From Providencia alcalifaciens (GTDB lineage: Bacteria; Pseudomonadota; Gammaproteobacteria; Enterobacterales; Enterobacteriaceae), in the NCBI RefSeq assembly GCF_915403165.1, contig NZ_OU659204.1:2480001-2544000 (forward strand): a stretch of DNA of 64,000 bases, read 5' to 3'. Made by a program: the position numbers and the translations under genes. Of the stretch, positions 1 through 64,000 are shown piece by piece. Numbering within the stretch: the first letter of the stretch is position 1; every line of letters starts with the position of its first letter. The notes under the pieces are model-generated. The model did not search any database. It was not told the DNA's origin and saw only the letters and a program-made list of their open reading frames with translations.

Positions 1-1923
1 AAGTCCGGGAGTTGGGGCGATCAGTATCTTCGATACATGAACACATATGACCTTGGCATGAAAATGTTAAATGAAAGCCCATCGGCGAAATTCAATGTCG
101 GGGATGCTTATTTATATGGTAATGGCGTAAAACAAGATACCAATGAAGCGATTAAATACTTAAAACAAGCCAGTGATGAAGGCAATAATTTAGCCATACA
201 GCGTTACACCGAACTACTCTACATGGGTATTTATGATAAAGAAAAACACAAATGGATCACAGAGCCAAATTGGGATGAGGCCATATTCTATTTAAGAAAA
301 CACACCGAGCCTAAGCGTGTAAAAACCTATATTGAAGTGTATGAGACCCTCGTCGAACCTGCACAAAAAGGCGATGCTTCCGCTTATGCCAAATTAGGTG
401 ACTGGTATTTTACTTGGGGAAACCACCCAGCGGCGCAACTGTACTATATCAAAAGCATTGATGCCGGTAACATTGCAGCTTATCAACTCTTAGACCGAGT
501 CACTGAAGATCCTGCCGTGAAACGCCAAAATTATTTGGATGGAACCGCCAAGGATGACCTTTTTTCCAAGGTACAACTTGCTCGCGTTTATTTAAATGAC
601 GCCAATGTTGATAACAATTCACCGGATTATCATCTTGCTCTGCAATATCTTGATATTGGAATGGAATCTACCGATGCTGCAATCTCAGAAAGTGCATTTT
701 TATTATTAGCCGATTTATATAAAAATGGTATTTTGTTGAAAAATGATCAGGTTCTACGTAGTGAAAATAATGAAAAGTATCTTGAACTCATTCAGCAGCA
801 AGCTGAAAAGCGCCCTGAAGCCTTAATTCGTTTATATCGCTATTACGCTAACATTGATAATCCCAAAGCGCTCGATTACTTATATCGTGCTCATCAGCAA
901 GGGGACTTAAATGCCACCTTCATGCTATATGAAATCAATAATCCAGGGGAATACTGTACTAATAGTCTTAATGCAGATATTGATAAGTCGAGTGTTTATT
1001 TAAAAGTATGGCTCGACAAAAAACAATTTGGAAAAAATACAGATAGAAGCTATATCCAAGAACCCGAAAGTTTAAGCAAACACATGGGCGATATTTACCT
1101 AGAGGGTAGTTGCGATATGCCCAAAAATATCGATAAGGCAATTGAATGGTATCAAACCTCGTTAAAATATCATGATACTTATGCGTTAAGTAATTTGTAT
1201 CAAGCCTATGTAGAAAAAAAGGATGCAAAACAAGCTTACTATATTGCATTACGTTTAGATAAAGCCCCTGAAGACATTGAGTTATTAGACACATTGTCAT
1301 CGCAAGAACGACAAGAAATAGAACAAAAGTTTGCCGATGAGCAAGCATTCCAAAAATATGGCCGTTTTGCTCAGCAAATTGAAGAAAAACGCCTCAAAGC
1401 TGAAGCCGGAGATCGTATCGAAGCATTTTCATTAGGCATCAGCTATGCTCGAGGAGAAATGGTACCGCAAGATACGCAAAAGATGATCTATTATTATGAA
1501 CTAGCAGGGAAAAATGGCTACTCACGCGCCTATAATATCTTAGGAAATCTTTATCGTAAGGATAATGAAAAAGGGATTGAAAGAGATTACCCTAAAGCAC
1601 TTTATTACTTTGATTTAGGTGCAAAACAAAATGACAGTAATACCGCGCATTTAGCCGGAGATATGCTCTATTTTGGACAAGGCGTTCCTAAAGATTATGC
1701 ACAAGCTGCAAAATATTATGAAATCACTGACTTAGAACAAGGTGCCCATCATGCTATGGCAAAATATAAGCTTGCCTACATGTATTATAACGGCTTGCTT
1801 GGTACTAAGAGCAAAGAAGATATTCAAAAAGCCCGTGACTATCTTGAGATTGGCGCAAAATACTTAGATAAAGACTCGACCGCAGCATTAAAGGAATGGG
1901 ACTTTAGTATTTTAAATCAATAG
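1..1923 (+). CDS. Sel1-repeat (TPR-like) protein, 5' end outside the window
   Basis: The reading frame is open from base 1, so the gene starts left of the window. An ATG at 37 exists, but the 12 codons before it (KSGSWGDQYLRY) align with residues just before the matching block of the next gene (KTGRYGRDDLDK), so they are coding. The visible part has about 640 residues. It is built of helix-turn-helix solenoid repeats of Sel1 type, with signatures such as GDAYLYGNGVKQD, GDIYLEGSC..PKN and GDMLYFGQGVPKD. About 425 residues are paralogous to the C-terminal third of the 1366-residue neighbour. The last ~190 residues (from about residue 440) are extra and hold the most canonical Sel1 repeats. Such repeats mediate protein-protein contacts; the partner and cellular role are unknown. 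By analogy with the neighbour it may have an N-terminal membrane anchor, but that end is not visible. Confidence 0.85.
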   Translation, partial: KSGSWGDQYLRYMNTYDLGMKMLNESPSAKFNVGDAYLYGNGVKQDTNEAIKYLKQASDEGNNLAIQRYTELLYMGIYDKEKHKWITEPNWDEAIFYLRKHTEPKRVKTYIEVYETLVEPAQKGDASAYAKLGDWYFTWGNHPAAQLYYIKSIDAGNIAAYQLLDRVTEDPAVKRQNYLDGTAKDDLFSKVQLARVYLNDANVDNNSPDYHLALQYLDIGMESTDAAISESAFLLLADLYKNGILLKNDQVLRSENNEKYLELIQQQAEKRPEALIRLYRYYANIDNPKALDYLYRAHQQGDLNATFMLYEINNPGEYCTNSLNADIDKSSVYLKVWLDKKQFGKNTDRSYIQEPESLSKHMGDIYLEGSCDMPKNIDKAIEWYQTSLKYHDTYALSNLYQAYVEKKDAKQAYYIALRLDKAPEDIELLDTLSSQERQEIEQKFADEQAFQKYGRFAQQIEEKRLKAEAGDRIEAFSLGISYARGEMVPQDTQKMIYYYELAGKNGYSRAYNILGNLYRKDNEKGIERDYPKALYYFDLGAKQNDSNTAHLAGDMLYFGQGVPKDYAQAAKYYEITDLEQGAHHAMAKYKLAYMYYNGLLGTKSKEDIQKARDYLEIGAKYLDKDSTAALKEWDFSILNQ

Positions 1924-1966
1924 TGAGATATCTCCCCATCAAGTTACCTCTAATCTAATAGCGAAC

Positions 1967-1993
1967 AAAAATCCTCACTGAGTGGGGATTTTT
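1967..1993 (+). terminator. Intrinsic terminator after the first Sel1 gene
   Basis: A 12-bp stem (AAAAATCCTCAC with GTGGGGATTTTT, one G-T pair) has loop TGA and ends in a T-run, 43 bp after the stop codon. It separates this gene from the next paralogue, so the two are probably transcribed separately. Confidence 0.75.
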
Positions 1994-2104
1994 CTCGTGT
2001 TGCTATTTACATTAACGATATTGAATGAATAAAAGGATGAAATCCCCCTATTATAGTAATAGACTTAACCTAAATTTTAATAATCTATAAGTAAAGGAAA
2101 GGGA

Positions 2105-5100
2105 ATGTCCGCAAAATTCAGCGGTAAGTCTTTAATATTGGGTGGTATCAGTGCCGTTATCATCGGTAGCGTGCTTTTCTACACATTTTCTCCATCAAAA
2201 AACCTCGTAGAAAAAGGCGGCGTTCAGCAAGAAAAAGATACCTCATCACAAACAGTCACACCGCCATCAAAGCAGCAATTAATTGACAGCCAAGCAGAGT
2301 TTGATCTTGCCATGATGTACTGGGATGGAAAGGGTCAGCAGCAAGATCGTTTAAAATCCAATGAATTACTCATCAAGTCCGCTAAAGTTGGCAACCCAAA
2401 TTCACTATACAATTTAGGTGTCTTTCGCTATCTACAATTAATTGCAGACACCCCAGACGACCCATTCGGATATCGCTCACTTGAAAAAGCCGCTGACCTC
2501 GGTAATAGTCGAGCTCAAGTTTTTATTGGCATGCGATACTATTTTGATGACAAAAAAATTCTTCCTGAAGATTTAAAGAAAGCGCGTCACTATATTACAT
2601 TAGCAGCAGAACAGAATGAGCCATTTGGCTTATATGCCTATGCAGGGATACTGGATCAAGAGGACCAAAATAGCCAAGAAGCCGTTAAGATCCTGACACC
2701 CTTAATTAATGATGGCTTCTTGCTAGCAAGCTATACATTGGCGTCAATTTATGAAGAAGGAAGAAATGGCGTTGAAAAGGATCCTCAACTCGCCAAGAAA
2801 TATGCTGAAATATTCAATGAGCTGCTCAAATGCGCCAATGAAGAAACATTTAATCCCCCGCCTTTACCAATATCGATGTTTAGTGTCTTATCCCCTACTG
2901 AGCGAGCCAATAAATTATCTGAACTCGAGTCATTAGCAAAAGAAGGTAACAGTGATGCGATTTATCAACTTTTTGATCTCTACAATTTAGGTGATGGTGT
3001 TATTGAAAATAAATCTAAAGCCGCTGACTACCTTAAGCCATTAGTTGATAAAAACGATCCCAAAGCGCTCTATCTTCGCTATACCGTAACGAAAAAAAAT
3101 CCAGATGATGTCATCACTGCCGCTGATAATGGTTATGCTCCCGCGGCATATGATCTATACCGCGTTTACTCTTTCGCCATAGAGGACAACAATTTTAATT
3201 ACTCCCCTGAACTTGCTAAAAAATATCTTCATCAAGCTGCCGATCTTGGCAGCAAAGGAGCAATGTCATACTTTATCTTAAGCATGCTTGAAGATAGTAA
3301 CTACCCGAATACTCAACTGAACCAACAATTGACTTATTATGCCAATAAATTATTAACTGATTATCCTAATGACCCAATGGCGCTGACTTATGCCAGTTAT
3401 GTCTATTACGATAAGAAAAGTGAAATTTATGACCCAAATAAAGCCTTTGAATTGACTCAGCGAGCCTTTGAAATATCCCCAGAGAGCTACCTTCGACTTA
3501 ATTTAGCAAATAAATATGCTTATGGTATTGGTACGGCACAAAATCTAGAAAAAGCAGTTCAACTATATAATGAAAATATCATTAAATTTCCTGCTGATAC
3601 TCGCTCAAAACGTTATCTAACGGAACTCTTTTATACTTATGATCTTTCTGCTTATCTCGATGAGAAAATCATTATTGAGTACATTCTCAATGATATAAAA
3701 GATAAAAGCTATTATCTGCAAGCCTACTATTATGCAGACTATCTACTTCAGACTGACGCTAAGAAAAATTATCAGCAAGCCTTCGAACTTTATGAAAAGC
3801 ATAGTAACTATAATTTAAAGGCAAAAATTCATTATGCTATCGCTTTAATTAAATATCAGGATAACCAATACGCCCAAGCCATCTCCCTAATTGATGATGT
3901 ATTTAAGAATAAAGAATACAAAAACACGCTTTCAAATAAAGAACTTGATGCAGCTTATAAAATATTGATGGATTATGGACTTAAAAATGCAACTGCGAAG
4001 AAATTATTATTAACATTAGCCGTTAATGATGATTATCCAAACGCAAAAGATTTTGCGCTTCCATTAATCGGGAAAGACCCCGATATCACGTTCCAATATG
4101 CGATAGAGCAGCTAAAAAAGATAAACAATATTGACGAGGTTTCGGATGAAGAACTCAAATCTTATTATGATTTGGTCTTTAAAGCTGCAGAGATAGGCAG
4201 CACGGATGCTAACTTATATATCGCTCGAAATCTTCAAAATTACAAAGTTTCGACTGAATGGCCTTATTTCTCCTCTCGATTTATGTCAATTACGCAATTT
4301 CCTGAAGAGGCAACAACACAATGGCTTGAAAAATGTGCTGACCTTGGTAATAACGACTGCTTATATCAACTGGGTGATATATTCGAAAGAGGACGCTACA
4401 AAAACCCCATTAATTATCAAAAAGCGCTAAGTTATTACGAACGAATTACGGATAAAAAATACCCTTATGTACAATCAAATATTAAGGCGATTAAAGATGT
4501 ATTAGCCCAATTCGATGAGCATAAAAGAAAAGCCCATGATGGTGATGCTTATGCCAACTTAATGGTTTCCGATGCCTATAAAACTGGTGAGTTTGGACAA
4601 CCTATCGATGAAACACTCTGGCTCAAATATCTTGACCGTAGTGCAATGCTCGGTAATGACGTTGCACTTCAACGAATTATTTATCACTACGACAATGCAA
4701 ACTTACGCGAAGAAGATCGCCCCAAATTACTCGGTTATTATTTGAAAGCCGTCGAAATGGATTATGAGAATTTTACTTATAAGCTTGCACACTACTATTT
4801 CTTTGGTAGTGCAATTACGCCGATTAATCGGGATAAAGCCAAGGAACTCTATGCAAAAACAGGACGTTACGGACGAGACGATCTCGATAAAATGGAGAAG
4901 TTCGATGCTTATTTTAACCAAAAAGATAATGATCCACAGGCATTATATGAGCTAGGGAAAGCGTATCTCTATGGTAATGGCACACCGCACGATAATATAA
5001 AGGCCAAAGATTATTTCCGCCAAGCTGCAGAGAAAGGCAATACCGATGGCATAATCGCTTATGCTGAGTTACTCAAAACGGGCGTCGTCGATAGAAGCAC

Positions 5101-6205
5101 AGAAACAACACTTGAACCCTCAAATTGGGATGAAGCGATTCTGTGGCTCAAGAAAATCCCTGATAGCCCATCAGCTAAAAACGATTTAGCGTTTTATCAA
5201 TCCACTATACTCCCTGCTCGAAGCGGTGATGCAGATAAAGCCCTCGACCTGGGGTATTGGTATTCCAGAGAAAATAACGATACAGAAGCATTGCAGTGGT
5301 TCAAAGTAAGCTACCAAGCTGGCAATATCAAGGCTATCAGACCACTCTATTTAAATAGTGACATCAACATTGAAGAACAGAAGAAATTACTACAATCTGG
5401 TGTCGACAAAGGTGACCTTTTCTCTATTGATAAACTTGCCCAGTTAATTATTTCATCGCCTGAAGTAACGACTGATTCAAAAGAATATCAAACCATAATT
5501 ACCAACCTTGAAAGTAATTTGCACAGTAATGATGAACATTATCAATACAGTGCTTATTCACAGCTGAAAGAACTTTATGGTAATGGTATTACAATTGATA
5601 ATCAGTTAATTAGAGAAAAATCACCCGAAAAATATGTCGCACTACTAGAGCAACAATCAGTTACCCGCGTCGATGCGTTATATAGTTTATATTTTCATTA
5701 CCGTGATAGCGATTTCAATAAGGCAGTCAGCTATCTTGAGAAAGCCGCTAAAATGGAACCCAAAGAAGCCACATATAAGCTCTTTAGTGCCTATTACCCC
5801 TATAAAAACTGCTCCAATAAAAATATGGACATAAAAAAAACAGAGCAATACTTAAAAAGCTGGTTAACCTTATCTGGCGCACCAGAGGAGGAGCAATCCT
5901 ATCGACCGAATACTTATGCCAAGGAAAGCAAAGATCTAGGGGATATCTATTTCAATGGAGACTGTGGCATCCCAAAAAATCTGGATAAAGCCATCCAGTG
6001 GTACCAAATATCATTGGAAAATCATCCTTACCATGCAGCAGAAAGCCTATATAACGCTTATCTTTCCAAACAAGATGCAAAGCAAGCCTATTACTATGCT
6101 TTAGTGCTGAAAAAAAATACGGAAAATGTTCCTCTCTTTGAGCAACTATCACCAAAGGAAAAAGAGACAATTAAAGCGCGTTTACAAAAAGGTAACCGTC
6201 AATAA
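2105..6205 (+). CDS. Giant membrane-anchored Sel1/TPR-repeat protein
   Basis: This 1366-residue protein is preceded by a purine-rich ribosome site (AAAGGAAAGGG) directly before ATG. Residues about 8-28 form one hydrophobic segment (SLILGGISAVIIGSVLFYTF), which suggests a signal anchor with the remainder on the periplasmic side, although topology is inferred. The rest is an almost continuous alpha-solenoid of degenerate Sel1 repeats, with clear units such as FDLAMMYWDGKGQQQD, LANKYAYGIGTAQNLEKA, ELGKAYLYGNGTPHDN and GDIYFNGDCGIPKNLDKA. The C-terminal ~425 residues are paralogous to the preceding gene, including the paired motif SNWDEAI..L / PNWDEAI..L and the cysteines in KNCSNKN and NGDCGIPKN. 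It lacks the ~190-residue C-terminal extension of its neighbour. Function is unknown; a scaffold or inhibitor-binding role is typical of the family. Length is far above usual Sel1 proteins (200-400 residues). Confidence 0.88.
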   Translation: MSAKFSGKSLILGGISAVIIGSVLFYTFSPSKNLVEKGGVQQEKDTSSQTVTPPSKQQLIDSQAEFDLAMMYWDGKGQQQDRLKSNELLIKSAKVGNPNSLYNLGVFRYLQLIADTPDDPFGYRSLEKAADLGNSRAQVFIGMRYYFDDKKILPEDLKKARHYITLAAEQNEPFGLYAYAGILDQEDQNSQEAVKILTPLINDGFLLASYTLASIYEEGRNGVEKDPQLAKKYAEIFNELLKCANEETFNPPPLPISMFSVLSPTERANKLSELESLAKEGNSDAIYQLFDLYNLGDGVIENKSKAADYLKPLVDKNDPKALYLRYTVTKKNPDDVITAADNGYAPAAYDLYRVYSFAIEDNNFNYSPELAKKYLHQAADLGSKGAMSYFILSMLEDSNYPNTQLNQQLTYYANKLLTDYPNDPMALTYASYVYYDKKSEIYDPNKAFELTQRAFEISPESYLRLNLANKYAYGIGTAQNLEKAVQLYNENIIKFPADTRSKRYLTELFYTYDLSAYLDEKIIIEYILNDIKDKSYYLQAYYYADYLLQTDAKKNYQQAFELYEKHSNYNLKAKIHYAIALIKYQDNQYAQAISLIDDVFKNKEYKNTLSNKELDAAYKILMDYGLKNATAKKLLLTLAVNDDYPNAKDFALPLIGKDPDITFQYAIEQLKKINNIDEVSDEELKSYYDLVFKAAEIGSTDANLYIARNLQNYKVSTEWPYFSSRFMSITQFPEEATTQWLEKCADLGNNDCLYQLGDIFERGRYKNPINYQKALSYYERITDKKYPYVQSNIKAIKDVLAQFDEHKRKAHDGDAYANLMVSDAYKTGEFGQPIDETLWLKYLDRSAMLGNDVALQRIIYHYDNANLREEDRPKLLGYYLKAVEMDYENFTYKLAHYYFFGSAITPINRDKAKELYAKTGRYGRDDLDKMEKFDAYFNQKDNDPQALYELGKAYLYGNGTPHDNIKAKDYFRQAAEKGNTDGIIAYAELLKTGVVDRSTETTLEPSNWDEAILWLKKIPDSPSAKNDLAFYQSTILPARSGDADKALDLGYWYSRENNDTEALQWFKVSYQAGNIKAIRPLYLNSDINIEEQKKLLQSGVDKGDLFSIDKLAQLIISSPEVTTDSKEYQTIITNLESNLHSNDEHYQYSAYSQLKELYGNGITIDNQLIREKSPEKYVALLEQQSVTRVDALYSLYFHYRDSDFNKAVSYLEKAAKMEPKEATYKLFSAYYPYKNCSNKNMDIKKTEQYLKSWLTLSGAPEEEQSYRPNTYAKESKDLGDIYFNGDCGIPKNLDKAIQWYQISLENHPYHAAESLYNAYLSKQDAKQAYYYALVLKKNTENVPLFEQLSPKEKETIKARLQKGNRQ

Positions 6206-6235
6206 AAGCATGTTATTAGCCCTTTTTAGCGGTGT

Positions 6236-6281
6236 GAAGTGACCCCCAGTAATTGGTTCTCCAACGATTGGGGGTCACTTC
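6236..6281. terminator. Strong hairpin between convergent Sel1 and hipA genes
   Basis: A perfect 13-bp stem (GAAGTGACCCCCA with TGGGGGTCACTTC) has a 20-nt loop and lies 30 bp after the Sel1 stop. There is no good T-run on either side, so it is a candidate bidirectional terminator or mRNA 3'-end stabiliser rather than a textbook terminator. Confidence 0.5.
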
Positions 6282-6326
6282 AGTTATGGGGCTTTGTTTA
6301 TTTTCGCCAATTACACAGACTAAACC

Positions 6327-6372
6327 GCACCTAAAAAGGTGCATAAATTGGATAGTGACCGTTTTTAGGTGC
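6327..6372. repeat. Inverted repeat GCACCTAAAAA...TTTTTAGGTGC, 3' of hipA
   Basis: An 11-bp perfect inverted repeat (6327-6337 and 6362-6372) lies just after the hipA stop codon. Its arms share GCACCTAAAA with the 13-bp inverted repeat in front of hipB (8051-8096). A third half copy, AGGTGC, follows the left arm at once (6337-6342). The repeat could be a second HipB operator, a hairpin ending hipA transcription, or a boundary mark of the module. Confidence 0.6.
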
Positions 6373-6375
6373 AAA

Positions 6376-7716
6376 CTAAGTAATTCCTAGCTCTTTGCCC
6401 CCTAAATAGCGAGCATGCAAAAAGGCAAGTTCAACAGCATCTATATCGGCTCCAGTGATACCGTAATCCTCAAAATAGTTACGCCACTCTCTAACAACCA
6501 GCCAAATTTTATTAATTTCATCAATTGCTTGGTTTCGGTTTAAACCAAAACGTTCACACCAAGAAAGTGCATTATTCAGTGTCGCTTCCTTACCAAACTC
6601 ACCAACACCAAGATGTAATCGTCTATATTGTGAATGTGAAGGCCGAGGAACCACATCGTATAACGGACTAAGACGCCACCGTAAAGCAACTGGGGTACTA
6701 AGCGCTCTTCTTTCTATCGTTGGAATTTGCTCTGGATATTCTTTCAGCAGAAACCCATGATTACGTAAATGGTCATCATCATTATTCACGAAAATATTGA
6801 ATACCATTCTTCGATATAGCTCTTTTAAATCATCAACAAGATATTCAGCATCTAAATAGCGTCGCATTGCATCGGCTAACGCTGCATAACTACTCTCAAT
6901 GGATGACATTTCATGAATATTCATTAAAGTGAGCGCTGATATAAAATGCCGTCTTCCTGTCGTATCTCCTGCCCCAACACGGTCAAAACGCTTAATCAGC
7001 ATAGCAAAATTACCTGAACCAACTTCTTCAAGACGCGTCTCAGGTACATTTAATCCGGCGGCATCAGCTAATCTTAATGTGGCATGCTCGATAGCCGGAT
7101 AACAAAAACCACGATCGGTATTAGAAGCAAATTTTGCAAGCCAATGCGTTCCATCTTCCACGATGACCGTCGCTTTTGGGCGCATCCCTCCCATACTCGA
7201 GCCTGCATCAAATATCCCATGCAAATTAGCGGGTAAAGGTGTACCATTTTCAATACGTTCAGCTGCATCAAAAAGATATCCCAATGACTTAATATCTGGT
7301 GATGTTCTAAGCTCTCTAGCTGAACTACCTTCAAGAGTAATATCCAGCGCTCCTGTTCTATTACTGCCAGCCTCAAGAAGATAAACCGATTCTGGTAGAG
7401 AGTTTGCTGGTGCGCGTTTTTTAGCTTCAATAACCCTCCGCCCCCATGCATCAGGAGCAGCATCTCGGATCCCACCAAATAATGTTGACTCATGAGCAAA
7501 TAATTTTTGCCCCGCCACTAATTGTCCTTGAAGCATCCCAAGCCCAATAGGGTCAATTTCTATTGCACCGTTACGGTGCAAATATTTCAAACCATAAACA
7601 AAGCTTGAGCTTAATAGCTCAGAGTCTTCTTCTTGTATGTGTAGTTTTCCCGCAGGAACAGATTCGATAGTACAGGGCAAGAATGCATGTACCATTAGGT
7701 TTTTATTAGAAATCAT
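6376..7716 (-). CDS. hipA: HipA-family serine/threonine kinase toxin
   Basis: HipA toxins phosphorylate a cytoplasmic target (glutamyl-tRNA synthetase in E. coli) and induce growth arrest; the HipB antitoxin binds and represses. The N-terminal HipA domain is followed by the kinase-like core: a glycine-rich loop GSSMGGMRPKA near residue 180, the catalytic segment NNDDDHLRNHGFLL near residue 320, and the metal-binding aspartate in LSPLYDVVP near residue 357. Total size is that of the family. The frame opens at a GTG at 7737, but the ATG at 7716 has AAGGA 11 nt upstream and gives an 11-bp overlap with hipB, so I chose it. The hipB-hipA order and overlap are standard for this type II module. The substrate is not predictable; sequence similarity to E. 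coli HipA looks distant. Confidence 0.88.
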   Translation of the reverse strand: MISNKNLMVHAFLPCTIESVPAGKLHIQEEDSELLSSSFVYGLKYLHRNGAIEIDPIGLGMLQGQLVAGQKLFAHESTLFGGIRDAAPDAWGRRVIEAKKRAPANSLPESVYLLEAGSNRTGALDITLEGSSARELRTSPDIKSLGYLFDAAERIENGTPLPANLHGIFDAGSSMGGMRPKATVIVEDGTHWLAKFASNTDRGFCYPAIEHATLRLADAAGLNVPETRLEEVGSGNFAMLIKRFDRVGAGDTTGRRHFISALTLMNIHEMSSIESSYAALADAMRRYLDAEYLVDDLKELYRRMVFNIFVNNDDDHLRNHGFLLKEYPEQIPTIERRALSTPVALRWRLSPLYDVVPRPSHSQYRRLHLGVGEFGKEATLNNALSWCERFGLNRNQAIDEINKIWLVVREWRNYFEDYGITGADIDAVELAFLHARYLGGKELGIT

Positions 7717-8047
7717 ACTCTTCAAGTTCCTTGTCACTTAATGGACTCGCTCTTCGAGGTTGATTCATTGCTTCCAATGCGCTTACTGCATTATCTTTTT
7801 TATTCAATGCATCGGCGAGTGTGGCACCTGCACGAACAATGTCTAGATAACGCAAAATCTGACCAATGGCGATGCCCGGATCACCATTTTCAATTCGACT
7901 CACAGTATTACGGCTCAGATTTGCTCTGACGGCAACTTCCGCCTGCGTCATTCTGCGGGCAATTCGACTTTGCGCCAAGGAATTACCTAACGTAGAGAGC
8001 TGAAGTGATTGTTCTTGTGAAAGTAACGTCTGCTGTGAACGCTTCAT
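7706..8047 (-). CDS. hipB: HipB-family XRE antitoxin and autorepressor
   Basis: This cytoplasmic DNA-binding protein has one helix-turn-helix of Cro/C1 type at about residues 25-78 (RIARRMTQAEVAVRANLSRNTVSRIENGD in pieces), the fold used by HipB antitoxins to bind an operator and to hold HipA inactive. The C-terminal tail (PLSDKELEEYDF) is acidic. The frame begins at a GTG at 8068, but the ATG at 8047 is preferred: AGGTG sits 5 nt before it, and the GTG would place the operator arm inside the coding sequence. The gene overlaps hipA by 11 bp. The operator covers the promoter and the Shine-Dalgarno site, so strong autorepression is expected. Confidence 0.87.
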   Translation of the reverse strand: MKRSQQTLLSQEQSLQLSTLGNSLAQSRIARRMTQAEVAVRANLSRNTVSRIENGDPGIAIGQILRYLDIVRAGATLADALNKKDNAVSALEAMNQPRRASPLSDKELEEYDF

Positions 8048-8050
8048 AAT

Positions 8051-8096
8051 GCACCTAAAATAAGTCACAAAGTCTATAATGTTTTATTTTAGGTGC
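8051..8096 (-). promoter_or_regulatory. hipBA promoter/operator with 13-bp inverted repeat
   Basis: GCACCTAAAATAA (8051-8063) is repeated perfectly in inverted form at 8084-8096 with a 20-bp spacer. The spacer holds a TATAGA/CATTAT-type -10 sequence reading toward hipB, and the left arm contains the hipB ribosome site. Centre-to-centre distance is 33 bp, about three helical turns, which suits two antitoxin dimers. That HipB is the binder is inferred from position. Confidence 0.7.
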
Positions 8097-8185
8097 AATT
8101 GAATAAAATTCAATCTATTCGATGCTTTGGTTTTACTCAATTGTCTGTTTGAATATTTAATTGGCTACCATGATATTAATGCCCA

Positions 8186-9622
8186 CTAGGCTTTCTTCGG
8201 TGCCCGGCTCGCTTTCAAGGTGATCCGCACCAACAACCCGCCGAGATGTTCACTCTTTAGCAGCTGCAAGTCTGAGCCGTGATAACTGGCGATATCTTTT
8301 ACAAGCGCCAATCCCAGCCCTGAACCTTCCAGTCCTTTGGCATTATTCAAGCGCATGAAGGCTTTTAATGAGCGGTGAATATATTTATTTTCAATACCGG
8401 GTCCTGAGTCTTCAACTTCCACTTTAATCATGGATTTATGGCTTTCATCCTCCACAATGCGCACAGTGACAATCCCCTTCTCTGGGGTATATTTGATTGC
8501 ATTATCAATTAAGTTCGCGCACATTTCCGCCAGCAAAATAGCATCACCTTTGACCCAACAATGCTCTAGCCCCTCATAGCCTAAATCAATCTGCTTGCTC
8601 TCGGATTCTCCCAAGCGGGTAAAACAGACTTGCTGAACAATTTCGACCAGATTAACCGCACGATAGAGCCTTATCGCCTCTTTTTCGTGCTCTTTTAAAC
8701 GCGCAAGCTGCAATAAGCGGTCAGTTAATACGATGGTGTTATCCAACGTTTTATTAATCGCCTGCAAACTTTGCTGTTTTTGTTGTTCATCATCGCTATT
8801 GAGAGCCACTGAAACTTGGGTTTTTAATACGGCTAACGGGGTTTTTAATTGATGAGAAGCATCGGCACTGAAACGTTCTTGGCGTTTTAACATGCGCTTT
8901 AAACGCTCCACATAGCGGTTCAAGGCATCCACTAGAGGCGAAAGTTCAGACCATGGCAACACATTCGGTATTGGCGTGAGATCATTCGCGGCACGCCCCA
9001 ACATAAGATTGGAAAGCTTTTTCAGCGGTGTTAATAATTTACGTAGTAGCAAATACGCCAATATCAATGTCACAACCACCACAGTACCTTGGCTCATCAA
9101 CGCCGAGATAAGCAGTTGATTGGCAAAATCTTGCCGAGCATACACCGTTTCAGCGACGCGGATCTCCACCATACCTTGGATCCCACCTTCGTTAATCGGC
9201 TGGAAAAAGGTCGCCACGCGAATGGGTAGCCCCATATATTCCGCATCATAAAAGTAGACTAAGGCAGTGTAATGTTGAGAGCGCATCCAGTAAGGGGGGA
9301 TTGGCGGTAGGTCATCATAGCCAGAAATGGTTTCCCCGTGAGGGGCGATGACTTGGTAAAACAAGCGATCATTGTTGTTCAGCTCAAAGCTATCAAGAAC
9401 CACATAAGGCACATTCACGGAAAGATGTTCATCCACCACCTGCAAGCGCTCCGCCACTGTTCTCGCCGACGCCAGTAATGTCCGGTCATAGGCAAGGTTT
9501 GCGGCGTTTTTAGCACTATAATAGTGGGTATAAACGGAGAAACTTCCCAACAAAATGAGGGGGATACCGAAAAAAATCAGTAACTGATGAAAGAGAGAGC
9601 GTGGATGAGAGACTAATTTCAT
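8186..9622 (-). CDS. tctE: TctE-type sensor histidine kinase
   Basis: This inner-membrane kinase is predicted to sense extracellular tricarboxylates and phosphorylate TctD. Layout in 478 residues: membrane helix about 12-31, a periplasmic sensor region of the 2CSK_N type to about 165, second helix about 170-193, HAMP linker, a HisKA dimerisation helix with the phospho-accepting histidine in FSADASHQLKTPL near residue 255, and a HATPase domain with N box (LIDNAIKYTPEKG), G1 (EDSGPGI) and G2 (GSGLGLALV). The start overlaps the tctD stop by 4 bp, so the two are co-translated. The divergent tctCBA operon points to tricarboxylate uptake control, as in Salmonella. The ligand could be citrate or a related acid. 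Confidence 0.85.
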   Translation of the reverse strand: MKLVSHPRSLFHQLLIFFGIPLILLGSFSVYTHYYSAKNAANLAYDRTLLASARTVAERLQVVDEHLSVNVPYVVLDSFELNNNDRLFYQVIAPHGETISGYDDLPPIPPYWMRSQHYTALVYFYDAEYMGLPIRVATFFQPINEGGIQGMVEIRVAETVYARQDFANQLLISALMSQGTVVVVTLILAYLLLRKLLTPLKKLSNLMLGRAANDLTPIPNVLPWSELSPLVDALNRYVERLKRMLKRQERFSADASHQLKTPLAVLKTQVSVALNSDDEQQKQQSLQAINKTLDNTIVLTDRLLQLARLKEHEKEAIRLYRAVNLVEIVQQVCFTRLGESESKQIDLGYEGLEHCWVKGDAILLAEMCANLIDNAIKYTPEKGIVTVRIVEDESHKSMIKVEVEDSGPGIENKYIHRSLKAFMRLNNAKGLEGSGLGLALVKDIASYHGSDLQLLKSEHLGGLLVRITLKASRAPKKA

Positions 9623-10287
9623 ACACTACACTGCTCTAATCGGTATCCCAAGCCGCGTAAAGTATTGATATTGACATCTGAACCCGCGAGCTTTTTGCGA
9701 ACCCGATGCACATACAATTCAATACTTTGTAAATTGGCTTCATCCGACAGTGAGAATACCTGCTCGAATAATTGTGTTTTTGAAACAGGTCGTCCTCTAC
9801 GATGAAAAAGGGTATTCAATACCGCGTATTCTCGCGGGGTTAAGCCTAGCGGTTCCGCCTTCAATGAAAAATAACCGTCGTCATGAAAACAGAGATCACC
9901 AAAACACTGGTCACTATTCACATTCCCTTGGCTACGGCGTAATAACGCACGCACTCGGGCTTCTAGTTCCGCAATATCAAAGGGTTTAGTTAGGTAATCA
10001 TCCGCCCCTGCATTTAGCCCTTTTACGCGGTCAGCCACATCTGAATTCGCCGTTAATAACAGCACGGGCGTTTCTTGATGACGTTTGCGCATCTGGGCTA
10101 GCACATCCAAGCCACTCATGCGAGGTAATGAAACATCCAATACCACCAACGAATAATTTTCAGTTTGTAATAGCTGGTCAGCGCTATAGCCATCACCGGC
10201 AATATCAACAGCAAATCCCGATGCGGTTAAGGCTTTTTGTAACCACAATGACAACTCGTCATGATCTTCAACCAATAACATTCTCAT
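9619..10287 (-). CDS. tctD: TctD-type OmpR-family response regulator
   Basis: The N-terminal receiver has the acidic pair in LLVEDHDE, the phospho-acceptor Asp in VVLDVSLPRMSG near residue 51, the switch Thr/Ser in LLLTANSD and Lys in YLTKPF. The C-terminal winged helix (Trans_reg_C) carries TPREYAVL and ends with HRVRKKL and TLRGLGYRLE. It should activate or repress tctCBA on phosphorylation by TctE. An ATG at 10302 opens the frame, but aligning with Salmonella TctD (MRLLLAEDN) favours the ATG at 10287 (MRMLLVEDH). No strong ribosome site marks either. The intergenic region to tctC is about 370 bp and is the probable target. Confidence 0.85.
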   Translation of the reverse strand: MRMLLVEDHDELSLWLQKALTASGFAVDIAGDGYSADQLLQTENYSLVVLDVSLPRMSGLDVLAQMRKRHQETPVLLLTANSDVADRVKGLNAGADDYLTKPFDIAELEARVRALLRRSQGNVNSDQCFGDLCFHDDGYFSLKAEPLGLTPREYAVLNTLFHRRGRPVSKTQLFEQVFSLSDEANLQSIELYVHRVRKKLAGSDVNINTLRGLGYRLEQCSV

Positions 10288-10462
10288 TCGTCGCCCACTC
10301 ATTATGATTATTTATGCGTATAAGTTGGCACTCTCTCGATTGAATGAAAAGTATTAAACGTGATTTTTACCGAAGCTATCACAACAATCCTTCGTTAACC
10401 TGCTGCCACAAATAGAAATTAACATTAAATTAACAAATTTAAGAAGGGATAATATAAAACAA

Positions 10463-10478
10463 TCTGATATGTATCACA
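10463..10478. promoter_or_regulatory. Candidate CRP site between tctD and tctC
   Basis: TCTGA-N6-TCACA matches nine of the ten conserved bases of the CRP consensus TGTGA-N6-TCACA. It lies in the 374-bp divergent control region about 185 bp before tctC. Catabolite control of citrate transport would be biologically sensible. The rest of this region (10288-10661) is AT-rich, and I see no further firm signal in it. Confidence 0.45.
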
Positions 10479-10661
10479 TAAAAATAATTTTATTTGTTAA
10501 TGAAAGGTAAATGAAAGGTTCTCAATACAATGATGAATAGCGAAAAAACATTACCCACAGTTATTTATCTACAAAAACATATTCATCTACAACGGAATAT
10601 CCATAACGACATAACCAACAACAACCAAGTAACTTAATTATTGTCTAGTGAGGAATGAAGC

Positions 10662-11636
10662 ATGAAGAAGTTCACAATCAATACCTTAGCAGCAGCAATT
10701 TTTTTAGTTGGCATTAACCAAGCAATGGCGTTACCCGAAAGAACAGAATGTATTGCCCCTGCCAAACCTGGCGGTGGCTTTGATTTAACCTGTAAACTCG
10801 TTCAAGTCTCCATGCTGGAAACCAAAGAAATCGAAAAACCAATGCGTGTGACTTACATGCCCGGTGGAATTGGTGCCGTCGCCTACAATGCCATTGTGGC
10901 TCAACGCCCAGCTGAGCCGGGAACCATCGTCGCATTCTCTGGTGGCTCCTTGCTCAACCTTGCTCAAGGTAAATTCGGTCGTTACAACGAAAATGATGTT
11001 CGCTGGCTCGCGAGTGTTGGCAGCGACTATGGCATGATTGCCGTGCGTGCTGACTCCCCATATAAAACCTTAGGCGAACTGATGGATGCCTTCAAAAAAG
11101 ATCCAAACAGCATTGTCTTCGGTGCAGGTGGCTCCATCGGTAGCCAAGATTGGATGAAAACGGCGTTACTGGCCAAGGCTATCGACTTAGACCCACGCAA
11201 AATGCGCTATGTTGCTTTCGAAGGCGGCGGCGAAACACTAACAGCCCTGTTAGGTAACCACATCCAAGTGATTTCTGGCGATATCAGCGAAATGACCCCG
11301 TATATCAGTGACGGAAAAATCCGCATCCTAGCGGTGTACGCCGATAAGCGCTTACCGGACGGACTCGCTAATATCCCAACCGCTAAAGAGCAAGGCTACG
11401 ACATTGTTTGGCCTATCATTCGCGGATTCTATATGGGGCCAAAAGTTTCCGATGCCGATTACAACCAATGGGTTGAAGCCTTTCAAAAATTACAACAAAC
11501 CGATGAATTTAAAAAGCAGCGTGAATTGCGTGGCTTGTTTGAATATAACCTATCGGGTCCAGAACTAGACGCTTACGTGAAGAAAGAAGTTGAGAACTAC
11601 CGTGAGCAAGCTCGTTCCTTCGGGTTAGCGAAATAA
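10662..11636 (+). CDS. tctC: Tripartite tricarboxylate transporter periplasmic binding protein
   Basis: TctC/BUG-family proteins bind citrate or related carboxylates in the periplasm and deliver them to TctAB. The N-terminus is a Sec signal peptide (KK, hydrophobic core LAAAIFLVGIN, cleavage after QAMA), followed by the family signature PAKPGGGFDLTCKL. The two-lobed body includes GGSIGSQDW and GNHIQVISGDISEM. The 324-residue length is usual. It is the first gene of tctC-tctB-tctA, with gaps of only 10 bp between genes, and is read divergently from tctDE. GAGGAATGA before the ATG supplies the ribosome site. Binding-protein identity in this family does not fix the ligand, so citrate is an inference from operon structure. 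Confidence 0.9.
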   Translation: MKKFTINTLAAAIFLVGINQAMALPERTECIAPAKPGGGFDLTCKLVQVSMLETKEIEKPMRVTYMPGGIGAVAYNAIVAQRPAEPGTIVAFSGGSLLNLAQGKFGRYNENDVRWLASVGSDYGMIAVRADSPYKTLGELMDAFKKDPNSIVFGAGGSIGSQDWMKTALLAKAIDLDPRKMRYVAFEGGGETLTALLGNHIQVISGDISEMTPYISDGKIRILAVYADKRLPDGLANIPTAKEQGYDIVWPIIRGFYMGPKVSDADYNQWVEAFQKLQQTDEFKKQRELRGLFEYNLSGPELDAYVKKEVENYREQARSFGLAK

Positions 11637-11646
11637 CGGAGCCGCT

Positions 11647-12078
11647 ATGAGCCAACGCATATTTGCCATAGTCTGGCTAATACTGTGTGGGATCGGGCTG
11701 TATATAGGCTGGGGCATCCAAAGCGAGTTTAGCTATGAACCGCTAGGCCCCCGCCCCTTCCCGATAGCCATACTGTCATTAATGACCCTGTGTGCACTCG
11801 CACTCCTGTTGGGTCGCCAAGAAGCGGTTGAATGGCCAAAGCCCTATGTCTTGCGCCGTTTAGTCTTGTTAATCATTGCATTAGTCATTTATGCATGGGC
11901 CTTTGAGTGGTTAGGATTCCCATTAGCGACCACCTTATTAACCATCAGCGTTGCCCTGTTATTTGATGCAACCCCGATAGCCGCCCTAATTTCCGGTCCG
12001 ATTCTTGGTCTTTCGCTGTTTTACGCCTTCGACAAATTGCTCGATGTGACATTGCCAATCGGCGAACTTTTTAGCTAA
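11647..12078 (+). CDS. tctB: Tripartite tricarboxylate transporter small membrane subunit
   Basis: This 143-residue inner-membrane protein has four predicted helices (about 5-23, 37-56, 71-93 and 96-132), the size and topology of TctB. The motif EPLGPRPFPIAIL after the first helix is typical of the family, where a GP..FP segment precedes helix 2. It partners the 12-helix TctA subunit to form the sodium- or proton-coupled permease. The gene begins 10 bp after tctC with CGGAG as ribosome site and ends 10 bp before tctA, so co-transcription is certain in practice. The small subunit diverges fast, so its call rests strongly on position. Confidence 0.87.
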   Translation: MSQRIFAIVWLILCGIGLYIGWGIQSEFSYEPLGPRPFPIAILSLMTLCALALLLGRQEAVEWPKPYVLRRLVLLIIALVIYAWAFEWLGFPLATTLLTISVALLFDATPIAALISGPILGLSLFYAFDKLLDVTLPIGELFS

Positions 12079-12088
12079 GGAGAAAAGT

Positions 12089-13597
12089 ATGGAAACTTGG
12101 ATGTATTTATCTCAAGGCTTTGAGGTGGCGCTGATCCCTCAAAATATTATGATTGGGCTGATTGGTTGCTTTATCGGTACGATTGTCGGCATGTTACCGG
12201 GTCTTGGACCCATTAACGGCGTGGCTATTTTATTACCTTTAGCGTTTGCGTTAAAGCTCCCTGCTGAGTCTGCACTTATTTTACTGGCTACCGTCTATCT
12301 AGGCTGTGAGTATGGAGGGCGAATTTCTGCCATCCTATTGAACGTTCCCGGTGATGCCGCCGCAATTATGACCACGTTAGATGGTTACCCAATGGCGAAG
12401 CAAGGCAAAGGCGGCATCGCACTTTCGATTTCTGCCGTCAGTTCATTTATCGGTTCTACCATTGCAATTGTTGGGATCATTTTATTTGCACCACTACTGG
12501 CACAATGGTCGCTCGCCTTCGGGCCTGCTGAATATTTCGCATTGATGGTATTTGCTATCGCGTGTTTAGGTAGCATGATGAGCCAAAACCCCGTCAAATC
12601 GCTGCTCGCGGCATTGATTGGTTTGGCGCTAGCAACCGTCGGTGTCGATGCCAACTCTGGGGAATACCGTTTTACCTTTGACAGCGTTAACCTATCCGAT
12701 GGCGTCCAGTTTATCGTCGTAGTTATTGGTCTGTTCTCTGTGAGTGAAATATTACTCATGCTAGAAAGCACGGCGTCTGGACAAGGATTGATCCGCAAAA
12801 CAGGTCGAATGTTATTTAGCAAAAAAGAAGCTAAGGCCTGTGCTGGCCCAACATTACGATCCTCATTTATTGGCTTCTTTGTGGGGATTTTACCGGGTGC
12901 GGGGGCGACTATCGCTAGCGCCATCACCTATATGACAGAGAAAAAAATTGCAGGTGATAAAGGGACATTTGGTGAAGGGGATGTTCGCGGTGTCGCGGCA
13001 CCTGAAGCCGCCAACAACGCCTCTGCCTGTGGATCATTTATTCCGATGTTGACCCTCGGTGTTCCAGGTTCGGGCACAACGGCAGTGATGATGGGAGCGC
13101 TGACGCTGTATAACATCACCCCAGGTCCGGGGATGTTCACTGAACAACCACACATCGTTTGGGGATTAATTGCTGCGCTTCTTATTGCTAACGTCGTATT
13201 GTTAGTGATGAATATTCCGCTGATCGGTCTATTCACGCGTATGCTCACCGTACCACTGTGGTTTTTAGTCCCTGCAATTGCCTGTGTCTCTGCGGTGGGT
13301 GTTTATGCGGTACACAGCACCACTTTTGACTTGTTACTGATGATGGGGCTTGGAGTATTCGGCTATATCTTGCGGAAGATGAATTTCCCACTATCTCCGC
13401 TGATCCTTGGGTTTGTTTTAGGTGAGATGTTAGAGCAAAACCTGCGCCGCTCGTTGTCTATCAGTAATGGGGATTTCAATATTTTGTGGAGCAGTACTAT
13501 TTCTAAAAGCTTATTAATTCTGGCGGTATTGGTGCTGGTGTTACCACCGATTGTGAAGCTTATTCGCAAACGTCGTCGTCAAACCGCGCAAGCATAA
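12089..13597 (+). CDS. tctA: Tripartite tricarboxylate transporter large permease
   Basis: The 502-residue permease of the TTT family has about 12 membrane helices. Both copies of the conserved glycine-rich signature are visible: GTIVGMLPGLGPINGVAILLP near residue 31 (in parts) and GFFVGILPGAGATIASAITY near residue 257. The segment EAANNASACGSFIPMLTLGVPGSG near residue 305 (in parts) is also characteristic. The basic tail RKRRRQ is cytoplasmic. It translocates the TctC-bound carboxylate using the ion gradient. It is the last gene of the operon; AAGGAG precedes the start. Confidence 0.92.
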   Translation: METWMYLSQGFEVALIPQNIMIGLIGCFIGTIVGMLPGLGPINGVAILLPLAFALKLPAESALILLATVYLGCEYGGRISAILLNVPGDAAAIMTTLDGYPMAKQGKGGIALSISAVSSFIGSTIAIVGIILFAPLLAQWSLAFGPAEYFALMVFAIACLGSMMSQNPVKSLLAALIGLALATVGVDANSGEYRFTFDSVNLSDGVQFIVVVIGLFSVSEILLMLESTASGQGLIRKTGRMLFSKKEAKACAGPTLRSSFIGFFVGILPGAGATIASAITYMTEKKIAGDKGTFGEGDVRGVAAPEAANNASACGSFIPMLTLGVPGSGTTAVMMGALTLYNITPGPGMFTEQPHIVWGLIAALLIANVVLLVMNIPLIGLFTRMLTVPLWFLVPAIACVSAVGVYAVHSTTFDLLLMMGLGVFGYILRKMNFPLSPLILGFVLGEMLEQNLRRSLSISNGDFNILWSSTISKSLLILAVLVLVLPPIVKLIRKRRRQTAQA

Positions 13598-13622
13598 TTC
13601 CAAACTGTACGTTATGACAGTC

Positions 13623-13653
13623 AGACTTCGCCCCATGCAAATGGGGCAGGTCT
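13623..13653 (+). terminator. Hairpin ending tctCBA
   Basis: GCCCCAT-GCAA-ATGGGGC forms a 7-bp stem with a tetraloop, extended by AGAC/GTCT. The T-run is absent, so termination may be weak or Rho-assisted. It is the only structure between tctA and the convergent gene. Confidence 0.5.
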
Positions 13654-13720
13654 ACTGATGAATTACCATAGTAAAACGCTTAACTTAATAGCTGATAGTA
13701 ACTGATTAAGTGCAATACCG

Positions 13721-14191
13721 TTACTTTCGTGAAAATTGGACACACAAAACCCCTAGGATCACTAAACCAATACCCACCACTTTCTCAATTGGGATAGGGT
13801 TTCGATTCATACCAAACCAGCCAAATTGCTCAATAAGCGCAGAAATAATTAATTGACCCGCAATTACCAAAACAAAAAATGTCGTACTGCCAATTTTAGG
13901 GACTAAAATCAAAGCCGAAGTGAGATAGAGCATCCCTGCGATACCACCAAACCAGATCCAAATTGGTTGATTAAATAGTTCAGTACTAAAATGGGGTTTT
14001 GGTACCTTAAAAATAATTAAAAGTGGAATTAATACAATTAAACTGATCACCAGCGATGTTGCACTTGCCCATAACGGATGACCTAATTGCCGAGCAAGTA
14101 TGGCATTACTTGCTGCTTGGATTGGTACAACCGCACCTGCCAATAATGCAACAAAGGCCAGAATGATCCCTGTGATTGAAAATGCTGACAT
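13721..14191 (-). CDS. DMT-superfamily transporter of the YdcZ (DUF606) type
   Basis: The 156-residue protein has five predicted helices starting at about residues 5, 32, 70, 92 and 128. It has the family features PIQAASNAILARQLGHPLWA near the N-terminus and a closing GIGLVILGVLCVQ helix. This half-size drug/metabolite-transporter family acts as a dimer in the inner membrane; substrates are unknown. The ATG at 14191 has GAGG 5 nt upstream and is preferred to the TTG one codon earlier. It is divergent from the LysR gene, whose product is its most likely regulator. Confidence 0.75.
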   Translation of the reverse strand: MSAFSITGIILAFVALLAGAVVPIQAASNAILARQLGHPLWASATSLVISLIVLIPLLIIFKVPKPHFSTELFNQPIWIWFGGIAGMLYLTSALILVPKIGSTTFFVLVIAGQLIISALIEQFGWFGMNRNPIPIEKVVGIGLVILGVLCVQFSRK

Positions 14192-14293
14192 CAAAACCTC
14201 TTCATTAATATTGACTTAAGTTGAATGGTTGCCATAGTAAAGAGAGATAACGACATTGGAAAATGAACAATTTTATAAGGCACTATTCGTAGG

Positions 14294-15220
14294 ATGAATA
14301 ACTTAAGGAAATTAGATTTAAATCAACTCGTGACGTTGTCAGTCTTATTGCGGGAGCGTCATGTAAGCCGAGCGGCAGAAGCTTTACATAAAAGCCAGCC
14401 CGCAGTCAGTCATGCATTAAATCAATTGAGGGACATTTTTCAAGATCCATTATTGGTTCGCCGAGAAGGCCAATATCAATTAACTAGCAAAGCTGAGTCT
14501 CTTTATCTCCCATTAAATGAAGCATTAAACCAGTTAGATGATTTGATTGCCCAAAAACAGTTTTCCCCACTCAGCTGCCAAAGACGCGTTAATATCGCGA
14601 TGTCCGACTATGGGGCGGCTTTAATAACTGTCAAATTGGTTTCTTATCTACGTAAATATGCGCCCAATATTGATCTCAATATCTGGCACTGTAGTCGGGA
14701 AGAAATGCAGAATAAATTGTATGAAGGGAGCTTAGATTTAGCATTCGGTATATTTAATACTTTGGATTATTCGTTACGAAATCAAACTGTCTTTACTGAT
14801 AAATTTGTCAGTTTGGTTGATCGTCAGCTCGGTTCGCAAGGCAAAATGGATTTAGTTGATTGGCTATCCTACCCCCATATTTTAGTGAGTATGAAGCCTT
14901 TTGATGCTAACGAAATAGACCATCAACTTCAATTAATTAATCAACAACGCCGTGTTGCAGTGACTGTGCCTTACTGGCAAATTGCCCCCCAATTATTAAC
15001 AGGGACTGACCTGATCCTAACGGTGGCGAAAAAAGCGATACCTCCATCCATGTTAGGCAAATTTACGTTATTTACGCCGCCATTATCTCTTCCTGACTTG
15101 GATTTCCAAATGGTATGGCACCAACGCAGTGATACTGATAAAGCATTAGAGTGGCTTAGAGGCATTATCGCTGAACAATTAAAAGATGACCGAGAGTTTT
15201 ATGGCGAAAACGAGGATTAA
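14294..15220 (+). CDS. LysR-family transcriptional regulator
   Basis: The winged helix-turn-helix at about residues 5-65 carries LRKLDLNQLVTL, VSRAAEALHKSQPAVSHALNQL and DPLLVRREG, the NodD/PA-type LysR pattern. The effector-binding domain covers about residues 90-300. It stands 100 bp from the divergent YdcZ-type transporter gene, the classical LysR target arrangement, so control of that transporter is likely. A LysR box (T-N11-A) probably lies between them but I could not single one out. Inducer unknown. Confidence 0.85.
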   Translation: MNNLRKLDLNQLVTLSVLLRERHVSRAAEALHKSQPAVSHALNQLRDIFQDPLLVRREGQYQLTSKAESLYLPLNEALNQLDDLIAQKQFSPLSCQRRVNIAMSDYGAALITVKLVSYLRKYAPNIDLNIWHCSREEMQNKLYEGSLDLAFGIFNTLDYSLRNQTVFTDKFVSLVDRQLGSQGKMDLVDWLSYPHILVSMKPFDANEIDHQLQLINQQRRVAVTVPYWQIAPQLLTGTDLILTVAKKAIPPSMLGKFTLFTPPLSLPDLDFQMVWHQRSDTDKALEWLRGIIAEQLKDDREFYGENED

Positions 15221-15259
15221 AAGGGGCAGCATTTCTGCTATCTATCAGAATTTATAAAA

Positions 15260-15285
15260 AAAGCGAAAGCCTTGGCTATCGCTTT
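15260..15285. terminator. Bidirectional terminator between LysR and a convergent small gene
   Basis: AAAGCGA-A-AGCC / GGCT-A-TCGCTTT form a stem with a single symmetric A/A mismatch and a TT turn, flanked by A-run upstream and T-rich DNA downstream. It can serve both convergent genes. Confidence 0.7.
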
Positions 15286-15306
15286 CTATTCTTTATATGA
15301 CCCATC

Positions 15307-15630
15307 CTAAATATTTTGTTTCGGATAGCCCTGCTCGCGTAGCCATTCGCGACCCACATCAATAGTTGGCGTTTGCACAATAAAGACAAATAATGCGCCG
15401 ATCATGCCCCCTAACAATGCGCCGCCTAGAAAACCACCTGAAAAGAAACCAAAGAAAAACAACATAAAAGCTAATACGGCGGAAAGTAAAACCGCGAGTC
15501 CTGTGAGCTTCCAATATTTCGCACCCATGCGTTTTTTACCTTCTTTCAGGCATTGACGAAACAGACGCCCTTGCTCTTTTCTCTCTAACCCTGCTAATTC
15601 TGGAACACTCTTCGCCGTCCAATACGCCAT
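15307..15630 (-). CDS. Small two-helix membrane protein of unknown function
   Basis: The 107-residue protein has a charged N-terminal half (KEQGRLFRQCLKEGKKRMG) and two adjacent hydrophobic segments at about residues 44-64 and 66-87. The second is glycine-rich (FFSGGFLGGALLGGMIGALF). A polar tail ends in REWLREQGYPKQNI. I do not recognise a family. It is read toward the LysR gene and shares the terminator with it. AAGGTAGATAAG before the ATG gives a ribosome site. The coding frame has normal composition, and the protein is likely a real inner-membrane protein. Confidence 0.65.
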   Translation of the reverse strand: MAYWTAKSVPELAGLERKEQGRLFRQCLKEGKKRMGAKYWKLTGLAVLLSAVLAFMLFFFGFFSGGFLGGALLGGMIGALFVFIVQTPTIDVGREWLREQGYPKQNI

Positions 15631-16100
15631 CTTATCTACCTTTCTTTTTAATTAAATTTTGTCTAACGCATTTATACGCAGCTTAGAGGTAAGATACTTG
15701 CGGATAACTCTGATAAATCAGATTAAGTACTTATAGAGACTTCAATATCTTGAAGAAGGTATTCTGTCTAAAGCTGATTAATTCTAACTATCTTAGTTTT
15801 GATGTTATCCGATTATGAAATTAATTCACAAATTCCACCACTGTGTCGCACAAGTGTAGTTTTATTCTATGTTTTACAGCCAGGCTTCTGAATCTAAGTA
15901 CGTTCATTCGAATGCCTTAATTTTTCATTTCATGAAGTAAATTTACGCTTTCTCTGAGTTCATTATCCTTTAAATTATATCTTGCATTTAATCCACACCC
16001 TTATGACTAAATTCACAAACGCTAACTTATTATGACTTTTATTAAATTTAATAATCAATATAATAAGCTCCCTCAGATTTTATTATTCAAAAGGAATAAA
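15631..16100. other. 470-bp intergenic region, nothing recognised
   Basis: This AT-rich stretch separates divergent genes. The frame of the downstream gene is open from 16032 but lacks a ribosome site there. No RNA, repeat or convincing operator was seen. Confidence 0.4.
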
Positions 16101-17351
16101 ATGTCACTTGAACCAAGACATGAGCTATCCAATCAAGGAGCTCCAAACTTTATTTTCATTTTATTAATGATCATCGGTATCCCTTGCATTCTTTTCCCTA
16201 CCTTAACTTTGTTTATTATACCTACTGTTATATTCATTTCCTTTTGCTTCTTTATTCACTACTTATATTCCGAAGGGCATTTCTCCGAAATGCTTTCAGG
16301 TATCATTATAGGGATTATAATTACCGTTGTTGCAATGGTAATTCCTATTGTAGGGCCAATAATCTTAGTGCTTTGGATTATCTATAATATAGCCAAAGCG
16401 GTTAGTAGCATTAAAGGGTTAGTCCCAGATGCTATTATCAGTATTTTATTAGTAGCCAGTTTAATTATTCCATTTATTTTGGATGTTAATCGCTCTTCTT
16501 ACCGCCATCGCGATGATATCTCTGAAAGAATTGCCTGTGCAGCAGCCTATATTATAGTTTCTGCAATTTATTATTTCAGAATGAAAAAGCAGCCGATGAC
16601 CACAAAAGACTATCTTTTTAGATTCTCTATCTTATGGATTTCTGGCCCCTTAATTATGCTGCTAATCATCATGATTGCGATGTCTATAAAAGCAGCATTT
16701 AGAATTGCGGTAAATACTACATTCACACCAACCACAGTAACACAGAATGTCTCCGCACACATGAGAGGTGAAGTTGCTATTAGCGCTTATACCAGAGAAG
16801 TTACTCGTAATATCGCAACAACTACGACTAGCATTCTTCCGGGTACAGGTGCCGTTACAGCATCAATATTAGGGGAGGTTGCACCTAAAATTAGTCAGAA
16901 TGAATCAGAAATAAGCGTGGAGTCCTTGCCTCTTAAGGATCATAGTTCATTGGCAGACAATTTTTATCAAACTAACACTGAGCATAATTTCTATCGCCGC
17001 GATGATCTTGATAACAAAAAAATCAATAATTTTGTTCAGCGTGCTAACGCTAAATTCCCTAATCATCATATTAATAAAAATGATATTTTGTTTTATTACA
17101 ATGAGACTGTATTTGGTAGTGGTGATAATGGCGTTATTTTAACATCTGAATTTGTTTGCTGTTCGTTAGGTCGATTATATGAAAGCTTCATTATTCGTTA
17201 TGCAGACATCAAGCATGTCAGCATAAAAGGGTCGTTGAATAAAACAATCACAATTCTTAACAAGAAAAATGAAAAACATAAAATTGAACTGACACAATCC
17301 AACAAAGGTGCAATGAAACTATATGAATTAATCAAGAAGTTTAGTTCATAA
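16101..17351 (+). CDS. Multi-pass membrane protein with a C-terminal PH-like domain
   Basis: The ATG at 16101 has AAGGA 7 nt upstream and gives 416 residues; an in-frame ATG at 16032 lacks a ribosome site. Residues about 18-190 hold six or seven hydrophobic segments, several of them isoleucine-rich (GIIIGIIITVVAMVIPIVGP). A Thr/Ala-rich linker follows (about 205-265). The last ~120 residues are soluble and read like a small beta-barrel ending in a helix: NDILFYYNETVFGSGDNGV, then FVCCSLGRLYESFIIRYADI, then KTITILNKKNEKHKIEL and a final amphipathic helix. This order resembles bacterial PH (bPH/YokE-like) domains, but I base that on pattern only. Function unknown; the gene is monocistronic. Confidence 0.7.
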   Translation: MSLEPRHELSNQGAPNFIFILLMIIGIPCILFPTLTLFIIPTVIFISFCFFIHYLYSEGHFSEMLSGIIIGIIITVVAMVIPIVGPIILVLWIIYNIAKAVSSIKGLVPDAIISILLVASLIIPFILDVNRSSYRHRDDISERIACAAAYIIVSAIYYFRMKKQPMTTKDYLFRFSILWISGPLIMLLIIMIAMSIKAAFRIAVNTTFTPTTVTQNVSAHMRGEVAISAYTREVTRNIATTTTSILPGTGAVTASILGEVAPKISQNESEISVESLPLKDHSSLADNFYQTNTEHNFYRRDDLDNKKINNFVQRANAKFPNHHINKNDILFYYNETVFGSGDNGVILTSEFVCCSLGRLYESFIIRYADIKHVSIKGSLNKTITILNKKNEKHKIELTQSNKGAMKLYELIKKFSS

Positions 17352-17471
17352 CGCTTAGAGCCAGCTCTCCTGATAGGCTATCAATCGAGTATGGAAATAG
17401 CCTGAAAAGGCTAAGACATGATTAACCATTAAATATTCTGTGGGCTGGGTGGTTTATCGTGGCCAATAAAA

Positions 17472-17500
17472 TTTGCCCCATAAAGATCTCGGGGCAAACT
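17472..17500 (+). terminator. Terminator 120 bp after the PH-like membrane gene
   Basis: TTTGCCCC and GGGGCAAA form a perfect 8-bp stem with an 11-nt loop, followed by ACTTTTTATT on the + strand. It also lies directly downstream of the convergent 85-residue gene. Confidence 0.65.
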
Positions 17501-17505
17501 TTTTA

Positions 17506-17763
17506 TTAATAAAACGGATATTTCGTATAACTCAGCAAGGTAACATTCTTATTACCCATGCCTTCGCCATAATAAACATATTTTGATGGTGGCGTGGAAA
17601 CCTCAGCGGCTTCTTTTTGTCGTTTTTCAAAAAGTGGAAACGTGATTTTAGTGTTAAATGCACGCTTAATTTTGGCTGGGAACAGCCCCTTAATACTTTT
17701 AATCAATGCATTACCCAAAATTTTTAAATCATTTTTCCAAATCTTACACCGTGTGAAATCCAT
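17506..17763 (-). CDS. Small basic protein of unknown function
   Basis: The 85-residue protein begins with an ATG preceded by a strong AAGGAG at 5-nt spacing, the main reason for accepting it. It is lysine-rich (WKNDLKILGNALIKSIKGLFPAKIKRAF in parts) and ends in an aromatic, tyrosine-rich tail (SKYVYYGEGMGNKN...SYTKYPFY). There is no signal peptide or membrane helix, and I recognise no family. It is monocistronic between two terminators. Its composition is unlike that of the neighbouring core genes. Confidence 0.6.
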   Translation of the reverse strand: MDFTRCKIWKNDLKILGNALIKSIKGLFPAKIKRAFNTKITFPLFEKRQKEAAEVSTPPSKYVYYGEGMGNKNVTLLSYTKYPFY

Positions 17764-17871
17764 ATTAGCTCCTTATTGATACATTAATGGAGCAAATATC
17801 ATGGCACTATTTTCATTACGGTAATTTAATAAAATGATGATTATGGTGGTAGCGATAATTAAAGCATAAAA

Positions 17872-17897
17872 AAAGCGAGAGCCTTAGCCCTCGCTTT
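17872..17897 (-). terminator. fabB terminator
   Basis: Read on the minus strand, an 11-bp stem (AAAGCGAGGGC with GCTCTCGCTTT, one G-T pair) with loop TAAG is followed by seven T residues, 29 bp after the fabB stop. Confidence 0.85.
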
Positions 17898-17925
17898 CTA
17901 TGCAGTGCATTTCAGTGAATGAAGC

Positions 17926-19137
17926 TTATGCTTTGTATTTGCTCATCACTAACGTTGCGTTGGTTCCACCGAAACCGAAGCTGTTAGACATCACTGTGTT
18001 CAGTGCTTGCTCCGTTGGTTTGGTGATGATGTTCAAGCCTTTCGCTTTCTCATCTAAATTCTCAACGTTGATGCTTGGTGCGATAAAACCATGCTCTAAC
18101 ATCAGCAAGCTATAAATCGCTTCTTGAACGCCTGCTGCACCTAAAGAGTGACCTGTCATCGCTTTGGTTGCAGAAAGTGCTGGGCAATCGTGGCCAAACA
18201 CTTCTTGAATAGCTTCTAACTCTTTAGTATCACCGACTGGCGTTGAAGTACCGTGAGTGTTGATGTAGTCGATTTTATCAATACCGTGCATTGCCATTTG
18301 CATACAACGCACTGCGCCTTCACCAGATGGAGCCACCATATCAGCACCGTCAGACGTTGCACCGTAGCCAACTACTTCTGCGTAAATATGTGCGCCACGC
18401 GCTAATGCGTGCTCTAACTCTTCAACCACGACGATACCACCGCCGCCTGCAATAACGAAACCATCACGATCTTGGTCATAAGTTCTTGATGCTTTTGATG
18501 GAGTTTCGTTGTACTTAGTAGACAGCGCACCCATTGCATCGAACTCACACGTCATTTCCCAGCTTAGTTCTTCACCGCCACCAGCAAACACAACATCTTG
18601 TTTGCCCAGTTGGATCAGCTCAACCGCGTGACCGATACAGTGTGCAGAAGTTGAACATGCAGAACTGATTGAGTAGTTAACGCCCTTGATTTTGAACGGG
18701 GTTGCTAAGCAAGCAGAAATACCGGAAGCCATTGCACGAGTCACCATATATGGACCCACACCACGCAGACCTTTTGCACGCATACCGTCAGAGCCAGCCA
18801 CTTGGTTACGAGGGGAACCACCACCAGAGCCAACAACAACACCCGTACGCAGGTTAGACACTTGGTCTTCCGCTAAACCTGAATCTTTAATCGCCTGTTC
18901 CATTGACAGGTATGCATAGACAGAGCAATCACTCATGAAACGGCGGACTTTACGGTCAATCAGACCTTCAGTATCCAGCTTGACATCACCCCAGACATGG
19001 CTACGCAGCCCTGCCTCTTTAAATTCTTCTGAGAAAGTGATCCCGGAACGACCTTCCTTCAGAGAAGCCAGTACTTCTTCCTGGTTATTACCAATGCTGG
19101 AAACAATACCTAGGCCAGTTATGACTGCACGCTTCAT
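17926..19137 (-). CDS. fabB: 3-oxoacyl-[acyl-carrier-protein] synthase I
   Basis: FabB condenses malonyl-ACP with acyl-ACP in the cytoplasm and is required for elongating the cis-unsaturated intermediates of type II fatty acid synthesis. The 403-residue protein shows the Cys-His-His triad: Cys in [10 protein letters not shown] near 163, His in [11 protein letters not shown] near 298 and His in [12 protein letters not shown] near 333, plus the C-terminal [13 protein letters not shown] loop. Length is that of E. coli FabB. It is divergent from mnmC as in E. coli. The promoter region carries adjacent FabR and FadR boxes, so repression by FabR and activation by FadR are expected. Confidence 0.97.
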
Positions 19138-19189
19138 TCGTTACCTCATGTCTATAATTATATGATTACGGGATTACAGGTGTCACTTT

Positions 19190-19207
19190 AGCTTACACTT
19201 GTACGCT
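19190..19207. promoter_or_regulatory. FabR operator upstream of fabB
   Basis: AGCTTACACTTGTACGCT is a near-palindrome matching the FabR site known before fabA and fabB in E. coli (AGCGTACAxGTGTxxGCT type). It lies 53 bp before the fabB start codon. Confidence 0.75.
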
Positions 19208-19223
19208 GAACAAGTCCGATCAG
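19208..19223. promoter_or_regulatory. FadR box upstream of fabB
   Basis: On the minus strand CTGATCGGACTTGTTC directly abuts the FabR box, as in the E. coli fabA/fabB promoters, where FadR bound at this position activates transcription. It matches the core TGRTCxGACNNGT of FadR sites. Confidence 0.7.
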
Positions 19224-19338
19224 GGTAAATATTTGTATTTTTTTTATCATGGCACAAATAAGGCTTTTATGTGACGGTAGCCTTACAGTGATATCAGCGT
19301 TAGAATTTGAATATGATTTTGCAATAACGGGCTTAAAC

Positions 19339-21369
19339 GTGAAAAAGACAGCTGTACAAACCGCTCACCTCAGTTGGAATGAGGAAGGTACACCGATTTC
19401 AGAACAGTTTGAAGACATCTATTTTTCTAACCAAAATGGGTTAGAAGAGAGTCGCCATGTGTTTTTGCAGGGAAACCATTTTCCACAGAGATTTCTAACA
19501 CACCAAGATGAAACTTGTGTGATTGCCGAGACCGGATTTGGTACTGGATTGAATTTTCTCGCTTTATGGCAGGCCTTCAACCAATTCAAAGCCGAAAATC
19601 CCAATGCAAAATTACAACGACTACATTTTATTAGCTTCGAAAAATACCCTTTATCAAAAGCCGATTTAATCGCCGCACACCGTTGTTGGCCTGAGTTAAC
19701 CGAGCTCTCGGGGCAATTATGTGAACAGTGGCCACCCGCTCTACCCGGTAACCATCGAATTATTTTAGAAAATGGCACAATCACCCTCGATTTATGGATT
19801 GGTGATGTAAATACGCAAGTATCCATACTTAATGACAATTTAAACAATAAGATAGATGCGTGGTTTTTAGATGGTTTTGCCCCTTCCAAAAATCCACAGA
19901 TGTGGAGCGAACAGTTGTTCGCTGCAATGGCAAAATTTGCGCGTCAAGGCGGAACATTTGCTACCTTTACGGTAGCCGGATTTGTCAAACGCGGATTACA
20001 ACAAGCTGGCTTTACTATCATGAAGACCAAAGGATTTGGTCAGAAGCGTCAAATGCTGACAGGGGTACTAGAAAATAATCTGACTCGCCCGATGGCACCT
20101 TGGTTTGCGCGTCAACCTGCATCTCATACCGACGATATCGCGATTATTGGCGGTGGAATTGCCAGCCTCGCCTTAGCCCGTTCACTCAGAAAACGTGGAG
20201 CGAATGTCACGATTTATTGTCAAGACCAACAAGTCGCCCAAAACGCATCTGGAAACCGTCAAGGCGCAGTCTACCCCTTATTAACTGGGAACGATAACGC
20301 CCTAGAACGCTTTTTTGTCAGTGGTTTCCCGTTTGCAACTCGCTTTTATCAGCAGCTTAGCGCGCAAGGTATCGAGTTTAATGGGCAATGGTGCGGGGTA
20401 AGCCAAATGGCGTATAACCCTAAATCCACCAAAAAAATCGACAATATGCTGCAAACTGAGTGGCCGGAAGAGTTTGCCGTTGGTAAAGATAGACAACAAC
20501 TTAGTGAGCTTAGCGGCGTGGATGTCAATCATCGAGGTATTTATTACCCAACTGGTGGCTGGCTCTGTCCTGCGCAATTATGCGAAAGCTTAGCGCAGAA
20601 ACTCGCTGAAGAAGGCGTTAATTTCTATTTTGGTCTGTCAGTCACCAGCTTACAGCGTTCAGAGGAAGGTTGGGAGCTAACACTCGATAACCAGAAAAAA
20701 TCCAATCATCAAACCGTGGTGATTGCCAATGGTCACTTACTGAATCAGTTTGAGCAAACGAAAAACTTACCTATCACGCCTGTACGCGGACAAGTGAGCC
20801 ATGTTCCGACTAACCCGGCATTGCAGCAATTAAAAACTGTGCTGTGCTTTGAAGGTTATATGACGCCAGAAGATGCCACAAACCAGCACCATTGCTTGGG
20901 GGCGAGTTATCAACGAGACAATTTAAGTCTTGAGTACTCCGAGGAAGAGCAGCAAGAAAATCAGCAAAAGCTACTCACCAGCCTACCGGATGTGGATTGG
21001 ACTGCGCAGGTAGATATCTCCGGCCAACAATCTCGCCAAGGGATCCGTTGTGTGATCCGCGACCATATGCCGTTACTTGGCAATGTGCCTGACTTCGATG
21101 CCCTGATGCAGCAATATACGGATTTACCCGATCAACTGCATCACGAAAAATCTATCTCGCCATCGCCTGTATATCCAAATCTATTTGTGTTCGGCGCATT
21201 AGGAGCTCGAGGACTTTCCACTGCGCCACTTTGCGCTGAAATATTAGCCGCACAAATTTTTGATGAGCCGATGCCTGCTGACGATGACGTACTTGCCGCA
21301 TTACATCCAAATCGTTTCTGGGTAAGAAAACTGCTGGCGGGACGCCCAATCACCACGAAAGAGGCGTAA
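19339..21369 (+). CDS. mnmC: tRNA 5-methylaminomethyl-2-thiouridine bifunctional enzyme
   Basis: MnmC completes the mnm5s2U modification at the wobble base of tRNA. The C-terminal FAD domain removes the carboxymethyl group and the N-terminal SAM domain methylates the amine. The N-terminal part has the methyltransferase loop [11 protein letters not shown] and the DUF752 signature [17 protein letters not shown]. The FAD domain starts near residue 262 ([18 protein letters not shown]) and ends with [15 protein letters not shown] chose GTG 19339: [21 protein letters not shown] then aligns with the E. coli start ([21 protein letters not shown]). The frame is open to an ATG at 19249, but the extra 30 residues have no counterpart. 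This gives 676 residues, near the E. coli 668. Confidence 0.93.
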
Positions 21370-21393
21370 ACAAAAGGCACATAAACGAAAAAA

Positions 21394-21411
21394 GGCTTCC
21401 ATTTGGAAGCC
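21394..21411. terminator. Terminator between convergent mnmC and acetyltransferase genes
   Basis: GGCTTCC-ATTT-GGAAGCC is a 7-bp stem with a tetraloop. On the minus strand it is followed by six T residues, ending the GNAT-yfcL-epmC-yfcA transcript; on the + strand an A-run precedes it. Confidence 0.8.
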
Positions 21412-21434
21412 CTCAGAACGAAGCAATATTGAGA

Positions 21435-21968
21435 TTAATTAACGCTCAACTTCATAGCACAGCGATCAATCGCTTGAAACCCTGCATCCATTTCGTGTTG
21501 CAAGATATCTTGTAATTCACTCGTCAATTGCGCCTCTTCCATTATCGAAAAACCAAGACGCTGATAATACGGTGCATTCCACGGAATATCACGAAATGTG
21601 GTCAGTGTAACCTGACCAATCTGTTGGGACTGTGCGAACTCGATAACCTGCTGGATAAGCCGCTTACCTAAGCCCTGTCCCTGCGCTGACTGCTGAACTG
21701 AAAGCTCCACAATATGCAGGCTATCGCTTAAATGCTCCGCCATAATAAAGCCAACTGGCTGATCATGATCATCCACAGCGAGCCACTCTAAGCCATTAGC
21801 GATGCAGTTAACGTGATTTTCTACGGGTTGAATCTCACTGTGGGCAATCCAATCAAACTTAGGGTGTCCGGCAAACGTTTTCCCCGCAGACGCTTCCACT
21901 TCAGGTAAGAATTGGGCATCTTCATGGGTTGCTAATCGAATGGAATACATGCAGCTAATAGAATCCAT
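21435..21968 (-). CDS. GNAT-family N-acetyltransferase
   Basis: The 177-residue cytoplasmic protein has the GNAT acetyl-CoA fold. A beta-alpha start MYSIRLATHEDAQFLPEVE is followed by a central strand-loop with the pyrophosphate-binding motif QSAQGQGLGKRLIQ (Q-x-x-G-x-G/A) near residue 95, then TTFRDIPWNAPYYQRLGF typical of family motif B. The start is 4 bp after the yfcL stop; an in-frame ATG at 21950 is an alternative. It is the last gene of the yfcA-epmC-yfcL run and is not part of this cluster in E. coli. Acceptor substrate unknown. Confidence 0.82.
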   Translation of the reverse strand: MDSISCMYSIRLATHEDAQFLPEVEASAGKTFAGHPKFDWIAHSEIQPVENHVNCIANGLEWLAVDDHDQPVGFIMAEHLSDSLHIVELSVQQSAQGQGLGKRLIQQVIEFAQSQQIGQVTLTTFRDIPWNAPYYQRLGFSIMEEAQLTSELQDILQHEMDAGFQAIDRCAMKLSVN

Positions 21969-21972
21969 AAAA

Positions 21973-22245
21973 CTAACGCACGGTATCTAACAGCGTTTTC
22001 CACATACCCAGCACCAGAATTTGGTCTGGTGGGGTCAATTCACCAGCTTTGATGGCATTTTGGATACTCAGCTCAACGCGCTGATACAATGCATCAACAC
22101 TGCTTTCGTTCTCTTCTTCCAGCTCTGCCACAGCAAGGGTTAAGTGACCACGCAAATAGCCACCAGCAAACAGCTCATCATCGCTGGCGTGTTCAACCAT
22201 ATCATCAATTCTTGTCAGTATGCGTGTTTCAAAATCCGCAAGCAT
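21973..22245 (-). CDS. yfcL: YfcL family protein
   Basis: This short cytoplasmic protein (90 residues) is mostly helical and acidic ([33 protein letters not shown]). Sequence style and position next to mnmC and epmC match E. coli YfcL, a conserved protein without known function. It has no membrane segment or recognised catalytic motif. It lies 30 bp after epmC and 4 bp before the acetyltransferase gene, so it is part of one transcript. Confidence 0.85.
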
Positions 22246-22275
22246 GCTTAATCCTTACTGTAGTGAGTGATTCTA

Positions 22276-22824
22276 TTAGGCGAAAATATCTTCCGGATAG
22301 GGAAACAGTTCCGCGCAAAGTGGGGGTGTATTGTAAAACGATTGTAACGCATTAATAAAGCGCAGTGGTCTCTCTGGGATACCTTTTTCGAGGTACTCCA
22401 TCACTTGGCCATGCACTTTGCGCATAAAGGCGATACGGTCGGGTTCAAAATCCCCTTCCAAATTGTCGCAACTCACATTAAACGGAATACCCGTTGCCAC
22501 ACAGAAAAACCAATCCAATGCTTGAGGTTTGATTTCGACCACTTCAAAGTCACACTGGGTTTTCTCATCGCGGCCATCTGGGCAGTACCAATAACCGTAA
22601 TCCATTTGCTGGCGACGTTTTTCCCCAGCAATGCACCAGTGAGAAATTTCATGGAGTGCACTGGTAAAAAAGCCGTGCGCAAACACAATTTGGCTGTATG
22701 GTGTGGTACCATCGGCAGGTAAATAGATAGGCTCGTCGTCCCCTTTTACCAATTTGGTATTGTACTCTTCGCCGAAACACTGTTCGAAAATATCAATAAG
22801 TTGCTGATAATGATGTTGGGTCAT
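22276..22824 (-). CDS. epmC: Elongation factor P hydroxylase
   Basis: EpmC (YfcM) hydroxylates the beta-lysylated lysine of elongation factor P, the last step of that modification. The 182-residue protein shows the metal-binding histidines in FFTSALHEISHWCIAG (HE..H near residues 57-61), followed by KRRQQMDYGYWYCPDGR and QCDFEVVEIKPQALDWFF, all features of the family. It starts 17 bp after the yfcA stop and precedes yfcL, the same order as in E. coli. EpmA/EpmB and efp are not in the window. Confidence 0.92.
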   Translation of the reverse strand: MTQHHYQQLIDIFEQCFGEEYNTKLVKGDDEPIYLPADGTTPYSQIVFAHGFFTSALHEISHWCIAGEKRRQQMDYGYWYCPDGRDEKTQCDFEVVEIKPQALDWFFCVATGIPFNVSCDNLEGDFEPDRIAFMRKVHGQVMEYLEKGIPERPLRFINALQSFYNTPPLCAELFPYPEDIFA

Positions 22825-22841
22825 GGAACGCTTAAATCATC

Positions 22842-23645
22842 TTAAAATAATGTGAGAAACCAAGCTTTAATATCATCACCGTGGCTGTCATTTAACAGCT
22901 TAATACTCATTAAGAGTGAAATCACGACGATCATCGGCCTGATAAGTTTTTGCCCTTTGGTTAACACTAAGCGAGCGCCAAGTCTCGCACCAACCATTTG
23001 GCCGGCAAGCATAACAAAACCGAGTACCCAAAGAACATGACCTCCGATAATAAAAAAGATCAAAGATCCAAAATTGGAGGCGAAATTTAACAATTTTGCA
23101 TGTGCGGTGGCTTTGGCGAGGTTATACCCTAATAACAGGACATAAGCGAGTGCTAAAAACGAGCCAGTTCCTGGTCCAAATGCCCCATCATAAAAACCGA
23201 TACTCATCCCCGCAGCAACCCCAAAAATTGGCATGCTAACGCGCTGAGGCCTATCTTGGACACCCAAAGATGGCGTGAGTAAGAAATAGAGCCCGACGCA
23301 GATGACCATCACAGGCAGCAGCTGCTTCAAAAAAGCAGTATCAATGGATTGAATTAAAATTGCCCCGAGCATAGCCCCTATTATGGTCATGATCACCGGG
23401 AAAATTTGCTCTCGCAAATTAATAGCTTTACGCCTTGCGAAATAGAGGGTGGCAGAGAATGAACCGCCAATGGCTTGTAATTTATTGGTCGCCAAGGTTT
23501 CGATGGGAGTGATCCCCACAGAAAGCAGTGCAGGAATGGTCAGTAAGCCACCGCCCCCTGCGATAGAGTCAATAAAACCGGCAAGTAGCGCGACAAAAAA
23601 TAGCAGAGCGTAAACTTCAGGGGCAACGGCAGTAAGCCAATCCAT
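22842..23645 (-). CDS. yfcA: TSUP/TauE-SafE family transporter YfcA
   Basis: The 267-residue inner-membrane protein has eight or so helices and the paired family motifs FIDSIAGGGGLLTIPALL near residue 22 and MSIGFYDGAFGPGTGSFLALAY near residue 148. TSUP proteins export or import sulfur-containing organic anions such as sulfite or sulfoacetate; the substrate of YfcA is not established. It is the first gene of yfcA-epmC-yfcL. In E. coli mepA lies between yfcA and aroC; here only 176 bp remain and mepA is absent. Confidence 0.9.
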   Translation of the reverse strand: MDWLTAVAPEVYALLFFVALLAGFIDSIAGGGGLLTIPALLSVGITPIETLATNKLQAIGGSFSATLYFARRKAINLREQIFPVIMTIIGAMLGAILIQSIDTAFLKQLLPVMVICVGLYFLLTPSLGVQDRPQRVSMPIFGVAAGMSIGFYDGAFGPGTGSFLALAYVLLLGYNLAKATAHAKLLNFASNFGSLIFFIIGGHVLWVLGFVMLAGQMVGARLGARLVLTKGQKLIRPMIVVISLLMSIKLLNDSHGDDIKAWFLTLF

Positions 23646-23771
23646 TTCACATTCCAGATAAGTAAACTATCACGATGCAGATTTGTTATTTATTGATTAT
23701 CTTATTAAAAGCTAAGCAATATCACAGCCCGGATGGATTATAATCGAGGTTTCATCCTAACCTTTAACTCA

Positions 23772-23806
23772 CAGTGGATACACTTGCCAAGCAAGAATAT
23801 CCACTG
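23772..23806. terminator. Long hairpin after aroC
   Basis: CAGTGGATA/TATCCACTG (9 bp) encloses CTTGC/GCAAG, giving an extended two-part stem 16 bp after the aroC stop codon. There is no T-run, so it may end or stabilise the aroC message. Confidence 0.5.
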
Positions 23807-23821
23807 AAAAACGTCAATGAC

Positions 23822-24910
23822 TTATTCGAATGGCGCTATCGCTGGCACAACATCCGCACACTGCCCACGGTGACGTAAAAAGTGGTCCATCAGCACAATC
23901 GCCATCATGGCTTCCGCAATAGGTACCGCGCGAATCCCCACACAAGGGTCGTGGCGACCTTTGGTGATCATCTCAACTTCTTCACCGTCGCGGTTCAAGG
24001 TTTTTCCTGAAACGGTAATACTAGAGGTCGGTTTCATGGCGATATGGGCAATAATTGGCTGGCTGCTGCTAATGCCCCCTAAAATCCCACCGGCATGGTT
24101 CGACGTAAAACCGTGGCGAGTGATTTCATCACGGTTTTCGCTGCCTTTTAAGCTCACGACACCAAAACCATCACCAATTTCTACGCCTTTTACCGCATTA
24201 ATGCTCATCAGAGCATGAGCAATATCCGCATCTAAGCGGTCAAAAACTGGCTCACCTAAACCCGCCGGAACATTTTCAGCCACAACAGTGACTTTCGCAC
24301 CGATGGAATCACCCTCTTTTTTCAAGCCACGTAGCAGCTCATCAAGGGCATCCAATTTGCTCGGATCTGGGCAGAAGAATGGGTTTTCTTCGACAATCGA
24401 CCAATCTTTAATTTCACACTCTACGCTGCCCATTTGGGTCAGACATGCGCGAATTTGAATGCCAAATTTCTCTTGCAGGTATTTCTTAGCAATCGCACCC
24501 GCAGCAACACGCATCGCTGTTTCTCGGGCAGATGAACGCCCGCCACCGCGATAATCACGCAGACCATATTTCTGTTCATACGTGTAATCGGCGTGCCCTG
24601 GGCGGAACACGTCTTTAATCGCACCATAATCTTGGGAACGCTGATCGGTATTTTCAATTAATAGACCGATACTGGTGCCTGTCGTCACACCGTTAAAAAC
24701 CCCCGATAAGATTTTCACTTGGTCGGGTTCACGGCGTGCAGTGGTATAGCGCGATGTGCCCGGACGACGACGATCTAAGTCGATTTGTAAATCTGCTTCT
24801 GTCAGTGCTAATCCCGGCGGAACACCATCAACGATGCAGCCTAATGCTAGCCCGTGTGACTCTCCAAAGGTGGTCACACGAAACAGTTGCCCAATTGAAT
24901 TTCCAGCCAT
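23822..24910 (-). CDS. aroC: Chorismate synthase
   Basis: AroC converts 5-enolpyruvylshikimate-3-phosphate to chorismate, the last shared step for aromatic amino acids, with reduced FMN as cofactor. The 362-residue length is standard. Family signatures are [18 protein letters not shown] near the N-terminus, [29 protein letters not shown] in parts at about 103-130, and HRHEITRHG-like / [12 protein letters not shown] near residue 270. It follows prmB at a 105-bp gap, in the E. coli order prmB-aroC, and is probably co-transcribed with prmB. Confidence 0.97.
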
Positions 24911-25015
24911 TCCCTGTTTCCTATTTGCTTGCGATTCTTATACTTGTTAAGAAATATGATGTTATGCGTAATTATTATGTTTTATGTGATTATGACAAGT
25001 AACGCAACTCTATTA

Positions 25016-25948
25016 TTAATCAATATATAACGCAAAGTGTTCGTGATGTTCCACCAACTGTTCACGGGTTAACATAAACACACCGTCACCACCAAATTCA
25101 AAATCTAACCAGATAAATGGAATATCTGGATATTGGTCAATCAGATGCACCATGCTGTTACCCACTTCACACACTAAAATTCCCTCTTCCGTTAAGAAGC
25201 GCGGAGCGTTAGCGAGAATGCGGCGAACCAGTTTCAGACCATCGCTACCGGCTGCCAATGCCAGCTCAGGCTCAACACGGAATTCTTGCGGTAGATCGTC
25301 CATATCTTCAGCATCCACATACGGCGGATTGGTGACAATCAGGTCATATTTAACATCAGGCATGTCACGGAATAGATCCGAACGAATTGGGATCACTCGG
25401 TGTTCTAAACCATGATTCGCAATGTTTTGCTCTGTCACAGCCAAGACATCCGTAGAGATATCCACGGCATCCACTTCCGCTTCAGGGAATTCATGGGCGC
25501 AGGCAATCGCAATGCAGCCACTACCTGTGCACAGGTCGAGGATAGTTTGTGGCTCGTCAGACAGTAAGCCCACAAAGTGGTTGTTAATCAGTTCCCCAAT
25601 AGGCGAACGCGGGATCAGAACGCGCTCATCCACATAAAACTCATGCCCACAGAACCACGAGCTGTTAGTCAGATAAGCAACTGGAATACGGTCATTAATA
25701 CGGCGTAATACACGCTCAATAATGCGGTGACGCTCCGTTGGTGTCAGGCGCGAAGTGAGTAGCTCATCCGGTAAATCCAGCGGTAAATACAGGCTTGGCA
25801 AAACTAACTGTAAAGCTTCATCCCATGGGTTATCGGTGCCGTGACCATAATAGATATTGGCAGCATTAAAGCGGCTCATGGTCCAACGTAAAATGTCTTG
25901 AATGGTATGAAGTTCTGCGATGGCTTCATCAACGAAGATCTTTTCCAA
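25016..25948 (-). CDS. prmB: Ribosomal protein uL3 N5-glutamine methyltransferase
   Basis: PrmB methylates Gln150 of ribosomal protein L3 using SAM. The N-terminal helical domain is followed by a Rossmann methyltransferase with motif [17 protein letters not shown] near residue 135 and the catalytic NPPY ([14 protein letters not shown]) near residue 205. The 310-residue length and the start ([17 protein letters not shown]) match E. coli PrmB. The start codon is TTG with AGGAG 9 nt upstream, which suggests modest translation. In E. coli smrB is the divergent neighbour; here the hut cluster intervenes. Confidence 0.95.
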
Positions 25949-26090
25949 GAAGGGATTCTCCTGCCTGTGGATTAAAAGGGAAAATTTGAATGGCTAAAGT
26001 TTGCCACGAAGTGAAAGACAAATCAGCAGATTAATGCAAGAAAATACGCAGATAAGCACTTGTTTGCGCATTTTGGCGCTAAAAATAACC

Positions 26091-26116
26091 GCGCCCCGGA
26101 TTTTCATCAAGGGCGC
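26091..26116 (-). terminator. Terminator at the end of the hut transcript
   Basis: On the minus strand GCGCCC and GGGCGC pair around a 14-nt loop, extended to CTGCGCCC/GGGCGCGG, and are followed by TTATTTTTAG. It lies 26 bp after the permease stop codon. Confidence 0.6.
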
Positions 26117-26141
26117 AGTGTCTATCATGATATTAAAAACG

Positions 26142-27548
26142 TTACGCTAATTCTTCGACTTCTTCCGTAGGTTTTTCCGGTTTTTTCACCTTTCCTGATT
26201 TTTTCACTAATAGCGCGTAAGCAATGGTGAGCAACAACAACCAACCGATACCCACATACAGCGCAATTCGGGTACTTTCGAAATAGCCTAATACACCGAA
26301 AATAAACACCATAAAGGCAATTGCAAGGATCGGCGCAACTGGCCACATCGGCACTGGGAATTTCAATTGCTGAACTTGCTCTGGCGTCATCTTACGGCGC
26401 ATCGCAAATTGTGCCAGTAAAATCATTAACCAGACCCAAATCGTGGCAAAAGTTGCAATTGAGGCGATCACTAAGAAGACATCTTCGGGGATCAGATAGT
26501 TCAGCACTACGCCAATTAACAATACCAGCACCATGACTAACACCGTCATCCATGGCACCCCATTTTTGGTTAACTTAGTGAATGACTTAGGTGCCTGCCC
26601 TTCGTGGGCCATGCCATACATCATGCGACCCGCACCAAAAATATCACTGTTAATTGCCGAAATGGCCGCGGTGATCACCACCACGTTCAAGATATTCGCC
26701 GCGGCTGAAATCCCTAAGCTATCAAAAATCTGTACAAACGGACTGCCATTTTGGCCAATTTGGTTCCACGGATAGATGCACATCAGTACAAACAGCGTTA
26801 ATACGTAGAACAGTAAGATACGTACAGGCACTGCATTAATGGCTTTTGGAATAGTCACTTCTGGGTTTTTGGCTTCGCTCGCCGTGATCCCGATGACTTC
26901 GATTCCTCCAAAGGCAAACATCACCACCGCAAATGAGGCGATTACCCCACCTATCCCATTTGGCATAAACCCGCCATGGTCAAATAAGTTTGATACCCCA
27001 ACCGCATGTTCAGAGGCTTGACCGAAGCCAAACATCATAATGGCCGCTCCGCCGACGATCATTGCAACAATCGCCCCCACTTTAACAATCGACAACCAAA
27101 ACTCCATTTCACCGAATGTTTTGACGTGGCACAGGTTAATGGCACCGATAAAGCAAATAATACTGAGTACCCAAATCCACTGAGCCACATCAGGGAACCA
27201 TAATTTCATATAGACCCCAAATGCCGTGACGTCAGCCAAGCAGACAATTAGCATTTCAAAAACATACGTCCAGCCTGTGAAAAATCCCGCTCGCGGACCT
27301 AAATAGTGGCTAGCATATTGGGAAAATGAGCCCGCCAATGGGCTGCGAACCGCCATTTCACCGAGCGCGCGCATCACCATAAAAACAGCCGCGCCCCCAA
27401 TAATATAAGCCAGTAAAACGGCCGGGCCGGCAGTTTCAATGGCTTTGGCTGAACCATAGAATAACCCCGTTCCTATTGCTGAACCGAGGGCCATAAATCG
27501 GATATGGCGCGCAGAAAGCCCACGCGCAAGTTGTGATGTGCTTTGCAT
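26142..27548 (-). CDS. ProY-family amino acid permease, probable histidine permease of the hut cluster
   Basis: The 468-residue APC-superfamily permease has 12 predicted helices. It begins [24 protein letters not shown], the signature of the AAT family, and contains [17 protein letters not shown] near residue 215. The sequence closely resembles E. coli ProY through most of its length. Its place at the end of hutU-hutH, with a 115-bp gap holding a hairpin, makes histidine (HutT) or urocanate the likely cargo. ProY-type permeases beside hut genes have been assigned to histidine in other bacteria; here this is inference. The C-terminus is lysine- and glutamate-rich ([12 protein letters not shown]). 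Confidence 0.87.
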
Positions 27549-27591
27549 GTTGTGTCCTTCGTATTTTTATCAGTCGTTTCGAAGAGAATTC

Positions 27592-27614
27592 GCAGCCGAT
27601 ACATAGTCGGCTGC
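27592..27614 (-). terminator. Intercistronic hairpin between hutH and the permease gene
   Basis: GCAGCCGA/TCGGCTGC is a perfect 8-bp stem with a 7-nt loop and no T-run in the 115-bp gap. It is a candidate for differential mRNA stability or partial termination inside the operon. Confidence 0.45.
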
Positions 27615-27663
27615 TTCTAAAACACTTACTTATAGGAACTATCGGTATATGAACGACAGGTTT

Positions 27664-29196
27664 TTATGAATGAAAAACCGAGTTTGCTGCAAACAACGTG
27701 GCAAGTTTATGTTGATCAATCAGCGAGATAGCCGCCTCGATATCCGGCGCGAAATAACGGTCTTTATCGTAATACGCAACTTTATCACGCAGTGTTTTAC
27801 GGGCTTTTTCCAGCTTTTCGCTCGATTTCAAGCCATCACGGAAATCCATTCCCTGACACGCAGATAACCATTCAATGGCTAAAATGCCCGTCACGTTTTT
27901 CGCCATCTCCCATAAACGGCGACCTGCCGCAGGTGCCATGGAAACGTGGTCTTCTTGGTTGGCGGATGTTGGTAAACTATCCACGCTAGATGGGTGCGCT
28001 AATGCTTTGTTTTCACTGGCTAATGCTGCTGCCGTCACCTGTGCAATCATAAAGCCAGAGTTTACGCCACCATTGTTAACTAAGAATGGTGGTAATTGGG
28101 ACATATGCGTGTCCATCAGCATCGCAATGCGGCGCTCTGATAATGCACCAATTTCGGCTAATGCCAGCGCAATATTGTCCGACGCCATGGCAACTGGCTC
28201 CGCATGGAAGTTACCGCCAGAAATAATGTCGCCATTATCGGTAAACACCAGCGGGTTATCGGATACCGCATTAGATTCAATTAAAATCACTTCTGCCGCT
28301 TGACGGATTTGCGTTAAACACGCGCCCATCACTTGAGGCTGACAGCGTAATGAATATGGATCTTGGACTTTCGAACAATTCGCGTGAGATTGTGACAATT
28401 CGCTGCTTGGTGATAATACATCGCGGAATAACGCCGCCACATCGATTTGGCCTTTTTGACCGCGAACTTCTTGGACACGGGCATCGAATGGTTTACGCGA
28501 ACCTAATGTCGCTTCCACGCTTAACGCCCCACACACAATGCCAGATAACAGCAGATTTTCCGCCGCAAACAAGCCTTTTAACGCAAACGCTGTCGAGGTT
28601 TGTGTTCCGTTCAGGAGCGCTAAACCTTCTTTAGCTTCCAGCGTTAATGGTTTCAAGCCCGCTTTTTCTAACGCTTTTTTCGCAGGTAACCATTGACCTT
28701 CAAAGCGCGCTTGACCTTCACCAATCAGAATCAAGCTCATATGTGCAAGCGGTGCTAGGTCACCAGATGCGCCCACTGATCCTTTTGCAGGAATGAATGG
28801 GTAAACTTGTGAGTTAACCAGTGCAATCAGCGCTTCAATCACTTCAAGACGAATACCTGAAAAACCGCGCGCAAGGCTGTTGATTTTTAATACCATAATC
28901 AAGCGAACCAGATCATCGTCCAGTGGCTCACCGACGCCAGCTGCATGGGACATCACAATAGAGCGCTGTAAAGATTGCAGATCTTTACTGGCAATACGGG
29001 TGTTAGCAAGTAAACCAAACCCAGTGTTGATCCCATACGCGGTTTTATCTTCCGCAATAATTTGATTTACGGTCGCAACGCTTTTTGCGATAGCGCTGTG
29101 GGCATGTTTATCTAACGTGACGGTCACTGGCTTTTGGAAGACAACGCGTAATTCGTCGAGTGTCATTTTCCCCGGATGGATAGTTAATTTAGTCAT
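27664..29196 (-). CDS. hutH: Histidine ammonia-lyase
   Basis: HutH removes ammonia from histidine to give trans-urocanate. The Ala-Ser-Gly triad that cyclises to the MIO electrophile is visible in [15 protein letters not shown] near residue 142. The family blocks YGINTGFG and [16 protein letters not shown] are present near residues 53 and 278. The ATG at 29196 has AAGGAG 8 nt upstream and yields 510 residues, the family length; a GTG three codons earlier overlaps that ribosome site. It starts 12 bp after the hutU stop, so hutU and hutH are one transcript. Confidence 0.97.
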
Positions 29197-29208
29197 CAAT
29201 GGCACTCC

Positions 29209-30888
29209 TTAACGTGTTTTTAGCATAGGTAAGTTTAAGTTTTTCTCTTTAGCGCATTCGATAGCGATGTCATAGCCCGCATCCGCGTGGCGCATCACCC
29301 CTGTCGCTGGGTCATTATGCAGTACGCGAGCAATACGCTCCGCCGCCGCATCTGTACCATCACAAACAATCACCACGCCAGAATGTTGAGAAAAGCCCAT
29401 TCCGACACCGCCACCATGGTGTAATGACACCCATGTCGCGCCGCTCGCCGTATTTAATAGCGCGTTGAGTAACGGCCAATCCGACACCGCATCCGAGCCA
29501 TCTTTCATCGCTTCCGTTTCACGGTTTGGGCTCGCTACCGAGCCTGAGTCTAAATGGTCACGACCAATAACAATCGGTGCAGAGACTTCGCCACTTCTAA
29601 CCATTTCATTGAACGCTAAACCTAACTTGGCGCGATCCCCCAAGCCAACCCAGCAAATACGCGCCGGTAAGCCTTGGAAGCTAATACGCTCACGCGCCAT
29701 GTCCAGCCAACGATGCAGATGCTTATCGTCCGGCAGCAATTCTTTCACTTTGGCATCCGTTTTATAGATATCTTCAGGATCCCCTGATAGCGCCACCCAG
29801 CGGAATGGGCCTACACCGCGGCAAAATAGCGGACGAATATAGGCTGGAACAAATCCAGGGAAGTCGAACGCATGTTCAACGCCCATTTCCAACGCCATTT
29901 GACGAATATTGTTACCGTAATCGAATGTCGGAATGCCTTGGGCTTGGAAAGCCAGCATGGCTTTCACATGTTCCGCCATGGATTTTTTCGCCGCCAGTGC
30001 AGTACCTTGTGGGTCTTTCACACTCTTTTCGCGGTATTCATCCCAACTCATGCCGATCGGCAGATAACCATTGAGCGGGTCATGGGCACTGGTTTGGTCG
30101 GTGACCATGTCTGGCTTAATGCCACGACGAACCATTTCAGGTAAAACTTCAGCTGCGTTCGCGCACAGTGCGATAGAAACGGCTTTGCCTTCTGATGTGT
30201 ACTTTTTGATGCGCGCTAATGCGTCATCCAGATCAGTCGCTTGTTCATCCACATAATGGGTTCTTAAACGAAAATCGATGCGGCTTTGCTGGCACTCGAT
30301 GTTTAATGAGCAAGCCCCTGCTAATGTTGCCGCTAATGGCTGTGCGCCACCCATTCCACCTAGACCGGCCGTTAATACCCAACGCCCAGTGAGGTCGCCA
30401 TTGTAATGTTGGCGTCCCGCTTCAACGAAGGTTTCATAGGTGCCTTGCACAATCCCTTGGCTACCAATGTAAATCCAGCTCCCTGCGGTCATTTGACCGT
30501 ACATGGCTAAGCCTTTTGCATCCAACTCATTGAAATGCTCCCAATTTGCCCAATGCGGTACAAGGTTGGAGTTAGCGATTAATACGCGGGGAGCATTTTC
30601 GTGGGTTTTGAATACACCGACAGGTTTTCCTGATTGCACCAGCAGGGTTTCGTCGCTATCTAGCTGTTTCAGGGATTCAATAATTTGGTCATAACATTGC
30701 CAGTTACGGGCTGCGCGGCCAATACCACCATAAACGACAAGCTCATGGGGATTCTCTGCCACGTCAGGGTCGAGATTGTTCATCAACATGCGCAGTGGCG
30801 CTTCTGTCAGCCAACTTTTAGCTGTTAAGGTCGTTCCACGAGGTGCTCGAATTTCAATATTGCGATATTTGTTATTTAACTTTGTCAC
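29209..30888 (-). CDS. hutU: Urocanate hydratase
   Basis: HutU adds water to urocanate to form imidazolonepropionate using tightly bound NAD+. Family blocks are all visible: [30 protein letters not shown] in parts at the start, [24 protein letters not shown] near residue 178, the catalytic cysteine region in [15 protein letters not shown] near residue 415, and [15 protein letters not shown] near residue 495. The frame is open to an ATG at 30981, but GTG 30888 has GAGGG 7 nt upstream and gives 559 residues, the family size. It heads the hutU-hutH-permease transcript. A HutC-type operator lies 57-74 bp upstream. Confidence 0.96.
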
Positions 30889-30944
30889 GAATATACCCTC
30901 ACTTAGATGCGTGTTTGACTTATTGCGTCTCCTTATAGATATAG

Positions 30945-30962
30945 TTGTATATACATGTACAA
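30945..30962. promoter_or_regulatory. HutC operator before hutU
   Basis: TTGTATATACATGTACAA contains GTATATAC, the GT-N-TA-N-AC core recognised by HutC-subfamily GntR repressors, in an extended palindrome upstream of hutU. The same octamer recurs before hutI. Confidence 0.75.
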
Positions 30963-31087
30963 TCAATTTATTTTTTAACAATCAGAGAGGTAAAAACATA
31001 CAGCATTAAAATATTTTATTTAATAAAAACAATAACATGAAAAAATAACCCTTGATTTTATTGACGTTTTTTTATTCTAATTCTGCC

Positions 31088-31109
31088 TACCAGATCACAT
31101 TTGATTCAC
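31088..31109. promoter_or_regulatory. Weak CRP-like half site between hutC and hutU
   Basis: AGATCACATTT is a perfect right half of the CRP consensus, but the left half is poor. Catabolite activation of hut operons by CRP is known in Klebsiella. The 311-bp hutC-hutU region holds otherwise only the HutC operator and the hairpin at 31146-31168. Confidence 0.3.
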
Positions 31110-31145
31110 ACTTAGTTTACATTTGTCATGAGGATGATTGAGGCC

Positions 31146-31168
31146 AGCACAGCCATAATGGCTGCGCT
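31146..31168 (-). terminator. Hairpin after hutC
   Basis: AGCGCAGCC/GGCTGTGCT on the minus strand forms a 9-bp stem with one G-T pair and a 5-nt loop, 32 bp after the hutC stop. No T-run follows, so it is a weak or Rho-assisted terminator. Confidence 0.45.
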
Positions 31169-31199
31169 CATGTCGACGGGATGGTCTTATTTCATACCA

Positions 31200-31943
31200 C
31201 TAGGAAGAAAAACTGCCTTTGAGTTTATATCGATGACCGGGAAACAATAACTTCGTACTAGTCACAATATGGCTTTGTGACCATGTTCGGCGGGTAATTT
31301 GCAGGCACGATGCGCCCACATGCACTTGCAAAAGCCGAGCACTGCGGTCATCCGCTTCTACCGCTTCAACAATATGCTCACCCTGAGTCAGCGGCGCAAC
31401 ACGGGATAAATAATCGTGGGGAGTGATGGTCAGAAAGTCTTGTTCCAGATAATCAGGTGCTGCCAGCGCATTCACAAAACGGTCTTCAATTTGTACTGGA
31501 ATATCATTCTCCAAATGGACAATCACAGAATGATAAACCGGCGTTTCTGGGGAAATATTTAACTCTTTTGCCAGTGTGACTGATGCACTGACTTGCTCTA
31601 ATTTATTAATTTTGCAGCTGTATTGATGATTTCTAGCGAGTATCTCATCTTCAATGCTGTGGATTTCAAACAAGGCGGATTGCCCTTTAGGCTCAGCAAC
31701 AAAGGTGCCAACCCCTTGAAGACGCACCAATAACCCTTCAGCGGTAAGCTCCCGTAAGGCTCGGTTTGCCGTCATTCGGCTACAATCAAACTGCACAACC
31801 AACTCGGCTTCTGAAGGCACACGATCGTTGGCTTGCCACTCTCCTGCTTGTATTTTTTCAATAATTGACTGCTTAACTTGCAAATACAATGGAACAGGAG
31901 TTTTCAGCTTCGGTTTTTTTTCGGCTGTCACGTTTATTTCCAA
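31200..31943 (-). CDS. hutC: Histidine utilisation repressor
   Basis: HutC is a GntR-family repressor released from DNA by urocanate. The N-terminal winged helix has VPLYLQVKQSIIEKI, DRVPSEAELVVQFDCSRMTANRALREL in parts and LVRLQGVGTFVAEPK (about residues 17-83). The C-terminal UTRA effector domain occupies about residues 95-240. The gene sits between hutI and hutU on the same strand. Operators with GTATATAC before both hutU and hutI show that it should control the two transcripts and, if hutI-hutC is one transcript, itself. An ERIC repeat separates it from hutI. Confidence 0.93.
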   Translation of the reverse strand: MEINVTAEKKPKLKTPVPLYLQVKQSIIEKIQAGEWQANDRVPSEAELVVQFDCSRMTANRALRELTAEGLLVRLQGVGTFVAEPKGQSALFEIHSIEDEILARNHQYSCKINKLEQVSASVTLAKELNISPETPVYHSVIVHLENDIPVQIEDRFVNALAAPDYLEQDFLTITPHDYLSRVAPLTQGEHIVEAVEADDRSARLLQVHVGASCLQITRRTWSQSHIVTSTKLLFPGHRYKLKGSFSS

Positions 31944-32053
31944 ATAAGTAATGTGTGTGAGTCGTCAACATTGAAAATCAATCAAAATAATTACTGCCTA
32001 TAGTGGAGGTGATATTCCTAGGCAGCAATCAGAACTTTATGAATAAATAGTAT

Positions 32054-32180
32054 TATACTCGTCATACTTCAAATTGCAGCGTTGTTGACTACGCTCATTC
32101 GCACTAGTTACATACTTATGTATACTCCTAGCGACTCATTGACTTGTCGCCTAGCTGCACCTCGAATTATTTAGAGTATA
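32054..32180. repeat. ERIC (enterobacterial repetitive intergenic consensus) element
   Basis: A 127-bp imperfect palindrome has the canonical ERIC ends: TATACTCGTCATACTTCAAA at one side and CTCGAATTATTTAGAGTATA at the other. The centre CATACTTATGTATACTCCTA is also ERIC-like. Length equals that of full ERIC units. It lies inside the hutI-hutC gap (284 bp) and, if transcribed with hutI, folds into a long hairpin that may affect hutC expression. Confidence 0.92.
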
Positions 32181-32227
32181 TAACCTGAAAATCAGAAACG
32201 CTTTTCTATTTTAACTCAAATAAACCA

Positions 32228-33463
32228 TTAATTTTTGTGGGTGACTTTTCCTTGATAAACACGCTGATTTAATGGATTGCTGCCCTGTTCATAAATCATT
32301 TCTACCGGATCCTTTGCATTCCATACCACAAAATTGGCTTGATAACCGACGCGTAATTGCCCAAGGCTATGTTCTCGTCCTAATGCTTTCGCCGCGTGGC
32401 GAGTCACCCCTGCCCAAATTTCTTCAGGAGTTAATCTAAATAATACCGCCGCCATATTCATCACCATACGCAGTGAGGCAAATGGGCTGGTGCCTGGGTT
32501 AAAGTCCGTGGAGATGGCCATAGGTACTTGGTTTTCGCGTAATAGTTCAATCGGTGGTAATTTTGTTTCACGTAAAAAATAGAACGCACCGGGTAATAAT
32601 ACCGCCACGGTTCCACTGCGTTTGAGGGCTTGAATACCTTGGAGATCTAAATATTCAATATGGTCGACTGATAGCCCGTTAAATTCTGCTACCAGCTCAC
32701 TTCCCCCTAAATTAGAAAGTTGCTCCACATGCCCTTTTACTGGAATTCCTAATTTTTTCGCTGCTAAGAATAATTTCTCGCTTTGTTTAAGAGAAAAGCC
32801 AACACTTTCACAGAACACATCCACCGCATCAAATAGCCCTTTTTTCCATAACTGCGGCATAATTTCATCGCAAATAAGGTCAATATAATCGTCAGCTTTA
32901 CCTTTATATTCTGGTGGAACAGTATGCGCGGAAAGTAATGTCGAGCTCACGTCGATCGGATAAGCTGCAAATAATCGTTTTGCCACTGACAGCTGTTTCT
33001 CTTCATTGGCAAGATCTAAACCATAACCCGATTTCATTTCAACGGTGGTGACGCCTTCACGGATCAACGCTTCTAAACGCGGTTTAGACACCTCAAATAG
33101 CCCATCTTCACTCATGGCTCGCGTGGAGCGAACGGTGGAATTGATCCCGCCACCTTGTGCACTAATCGTTTCATAGGAGACGCCATTCATACGCTGTTCC
33201 CACTCTGCGGCTCGGTTACCGCCAAACACTAAGTGGGTATGGCAATCAATCAGTCCCGGCGTGATTAAGCGCCCTTCTACATCGATAATGTGGCAGCCGT
33301 TGGCATCAACTTGGTAGCTTGGGTGAATGGCAATGATCTGCTCACCACGAATGATTAAATCGTAATTTTCCAGTAACCCGTATGCCGTTCCAAGTTCAGT
33401 ATTCATTGTGGCGATCCGCCCGTTACGCCAGATCACATCATTTGCGTGTGCTTTAAATAACAT
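32228..33463 (-). CDS. hutI: Imidazolonepropionase
   Basis: HutI hydrolyses 4-imidazolone-5-propionate to N-formimino-L-glutamate. It is a metal-dependent amidohydrolase: the [19 protein letters not shown] segment near residue 73 contains the two metal-binding histidines, HTVPPEYKG is near residue 185, [13 protein letters not shown] near residue 242 supplies another ligand and [12 protein letters not shown] near residue 320 the catalytic Asp region. The 411-residue length is that of the family. It is first in the hut run on the minus strand, 61 bp after a HutC operator. No hutG (formimidoylglutamase) or hutF follows in this window. Confidence 0.96.
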
Positions 33464-33533
33464 ATTTCATCCCATGGCAGCAGAAACCCGATTCGGCTTC
33501 ACATATGAAAAGTACAGATATAAACGTATATAT

Positions 33534-33546
33534 ATGTATATACAAT
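33534..33546. promoter_or_regulatory. HutC operator before hutI
   Basis: ATGTATATACAAT contains GTATATAC at 33536-33543, the same octamer as before hutU. An alternating TA tract (CGTATATATAT) adjoins it upstream and could hold a second, weaker site. Confidence 0.7.
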
Positions 33547-33716
33547 TAGACTACTTATCGGTCTGTTGTCAATGTCTACTCACGTAAAAGTTATAAATTT
33601 GTTACGTGGCGCTAAAAATATTCTATGATAACCGTTCATGGGAAAAATGGGTTACACTACGGGTCTGTTTCGCCCATCCAAGAAAGCATCATTTATTAAC
33701 AATTGATTTATAAACA

Positions 33717-34262
33717 ATGACTAAAAATAAATTCGCCTTAGAAGACGGCGACATCAATCTCTTTAAAGACGCTATTCAAGGTGCTAAGAAAATTCACCAA
33801 GACCAAATAGTGCATGCCCCTATTCGCGCGAAAGTCACTCAACCATCCAGTAAAAAAGTTCAGCAAGAACAAGTGGATGCTTCTTTTTATTTTTCTGATG
33901 AATTTCAACCGCAGTTAGATAATGAAGGCCCTACTCGTTATTTAAGACCGGATGCCAATCCGTATGAGTTGAAAAAATTACGTCGTGGAGACTATGTGCC
34001 GGAGTTATTTCTGGATCTTCATGGGTTGACCCAAATGGAAGCTAAACAAGAAATTGGCGCGTTAATTGCCGCCTGTAAGCGGGAGAATGTCCATTGTGCC
34101 TGTATCATGCATGGGCACGGTAAGCATATTTTGAAGCAGCAAACCCCACTGTGGCTTGCTCAACATCCTGATATTGTTGCTTTTCATCAAGCCCCTAAAG
34201 AATGGGGTGGCAACGCGTCGCTGCTGTTATTAATTGAAACGGCTGAGAGTGCTCGCCGTTAA
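33717..34262 (+). CDS. smrB: Ribosome rescue endonuclease SmrB
   Basis: SmrB cleaves mRNA between collided ribosomes, allowing rescue. The 181-residue protein has a basic N-terminal helical part used to bind the leading ribosome and a C-terminal Smr domain: [18 protein letters not shown] (LDLHG motif near residue 98), [16 protein letters not shown] (HGxG near residue 127) and the closing [11 protein letters not shown]. These match E. coli SmrB (YfcN). In E. coli it is divergent from prmB; here the hut block lies between the two. A promoter is expected in the 253-bp gap to hutI, but I did not resolve it. Confidence 0.95.
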
Positions 34263-34299
34263 GCACTCACTTCATTTTCATCACCTAGGATGCTCAAAC

Positions 34300-34785
34300 T
34301 TAAGATTGGGTCAACGAAATCTGTGATGGGCTGAGCATCCATTCTAAGTGACATTTCATCTGCTCAGTATCCACTTCAACACATGCGATCGTCGATGTTG
34401 TAAACATTGGCGGTGCTTCGTGGGGACATAATTCCGAGACCAAATAGCCAACCAGTGGCAGGTGCGAAACCACCAAAACTGCTTTGGCACCACTAAATGC
34501 ATAATCTCGAATTTGAGAGGCAACCCAATCCGCATTTCCTCCGGGGGTTAACCCTTCCATGATTTGCACTTGTGCTGGCAGCGATAACGCATCACGCATC
34601 ACTTGCAATGTCTGCTCTGCGCGTAAATAGGGGCTCACTAATACCGTATCAATCTGAGGTTGACGGGCTTGTAACCATTTCGCCATCAGTACCGAATCAT
34701 CTTTTCCCTTTTGGGTTAATGGTCTTGCTGAATCACTCGCTGCCTGAATCGCCGCATCACCGTGACGCATAATATAAACTTGCAT
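34300..34785 (-). CDS. sixA: Phosphohistidine phosphatase SixA
   Basis: SixA removes phosphate from histidine residues of the phosphotransfer chain, such as ArcB and the nitrogen PTS. The histidine-phosphatase signature MQVYIMRHGDAAI places the catalytic His at residue 8, and the second histidine is in VLVVSHLPLVGYL near residue 108. The frame is open to 34812, but ATG 34785 gives exactly 161 residues, the length of E. coli SixA, and starts with the RHG strand. It lies in the conserved smrB-sixA-fadJ order, read convergently with smrB. Confidence 0.94.
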   Translation of the reverse strand: MQVYIMRHGDAAIQAASDSARPLTQKGKDDSVLMAKWLQARQPQIDTVLVSPYLRAEQTLQVMRDALSLPAQVQIMEGLTPGGNADWVASQIRDYAFSGAKAVLVVSHLPLVGYLVSELCPHEAPPMFTTSTIACVEVDTEQMKCHLEWMLSPSQISLTQS

Positions 34786-34958
34786 AATCCACCATCTGTG
34801 CCGCTGTCCCACAGGAGAACTCGGGTCTTTTTGTTAAGATAATTATTGTTAAAGATAACCATCAGTTGGAGTGAGGAGAGATTCTGCAACAAACCCGTTG
34901 CAAATAAAATGATTTACATTGTTTTTTACTGACATTTTTCGTTATTCGACCATAAAAA

Positions 34959-34996
34959 AACCTGATAACCGCAGCGTTTAACTGCAGCATCAGGTT
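34959..34996 (-). terminator. fadIJ terminator
   Basis: On the minus strand AACCTGAT pairs with ATCAGGTT, with an inner CTGC/GCAG, and is followed by seven T residues, 21 bp after the fadJ stop. Confidence 0.85.
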
Positions 34997-35016
34997 GATC
35001 AAACAGCGATTATCGC

Positions 35017-37230
35017 TTAATAAATGTCGCTATTCTCTTCCGTCGAAGATGCATTTTTTTCATGATCATTCACCGGATAAAACGTGCGGTTAGACTGTGC
35101 CATTTCAATCAATAAGTCGCACGGCGCAAACTTATCGCCATGTTTTTCCGCTAAGTGTTGCAAAGTTTCTACGGTTTTATTGATACCAAGGCTATCTATA
35201 TAGCGGAAAGGCCCCCCAAAGAATGGCGGGAAACCAATACCAAATACTGCACCAATATCCCCATCTCGTGCGCTACGGATAATCTTCTCATCTAAACAGC
35301 GTGCAGCTTCATTGAGCATTAACATGACACAGCGTTGAGCGATATCCGTTTGGCTCATTGACGTTGAGGGGTGAATGTTTATCAGTGAATAAATACCCTG
35401 GTCAACTTGACGTTTTTTTGATTTTTTCCAGAAGGCCAGCATACTTTTTGATTGCCCGTAAACATAAAAACCACGGCCGTTTTTCTTCCCTTTACGGTCA
35501 TCATTGATCACTTTTTCGAGAGCATCGGGGGCTTTAAAACGGTTACCGAAACGCTCAACGAGAATAGGTAAAATTTTGGTTCCGACATCAATACCTACTT
35601 CATCAAGTAGATGGAAAGGTCCAACAGGGAAACCAAACTTCACTAATGCCTTATCAATATGGTCAATCGCCTCACCTTCCACAAGGCACTGCGCCGCTTC
35701 ACACAAATATGGTGCTAAAATGCGGTTCACATAGAAACCCGCATCATCGCCAACAACGATGGCGGTTTTACCTTGGCGCTTAGCAAAGGCAATAGTGGTT
35801 GCGATGGTGGTGGCATCCGTTTGCTGGTGCGGGATCACTTCCACCAACGGCATTTTATCTACGGGGCTAAAATAGTGCAGCCCAATCACTTTCTCTGGAT
35901 GTGGGCTACCTTCCGCAATACGACGGATGGGTAATGAAGAGGTATTTGAAGCAAAAATCGCTTTGCCATCGGACATTTTTGCGGTTTCTTGCACCATTTT
36001 ACGTTTCAGTGCCAGATCTTCAAACACGGCTTCCACCACAATATCCGCTGACTCTAGTCCTTGATAGGTCAATGTCCCCGAGATCCGAGCCATAATTGCA
36101 TCCCGCTCCCGAGGCTGTAAGCGCCTTTTACTCACTCGCTGGGAAAGCAAATCCCAGCTATAACGCAGAGCTTGAGCGATACCTTTGTCCGAAATATCTT
36201 TAATGCGTACTGGATATTTACCCAATACCGCACTCACATAAGCGATGCCGCCGCCCATCAACCCGCCGCCAAGCACGCCCACTTGTTTGATAGTTTGCGG
36301 TTTAGCGTCCGCCCCAGTTTCATTTTTCAATGCGGTAGAGGCAAAAAATAGGCTACGTAATGCGGCAGATTCTGGCGTCATCGCCAGTTCACCAAACGCT
36401 TTGGCTTCTTCGGCGAATCCCGTTTTTAACCCGCTATTCATACCCGCCTTCACCACCTGAATAATCTTTTCTGGTGCCGGATAGTGTCCTTGAGTTTTAC
36501 TTAATGTTTTCTCTTTCGCGCTGGAAAACACTTTATTACGCAATAAGTTGCTACTGAGTAAACGCTGTTGCCAAGGGAGAGGTTTGCGTTTTACGCCTCC
36601 TTTCTGTGCCAGTTCAACCGCCGTATCCAGTAGAATCGAAACCGGAACCGCGTCATCCACCAGCCGCATTTTTAACGCTTGTTTGCCTTTTAATTGGCGT
36701 CCTGTCAGCATCATATCTAAGGCATTTGGGATCCCAATTAAACGCGGTAAACGCTGAGTTCCGCCGGATCCTGGTAGTAACCCTAACTGTACTTCAGGTA
36801 AACCCAGTTTGGTTTTATCGTCATCAGAACAAATGCGCGCATGACAAGCGAGCGCTAACTCCAAACCACCACCAAGGCACACGCCGTGGATAGCCGCAAT
36901 AATCGGTAGTGGGTAATTTTCAATTTTATCGAACAGAGTGTGCCCCTGCTTAGATAGCTCGCTCGCCTGCTCTTTACTGGTGCAATTAGCGATCATGCTA
37001 ATATCCGCACCTGCGATAAAACTGTCTTTTTTACCCGAGGTGATCACCAAGCCTTTCAGGCCTGATGTCGATTGTGCTTGCTGTAAAATGGCATGAAATT
37101 GCTGTGCAAACTCCGCCTTTAGGGTGTTCACTTTTTCATTAGGAACATCAATGTAAATCACCCCAACATTGCCATTTACTATTTTTAATGTAAATGCAGG
37201 TTCCGCGATGACTGCTGAATGTTGCGTCAT
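35017..37230 (-). CDS. fadJ: Fatty acid oxidation complex subunit alpha FadJ
   Basis: FadJ is the bifunctional enoyl-CoA hydratase / 3-hydroxyacyl-CoA dehydrogenase of the FadIJ beta-oxidation complex. The crotonase domain has [10 protein letters not shown] near residue 65, [20 protein letters not shown] near 105 and [21 protein letters not shown] (in parts) near 140, with both catalytic glutamates. The dehydrogenase NAD site is [15 protein letters not shown] near residue 310, and [15 protein letters not shown] with the catalytic His is near 445. The frame opens at 37278, but ATG 37230 overlaps the fadI stop as TAATG and gives 737 residues. It is translationally coupled to fadI. Confidence 0.96.
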
Positions 37231-38549
37231 TATTCCGCCTCCAAAATCATTGCCACACCAAGCCCACCCGCCGCGCAAGCTGTGGTTAGCCCAAACCCAC
37301 CACCGCGTCTACGTAGCTCATTCAATGTTTGTGTCACCATTCTCGCCCCTGTCGCGGCAAAAGGATGACCATAAGCAATAGAACCGCCTAGCACATTAAA
37401 TTTGTCCATATCAATTTCCCCAATCGCCTTCGACAAACCAAGCTTTTCTTGGGCAAATTTCTGACTGGCAAACATTTGAATATTGGAGAGTGTTTGGGCA
37501 GCGAACGCTTCGTGCATATCAATCAAAGTTAAATCTTGCAGAGAAAGCCCCGCTCTTTGTAATGCAATCGGTGTGGCATAGGAAGGTCCCAGTAGCATAT
37601 CTTCCCACACATCAATTGCAGAGAAAGCATAACTTTTGATATAGCCTAGCGGCGTATAACCCAATGCTTTTGCTCGAGATTCAGTCATCATTAACACAGC
37701 AGCCGCCCCATCAGTTAATGGGGTGCTGTTAGCTGCGGTAACGCTACCGTGTTTTCTATCAAACGCAGGTCTGAGTTTTGCATAAGAAGCGAGCACTGAA
37801 TTTTCACGCACATTATTATCCTGCGAGAATGCTTGCTTGTAAGGTGGCATATACGCGGTCATCACCTCTTGCTCTAACACGCCGCTTTTCCAAGCTTTGG
37901 CAGCCAGTAAATGAGAGCGATGGGCTAATTCGTCTTGTTGCTCACGGCTAATATGGTAACTTTTCGCCATCTGCTCGGCGGTGTCTCCCATGCGTAGCCC
38001 AGTGGAGTATTCTGCGACACCCGGTGCAACGGGCGCTAAATCTTTCAGGCGCAATTTACTGATAAGCGATAATTTTTGCCCAAATGATTTGGCTTTGCTT
38101 AATGCCAATAGTGTAGCGGCGAGCTTTTTCGATACGCCGATAGGCAGCACAGAAGATGAATCCGCCCCACCTGCGACACCCACTGAGATATCCCCCACCA
38201 TCATGCTTTGTGCGACATTCACAATGGCTTGAAAGCTGGTCGCACAGGCGCGAGAAATACTGTAAGCATCCGTCGATACGCTCATGCCTGTACCCAACAC
38301 AATTTCTCTCGCAATATTAGGCGCTTCCGGCATTTGAACCACTTGCCCAAAAACTAATTGCTCAATAATCGATGGATCTATATCACTACGATGCAGTAGT
38401 TCTGCAACGACGGTTTTGCCTAAATCCACCGCGGGAATATTGAGATAAGCGGTAGATTGCTTAGCAAAAGGCAAACGTAATCCACTAACGATAGCAATCC
38501 TTTCTTTTGTGACATGCTGATTATCGCCATGGTGGGAGAGTTGATTCAT
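37230..38549 (-). CDS. fadI: 3-ketoacyl-CoA thiolase FadI
   Basis: FadI cleaves 3-ketoacyl-CoA in the last step of beta-oxidation within the FadIJ complex. The thiolase nucleophile is in [14 protein letters not shown] near residue 100. The C-terminal catalytic elements are [30 protein letters not shown] (His) and [16 protein letters not shown] (second Cys). The 439-residue size is close to E. coli FadI (436). The start [16 protein letters not shown] aligns with the E. coli N-terminus. A FadR box 52-65 bp upstream marks it as a fatty-acid-inducible gene. It heads fadI-fadJ. Confidence 0.96.
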
Positions 38550-38598
38550 GGTCGCTCCTGCTAAAAGAAAAATAAGTAGAATTGTTGAGATTAAATTG

Positions 38599-38614
38599 AG
38601 AGGTCTGACCTGTA
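38599..38614. promoter_or_regulatory. FadR box upstream of fadIJ
   Basis: AGAGGTCTGACCTGTA matches the FadR consensus (AACTGGTCNGACCWGTT) in its palindromic core GGTCTGACC. It lies about 50 bp before the fadI start codon, where repression in the absence of long-chain acyl-CoA is expected. Confidence 0.8.
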
Positions 38615-38728
38615 TCGATTGTTAACATATTCTTCACACTTATCAATCAGAGTCGATAAAAAATGCGAGCTCACACACAAGTTACAATTAATTGGCAATA
38701 AAGAGGGGAAATTAGGTAAGTTTTTAGC

Positions 38729-38796
38729 AATAAAAAACCCATTCACTTCTAAAGATGACGCATCCGCGAAATAATAGAGTCAATGGGCTTTAAAAA
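38729..38796 (-). terminator. yfcZ terminator
   Basis: On the minus strand CCCATTGACT pairs with AGTGAATGGG (nine of ten), the long loop carries a small CGC..GCG hairpin, and TTTTTTATT follows. Confidence 0.6.
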
Positions 38797-38813
38797 GGAA
38801 TTCAAACGTTTGA

Positions 38814-39110
38814 TTAACGTAAGCCTAATTGGAAAATCAGACTTTCTGCTTCACAGCTAAATGTAAAGTTAGCCGATAACTCTACACCACCCGCAACTGG
38901 GTTGATTGAGTGAGCAATTTCACACGGTTCTGACTCAACAGATTTGGCTTTTTCTGTGAGCATTTTCAGCATCGCTTCAGCTTCTTGCTGAGTCGCAAAA
39001 ACATGCTGATACGATGCGGTGCAATCTTTATTTTCCAAAACTGTACCAACATCTACACAGCAGCACGCAGCTGTTTCATCCGCGCTACAACGTTTAATCG
39101 CATCAGTCAT
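38814..39110 (-). CDS. yfcZ: YfcZ/YiiS family protein (DUF406)
   Basis: The 98-residue cytoplasmic protein begins TDAIKRCSADETAACCCVDVGTVLENKDC, unusually rich in cysteine (six in the first 31 residues). It ends with the strand-rich VAGGVELSANFTFSCEAESLIFQLGLR pattern of the family (both quoted in part). E. coli YfcZ has the same size and lies between fadI and fadL, as here. Function is unknown; induction with fad genes has been suggested by position only. GGGAGAATAAA precedes the ATG as the ribosome site. Confidence 0.9.
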   Translation of the reverse strand: MTDAIKRCSADETAACCCVDVGTVLENKDCTASYQHVFATQQEAEAMLKMLTEKAKSVESEPCEIAHSINPVAGGVELSANFTFSCEAESLIFQLGLR

Positions 39111-39338
39111 TTTATTCTCCCAATGAACAAACTGTTAAGTAAGTATCATAACGCTGAAAAAGTGACAAACACTAGTGATATCAAAATTAATTGCTAATAA
39201 TCCAACATAAGTTTGATCTAGTTCCTTATATGAGCATTTCTTACTCGTTAAGCTCACTTGAATGTTGCTATTTTGTTAATTGCATCGCATTTTCGAAAAG
39301 AAAGATCGCACAAAAACAAAACAACCTTGCAACATACC

Positions 39339-39354
39339 CAGTGGTCAGACCTAT
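39339..39354. promoter_or_regulatory. FadR box 1 upstream of fadL
   Basis: CAGTGGTCAGACCTAT has the intact FadR core TGGTCAGACC, about 110 bp before the fadL ATG. E. coli fadL likewise has two FadR sites. Confidence 0.8.
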
Positions 39355-39362
39355 ACTCAGTG

Positions 39363-39379
39363 AACTGGTCTGATTTGTC
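39363..39379. promoter_or_regulatory. FadR box 2 upstream of fadL
   Basis: AACTGGTCTGATTTGTC matches the left half of the FadR consensus fully and the right half partly. Its centre is 24-25 bp from box 1. Confidence 0.7.
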
Positions 39380-39461
39380 GTAGAGGCAAGCGACCCTACA
39401 ATTCAGCGCTTCTTGCGATAGAAGTCGCTTATTTAAATAAAACTACTAGAGGGTTTTGGTC

Positions 39462-40745
39462 ATGAACCAGAAAAACCTATTTGCTCGATCAGCTTTAGCA
39501 ATCGCAGTGGCTGTTATTTCTTCCAATGCAAGCGCAGCTGGTTTTTTGCTGAATGAATATTCAACCTCAGCCTTAGGACGTGCATTTTCAGGCGCAGGAG
39601 CCGTCGGCGACAACGCAAGTGAAGGCAGCCGTAACCCAGCTGCAATGATGTTATTTGATCGACCAACCATGTCGGTTGGTGCCGTGTATATTGACCCTAC
39701 CGTTGATATTAAAGGCCGTACTAGCGATGCATTTACTGCCAATAATATCGCCCCCAATGCCGTAGTACCTAACGCTCACTTTATCTTCCCAATTAATGAT
39801 AAGTGGGCAGTGGGTACTTCAATGACCACTAACTTTGGTCTTGCTACTGACTTTCATAAAGATTACGCCGCAGGCCCTATCGGTGGAAAAACAGATTTAA
39901 AAACCGTTAACTTAAATTTAAGTGGTGCATATCGCATCAATGATAATTTTAGTTTTGGTGTGGGCGCTAATGCTGTTTATGCCGATGCTGAAATTACCCG
40001 TCATATGGGTGTCGGTGCAGGAGCTGTTCCTCCAATGTTTGGTGTTACCCCAAGTACAACAGCAGCATCATTGAAAGGTGATGATTGGGGCTATGGTTGG
40101 AATGCTGGCTTACTATATGAAATCAACCAAGATAACCGCTTAAGCTTCACTTACCGTTCAAAAGTAAAAGTGAAATTTGAAGACGGTAAATATTCTAATG
40201 ACTTGCCTAAGCAAATTGGCGGTTTAGGCGGTACTACCGTTAAAGGGACTTTAGATCTTAACTTACCAGATATCTGGGAGTTTTCCGGTTACCATAAAGT
40301 CGATCCTAAGTGGGCGCTGCACTATAGCGTTTCTTATACTGGTTGGAGCACCTTTAAAGACCTAACGGCGTACCAGAAGAGTAACGGTAAGGAACTGTTC
40401 CATAAACCAGAAAACTTTGATGATGCGTGGCGCTTAGCATTAGGTACTACCTACTACTATGATGATAATTGGACATTCCGTACGGGTATTGCTTACGATG
40501 AAAGCCCTGTGCCATCTAAATATCGTTCAATCTCAATTCCAGACCAAGACCGCTACTGGCTGACCGCAGGCACCACTTATGCATTTAACAAAGATGCCTC
40601 TGTGGACTTAGGTATTGCCTATATGCACGGTAAAAAAGTGAATATTAACGAAAAACTGGCAGAAACACCTAGTTCCCCTGTAATTGCTTTCAAATCTGAA
40701 GGATCTGCATGGTTATACGGCGTTAACTTTAACTATACATTCTAA
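39462..40745 (+). CDS. fadL: Long-chain fatty acid outer membrane transporter FadL
   Basis: FadL is a 14-strand outer-membrane beta-barrel that passes long-chain fatty acids by lateral diffusion. The signal peptide ([22 protein letters not shown]) is cleaved before [17 protein letters not shown], the N-terminal hatch. The NPAAM motif ([15 protein letters not shown]) is present near residue 66, and the last strand ends [11 protein letters not shown] with terminal Phe, as required for barrel assembly. ATG 39462 has AGAGGG 8 nt upstream; a TTG two codons earlier is less likely. Two FadR boxes precede it. Confidence 0.95.
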
Positions 40746-40758
40746 TCAGTTAGATCTT

Positions 40759-40782
40759 ATCGGGGGAGTTCGCTCCCCTGAT
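40759..40782 (+). terminator. fadL terminator with UUCG loop
   Basis: ATCGGGGGAG-TTCG-CTCCCCTGAT forms a 10-bp stem with two internal G-T pairs, capped by a stable UUCG tetraloop, 13 bp after the stop. A T-rich tract (CCCTTTT) follows a few bases later. Confidence 0.75.
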
Positions 40783-40864
40783 ATCTCCCTTTTCTATCTC
40801 TTCCTCTGCTCCACTTTCTTTTTATGCTCTTCGCAGAAAAATCATCCTCACGCTAAATTTTTTC

Positions 40865-40892
40865 TTGACTTTTTTTTGTACAGATTTATATA
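40865..40892 (+). promoter_or_regulatory. Candidate sigma-70 promoter between fadL and the 31-codon gene
   Basis: TTGACT, a 16-bp spacer and TATATA read toward the small gene at 41102. The DNA is very T/A-rich here, which raises the chance of a false match. The long leader would be about 200 nt. Confidence 0.4.
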
Positions 40893-41101
40893 TTAATTAT
40901 AGCCCAATGTTATTTTATTGTTAAAAACATTCCTGCGGCTTATTCATGTACTGATCCCAGTCATAAGTATCCACCCAACCATTTTTTATATCGATATTTA
41001 ACTGCAATGCTGCCCTTCATCTTTTTGACATGAAGACGCAGTAGAGTTGCTCACTAAGCGATTATCTGAGGAAAACCATGGGAAAAACATAGGAGGGCAT
41101 T

Positions 41102-41197
41102 ATGGGAACATTATTCACTATCAGCTTTGTTAGCGTGTTGGTCGTCAGTGCCGTGATTGACACAGTCATCCAACGAGGAAAACAGGACAATGACTAG
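41102..41197 (+). CDS. 31-residue single-helix membrane protein
   Basis: This gene is too short for usual gene calling. ATG is preceded by a perfect AGGAGG at 5-nt spacing. The product is MGTLFTISFVSVLVVSAVID followed by TVIQRGKQDND: one hydrophobic helix (about 4-19) and a short charged tail. Just upstream, ATGGGAAAAACATAG (41078-41092) is a four-codon frame (MGKT) with GAGG before it, whose stop codon overlaps the AGGAGG. This arrangement would allow translational coupling. It lies between fadL and mlaA with its own space on either side. I recognise no family; small inner-membrane proteins of this kind often modulate larger partners. Confidence 0.6.
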   Translation: MGTLFTISFVSVLVVSAVIDTVIQRGKQDND

Positions 41198-41256
41198 CAG
41201 TTTATTTATCACTCTCTGATGTCCAAAAAAACATAGAGAGTGATAAACCCCACCAA

Positions 41257-42006
41257 TTAGTCAATCGAATCCAGTTCCCCTTCAATGACCGCCGCATTTG
41301 GGTTATCTGCTGGTTGCAGAACTCCACCTTTCGACAAGAAATCATTACGTTGGAAGTAAGCTTCGCGGAACATTAAGTAAGGGTCGGACGAGCTTTTCAG
41401 CAATCCATCGGAATCAAGTAATCTTGCACGGGTTTCAATCCCTTCCAATGCCCATTTACCCGCCGACATCCAGAACGTTAAATAACTCAACATTGGGTAG
41501 AGATCGTCTGCTAGGTTACCGCCTTGCTCACGCACTGTTGCGCTACCATAACCCGGTAAAACCACATATGGGCCATAACCCACATCATAGTAACCTAATG
41601 TATTCCCAAAACGCTTCGGTTCTTCTTTGACTAACTGAGGGTTTGCCATGCCAGCAACATCAATTAAGCCACCGATACCAAACACCGAGTTCAAGAAGAA
41701 GCGGTTAAAGTGCTTAAAGCCTTGCTCCACTTCCCCACGGAAAAAGCTGTTTAACATGCTGGCTGGTTCTTCAAGGTTGCCAAGAAAGTTACTGAGTCCG
41801 TTTCGAGCAGGCATCGGCACGTAATCATTCCAAGCAACGGCTACAGGTCTTAAGACATATGGGTCTAAGACATTATAGTTAAAGTTAAACATTGCTCGGT
41901 TAAAGCCTTCTAACGGGTCTGAACGCTGCTGCGTTTCTGGGTCAACGCTCGCGCACCCAACCATTAAAACTCCCGCGAGAAGAACGCTACTTATGCGAAA
42001 CTTCAT
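41257..42006 (-). CDS. mlaA: Outer membrane lipoprotein MlaA (VacJ)
   Basis: MlaA removes mislocalised phospholipids from the outer leaflet of the outer membrane and passes them to MlaC; it sits in the membrane with porins. The lipobox is LMVGCAS with Cys near residue 17, preceded by a short signal peptide. The body is the MlaA/VacJ domain: RSDPLEGFNRAMFNFNYNVLDPY (in parts), ARNGLSNFLGNLEEPA, DVAGMANPQL, YGPYVVLPGYGSATVREQGG. The second of two adjacent ATGs (42006) has better spacing to GGAG and matches the E. coli N-terminus. The gene is monocistronic. Confidence 0.95.
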   Translation of the reverse strand: MKFRISSVLLAGVLMVGCASVDPETQQRSDPLEGFNRAMFNFNYNVLDPYVLRPVAVAWNDYVPMPARNGLSNFLGNLEEPASMLNSFFRGEVEQGFKHFNRFFLNSVFGIGGLIDVAGMANPQLVKEEPKRFGNTLGYYDVGYGPYVVLPGYGSATVREQGGNLADDLYPMLSYLTFWMSAGKWALEGIETRARLLDSDGLLKSSSDPYLMFREAYFQRNDFLSKGGVLQPADNPNAAVIEGELDSID

Positions 42007-42341
42007 CATTCTCTCCATCCTTTATTCCACCTTGCCATGGTGTTTTTATCGTTATTGCTAATCGCTTTATCATAAAAGCAAATAGAAAAACCTGTTAAGC
42101 GTTTTGAGTGGTTTAGTTGCTATATAGATATAATTATAACCCATTTAATTATCAACTTATCATAAGAAATACATCCTAATGACCCCAAATGCCAGAGTAG
42201 TATCAGTAAATGTAATTAATTAGTGAATTAACATAGAGATAGACTTATCTGAAATTATTTTAGGCTAAACCGTAAGATGCTTAAAAATCCAACAAAGAAA
42301 GGAATAAAAAAGATAAAAGCAGAGAATTTGGGTGTAACAGC
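42007..42341. other. AT-rich intergenic region between mlaA and argW
   Basis: Besides the mlaA leader I see only AT-rich DNA with no frame supported by a ribosome site. The argW promoter begins at its right end. Confidence 0.4.
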
Positions 42342-42370
42342 TTGATTCGATGGAAGGTGGACAGTAAAAT
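42342..42370 (+). promoter_or_regulatory. argW promoter
   Basis: TTGATT, a 17-bp spacer and TAAAAT are followed by a GC-containing discriminator (GCCAAGCGC), which suits growth-rate control of a tRNA gene. It starts 57 bp before the tRNA. Confidence 0.6.
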
Positions 42371-42398
42371 GCCAAGCGCTATTACGCAGCATCTCAAT

Positions 42399-42470
42399 GT
42401 CCCCTTAGTTAAATGGATATAACGAGCCCCTCCTAAGGGCTAGTTGCAGGTTCGATTCCTGCAGGGGACA
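42399..42470 (+). tRNA. argW: tRNA-Arg (anticodon CCT)
   Basis: The acceptor stem GTCCCCT/AGGGGAC, D-arm, anticodon loop CTCCTAA and T-arm GCAGG-TTCGATT-CCTGC are all intact, and the sequence is nearly that of E. coli argW. The 3' CCA is not encoded: A73 is followed by GAT. In Enterobacterales almost all tRNA genes encode CCA, so the 3' end may have been altered by an integrative element; argW is a known integration site. Confidence 0.95.
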
Positions 42471-42587
42471 GATTCCTGTTTTAAACTCTCCCCCCAAGAA
42501 CTTTCTCAATCTTTCTTCGCCCTATTTCGCTTTTATTTCATCCCCTATATTATTTTTCTCATATTCCTATTTGATGGGCTGACCACG

Positions 42588-42959
42588 ATGCGAACACTTT
42601 TTGCCTTATTGATTGGTATTCTTCTGATAGGCTGTACGATGGAGAAATCACCTTCCGTTACTATGTCAGGAATGACATCAAACCAAGTGATGCAAATAGA
42701 AGGTACGCCGGATGAGCAAGCGAAACAGGATGGTTATCAGCTAATTGTTTATCATGATAAACAACAACCAGAAGCCACAACTCAAATGACAGATCGCTGG
42801 TTTATTTTTAAGAACGGGTATCTGTTAGAATATTCTACGCAATATTTAAATTCGTCTAATACGATAAATACTCCATTGAGATTAACTGCAAAACAAATAT
42901 TATCTCAATGGATAGATAGCCAATCCTTACCAACAAACCCCTCTGCTCACATGAACTAA
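42588..42959 (+). CDS. Small lipoprotein with a BamE/SmpA-like domain
   Basis: From ATG 42588 the 123-residue protein starts with a lipoprotein signal peptide (MRTLFALLIGILLIGC, lipobox LIGC with Cys at 16). The mature part contains SGMTSNQVMQIEGTPDEQ, the helical start typical of SmpA/OmlA (BamE-like) domains, then strands TDRWFIFKNGYLLEYST. The longer frame back to 42444 runs into the argW tRNA and is not credible. Asp is not at +2 (Thr-Met follows), so outer-membrane sorting is likely. Function unknown; it is only a relative in fold of BamE, not BamE itself. Confidence 0.7.
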   Translation: MRTLFALLIGILLIGCTMEKSPSVTMSGMTSNQVMQIEGTPDEQAKQDGYQLIVYHDKQQPEATTQMTDRWFIFKNGYLLEYSTQYLNSSNTINTPLRLTAKQILSQWIDSQSLPTNPSAHMN

Positions 42960-42985
42960 AAGATAAACTGGTGACATAAAGATTG

Positions 42986-43402
42986 TTATATTTCTTTAGA
43001 AAGATAATGCCGCTGCATGCCTAATTCAGGGAAATTAGGGAGTGACATTTGTTTCACATATCCCAGTTTTTCATAAAATGGTAAAGCTTGGAAACTAAAG
43101 GTATCCACTAATGCATTGTGGCAGCCGAGTTTTTTACTCTCTTCTTCTGCAACGTGCATTAATTGGCTACCTAATCCATTCTTACGCATTGACTCATCCA
43201 CCCACAGATAATCAATACATAACCATCGACCCTTGATGGATGCGAGAAGCCCTCCCTTCATGACCCCATTTTCATCTTTGCTATACACACCAAGTTGTCC
43301 GAAATAGCTATTTTGTAAAAAAGATCGATTATAGCTTCTTAACCCAGTAAATAACGCCTCTTTATCTTCAGGGGTAATCTCATGTGTAACTGTAATTTTC
43401 AT
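42986..43402 (-). CDS. GNAT-family N-acetyltransferase
   Basis: The 138-residue protein has the GNAT pattern: a basic N-terminal strand-helix, [21 protein letters not shown] as the central strands, [19 protein letters not shown] as the acetyl-CoA pyrophosphate loop (R-x-x-G-x-G) near residue 75, and [20 protein letters not shown] as motif B. The [11 protein letters not shown] segment resembles small-molecule acetyltransferases of the YpeA/YhbS type, but the acceptor is unknown. Convergent with the lipoprotein gene. Confidence 0.85.
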
Positions 43403-43602
43403 AACAACCTCATTTTATTTATCAGTATTTTTTATTATGCAGAAAACATCCAGCCAACAAATTAACTATCGCTTATTGCTCGAATAACATCGTATTACGA
43501 ATATCTTAGCTAGACACCATTTACTTAATTAAAAACTAAACGTTTTTTATCTTGCCTGCGATTTTATTCACCGTAAAATCCCCCTAATCTTTCAGAAAAA
43601 AT

Positions 43603-44847
43603 GTGAATAATATGACTCTTACCATTATTATTTTTGTACTGGTCTATATCGCCATGGCATTTGGCAAACTGCCCGGTTTTAAAGTTGATAGAACGGGCGC
43701 GGCCGTCATCGGTGCATTAGCCATGATGGCCATCGACAGCATTACACCACCTCATGCCTGGAATGCTATTGATTACCGTACTATCGGCATGCTATTTGGT
43801 TTGATGGTGGTATCGGCTTCGTTTGTGGTTTCGGGCTTTTATAGCTGGACAGCAGATCGCGTAGCGATGCTCAAAGTTAGTGCTCCTACGCTACTTGCAG
43901 TACTGATCGCCGTTGGTGGATTACTTTCAGCACTTTTAACCAACGATGTGGTTGTCGTCGCGATGACGCCGTTACTGGTCTCTATCACACTATCTCGCGG
44001 GCTTAACCCCATTCCGTTTCTGCTTGGATTCTGTTTTGCCGCCAATAACGGTGCAACAGGCTCACTGATTGGTAGTCCACAAAATATGATTGCGGCACAG
44101 GGGCTAGATATTTCCTTTGTGGGTTTACTACAATCATCGGCAATACCTGCATTATTATCTTTACCACTCACATGGCTGGTATTGGTGTGGTTATATCGCA
44201 ACCGCTGGTATTTAGCTAAAGAACCGAGTAATACACCAAAAACGGTCTCCCCTCCAACGCCACTAGATACTTGGGAAACCGCTAAAGCCGGTGTTATCAC
44301 ACTCGCGGTGATTGTGGCTTTTGTGGTGAGTGATATACCAAAAGAGTTAATCGCATTAACGGCGGCGGGTTTCCTATTACTAAACCGATCCATTGCTTCT
44401 AGCGATATGCTTAAGTTAGTGGATGGAAATTTATTACTACTAATCATGGGATTATTTGTCGTCAATGCGGCATTTGCTGGAACAGGATTACCGCAGCAAA
44501 TGCTGAATGATTTACGCGCTCATGGTGTTGAGCTCAATAACCCTTTCATTCTGTTTTTAGTCACCGGCGTCCTCAGCACTATTGTCGGCAATAACCCCTC
44601 CGTCATGCTGCTGGTTCCTTTTTTAACGCCTGACGGTAACGCCGATGCATTAGGTGCCGCATTAGTGCTTGGCTCTGGTTTTTCCAGTAACTTATTTGTG
44701 TTTGGCAGTTTAGCGGGAATTATTGTAGTAGAACAAGCCGCAGCTTATGGTGTGAAAATTTCATTCTCAGAATTTGCGAAATCGGGGGGAATTGTTGCAG
44801 CGCTCTGTATGCTATTAGCCACCGCATGGATTTTGTTCGTGTTATAA
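43603..44847 (+). CDS. SLC13/ArsB-NhaD superfamily anion transporter
   Basis: The 414-residue inner-membrane protein has 10-11 predicted helices. Ion-transporter signatures LLSALLTNDVVVVAMTPLLV near residue 107 and GATGSLIGSPQNMIAA near residue 152 are typical of the ArsB/NhaD and CitMHS-like group (E. coli YbiR is similar in plan). The second half repeats the pattern with TIVGNNPSVMLLVPFL near residue 327. Substrate is unknown; arsenite, dicarboxylates or sodium are all used within the superfamily. The frame begins with GTG; ATG at 43612 is an alternative, and neither has a clear ribosome site. Confidence 0.8.
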   Translation: MNNMTLTIIIFVLVYIAMAFGKLPGFKVDRTGAAVIGALAMMAIDSITPPHAWNAIDYRTIGMLFGLMVVSASFVVSGFYSWTADRVAMLKVSAPTLLAVLIAVGGLLSALLTNDVVVVAMTPLLVSITLSRGLNPIPFLLGFCFAANNGATGSLIGSPQNMIAAQGLDISFVGLLQSSAIPALLSLPLTWLVLVWLYRNRWYLAKEPSNTPKTVSPPTPLDTWETAKAGVITLAVIVAFVVSDIPKELIALTAAGFLLLNRSIASSDMLKLVDGNLLLLIMGLFVVNAAFAGTGLPQQMLNDLRAHGVELNNPFILFLVTGVLSTIVGNNPSVMLLVPFLTPDGNADALGAALVLGSGFSSNLFVFGSLAGIIVVEQAAAYGVKISFSEFAKSGGIVAALCMLLATAWILFVL

Positions 44848-44854
44848 AGCTGAT

Positions 44855-44885
44855 GCCTTTCTCAGTCTATTTTGCTGAGAAAGGC
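44855..44885. terminator. Terminator between convergent transporter and cyclase genes
   Basis: GCCTTTCTCAG and CTGAGAAAGGC form a perfect 11-bp stem with a 9-nt loop, 8 bp after the transporter stop and 12 bp before the cyclase end. GTTTAAGATTTT follows on the + strand. Confidence 0.75.
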
Positions 44886-44896
44886 GTTTAAGATTT

Positions 44897-45637
44897 TCAG
44901 GGAAGAATAGCAAATGAGCGAACAGGAAACCCACTCGCATTATTAGGTTTAGCCACGATATTAAAAATCACGGCACCACGAGTCGGTAATTGATCCAAAT
45001 TCGCCATCAATTCTATTTGGTAAGTGTCTTGTGCTAATACGTAATACTCCCCTAATAGCGCATTATTTTGGCGAAAATCTTTCGCTGCATCAGTATCGAA
45101 CGTTTCATGCCCAATGGCTTTAATGCCACGCTCTTCAAATAAAAATTTGAGCGCATCCATACCCCATCCCGGAATTTGGTTATTACCTTCAGCGTCTTTA
45201 TTATCCATGGCTTCCTGAGAAGGCCAACGCTTATGCCAATCTGTGCGTAGCGCCACAAAACTATCCGGCTCTATTCGCCCATGCTCACGCTCAAAAGCTA
45301 AAACATCGTCACGAGAAAAAGCAAAATTAGGGTCTTGTTTCACTCGCTCAGATTGGTCGATAACAATCAGCGGTAAGACTAACTCTTGCAGTTCCAATTC
45401 ATGCAAAAAGCGTTTTCCTTCAACAAAATGGCAAGGAGCGTCAATATGCGTACCGTATTGCCCAGAAAAGGTAAATTGCTGAGCAAAAAAGCCGTCAGAG
45501 TAGCCAAATAATGTTTTAAATTCTGCAGAGTCAAACATAAAGAAATGAGGAGAGTCTTTATCAAAGCTGTGCGTTAAATCTACCCATTTTTTGGATTTTA
45601 ATACCTTTAGTGCATTTAAAACCTCGTTAGCCATCAT
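44897..45637 (-). CDS. Cyclase-family (KynB-like) metal-dependent hydrolase
   Basis: The 246-residue protein belongs to the PF04199 cyclase fold, shown by the metal-binding motif GQYGTHIDAPCHFVEGKRF (H-x-G-T-H-x-D-x-P-x-H type) near residue 60 and by GHETFDTDAAKDF near residue 170. Known members are arylformamidase and isatin or mandelamide hydrolases. The sequence lacks features that would fix one of these. It lies 155 bp downstream of the MetQ-like gene on the same strand and may share its transcript, so it could act on the compound that transporter brings in. Confidence 0.8.
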   Translation of the reverse strand: MMANEVLNALKVLKSKKWVDLTHSFDKDSPHFFMFDSAEFKTLFGYSDGFFAQQFTFSGQYGTHIDAPCHFVEGKRFLHELELQELVLPLIVIDQSERVKQDPNFAFSRDDVLAFEREHGRIEPDSFVALRTDWHKRWPSQEAMDNKDAEGNNQIPGWGMDALKFLFEERGIKAIGHETFDTDAAKDFRQNNALLGEYYVLAQDTYQIELMANLDQLPTRGAVIFNIVAKPNNASGFPVRSFAILP

Positions 45638-45750
45638 TTTTCCCTATCTGGTTTTGGTCTTTATCAAGACAGTTTTATTTTGCTGTTTTTATTTGTTCTG
45701 AATAGGTAATAACCAACTCTGTAGCGTTTGTCTATCTTTCTAAGCAACCT

Positions 45751-45779
45751 GTTGCCAATTCTTTCACCGAGTTGGCAAC
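45751..45779 (-). terminator. Hairpin between the MetQ-like and cyclase genes
   Basis: GTTGCCAA/TTGGCAAC is a perfect 8-bp stem with a 13-nt loop, 13 bp after the MetQ stop. Without a T-run it is likely a partial terminator or stability element. Confidence 0.4.
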
Positions 45780-45792
45780 GAGAATTCGAATA

Positions 45793-46635
45793 TTATTTAG
45801 AATAATTTGCCCACGCAGCTGGTTCAATAAAACCATCATAAAGGCGCTGAGAGCGAATATAATCAGCATACTCTTTTGATTCAAAAGCCTCTTTTAAATC
45901 TTTAGCCCATTGGGTATCGAGATCTTTTTGTAGAACAGAAACCACAACACGATGCTCAAGTGGTGAATCCTCAACAACTAAACCATCGGCAATACGCTGC
46001 CCTGCACTCGCCACATAGTTACCATTCACCACCACAAAATCCACATCATCCAATAGACGTAAACCTTGCGCAGCATCTGTTTCACGGATATCGAGTTTAT
46101 ATTTTGCCGGTTCAATGTCATTTACGCTAAAACTGAGCGTACTGACATTCGGCTTGATTTTAATCCAACCCAGTTGCTCTAAAATTCGAGCACCACGTTC
46201 CGCATTTATAGGGTCATTTGACAACGCCACAATCATGCCATCTTGTACATCATCCAGCGTTTTGTGTTTATTAGAACGTAAACTCTGCGGTGCGCTTGGC
46301 GAATCTGCTAATGCGACCATATTAATGTTATTTTTTTGGTTATACGCTTCCATATAAGCGCGACTTTGGTTTACTGATGCGTCAATTGCCCCTTCTTCAA
46401 ATGCAGGGTTAATTTGCCTATTCTGTGAAAACTGACGTAACGTCACTTGGTAACCTTTTTTCTCTAAAATAGGCACAATACCTTTATCGGCCTGGTCAAT
46501 ATAATTCCCGACACCGAAGCCAATCGTAATTTGCTTTTTATCTGAGCTGTCTTTTTCTTTATTATCACCACATCCTGCCAATACAATGATTGCGGTTGCC
46601 ACTAAAGATAGATTTATTATTTTTTGTTTGAACAT
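45793..46635 (-). CDS. MetQ/NlpA-family lipoprotein substrate-binding protein
   Basis: The 280-residue binding protein has a lipoprotein signal ending LAGCGDN (Cys near residue 22). Asn/Asp-rich residues after the Cys keep it near the inner membrane. The NlpA domain includes GVGNYIDQADKGIVPILEKKGY, FEEGAIDASVNQSRAYMEAYN and NDPINAERGARILEQLGWI (in parts), which is the MetQ fold. It is divergent from the CMD/FMO/MetNI genes and should feed that transporter. MetQ homologues bind D/L-methionine, but many paralogues bind other compounds. The oxidative enzymes next to it and the lack of a clear MetJ box argue against a plain methionine importer. Confidence 0.88.
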   Translation of the reverse strand: MFKQKIINLSLVATAIIVLAGCGDNKEKDSSDKKQITIGFGVGNYIDQADKGIVPILEKKGYQVTLRQFSQNRQINPAFEEGAIDASVNQSRAYMEAYNQKNNINMVALADSPSAPQSLRSNKHKTLDDVQDGMIVALSNDPINAERGARILEQLGWIKIKPNVSTLSFSVNDIEPAKYKLDIRETDAAQGLRLLDDVDFVVVNGNYVASAGQRIADGLVVEDSPLEHRVVVSVLQKDLDTQWAKDLKEAFESKEYADYIRSQRLYDGFIEPAAWANYSK

Positions 46636-46737
46636 TTGATATTCCCTATGGTGATTACTTTTTAATTACTTTCAGTTTTTAATATTGTCAATTGACCGGA
46701 GTATAAACAGGATTTATTTAACGTCTTAGATCCGTTC

Positions 46738-46796
46738 GTTATAACTTAAATAAAAATGAATATAAAAATAAGACAAACCAAAATGGTTATAACCAT
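46738..46796. promoter_or_regulatory. Two GTTATAAC palindromes in the MetQ/CMD divergent promoter
   Basis: GTTATAAC occurs at 46738-46745 and, within the 14-bp perfect palindrome ATGGTTATAACCAT, at 46783-46796. The copies are 48 bp apart in a 241-bp divergent region. This fits operators for one regulator of both transcripts, but no regulator gene is adjacent. Confidence 0.5.
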
Positions 46797-46876
46797 ATAA
46801 CAAAATGGTAGTTCGAATAATGATGTGATTGATATGTAATGAAGGAGATAAAAAATTTAAATAAAGTGAGTTATTT

Positions 46877-48010
46877 ATGACAGTAAAATTTGATTTAATT
46901 AACACGATTCTTCACCTGACACCAGACTCGGAATTAGCAAAAAAACGCGCAGAAAGACCCGTTGCAACAGAAAATACTCAAGCCGCTTTTGAGACTATTT
47001 TTTCTGTGCCATCTCAAGTATTGCCTCTAAATGTAAAATATTATTTTGCGCTTTCCGTGGCAAAAATTACTGGTTCAATGTTACTCGCACAATATTATGC
47101 TGAATTATTATCATCACAATCCATCGTCGAAATAACACCTGACATTACGCTTGCTGAAAAATATTTGCGGATATTAACCAGCAATCCAAATCAAGCGGAT
47201 TACGCTTTAACGCAACAATTTATCCAGCAAGGATGGTCTGAGTCCGATATTATTTTATTGGCTCAGTTAATTACCTTTGTGACTTATCAATCTCGCTTAG
47301 TCTCTGGCTTGGAATTATTAATTGGACAAAATCCGATTTCAGATAATAAATCAAACCAATATTTTCCAATTACCGCAGGAAATTGGCGTCACGCAACGAC
47401 AACACATTTAGGACAACCATCACCAACCGCCTTTACACAACAGCAATTAGGTTGGGAATCTTGGTTATCTGCGCGAGATGTAAATTCGTTAAGTGATGAT
47501 GAAACTCAAACTCTGAAAAAGCATGGACAATTGAGTTCTGAGTATTTCCTTTTGTTAGCTCATCAAAGTGAAGTTTTAGCACTACGTACACAGATAGACC
47601 GCGGTATTTTTTATACCTCAGGTGGGCTACCTCGTTGGGAAAGAGAGTTTGCTGCCGCTGCGGTCAGTAAAGTGAATGGCTGCATTTATTGCGCCTCAGT
47701 TCATGCACGCAAAGCTAGCCAGTATGCAAAAGAACATTTCGGTGATGTCGAGAAACTGTTAGCGACTCCCGCAGGAAATGTGCTTGCTGAAGGCTATGAG
47801 CCGAGGCTTTTAGCTGCCGTATCTCTTGTTGCTTCGCTCTCCGCTACGCCTATTCAAGCCTCCGTTGAGCAAATCGATCAACTGCGTTCATTAGGGGTTA
47901 CGGAGCTAGAGTTACTCGATTTAATTCAATCCAGTGCTTTTTTCTCATGGGCTAATCGCTTGATGCTGACATTGGGAGAACCGTTTGAACTCCCTGAACA
48001 TAAGGAGTAA
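46877..48010 (+). CDS. Two-domain CMD/AhpD-like peroxidase-related protein
   Basis: The 377-residue protein consists of two related all-helical halves. The C-terminal half (about 180-370) has the AhpD redox motif in KVNGCIYCASVHARKASQ (C-x-x-C...H near residues 275-283), preceded by PRWEREFAAAAVS. The N-terminal half (about 20-150) has the same helical plan (PLNVKYYFALSVAKITGSMLLAQYY) but no CxxC. I recall the halves as separate proteins (Avi_7170- and Avi_7169-type CMD families) near monooxygenase/ABC loci in other bacteria; here they appear fused. It probably handles a peroxide or acts as reductant for the adjacent flavoenzyme. It heads a four-gene operon. Confidence 0.75.
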   Translation: MTVKFDLINTILHLTPDSELAKKRAERPVATENTQAAFETIFSVPSQVLPLNVKYYFALSVAKITGSMLLAQYYAELLSSQSIVEITPDITLAEKYLRILTSNPNQADYALTQQFIQQGWSESDIILLAQLITFVTYQSRLVSGLELLIGQNPISDNKSNQYFPITAGNWRHATTTHLGQPSPTAFTQQQLGWESWLSARDVNSLSDDETQTLKKHGQLSSEYFLLLAHQSEVLALRTQIDRGIFYTSGGLPRWEREFAAAAVSKVNGCIYCASVHARKASQYAKEHFGDVEKLLATPAGNVLAEGYEPRLLAAVSLVASLSATPIQASVEQIDQLRSLGVTELELLDLIQSSAFFSWANRLMLTLGEPFELPEHKE

Positions 48011-48014
48011 TACC

Positions 48015-49475
48015 ATGGATAAGGTCATTGGATTAGCCGCTCTCGAGGCGCAAATAAATCAGGATCTGCAGTACCTTAATTTGCCGATTGGCTCATGGTC
48101 TCTGTCAGATGAAGATCTTGATAAGCAAAAGATTAATGTCGCCATTATTGGTGCGGGCATGTCGGGAATTACTGCATCCTTTGCCCTAAAATTACGAGGC
48201 GTTAACGCCATCGTTTTTGACCAAGCACCTTCCGGCAAAGAAGGCCCTTGGCAAACACCAGCCTTGATGGAAACCTTGCGGTCACCTAAACAGGTTGTTG
48301 GCCCTGCTCTCGCCTCCCCCTCTTTAACATTCCAAGCATGGTTTAAAGCTCAATTTGGTGATGATGCGTGGGAAAATCTCGATAAAATTCCACGCTTACA
48401 ATGGGGGGAGTACCTACAATGGTTTAAAACCATGACGGCCCCCACGCTGCTGAATCAGCATCAATTAGTCGATGTTAAATTAATCCCTCAAGGTCGTGAG
48501 TTAACGTTTGAGACTCCCAATGGGCAGGTCTCTTTTGTCGCTCAGCATGTTGTGATTGCAACCGGCATGGAATCATTTAGCGAGCCTAATATCCCAGAAT
48601 TTATGGATAAAATTCCAACCCAATACTGGGAGCATTCATATGCGGGTAGCAACTATGAGCGATTTAACGGACTCGATATTGGTGTTGTGGGCTACAGTGC
48701 AGGTGCGATGGACAGTTCAGCCACTGCATTAGAACATGGTGCTAAGTCTGTTGAGTTATTGATCCGAGCAAAAGAGATGCCTCGAGTAAACCGAGGAAAA
48801 GTTGCTGGAAGTGCCGGTTTTACCAATGCCTATGGGTATTTTACCGATGCACAAAAATGGCATTATGCCGACTATGTTTTGAAAGCGAAAACCCCTGCCC
48901 CTCATGGCAGTACACTGCGTGTTTCTCACCATACTCATGCTTATTTTAACTTCAATACGCAAGTCAATGATGTCACCGTCAAAGAAGATAAATTGCAAGT
49001 TTCTACCACCCAAGGGGATTTCTCTTTTGATTACCTCATTTTAGCGACAGGCTATCGACTGAATTGGCAGAAACATAGCGCATTTCATCGCTTGGCACCG
49101 TTTATTAAAACGTGGAGAGATGTTTATACCCCCCCTAAAGGTGAAGAAAATGATGAACTTGCCACGCATCCCTATCTTGGTAAACACTTTGAATTACAAG
49201 CAAAAGCAGGTTATGAGTTTCCGTTTATTGATCACTTTTATTGCTTCAATTTAAGTGCCTCTCTCAGTATGGGGCCCGTAATTGGTCTGATCCCAGGCAC
49301 TAATACTGGGGCTGAGCGCTTAGCGGATCATATTGCCGCTAAATTGTATCTGGCCCATCGGCAGCAGCACCTTGAGTTGGTTAAAACCAGTACAGAGAAT
49401 GAATTATTAGGTGATGAATGGCAACCTGCCTTGCCCCCCGCTCAGCGCGTACAACTGATTGAAAATGTGGAGTAA
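48015..49475 (+). CDS. FMO-like flavin-dependent monooxygenase
   Basis: The 486-residue protein has an FAD Rossmann motif NVAIIGAGMSGITASFALKL near residue 24 and a second dinucleotide (NADPH) motif DIGVVGYSAGAMDSSATALEHG near residue 220. The region between carries IPTQYWEHSYAGSNYERF, comparable to the FMO fingerprint with its conserved His-Ser. FDYLILATGYRLNW near residue 340 is the typical ATGY element. ATG 48015 has AAGGAG at 7 nt and follows the CMD gene by 4 bp. Substrate unknown; such enzymes oxygenate N or S atoms or perform Baeyer-Villiger reactions. Coupling with a MetQ-type importer suggests a sulfur- or nitrogen-containing compound. Confidence 0.82.
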   Translation: MDKVIGLAALEAQINQDLQYLNLPIGSWSLSDEDLDKQKINVAIIGAGMSGITASFALKLRGVNAIVFDQAPSGKEGPWQTPALMETLRSPKQVVGPALASPSLTFQAWFKAQFGDDAWENLDKIPRLQWGEYLQWFKTMTAPTLLNQHQLVDVKLIPQGRELTFETPNGQVSFVAQHVVIATGMESFSEPNIPEFMDKIPTQYWEHSYAGSNYERFNGLDIGVVGYSAGAMDSSATALEHGAKSVELLIRAKEMPRVNRGKVAGSAGFTNAYGYFTDAQKWHYADYVLKAKTPAPHGSTLRVSHHTHAYFNFNTQVNDVTVKEDKLQVSTTQGDFSFDYLILATGYRLNWQKHSAFHRLAPFIKTWRDVYTPPKGEENDELATHPYLGKHFELQAKAGYEFPFIDHFYCFNLSASLSMGPVIGLIPGTNTGAERLADHIAAKLYLAHRQQHLELVKTSTENELLGDEWQPALPPAQRVQLIENVE

Positions 49476-49478
49476 AGG

Positions 49479-50492
49479 ATGATTGAATTTAACAATGTCC
49501 AAAAGATCTATGAAAAAAATGGGCAGTCCTTAGTCGCTCTACAAGATATTAATTTGCATATCAATAAAGGTGATATTTTTGGTTTTATTGGTTATAGCGG
49601 TGCAGGTAAAAGCTCCCTCATCCGCTTAGTTAATCAATTAGAAAAGCCAACCAGTGGCTCCATCAAGGTCAATCAGCACAATTTGGCGGAGCATACCCCA
49701 TCACAAATACGGGCACATAAAAAAAGCATCGGAATGATTTTCCAGCATTTCAATTTGTTGGAAACGAAGACCGTCGAACAGAATGTTTCTATGCCTCTGG
49801 TTTTACTCGGCATTGATAAGCATGAAATTGCCCGTCGCGTAGATAACATTCTCGAATACGTTGAACTGAGTGATAAAAAACACCAATACCCTAACCAGCT
49901 TTCTGGTGGGCAAAAACAGCGAGTTGGAATAGCCAGAGCGTTAATTAATAACCCACAAATCTTGCTGTGTGATGAAGCAACCTCTGCATTGGATCCTCAA
50001 ACTACCGCCTCTATTTTGGCATTACTGCAAAAGATCAATCGGGAACAGAGAATTACCATTTTATTGGTCACACATGAAATGGAGGTCATTGAGCAGATTT
50101 GTCATCGTGTCGCAGTCATGGAATCCGGTCGCATTGTTGAAGAAGGCACAGTGCTTGATATTTTTGCCAATCCTCAACATTCAACCACGCAAAAATTTGT
50201 GGGTACTGTGCTCAATGAAAAAATTCCTGACCGTGTACTTCATCAGCTTGAACATCAAGAGGATGTCTATCGATTAGAGTTTTTAGGCAAATCGGCACAA
50301 GAGCCCGTGGTGAATGAGCTTATCATCAAGAATATTATTAAAATCAATATCCTGTTTGCCAACATGAAAGAGATCAATGGCGTCGTTTTGGGCAGTATGT
50401 TTGTTCAAATGTTAGGAGATAAGCAACATATTGATGAAGCCATAACCTATTTACGCCATCGTGGCGTTGCAGTGAATAAGGGAACAGTATGA
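49479..50492 (+). CDS. MetN-type ABC transporter ATP-binding protein
   Basis: The 337-residue ATPase has Walker A GYSGAGKSSLIR near residue 39, Q-loop IGMIFQHFNLLETKTV, signature LSGGQKQRVGIARAL near residue 140, Walker B ILLCDEATSALDP and the switch His in LLVTHEME. The C-terminal ~90 residues form the NIL regulatory domain of MetN proteins, which senses the substrate in E. coli. The start is 3 bp after the FMO gene and the stop overlaps metI by 4 bp. It powers the importer with the downstream permease and the MetQ-like lipoprotein. This seems to be a paralogue rather than the housekeeping methionine transporter. Confidence 0.9.
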   Translation: MIEFNNVQKIYEKNGQSLVALQDINLHINKGDIFGFIGYSGAGKSSLIRLVNQLEKPTSGSIKVNQHNLAEHTPSQIRAHKKSIGMIFQHFNLLETKTVEQNVSMPLVLLGIDKHEIARRVDNILEYVELSDKKHQYPNQLSGGQKQRVGIARALINNPQILLCDEATSALDPQTTASILALLQKINREQRITILLVTHEMEVIEQICHRVAVMESGRIVEEGTVLDIFANPQHSTTQKFVGTVLNEKIPDRVLHQLEHQEDVYRLEFLGKSAQEPVVNELIIKNIIKINILFANMKEINGVVLGSMFVQMLGDKQHIDEAITYLRHRGVAVNKGTV

Positions 50493-51157
50493 GTGAGTTT
50501 TTTGAAACAGCACTGACAAGTAAACAATTTTTATTGGCCATGTCAGAAACATTCACTATGGTGAGTATTGCGCTTGTCCTAGGCTCGCTATTTGGGATCT
50601 TATTGGGAATTTTATTAGTCATTACTCGCCCAGAAGGGATTTGGGAAAATAAACGCATTTATCGCGTGATTAACCCTATTATTAATATATTCCGTTCATT
50701 ACCTTTTATTATTTTATTAGTGGCTATAATCCCACTAACGCGCTTTGTAGTGGGCACATCTATTGGTACCACCGCGGCAATTGTGCCATTAGTCATTTAT
50801 ATTGCGCCTTATACGGCAAGATTGGTCGAAAATTCATTGCTCAGTGTCCATTCAGGAATTATTGAAGCCGCCGATGCAATGGGGGCGACCAACTGGCAAA
50901 TTGTTTGGCACTTTATTTTACCGGAAGCGAAGTCGTCATTAATTTTAAGCTTAACGGCTGCCAGTATAACGCTAGTTGGAGCAACAGCGATGGCTGGTGC
51001 AGTTGGCGGCGGAGGTGTTGGTGACCTTGCGTTAAATTACGGCTATCAACGCTTTGATAATGTTGCTATGGCAATTACGGTTGTGACCTTGGTGATTATA
51101 GTGCAAGGAATACAGTTTATTGGTGACACTTTGGCAAGAAAGGCGCGCTTTCACTAG
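50489..51157 (+). CDS. MetI-type ABC transporter permease
   Basis: The 222-residue inner-membrane permease has five or six helices and the EAA coupling loop IIEAADAMGATNWQIVWHFILPEA near residue 130 (in parts). It also has the family segments PFIILLVAIIPLTRFVVGTSIG and GAVGGGGVGDLALNYGYQRF. It overlaps metN by ATGA and ends the operon. It forms the homodimeric channel with two MetN-type ATPases; the MetQ-like lipoprotein is encoded divergently. Confidence 0.92.
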   Translation: MSEFFETALTSKQFLLAMSETFTMVSIALVLGSLFGILLGILLVITRPEGIWENKRIYRVINPIINIFRSLPFIILLVAIIPLTRFVVGTSIGTTAAIVPLVIYIAPYTARLVENSLLSVHSGIIEAADAMGATNWQIVWHFILPEAKSSLILSLTAASITLVGATAMAGAVGGGGVGDLALNYGYQRFDNVAMAITVVTLVIIVQGIQFIGDTLARKARFH

Positions 51158-51164
51158 TTAATAT

Positions 51165-51193
51165 AAAGTCGATGAAATATCTTCATCGACTTT
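51165..51193 (+). terminator. Terminator of the CMD-FMO-MetNI operon
   Basis: A perfect 12-bp stem AAAGTCGATGAA / TTCATCGACTTT with a 5-nt loop lies 7 bp after the metI stop and is followed by TATTGATTTC. The remaining 330 bp before the antiporter gene are AT-rich with no other clear signal. Confidence 0.8.
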
Positions 51194-51525
51194 TATTGAT
51201 TTCTCATACAATTACCCACCCCCTTTCCCTTTTCAATTCCACCGCAAAAAATATTTACACATAAAAAAGTAGCTTTTAACTCGAGTTTAATAAAAAAACA
51301 GGCTATTTTTAAAAATTAAATTTTAAAAAGTGCAGTAAAATACCAATATATTTCAAATGATTCATATATAATCATAATAATATACATCATAATGTTTATT
51401 TGGCCTCTTGGGACTGAAAACACTATCAAATGTATATTTTAGTCACTTTGATAACATCTTTAGCTACCTCGCGCGCTTTACGATGCATCGTCAGCGTTTT
51501 ATTCACCTCTAACTGAAAACTGATT

Positions 51526-53253
51526 ATGCCGACTATCGAACAACTTATATTGCTTTCATCCATATTGATTTTACTCGGTATTTTTTCGAGTAAATTGTCA
51601 GCAAGGCTTGGTTTGCCTATGCTGGTTATGTTTCTCTTTATTGGCATGCTGGCAGGTGAGGATGGCTTAGGGAAAATTACCTTTGATAACGTCAATGTTT
51701 CTTATGCTGTCGGCTCTCTCGCCCTTGCTCTAATCCTTTTTGATGGTGGACTACAAACCTCAGTAAAATCCATTAAGTTAGTCTGGAAACCTGCGTTCAC
51801 CTTAGCTACCGTTGGTGTTTTGATTACTGCGGGTATCACAGGGTTAGCCGCCGCCTATATTTTAGGTATTCCACTTCTTGAAGGGTTACTTTTAGGAGCC
51901 ATTGTTGGCTCAACTGATGCCGCCGCCGTATTTTCACTGCTACGCAATGCAGGCATTTACCTAAACGAGCGTTTACAGGCGACTTTAGAAATAGAGAGTG
52001 CAACTAACGACCCGATGGCCATATTTTTAACCGTTGGGCTGCTGCAACTACTAATGAATCCACAAGCCTCCGGTGGTGAATTGGCTTTATTATTTGTTAG
52101 CCAAATGGGAATCGGTGCTGCAGTTGGGATCGGTGTTGGTTGGATTTCAATAAAGATCATCAACAAAATTAAGTTACTCGCTGCGGGTCTTTATCCCGTT
52201 TTAGTGGCAGCCTGTGGTTTATTTTCATTCGGTGTCGCCAGTAATTTAGATGGTAGTGGCTTCTTATCTATTTTTGTCACGGGTGTGGTTATTGGTAATC
52301 ACTCATTTGTTTTCCAGCGCAATACCTTTTTATTCCATGATGGGCTGGCATGGTTAAGCCAAATCATCATGTTCGTTATGTTAGGTTTACTGGTTAACCC
52401 TAGCTCGCTGATTGAGGTATGGCAGGAAGGATTACTCATTGCGCTGGTATTAACCTTTGTAGCAAGACCACTCGCGGTTGTCCCTGTACTCAAACTATTT
52501 CGCTTTACACGAAATGAGATAGCTCTGATCTCTTGGGTGGGATTAAGAGGCTCTGTCCCGATTATTTTGGCTATTTTCCCATTTATTTTTGGATTACCGG
52601 GTGCCAACCTCATTTTTGATGTTGTCTTCTTCGTGGTTCTAATTTCTGCAACATTACAAGGTTCCACACTGCCTTACTTTGCCCGCAAGTTAAACCTTAT
52701 GCAGCCACCACCGCTTCTACCCGCAGCGACATTAGATATTACCGCCGTCGACCAGATTGATGCTGACTTAGTAGAATATACGCTGGGTGAGGACTGCTCT
52801 GCCGTAGGACGCCGATTGTCTCAATTAGCACTACCGGACCAAACAGTGATTGCGATGATCACCCGAGAAAAAAGTGTATTACCACCACGCGGGTCAACAA
52901 TCTTAATGGCGAATGATCATTTGTTTGTCGTACTAAAACCACAAAATCGCTTATTCCTAGAAAGATTATTCTCCGAACAAACTTCTTCGGAGCCAACCAT
53001 TATGGATCTACCTGAGTCGGGGTTAAGCTTAAAAGGCACAACGCGATTAAATGAAATTTATGAGTCGTATGGAATTTTGCTTGAAGTTGATTCTGATAAA
53101 ACACTCAATCAATTTATTCACGTCAATACTGAAAATGAACCCACTCAAGGGGATGTGGTTAAGATAGATAACATACAAATAAAAATTGATGAGATGATCG
53201 GCCCACGTATCGTTACCGTTATTTTAGAGCCAGTAAAAATCCAGCAGGAATAA
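51526..53253 (+). CDS. CPA1-family K+(Na+)/H+ antiporter, CvrA/NhaP2-like
   Basis: The 575-residue protein has 12-13 membrane helices in the first ~390 residues and a cytoplasmic C-terminal part with a TrkA-C-like domain (about 400-480: CSAVGRRLSQLALPDQTVIAMI, LMANDHLFVVLKP) and a CorC/HlyC-like tail. Membrane signatures are LPMLVMFLFIGMLAGEDGLG near residue 30, ILFDGGLQT near 75, VGSTDAAAVFSLLRN near 127 and IESATNDPMAIFL near 155, the last containing the ND motif of the ion site. The plan and the 575-residue length match E. coli CvrA (578), which exports K+ for protons. Whether K+ or Na+ is preferred here is not decidable. Confidence 0.87.
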   Translation: MPTIEQLILLSSILILLGIFSSKLSARLGLPMLVMFLFIGMLAGEDGLGKITFDNVNVSYAVGSLALALILFDGGLQTSVKSIKLVWKPAFTLATVGVLITAGITGLAAAYILGIPLLEGLLLGAIVGSTDAAAVFSLLRNAGIYLNERLQATLEIESATNDPMAIFLTVGLLQLLMNPQASGGELALLFVSQMGIGAAVGIGVGWISIKIINKIKLLAAGLYPVLVAACGLFSFGVASNLDGSGFLSIFVTGVVIGNHSFVFQRNTFLFHDGLAWLSQIIMFVMLGLLVNPSSLIEVWQEGLLIALVLTFVARPLAVVPVLKLFRFTRNEIALISWVGLRGSVPIILAIFPFIFGLPGANLIFDVVFFVVLISATLQGSTLPYFARKLNLMQPPPLLPAATLDITAVDQIDADLVEYTLGEDCSAVGRRLSQLALPDQTVIAMITREKSVLPPRGSTILMANDHLFVVLKPQNRLFLERLFSEQTSSEPTIMDLPESGLSLKGTTRLNEIYESYGILLEVDSDKTLNQFIHVNTENEPTQGDVVKIDNIQIKIDEMIGPRIVTVILEPVKIQQE

Positions 53254-53320
53254 TATGTTAAAAGTGGTGATAATCAATTTTCATTTTTCCAAGCTTATTT
53301 TCTAAATTTGATGTATAAAA

Positions 53321-53350
53321 AAAATAAAAGCCCTTAAGGGCTTTTATTTT
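53321..53350. terminator. Bidirectional terminator after the antiporter gene
   Basis: AAAATAAAAGCCC-TTAA-GGGCTTTTATTTT is a 13-bp perfect stem with a tetraloop. A and T runs on either side let it work for the antiporter (+) and the convergent regulator (-). Confidence 0.85.
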
Positions 53351-53496
53351 TATAAGTACGCTACATAAGAGAGAATTAATATATTCAATGACTTTTACTA
53401 ATTAACTTATGTTAATTAATTTACCGTTCTCATCTGAAACAACTTAATTACTGTACTTAATTTGTTTCATTATGAAACGCGTGCAAAGAATTAATA

Positions 53497-53790
53497 TTAT
53501 ACAAGAGAATAAAGCGAGTCGTTAAACCCTTTAGATTCTCTTTCCTCAGAGGCGTTCGTATCATCCTGGAGCACTTCACTGAAGAACTCTCCCATATTTA
53601 CGCCTAATACCTTTAATACGCGAACTAAACAATCGATATCAATACGATTCACACCTCGTTCATAACGAAATAGTTGTTGTTCACTGATGTCGATCTCTTT
53701 AGCTAATTGAAAAACTGTATAGCCTTGAGCTTTTCTTAAAGATTTAATTTTTTGTCCAACTGCACAAGCGACAGGATATTTTGTATTCAT
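53497..53790 (-). CDS. XRE-family regulator of the MrpJ (fimbrial/flagellar switch) type
   Basis: The protein has one helix-turn-helix at about residues 12-66: GQKIKSLRKAQGYTVFQLAKEIDISEQQLFRYERGVNRIDID in parts, then LVRVLKVLGVNMGEFF. This pattern and the ~98-residue size are those of MrpJ-like regulators that in Proteus end fimbrial operons and repress motility, and Providencia carries several. Here no fimbrial gene is near, so it is an orphan. ATG 53790 has GAG at 7-nt spacing; ATG 53796 is an alternative. It faces 1.4 kb of AT-rich non-coding DNA upstream, room for complex control. Confidence 0.75.
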   Translation of the reverse strand: MNTKYPVACAVGQKIKSLRKAQGYTVFQLAKEIDISEQQLFRYERGVNRIDIDCLVRVLKVLGVNMGEFFSEVLQDDTNASEERESKGFNDSLYSLV

Positions 53791-53796
53791 AAACAT

Positions 53797-55164
53797 TCTC
53801 GCTTCAATCTATATTAATTGAATAAAAATTAGCAGATATTTTCTGCCATTTTCATTGTTATTTTATATGTACTGTATAGTTCATTGATAAAAACATGGTG
53901 ATACATCCAACATCACTAAGAGAATGATATACTAGCCTTCTAATTAGTTTCAACTAGTCCAAAAATGACATTGCAACTATGTAACAAAATATTTTTCTCT
54001 ATACAAATAAGACGAGTTAGTGAATTGATCTTTATTTATCAATCACTTACGTAAATTAATAGCCAGTGAATATCACCTAGTAAACTCAGATGAAAGAGCA
54101 TATCACAAGATAATTCACTAAAAACCAATTACTTTCCCGTCAATAAATCCAAAAATAAAGGAAATAAACAGAATAATTTAACACTGTAACAAAGTTAATC
54201 GTTTCACGATAACATTGGTAGTTTTTTGAGTCAAAAACCATACTAAGTGAGCATTTTCTGTAAAAGAAAGTAAAAAATATATGTTTTACATATATAACTA
54301 TTTCGCAACACAAAACATCAATAACTTACATTTTCGAACCGCATGCTACAAATTAATTAAACACTATATTTTTAAAGTAACCTAGTGAATTTAATGCACC
54401 TACATATTCAACATAACAAAACATTAACGTTAAGGAAGTCGAACATTCACTTTACTTGATGAATATCACAAAAATATGAACATTACTGATTATCGATAAT
54501 CTTATTTTAATATTACAAATACATAAGCACTCGGAAATTATTGAATTTTAAGATTATCAAAACGCGAATAACTAGAATTATTCACCAATATACTACTTTG
54601 CAGATGTTCTTTTGTTGTAATATCAATGAAAGCTTTGTTTGTTATTTCTTTAACACCACCTAAGAATATTCTTAATAATTTATTTAATCCAAACCAACAT
54701 AAAGCTGTTCATATGGTATGACATAATTTAATTCCTACCATAGTTTTTAATAAAAATTCACTTTAGATAAAACTATAAATGCATTAATCCATTAGCATCA
54801 CCATTTAAGTGATTTCACCTACAGCATTGACATGCTTTATTTTTATTAACTAGATTTTGATTTAAAAAAAACTGAAGACCACGCAATACAAGGAAAAACC
54901 TCGTTGTCGTTTCATTTGATATATTAATTCATTAAAAATTCAAAAGTTTATATTAGTAATATAATGGTCAACATAGCGAAATATTAATTCTTAATGGGAA
55001 TAATATTTTATGGGTAACATGAATATTTAAGCAAAATAAACGAAGAATGCCAGTAAGAGGGGATAGTGAGATTTTATTGGATACAGTTCTGTACAAATTA
55101 ATTAAAATCAGTAATTTACGTTTTAAATTAAGAGTTTGAGATGTGTTTTTTGATAAGAATGAAG
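53797..55164. other. 1.37-kb AT-rich gene-poor region
   Basis: No frame with a ribosome site, RNA gene or known repeat was seen. The DNA is markedly richer in A and T than its neighbours, with many runs. It lies between an MrpJ-like gene and a tRNA array, a common site of gene gain and loss. Decayed foreign DNA or an H-NS-bound control region are both possible. Confidence 0.45.
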
Positions 55165-55240
55165 TGGTGGGCGATAGCGGGCTCGAACCACTGACCCCCT
55201 CCTTGTAAGGGAGGTGCTCTACCAACTGAGCTAATCGCCC
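55165..55240 (-). tRNA. tRNA-Val (anticodon TAC), copy 4 from the promoter side
   Basis: GGGCGAT acceptor arm, anticodon loop CTTACAA and encoded CCA are all present. It is identical to the other three Val copies over the mature tRNA. It lies beyond the broken tRNA-Lys and shares flanking bases (AATGAAG...ACTTCAT) with the copy at 55622, a sign of segmental duplication. Confidence 0.97.
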
Positions 55241-55261
55241 ACTTCATGACACTACTTTAGA

Positions 55262-55325
55262 TTGTGGGTCGTGCAGGATTTCTCGGCCTTTGGCCTCACC
55301 CTACGGGTCGAACCTGCAACCATCT
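55262..55325 (-). pseudogene. Broken tRNA-Lys: 3' half split by a 27-bp insertion
   Basis: Read on the minus strand, the T-arm and acceptor 3' strand of tRNA-Lys are present (GCAGGTTCGA ... AATCCTGCACGACCCA). The T-loop is interrupted by 27 bp (about 55281-55307) containing GGCCAAAGGCC. CCA is changed to CAA, and the D-arm, anticodon arm and 5' acceptor strand are missing. It cannot make a tRNA. Confidence 0.8.
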
Positions 55326-55384
55326 TGTTAGTCGCTAATGTTCACACCGAATAACCCAAACATCTTTCAAGTTACAGATTTTAA

Positions 55385-55460
55385 TGGTGGGTCGTGCAGG
55401 ATTCGAACCTGCGACCAATTGATTAAAAGTCAACTGCTCTACCAACTGAGCTAACGACCC
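55385..55460 (-). tRNA. tRNA-Lys (anticodon TTT)
   Basis: GGGTCGT acceptor stem, anticodon loop CTTTTAA, T-arm GCAGG-TTCGAAT-CCTGC and encoded CCA are intact. The mature sequence is identical to the copy at 55505. It is the fifth gene of the array. Confidence 0.97.
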
Positions 55461-55504
55461 ATATTCAAGTATCTGTACTGCTTGAATGATTTACTTCATT
55501 TAGA

Positions 55505-55580
55505 TGGTGGGTCGTGCAGGATTCGAACCTGCGACCAATTGATTAAAAGTCAACTGCTCTACCAACTGAGCTAACGACCC
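55505..55580 (-). tRNA. tRNA-Lys (anticodon TTT)
   Basis: Same mature sequence as the copy at 55385. It occupies the place of E. coli lysV after the three Val genes. Confidence 0.97.
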
Positions 55581-55621
55581 ATCTGTATTTCTGAATTGTT
55601 TTAATGCGAGAAGAAATGAAG

Positions 55622-55697
55622 TGGTGGGCGATAGCGGGCTCGAACCACTGACCCCCTCCTTGTAAGGGAGGTGCTCTACCAACTGAGCTAATCGCCC
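55622..55697 (-). tRNA. tRNA-Val (anticodon TAC)
   Basis: Third gene from the promoter, with full cloverleaf and encoded CCA; corresponds by position to E. coli valY. Confidence 0.97.
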
Positions 55698-55728
55698 ACT
55701 TCATAATAATCACATTGTCATAAATAAT

Positions 55729-55804
55729 TGGTGGGCGATAGCGGGCTCGAACCACTGACCCCCTCCTTGTAAGGGAGGTGCTCTACCAACTGAGCTAATC
55801 GCCC
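55729..55804 (-). tRNA. tRNA-Val (anticodon TAC)
   Basis: Second gene from the promoter, with full cloverleaf and encoded CCA; corresponds by position to E. coli valX. Confidence 0.97.
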
Positions 55805-55831
55805 AATCATTTATGTTTTCATCGTCAACGG

Positions 55832-55907
55832 TGGTGGGCGATAGCGGGCTCGAACCACTGACCCCCTCCTTGTAAGGGAGGTGCTCTACCAACTGAGCTA
55901 ATCGCCC
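55832..55907 (-). tRNA. tRNA-Val (anticodon TAC)
   Basis: First gene of the array. The 3' CCA is encoded; the 5' end begins 18 bp after the promoter -10 box. It corresponds by position to E. coli valU. Confidence 0.97.
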
Positions 55908-55925
55908 CGTCGTCGATGGAGGTGC

Positions 55926-55953
55926 ATTATAGGGATACTGTGTTCTGAGTCAA
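55926..55953 (-). promoter_or_regulatory. Promoter of the Val/Lys tRNA array
   Basis: On the minus strand TTGACT, a 16-bp spacer and a perfect TATAAT are followed by GCACCTCC. The GC-rich discriminator points to stringent control. The remaining ~300 bp to gltX are AT-rich leader DNA. Confidence 0.85.
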
Positions 55954-56263
55954 CGGTTTTTGAATAGATTTTTTCTGTTCGTTGCAAAAATAATCAAGAT
56001 GTTTTATTTATCACCTACGAAGTACCCTTTTTAATCAATTAACTACATTATCCTACTAAATTTTATTAGAAAAAAATCATCCAAAGCTCACCAGACTAAA
56101 AATTTTAGCGGTTATTTTCTCAATTTGATGATTTTCTTTATCTGTATAGAGAGAAGCAGATTGAGGATTCACTACAGGGTGATAGAATAGAGCAACTTTT
56201 AGCAATGCTTACGATGATCATAAGCGCATTAAGAAACAACGTTTCGCAATTAAGGCAATCTCG

Positions 56264-57685
56264 ATGAGTAAAATCAAAACCCGTTTTGCACCAAGCCCAA
56301 CTGGCTACTTGCACGTTGGTGGTGCTCGTACCGCCCTGTATTCCTGGTTATATAGTCGCCACAATCAGGGCGAATTTGTCCTGCGTATTGAAGACACCGA
56401 CTTAGAACGTTCAACTCAGGAAGCTATCGACGCCATTATGGACGGTATGAACTGGTTGAATTTAAATTGGGATGAAGGCCCTTACTATCAAACTAAGCGT
56501 TTCGATCGCTACAATGCCGTGATCGATACCATGTTAGAAGCAGGTACAGCTTACCGCTGCTACTGCTCTAAAGAACGTTTAGAGGCTTTACGTGAAGAAC
56601 AAATGGTCAAAGGCGAAAAACCTCGTTATGACGGCTGTTGCCGCGACCATAAACATAACCACACTGCGGCAGAACCGCATGTTGTTCGCTTCCGTAACCC
56701 ACAAGACGGTTCAGTGATTTTCAATGACACCATTCGTGGTCCAATTGAATTTAGCAACCAAGAGCTTGATGACTTAATCATTCGTCGTACTGATGGCTCT
56801 CCAACGTATAACTTCTGTGTGGTTATTGATGACTGGGATATGGAAATTACCCACGTAATTCGTGGTGAAGACCATATCAATAACACCCCTCGCCAAATCA
56901 ACATTCTTAAAGCATTAGGTGCGCCAGTTCCTGAATATGCTCACGTTTCTATGATTTTAGGTGATGATGGTAAAAAACTGTCTAAACGCCATGGCGCTGT
57001 TAGCGTTATGCAATACCGCGATGACGGTTACCTTCCACAAGCGTTATTAAACTATTTAGTACGCTTAGGCTGGTCACACGGTGACCAAGAGATCTTCTCA
57101 ATTGAAGAAATGAAAGAATATTTTTCTCTTGATGCAATCAGCAAGTCAGCGAGTGCATTCAACACTGAAAAATTACAGTGGCTGAACCATCACTACATCA
57201 ATACCCTGCCAGCTGAAGAAGTGGCAACCTACCTTGCATGGCATATCGAACAGCAAAATATCGACACCAGCACAGGTCCACAGTTAGTTGAGTTAATCAA
57301 ATTACTGGGTGAGCGCTGTAAGACACTGAAAGAAATGGCGGAATCTTGCCATTACTTCTATCAAGACTTTGAAGAATTTGATGCTGATGCCGCGAAAAAA
57401 CACTTACGTCCAGTTGCACGTCAACCATTAGAAGTGGTGAAAGACAAATTAATCGCTATTTCAGATTGGACGGCTGAAAATGTTCATCAAGCGATTGAAG
57501 CAACTGCGGCTGAATTAGAAGTGGGTATGGGTAAAGTGGGTATGCCTCTACGTGTAGCCGTAACTGGCGCGGGTCAATCTCCTGGACTAGATGTTACCGT
57601 TCATGCTATCGGCCAGGCTCGCTCTGTGGCTCGTATCGAAAAAGCCTTAGCGTTTATCTCAGAACGCGAAGCATCCGCACAATAA
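56264..57685 (+). CDS. gltX: Glutamate--tRNA ligase
   Basis: GltX charges tRNA-Glu. The class I signatures are visible: HIGH-equivalent [16 protein letters not shown] near residue 10 and KMSKS-equivalent [13 protein letters not shown] near residue 235. Zinc ligands in YRCYCSKE and CCRDHKH near residues 98-128 match the zinc site of proteobacterial GluRS. The 473-residue length is standard. AAGG 8 nt before the ATG is the ribosome site. It is divergent from the Val/Lys tRNA array and followed by tRNA-Ala genes, as in E. coli. In E. coli GltX is the target of HipA, so the hipBA module in this window has its possible substrate gene 48 kb away. Confidence 0.97.
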
Positions 57686-57731
57686 TTTTCTAAACACAAT
57701 AATTTTCTAAACAAGAAGCCTCTCTCTATAT

Positions 57732-57763
57732 ACTGCCTCTGAACTTAAGGGGCAGTTTTTTTC
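57732..57763 (+). terminator. gltX terminator
   Basis: ACTGCCTCT/AGGGGCAGT pair over 9 bp with one G-T pair and a 7-nt loop, followed by seven T residues, 47 bp after the stop. Confidence 0.85.
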
Positions 57764-57840
57764 AGCTCCCGCATCAAATGGGAATTGATTGCAAAATGTT
57801 CTATATTTCAGCAGTTAAACCCAAAAAACATATTAATATA

Positions 57841-57869
57841 TTGACACTCCAACCGAGCTTGAATATCAT
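57841..57869 (+). promoter_or_regulatory. tRNA-Ala promoter
   Basis: A consensus TTGACA, 17-bp spacer and TATCAT are followed by GCCTCCC, a GC-rich discriminator suited to stringent control, about 25 bp before the first tRNA. Confidence 0.85.
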
Positions 57870-57894
57870 GCCTCCCGTCCAAAAGATTTTGTTT

Positions 57895-57970
<76 letters not shown>

Positions 57971-58019
57971 TCTAAAACCCAATTTAGATGGCTGAATTTC
58001 ATAACAAAATACTTCATTT

Positions 58020-58095
<76 letters not shown>

Positions 58096-58306
58096 AATTC
58101 TTTCTATCCCCCTTTGATTCACTTTTTGCTTTCTGAAATCCTATTTACAGTTATTCTTAATCATCTAATCTAACTCACTTCCCTCTGCTTTACCGTCTAT
58201 TCACATTTAATTTACTCATATATAATTAGCTTATAATTTTATTTAAATAGAATTATTCAGATGTGTCATCGCACATCGTCCGTATTCCATTTCAACTAGG
58301 TGAGTT

Positions 58307-59638
58307 ATGCCACACATAGATGCCGATATCATTGTGATAGGAGCAGGCGTTTCAGGTTTATCAGTCGCAAATCAGTTACAATCCCAACATAAAACAGTCC
58401 TTATCTTAGAAGCTCGCGACCGTCTTGGTGGGCGTATTCATACTCACGAAATTGATAACCAATTTTATGATTTAGGGGCTTCTTGGATACACGGTATTAC
58501 CGATAATCCCATTAATGCCATTGCACAACAGCATCATATCCAAACCGTTGTTTTTAATTACCAAGATGCTATTTTCTATAAGAAAAATGGCTTGGTTTTG
58601 TGTGAAGATGAAAAAGAAGCTTTCGAAGCGGGTCTTGATTATTTAATGGAACAGTTTGAAACCATCTCATCACCCTGCCAATTTAATAATGCAGCCGAAG
58701 CGTTAAATAGTTGGTTGCAAAGCCCTGAATTTCACCATTTATTGACCGTAGATCACCATGCAAGTCAATCCCTGTTTGAACAGCTACAAACAGGTTTACA
58801 TGAATTTTTTGAAGCTATCGCTGAAGATCCCTGTGCTTGCACATTAGAGACATTATCCCCCCATTTTTTACAACTCGAGGGCTTTTGTGAAGGTGATGAA
58901 GTTATTTTCCCTCGTGGATATTCACAAATTATCGAAACGCTATCAAGTGGGCTGGATATTCACCTTAACCACCCTGTTGAACATATCCATTACTTAGACA
59001 ATTATGTCACTGTCACTACGTTTGATGGACAACAGTTCAATGCCAATAAAGTCGTTGTGACCGTACCACTTGGGGTATTGAAGAAAAATAAAATTCATTT
59101 CACACCTATACTGCCTGAAAAAACTCAAGAAGCCATTAATCAGTTAGGTTTCGGTGTATTCAACAAGTTATTTGTCACCTTTGAACAGGCTTTTTGGCGT
59201 AAAAACGCACTCAACAACGTCAATAGTATGTATATCCATGAGTCTGATTATTGGCTAAATTTTATGGATGTGAGTGGGATTTACCAAAAACCAACGTTAC
59301 TGTTTTTATTCGGTGGATTGTCCGCAAAATGGCTAGAGGAGTGTGATGAACACACCGCATGGCATGAGCTGCAAGAATCGCTCAGTAAGGTATTTGATGA
59401 TGTACCCGCGCCTATACGACTGATAAAAACCGAGTGGGAAAAGGATATTTACGCTTATGGTTCGTTTAGCTACCCCGCTCCTAACTATTCTGTGGATCAA
59501 ATTGCCCAATTAAAGCAGCCTATTGATAACAAAATTTTCTTTGCAGGAGAACATTTAGCGTTGTTAGGGGCCGGTACGGTGCATGGGGCTTACCAATCGG
59601 GTATAGACGTCGCTACCACGGTACTTAACGCACAATAA
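58307..59638 (+). CDS. Flavin-containing amine oxidase
   Basis: The 443-residue protein has an N-terminal FAD motif DADIIVIGAGVSGLSVANQL near residue 4, followed by LEARDRLGGRIHTHE, which is the amine oxidase (monoamine/polyamine oxidase) pattern. DLGASWIHGI near residue 55 and the C-terminal FAD-binding FFAGEHLALLGAGTVHGAYQSG near residue 405 complete the fold. No signal peptide is present, so it is cytoplasmic. Substrates in the family include polyamines, tryptophan and aromatic amines; polyamine oxidase-like is the closest in style. AGGTGAG before the ATG gives a ribosome site. It is not part of the E. coli gene order here and probably came with this lineage. Confidence 0.85.
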   Translation: MPHIDADIIVIGAGVSGLSVANQLQSQHKTVLILEARDRLGGRIHTHEIDNQFYDLGASWIHGITDNPINAIAQQHHIQTVVFNYQDAIFYKKNGLVLCEDEKEAFEAGLDYLMEQFETISSPCQFNNAAEALNSWLQSPEFHHLLTVDHHASQSLFEQLQTGLHEFFEAIAEDPCACTLETLSPHFLQLEGFCEGDEVIFPRGYSQIIETLSSGLDIHLNHPVEHIHYLDNYVTVTTFDGQQFNANKVVVTVPLGVLKKNKIHFTPILPEKTQEAINQLGFGVFNKLFVTFEQAFWRKNALNNVNSMYIHESDYWLNFMDVSGIYQKPTLLFLFGGLSAKWLEECDEHTAWHELQESLSKVFDDVPAPIRLIKTEWEKDIYAYGSFSYPAPNYSVDQIAQLKQPIDNKIFFAGEHLALLGAGTVHGAYQSGIDVATTVLNAQ

Positions 59639-59660
59639 CCATCGATTAAGCCTCTAACCC

Positions 59661-59876
59661 TTATTTTCGTTTTAGGGGCTTAACAATGCTCTCTAGCCCT
59701 TCTATCTTCAGCCCGAGCGTCATCTCCATTAATTGCCCCAATCGCCCTGCCGGAAACTCCCCTTTTTTATAAAACCACAGTAGATATTCCTCGGGAAGAT
59801 CAATCAGGACGCAACCTTTATATTTACCAAATGGCATCGATGTATTGGCGATATCAAGTAAGTCTTGTTTTTCCAT
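59661..59876 (-). CDS. ypeB: YpeB-like protein (DUF3820)
   Basis: The 71-residue protein contains MPFGKYKGCVLIDLPEEYLLWF, the signature of the DUF3820 family (a quorum-sensing-regulator-like small domain), and matches the style of E. coli YpeB, which lies next to ligA. Function unknown; cytoplasmic. The C-terminus is basic (VKPLKRK). Here nupC separates it from ligA. It ends 22 bp from the convergent amine oxidase gene. Confidence 0.85.
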   Translation of the reverse strand: MEKQDLLDIANTSMPFGKYKGCVLIDLPEEYLLWFYKKGEFPAGRLGQLMEMTLGLKIEGLESIVKPLKRK

Positions 59877-59897
59877 TTATCCGCTCTTGTTTTAGAT

Positions 59898-59928
59898 ATA
59901 AAAAAACGGCATTCACTGAATGCCGTTT
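59898..59928 (-). terminator. nupC terminator
   Basis: A perfect 11-bp stem AAACGGCATTC/GAATGCCGTTT with a 3-nt loop is followed by seven T residues on the minus strand, 29 bp after the nupC stop and just before ypeB. Confidence 0.9.
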
Positions 59929-59956
59929 CTCACTGTAACACTTTTTGCCGAGATGA

Positions 59957-61141
59957 CTACAGGATTAATCCAACCACCGCAGCAGATAAGAAGCTTACCA
60001 GCGTTGAACCGTACAGTAATTTCAGGCCAAAACGTGCAACGGTATTACCTTGTTTTTCGTCTAACCCTTTAATTGCACCAGCAATAATACCGATGGAAGA
60101 GAAGTTAGCGAATGACACTAAGAATACAGATAGGATGCCCACAGAGCGGTCAGATAAACCAGATGCCACCGCTTTTAAACCATCCATTGCCACGAATTCG
60201 TTAGTCACCATTTTCACTGCCATGATGCCACCAACTTGTAGCGCTTCATTCGCAGGGATGCCTAACATCCAAGCAAATGGATAGAATACATAGCCCAGCA
60301 TAGTTTGGAACGTCACACCAAAAACAGCTGAAAAAATACCATTAATCATCGCAATCAATGCGATAAAACCAATCAACATCGCAGAAACGATAATCGCAAC
60401 TTTAAACCCAGCAAGAATATATTCACCCAGCATTTCGAAGAAGCTTTGACCTTCATGCAGGCTGCGCATTTGGATCTCTTTTTCCCCTTCTGGTGGGTAC
60501 GGGTTGATCAGTGATAACACCACGAATGTACCAAACATGTTTAAGACCAGAGCGGCAACCACATATTTTGGGTCTAACATGGTCATGTATGCACCCACGA
60601 TGGACATTGAAACGGTAGACATCGCCGTTGCTGCCATGGTGTACATTCTTCTTTCTGACATGCTGCTTAATTGATCTTTATAGGCAATAAAGTTTTCGGA
60701 CTGACCCAACAGCAATGAACTTACTGCGTTGAATGACTCAAGTTTACCCATACCGTTTACTTTCGATAACACCGTACCGATGATACGGATCACGAAAGGC
60801 AGGACTTTAATATGTTGTAAAATACCAATCAGCGCGGAGATAAAGATAATTGGACACAACACTTGCAGGAAGAAGAATGCTAAGTTGCCTTCAATCATTC
60901 CTCCGAAGATAAATTTGGTCCCTTCTGCCGCATAACCCAATAAATGGGTAAATACGCCAGCAACACCAAGAACGAAAGACTCACCGATACCTGATTTTAA
61001 GAACAGGTAAGCGAGTGCGATTTGGATCACAAGCAATTGAATAACATAGCGAGGGCGGATCCCTCTACGGTTGCTACTCGCTAAAATCGCGAGAGCGCCG
61101 ATGATGACGATGGATAAAATAAAGTGCAGGATCGAGGTCAT
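59957..61141 (-). CDS. nupC: Nucleoside:H+ symporter NupC
   Basis: NupC imports pyrimidine nucleosides and adenosine with protons. The 394-residue protein has the concentrative nucleoside transporter pattern: GLxFFF-type [20 protein letters not shown] near residue 90, [30 protein letters not shown] (in parts) near 130, [16 protein letters not shown] near 175 and [11 protein letters not shown] near 310. It is closely similar to E. coli NupC throughout. The ATG at 61141 has TTGGAG 6 nt upstream; the TTG at 61156 lies in that ribosome site. In E. coli nupC stands elsewhere near gltX; here it is between ypeB and ligA. Confidence 0.94.
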
Positions 61142-61329
61142 TTTTGACTCCAACAAAGTTACGAATCAGTCTATGCGCATATTCTATGTAATAGACAACA
61201 TTTAAATGAGATTAATGTCACATTAATATGAAAACTGACTCAGCCTATCTTTCAAAAGTCACGAGCAGATCACGTTTCACGAGTAACACATTAATAACAA
61301 CTGTAAAAATGTTAGCCAGAAAATAAGAA

Positions 61330-61360
61330 ATGCCATTATCACGGTGGACGATAATGGCAT
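61330..61360 (-). terminator. ligA terminator
   Basis: ATGCCATTATC/GATAATGGCAT form a perfect 11-bp stem with a 9-nt loop; TTTCTTATTTTC follows on the minus strand, 24 bp after the ligA stop. Confidence 0.75.
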
Positions 61361-61383
61361 TGCGCATTAAATATAGGTCACGA

Positions 61384-63423
<2,040 letters not shown>

Positions 63424-63435
63424 TCACCAATAGAT

Positions 63436-63463
63436 ATAAAAAACCCCCTGAATCGGGGGTTTT
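63436..63463 (-). terminator. zipA terminator
   Basis: On the minus strand AAAACCCCC-GATTCA-GGGGGTTTT is a 9-bp stem with a 6-nt loop and a following T-run, 3 bp after the zipA stop and 20 bp before the ligA start. ligA thus needs read-through or a promoter inside zipA. Confidence 0.85.
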
Positions 63464-63465
63464 AA

Positions 63466-64000
63466 TTAACTTAATGTATTTCGAATTCTTGCATGATACA
63501 CCTCTATTTTTTGAGGTGTCAGTATTTTTCGTTCATCATCCAACACAACACCACCTGCATCTGATGCAATACGTTGTGCCGCTTGGAGCATTAATTTAAA
63601 GTTCTGGCTAGCTTCACCATAAGACGGCACCATCATAAAGATGGAGACGCCCGGCGTGGTGAAATCAGACATGGCTTCTGGGTCAAATGATCCTGGTTTC
63701 ACCATGTTTGCCAGACTAAATAATACTGGCCCCGATCCCGCTGGATGAACGTGACGGTGGAAGATATTCATGGCACCGAATTGGAAGCCAGCTTGAAGAA
63801 TACTTTGCAGTAATGCCTCACCTTCAAGAACCTGCCCATGATGCGCTGCAACATGCAGTACCAGAACAATTTCTTTTTCACTTGCAACTGCTGCTTTTTC
63901 TGCCGGCGCATTTGATACTTCGAGCTCTACTTCGGTGTGAGGCTGAACCACTGGTTGTACCGCTTCTTGATGAGCAGACATTTGTGGTACAGACTCTTGC
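63466..64000 (-). CDS. zipA: Cell division protein ZipA, N-terminal part outside the window
   Basis: ZipA anchors the FtsZ ring to the inner membrane. Only the C-terminal 178 residues or so are seen; the frame is open to the window edge through codons QESVPQ before Met at 63981. The visible part begins with the end of the Pro/Gln/Val-rich linker ([18 protein letters not shown]) and contains the complete FtsZ-binding domain, with [43 protein letters not shown] and [18 protein letters not shown]. The N-terminal membrane helix lies beyond base 64000. Conserved partner gene ligA follows. Confidence 0.95.

Follow-up and report, generated by a model that had tools for sequence, protein, structure and literature searches.

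The window, a stretch of 64,000 nucleotides of Providencia alcalifaciens chromosomal DNA, contains a cluster of six genes, whose open reading frames were all confirmed at the coordinates and in the order proposed by the first-pass annotation, with Pfam support for every family. Two genes lie on the minus strand. They encode a cyclase-family (PF04199) hydrolase (44897-45637; Pfam Cyclase 136.3 bits, GTHIDAPCH motif) and a MetQ/NlpA-type binding lipoprotein (45793-46635), recognized by Pfam Lipoprotein_9 and bearing, by residue mapping, a non-methionine pocket signature. The plus strand encodes a CMD-AhpD fusion (46877-48010; Pfam CMD, TIGR04029, TIGR04030 and TIGR01926), an NAD(P)H/FAD class B monooxygenase with a predicted fold resembling N-hydroxylating monooxygenases (48015-49475; PF13434 and a structural model), a MetN-like ABC ATPase with a NIL domain (49479-50492; Pfam ABC_tran and NIL), and a MetI-like permease (50489-51157; Pfam BPD_transp_1). 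The MetQ-like and CMD-AhpD genes diverge from a 241-bp intergenic region (46636-46876), a putative divergent promoter region with blocks conserved across 12 Providencia loci. The flavin gene starts at a TTG at position 47985 in the list of open reading frames; the alternative ATG at 48015, 4 bp past the CMD-AhpD stop, is most likely its start. With this start, the four plus-strand genes are as tightly packed as previously described, with gaps of 4 bp (CMD-AhpD/flavin) and 3 bp (flavin/MetN) followed by a 4-bp MetN/MetI overlap, a spacing that suggests co-expression as an operon.

A terminator-like hairpin of 12 pairs lies 3' of the MetI gene (51165-51193, plus strand). It had been called a strong terminator, and the 48-nt stretch is indeed very stable (-17.4 kcal/mol, z -6.9, with 0 of 200 shuffles equally stable), but few U follow the hairpin and the number of terminator-like sites across the region (9) is close to that expected from shuffles (8.3). 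Scanning of the flanks revealed genes for a CitMHS-family transporter and a potassium/proton antiporter, with a GNAT-family acetyltransferase (42986-43402) past the CitMHS gene; no regulator gene was recognized among the genes scanned between the CitMHS and antiporter genes.

The co-occurrence of these genes was followed in 24 Providencia genomes, including that of the window. In 24/24, the flavin and MetQ-like genes share a contig and are no more than 3 kb apart, at most 2.9 kb from start to start. MetN was detected at the chosen cut-off in 23 of the 24 genomes and the cyclase in 22, always on the contig of the flavin gene (23/23 and 22/22), at most 1.5 kb and 4.8 kb away, respectively, start to start. 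The cluster is thus a genus trait, present in every sampled Providencia species, and since the linkage of the flavin, MetQ-like, MetN and cyclase genes is kept across the genus, the arrangement is no product of chance. The flavin gene was found at E <= 1e-60 in 3 of 295 genomes of the order, that of the window included, and in 23 of 398 genomes of the phylum, including those three, and a class-wide search with the CMD protein retrieved 2 of 369 genomes, again counting the window's own, a number too small to build on. A Neisseriaceae genome bin encodes a flavin enzyme with 66% and a MetQ-like protein with 69% identity; the longest contigs given for the two are equal in length, which indirectly suggests that the two genes are linked there as well.

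At the family level the importer is of the MetNIQ type, with a Lipoprotein_9/NlpA lipoprotein, a MetN carrying a NIL domain, and a MetI. When scored against the NCBIfam models, the proteins fell below the cut-offs for MetN (365.5 vs 499.7) and MetQ (107.3 vs 228.85), and narrowly missed that for MetI (PRK10782, 210.6 vs 212 bits). A canonical metNIQ (L002) is present elsewhere in the same genome. Scored on the 16 positions of the MetJ-box consensus, the region upstream of the canonical metN contains a 15/16 match, whereas the best site in the cluster's intergenic region reaches 7/16, near the bottom of the range given by 1000 shuffles of the same sequence.

We then compared the binding pockets. 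In Neisseria meningitidis MetQ, as described in PMC6739813, R156, N213 and N238 surround the amino and carboxyl groups of the ligand, Y81, F98, H100 and Y103 surround its thioether, and the N238A change lowers the affinity for L-methionine more than 10^5-fold; PMC12357092 likewise reports a binding loss of more than five orders of magnitude for E. coli MetQ N229A. In the seven contact columns (Y69, F86, H88, Y91, R144, N202 and N229 in E. coli order), both of these proteins read Y, F, H, Y, R, N, N, and the genome's own canonical MetQ differs at one of seven, from Y to F (F, F, H, Y, R, N, N). By contrast, the MetQ-like proteins of the window and of 11 other Providencia read N, N, S, Y, R, N, V, with I at the last column in one. 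Four of the seven methionine contacts are therefore replaced in 12/12 proteins, the decisive Asn among them; one Tyr remains, as do, at the amino/carboxyl site, the Arg and the first Asn. The best 120 of 223 homologues invariably show S or T in the His column and V or I in that of the last Asn, with the Arg and the first Asn retained throughout. The N-F-S-Y-R-N-I combination of the Paenibacillus type occupies 65 of the 124 rows of this comparison, and Paenibacillus relatives, at about 54% identity, share the rebuilt pocket class. Three sequence alignments agree on the putative Asn-to-Val column, where a two-residue shift would place a conserved His. Seven other NlpA-type proteins, from plasmid loci, mostly keep these residues (His in 7/7, last Asn in 6/7), so the pocket change is particular to this MetQ-like clade.

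One residue counts against a non-methionine reading: the alignment indicates that MetN keeps the equivalent of E. coli N295, which serves methionine inhibition according to PMC12357092. The cluster thus shares with the MetNIQ systems of E. coli and N. meningitidis the three protein families, the NIL domain, N295, and the Arg, first Asn and one Tyr, but differs in Y69, F86, H88 and N229 (replaced by N, N, S and V/I), in the lack of a MetJ-box match, and in a putative operon shared with two redox genes. Judged from these residues, plain methionine uptake by this importer appears very unlikely, and we discarded it on the pocket and the missing MetJ-box match; the earlier proposal that the cluster does not serve plain methionine uptake holds, all the more with a separate canonical metNIQ in the genome. 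MetQ/NlpA proteins are routinely labelled methionine binders in annotation, and many of the homology matches carry such names. Many genomes probably contain mis-annotated members of the MetQ-like clade, which lacks the decisive Asn and most residues of the thioether pocket.

The flavin enzyme matches several flavin/NAD(P) folds in Pfam, including Lys_Orn_oxgnase, with PF13434 above its cut-off. The top fold matches of its model (pLDDT 88.8) are, by a modest margin, N-hydroxylating monooxygenases (PvdA, KtzI and related enzymes). The classical FMO and Baeyer-Villiger monooxygenases carry the signature FxGxxxHxxx(F/Y/W). It is absent from the window's enzyme, in which P201 and Q203 occupy the F and G places relative to H207, and it occurs anywhere in the sequence in just 7 of the 120 flavin homologues listed. 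Membership of the classical class was rejected on this signature, and the fold ranking only leans the same way. The enzyme had been called an FMO; judged from Pfam, predicted fold and signature, N-hydroxylating-monooxygenase-like class B flavoprotein is the better name. With PvdA, SidA, KtzI and putrescine N-hydroxylase it shares the predicted fold and the PF13434 match, but it is only 10-15% identical to them and lies in a catabolic-looking context.

The CMD-AhpD fusion contains only two cysteines, both within a single CxxCxxxH of the C-terminal domain, and thus carries the AhpD redox motif; one copy of this motif is present in 120 of the 122 CMD proteins checked. It scores 107.9 against a cut-off of 100.75 for TIGR04029 and 226 against 233.15 for TIGR04030, whereas a TIGR04029 search over the translated genome returned three pieces, each below the cut-off. 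E. coli YciW resembles it in its length and in having two AhpD-like domains in one chain, as YciW and similar proteins are described in PMC11429811, but is 21% identical, has no CxxC, and is not encoded beside an importer, its gene sitting between rnb and fabI.

The remaining gene encodes a distant relative of the isatin hydrolase/cyclase family, which it matches in overall length and in having the Pfam Cyclase domain and the motif. Its nearest solved structure is isatin hydrolase A (E 2e-31), and it scored 24.9 bits against a cut-off of 223.05 for the kynurenine formamidase model TIGR03035. Membership of an isatin or kynurenine pathway was unsupported by profiles and structure matches, and no isatin-pathway gene was recognized among the genes scanned.

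To place the redox genes in a wider context, we compared 19 flavin-gene loci with 19 other stretches of the same genomes. Neighbours were read as selected genes, called by a codon-position method that over-extends some of them (L045, L047). A peroxidase-related relative was found nearby in 11/19 flavin loci and in 0/19 control regions; the other 8 flavin loci are devoid of a CMD/peroxidase partner. An enrichment of ABC importers was rejected, as ABC ATPases at 11/19 loci and 7/19 controls gave no clear separation. No cyclase relative was present within 10 kb of the flavin gene in the 19 loci. Six plasmid loci were added, of which five have the partner, and L059 (Pandoraea, with an incomplete gene table) shows neither partner nor importer. 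Importer genes adjoin 15 of the resulting 16 loci in which the flavin gene and the partner occur together: polar-amino-acid ABC importers in L049, L050, L060 and L063, PotA-type importers in L051, L061, L062 and L064 (one gene away in L051 and L064), a peptide-type importer in L043, a branched-chain type in L041, and TctC receptors in L044 to L048. The sixteenth, L042, has just a divergent OpuAC-type gene past a LysR gene. With these five types elsewhere and the NlpA type in Providencia, the flavin unit is found with six kinds of importer. Two loci have an importer and no CMD/peroxidase match (L052, peptide-type; L053, PotA-type), and hydrolases occur in L052 (M24), L053 (M19) and L043 (BAAT-type). 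At the loci of Pantoea, Thioclava, Agrobacterium pAt, Aminobacter and Nitratireductor, as in Providencia, a monooxygenase gene of the same family (about 40-46%) adjoins CMD and peroxidase-related genes; the importer family differs, CMD and peroxidase are often separate genes there, and the LysR gene often adjacent there is absent from the Providencia cluster.

A second relative is the TIGR04028 locus of Pantoea and Chimaeribacter plasmids, encoding a TIGR04028 binding protein, two permeases, an ATPase, a putative luciferase-like monooxygenase (LLM) and a CMD-AhpD fusion. It likewise combines an importer, a flavin monooxygenase and a related CMD-AhpD fusion (46% identity), but its monooxygenase belongs to another superfamily (putatively FMN-dependent and luciferase-like), its importer is of the peptide type, and in Pantoea it adds an M20 peptidase-family amidohydrolase. 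Neither a luciferase-like monooxygenase nor an SBP_bac_5 importer was found by Pfam among the cluster's proteins. The first-pass annotation was right to link a complete importer with a monooxygenase and a peroxidase-like protein, a gene set that we confirm with its conserved linkage. It also knew of no described pathway with this set: we found none in the titles and abstract openings of the open-access literature, nor a described substrate for pathways combining an N-hydroxylase-like enzyme, CMD-AhpD and an importer, but FMO, CMD, peroxidase and importer genes recur together with other importers, and the set is not without precedent, the combination of CMD-AhpD fusion, LLM monooxygenase and importer already having family names in annotation pipelines.

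Because the importer has lost methionine-binding residues and is paired with a flavin enzyme, we propose that the cluster imports and oxidizes a compound other than methionine, a single small amino-acid-like carboxylate, with a probability of about 0.53. We infer the substrate class, the type of reaction and the order of steps as follows. The MetQ-like lipoprotein would capture the ligand, its kept Arg and Asn gripping the amino and carboxyl groups as in MetQ, and MetN and MetI, to judge from their residues and families, would import it. The flavin enzyme, if the model is a guide, would consume NAD(P)H and O2 in oxygenating a heteroatom or an adjacent carbon, an amine nitrogen being likelier than sulfur, which is a possible target. 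By analogy, CMD-AhpD may then reduce or rearrange the product, or remove peroxide leaked by the flavin enzyme, through its CxxC. At an earlier or later stage, the cyclase-family hydrolase would probably open an amide, lactam or lactone.

In a sulfur-scavenging pathway, a non-methionine organosulfur compound would be imported and S-oxygenated by the flavin enzyme, freeing sulfite or a thiol for cysteine synthesis. NlpA-type importers do adjoin SsuD and an LLM gene in Cytobacillus and an LLM gene in Paenisporosarcina, and lie near oxidoreductases in Caballeronia (acyl-CoA dehydrogenase) and Pantoea (molybdopterin oxidoreductase, oxygenase), with aminotransferases instead in Klebsiella; such an importer beside an oxidoreductase is common as a general idea. 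The binding proteins of these importers, however, belong to the other, His-keeping pocket class, with the last Asn in all but one. The review PMC10821248 reports for YciW a CysB motif and a raised cysteine sensitivity upon its loss, a thin link and the sole one between the redox half and sulfur, since YciW is remote and devoid of the CxxC. With a flavin enzyme whose predicted fold is closest to amine N-hydroxylases and no MetJ-box match in the intergenic region, we consider sulfur scavenging unlikely. A second importer for methionine, D-methionine or methionine sulfoxide, with oxidoreductases as accidental neighbours, would agree with the MetQ/MetN/MetI families and the kept N295, but the replaced contacts, among them the Asn whose change to Ala lowers affinity so strongly, the linkage in 24/24 genomes and the MetJ-box contrast with the canonical metN leave it very little credence.

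Two further explanations turn on the redox enzymes. The AhpD-type motif in 120 of 122 CMD proteins checked would suit a detoxification or redox defence, with a toxic amine, thiol or peroxide neutralized by the flavin enzyme and the AhpD-like protein, and with an importer that either is incidental or serves to retrieve the toxin; active import of a toxin would be odd, and importer genes adjoin 15 of 16 modules, their type largely tracking the FMO subclade, which gives this explanation a low probability. The siderophore-pathway N-hydroxylases among the closest folds and the nearby GNAT-family acetyltransferase would rather fit a biosynthetic route that turns an imported precursor into an N-hydroxy amino acid or a related metabolite. 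This is quite improbable, as no assembly-line gene was seen among the neighbours scanned, and at other loci the module is repeatedly accompanied by hydrolases and importers.

We tentatively suggest, at somewhat short of even odds, that the N-hydroxylase-like enzyme and CMD-AhpD form a portable oxygenation module docked to at least six unrelated kinds of importer. Its importer in Providencia would derive from MetNIQ, with a pocket remodelled to accept a different amino-acid-like ligand (an N-substituted or opine-like amino acid, perhaps), and the two together would make up an undescribed oxidative uptake pathway. If so, the rebuilt pocket class would represent a second, unrecognized substrate specificity of the MetQ family. 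The repeated combination of an N-hydroxylase-like enzyme with CMD-AhpD proteins and changing importers marks a family of putative uptake-and-oxidation pathways. The ligand of the MetQ-like clade is directly testable, and Providencia, with the locus in all 24 genomes searched, offers a practical setting in which to identify a first substrate.

Two trees bear on how such combinations arose. When 40 flavin enzymes were placed in a tree, the PotA-type set (L051, L061, L062, L064), the polar-amino-acid set and the TctC set of L044-L047 each clustered, with L048, L053, L043 and L052 apart from the loci with the same importer; the Providencia, Acinetobacter and Neisseriaceae enzymes make up a single clade, set on a long branch (100/100), with Brenneria next to it. 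In a midpoint-rooted tree of 30 CMD-AhpD proteins, with neighbours read for 16 of the 30 rows, the window's fusion groups with the fusions of LLM loci, and a 100/99 branch parts it from 13 others that adjoin flavin genes. This grouping and the TIGR04028 loci indicate that the oxygenase partner of the CMD-AhpD line changed at least once, and a single FMO/LLM change suffices for the label count of the tree. The CMD tree can be read, among other ways, as showing that separate lines were combined in the Providencia cluster, which may then be a hybrid.

The cyclase gene was missing from two of the 24 Providencia genomes searched, G651 (locus L014) and G652, both of which carry the genes for the flavin monooxygenase, the MetQ-like lipoprotein and MetN, indicating that the cyclase is not essential to the system. 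In the Providencia genome G648, the cyclase match begins only at residue 28 and MetN scores under the cut-off, possibly reflecting decay or an assembly error.

A sizeable set of MetQ/NlpA proteins from Paenibacillus and other Bacillota (P0292-P0360) shares ~53-58% identity with the window's MetQ-like protein. At the seven positions corresponding to the E. coli MetQ contacts, the non-methionine signature N-F-S-Y-R-N-I is common to most of this set (65 rows, among the matches listed), which is probably mis-annotated as methionine-binding. Two consecutive MetQ-ATPase-permease sets were found on plasmid pPag3 of Pantoea vagans C9-1 (L076, 7977-16220), adjoining genes for a molybdopterin-dependent oxidoreductase and for an oxygenase of the isopenicillin-N-synthase family; this locus is a further NlpA-type importer and oxidase island. 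Both of its binding proteins retain the methionine-type His and the last Asn, but in one of them two further contact positions are occupied by Met and Gln.

On Agrobacterium pAtC58 (L061, 2357-12141), and likewise at loci L062, L064 and L051, the flavin oxygenase module is accompanied by a PotA-type importer and by a gene of the octopine/nopaline dehydrogenase family, a hint that its substrates there are opine-like N-substituted amino acids.

Elsewhere in the window, at 54968-55892 on the minus strand, three small ORFs share the identical starting translation MVEHLPYKEGVSGSSPLSPTT, and are probably an echo of a putative tRNA gene array, placed upstream of a glutamyl-tRNA-synthetase-like gene at 56264.
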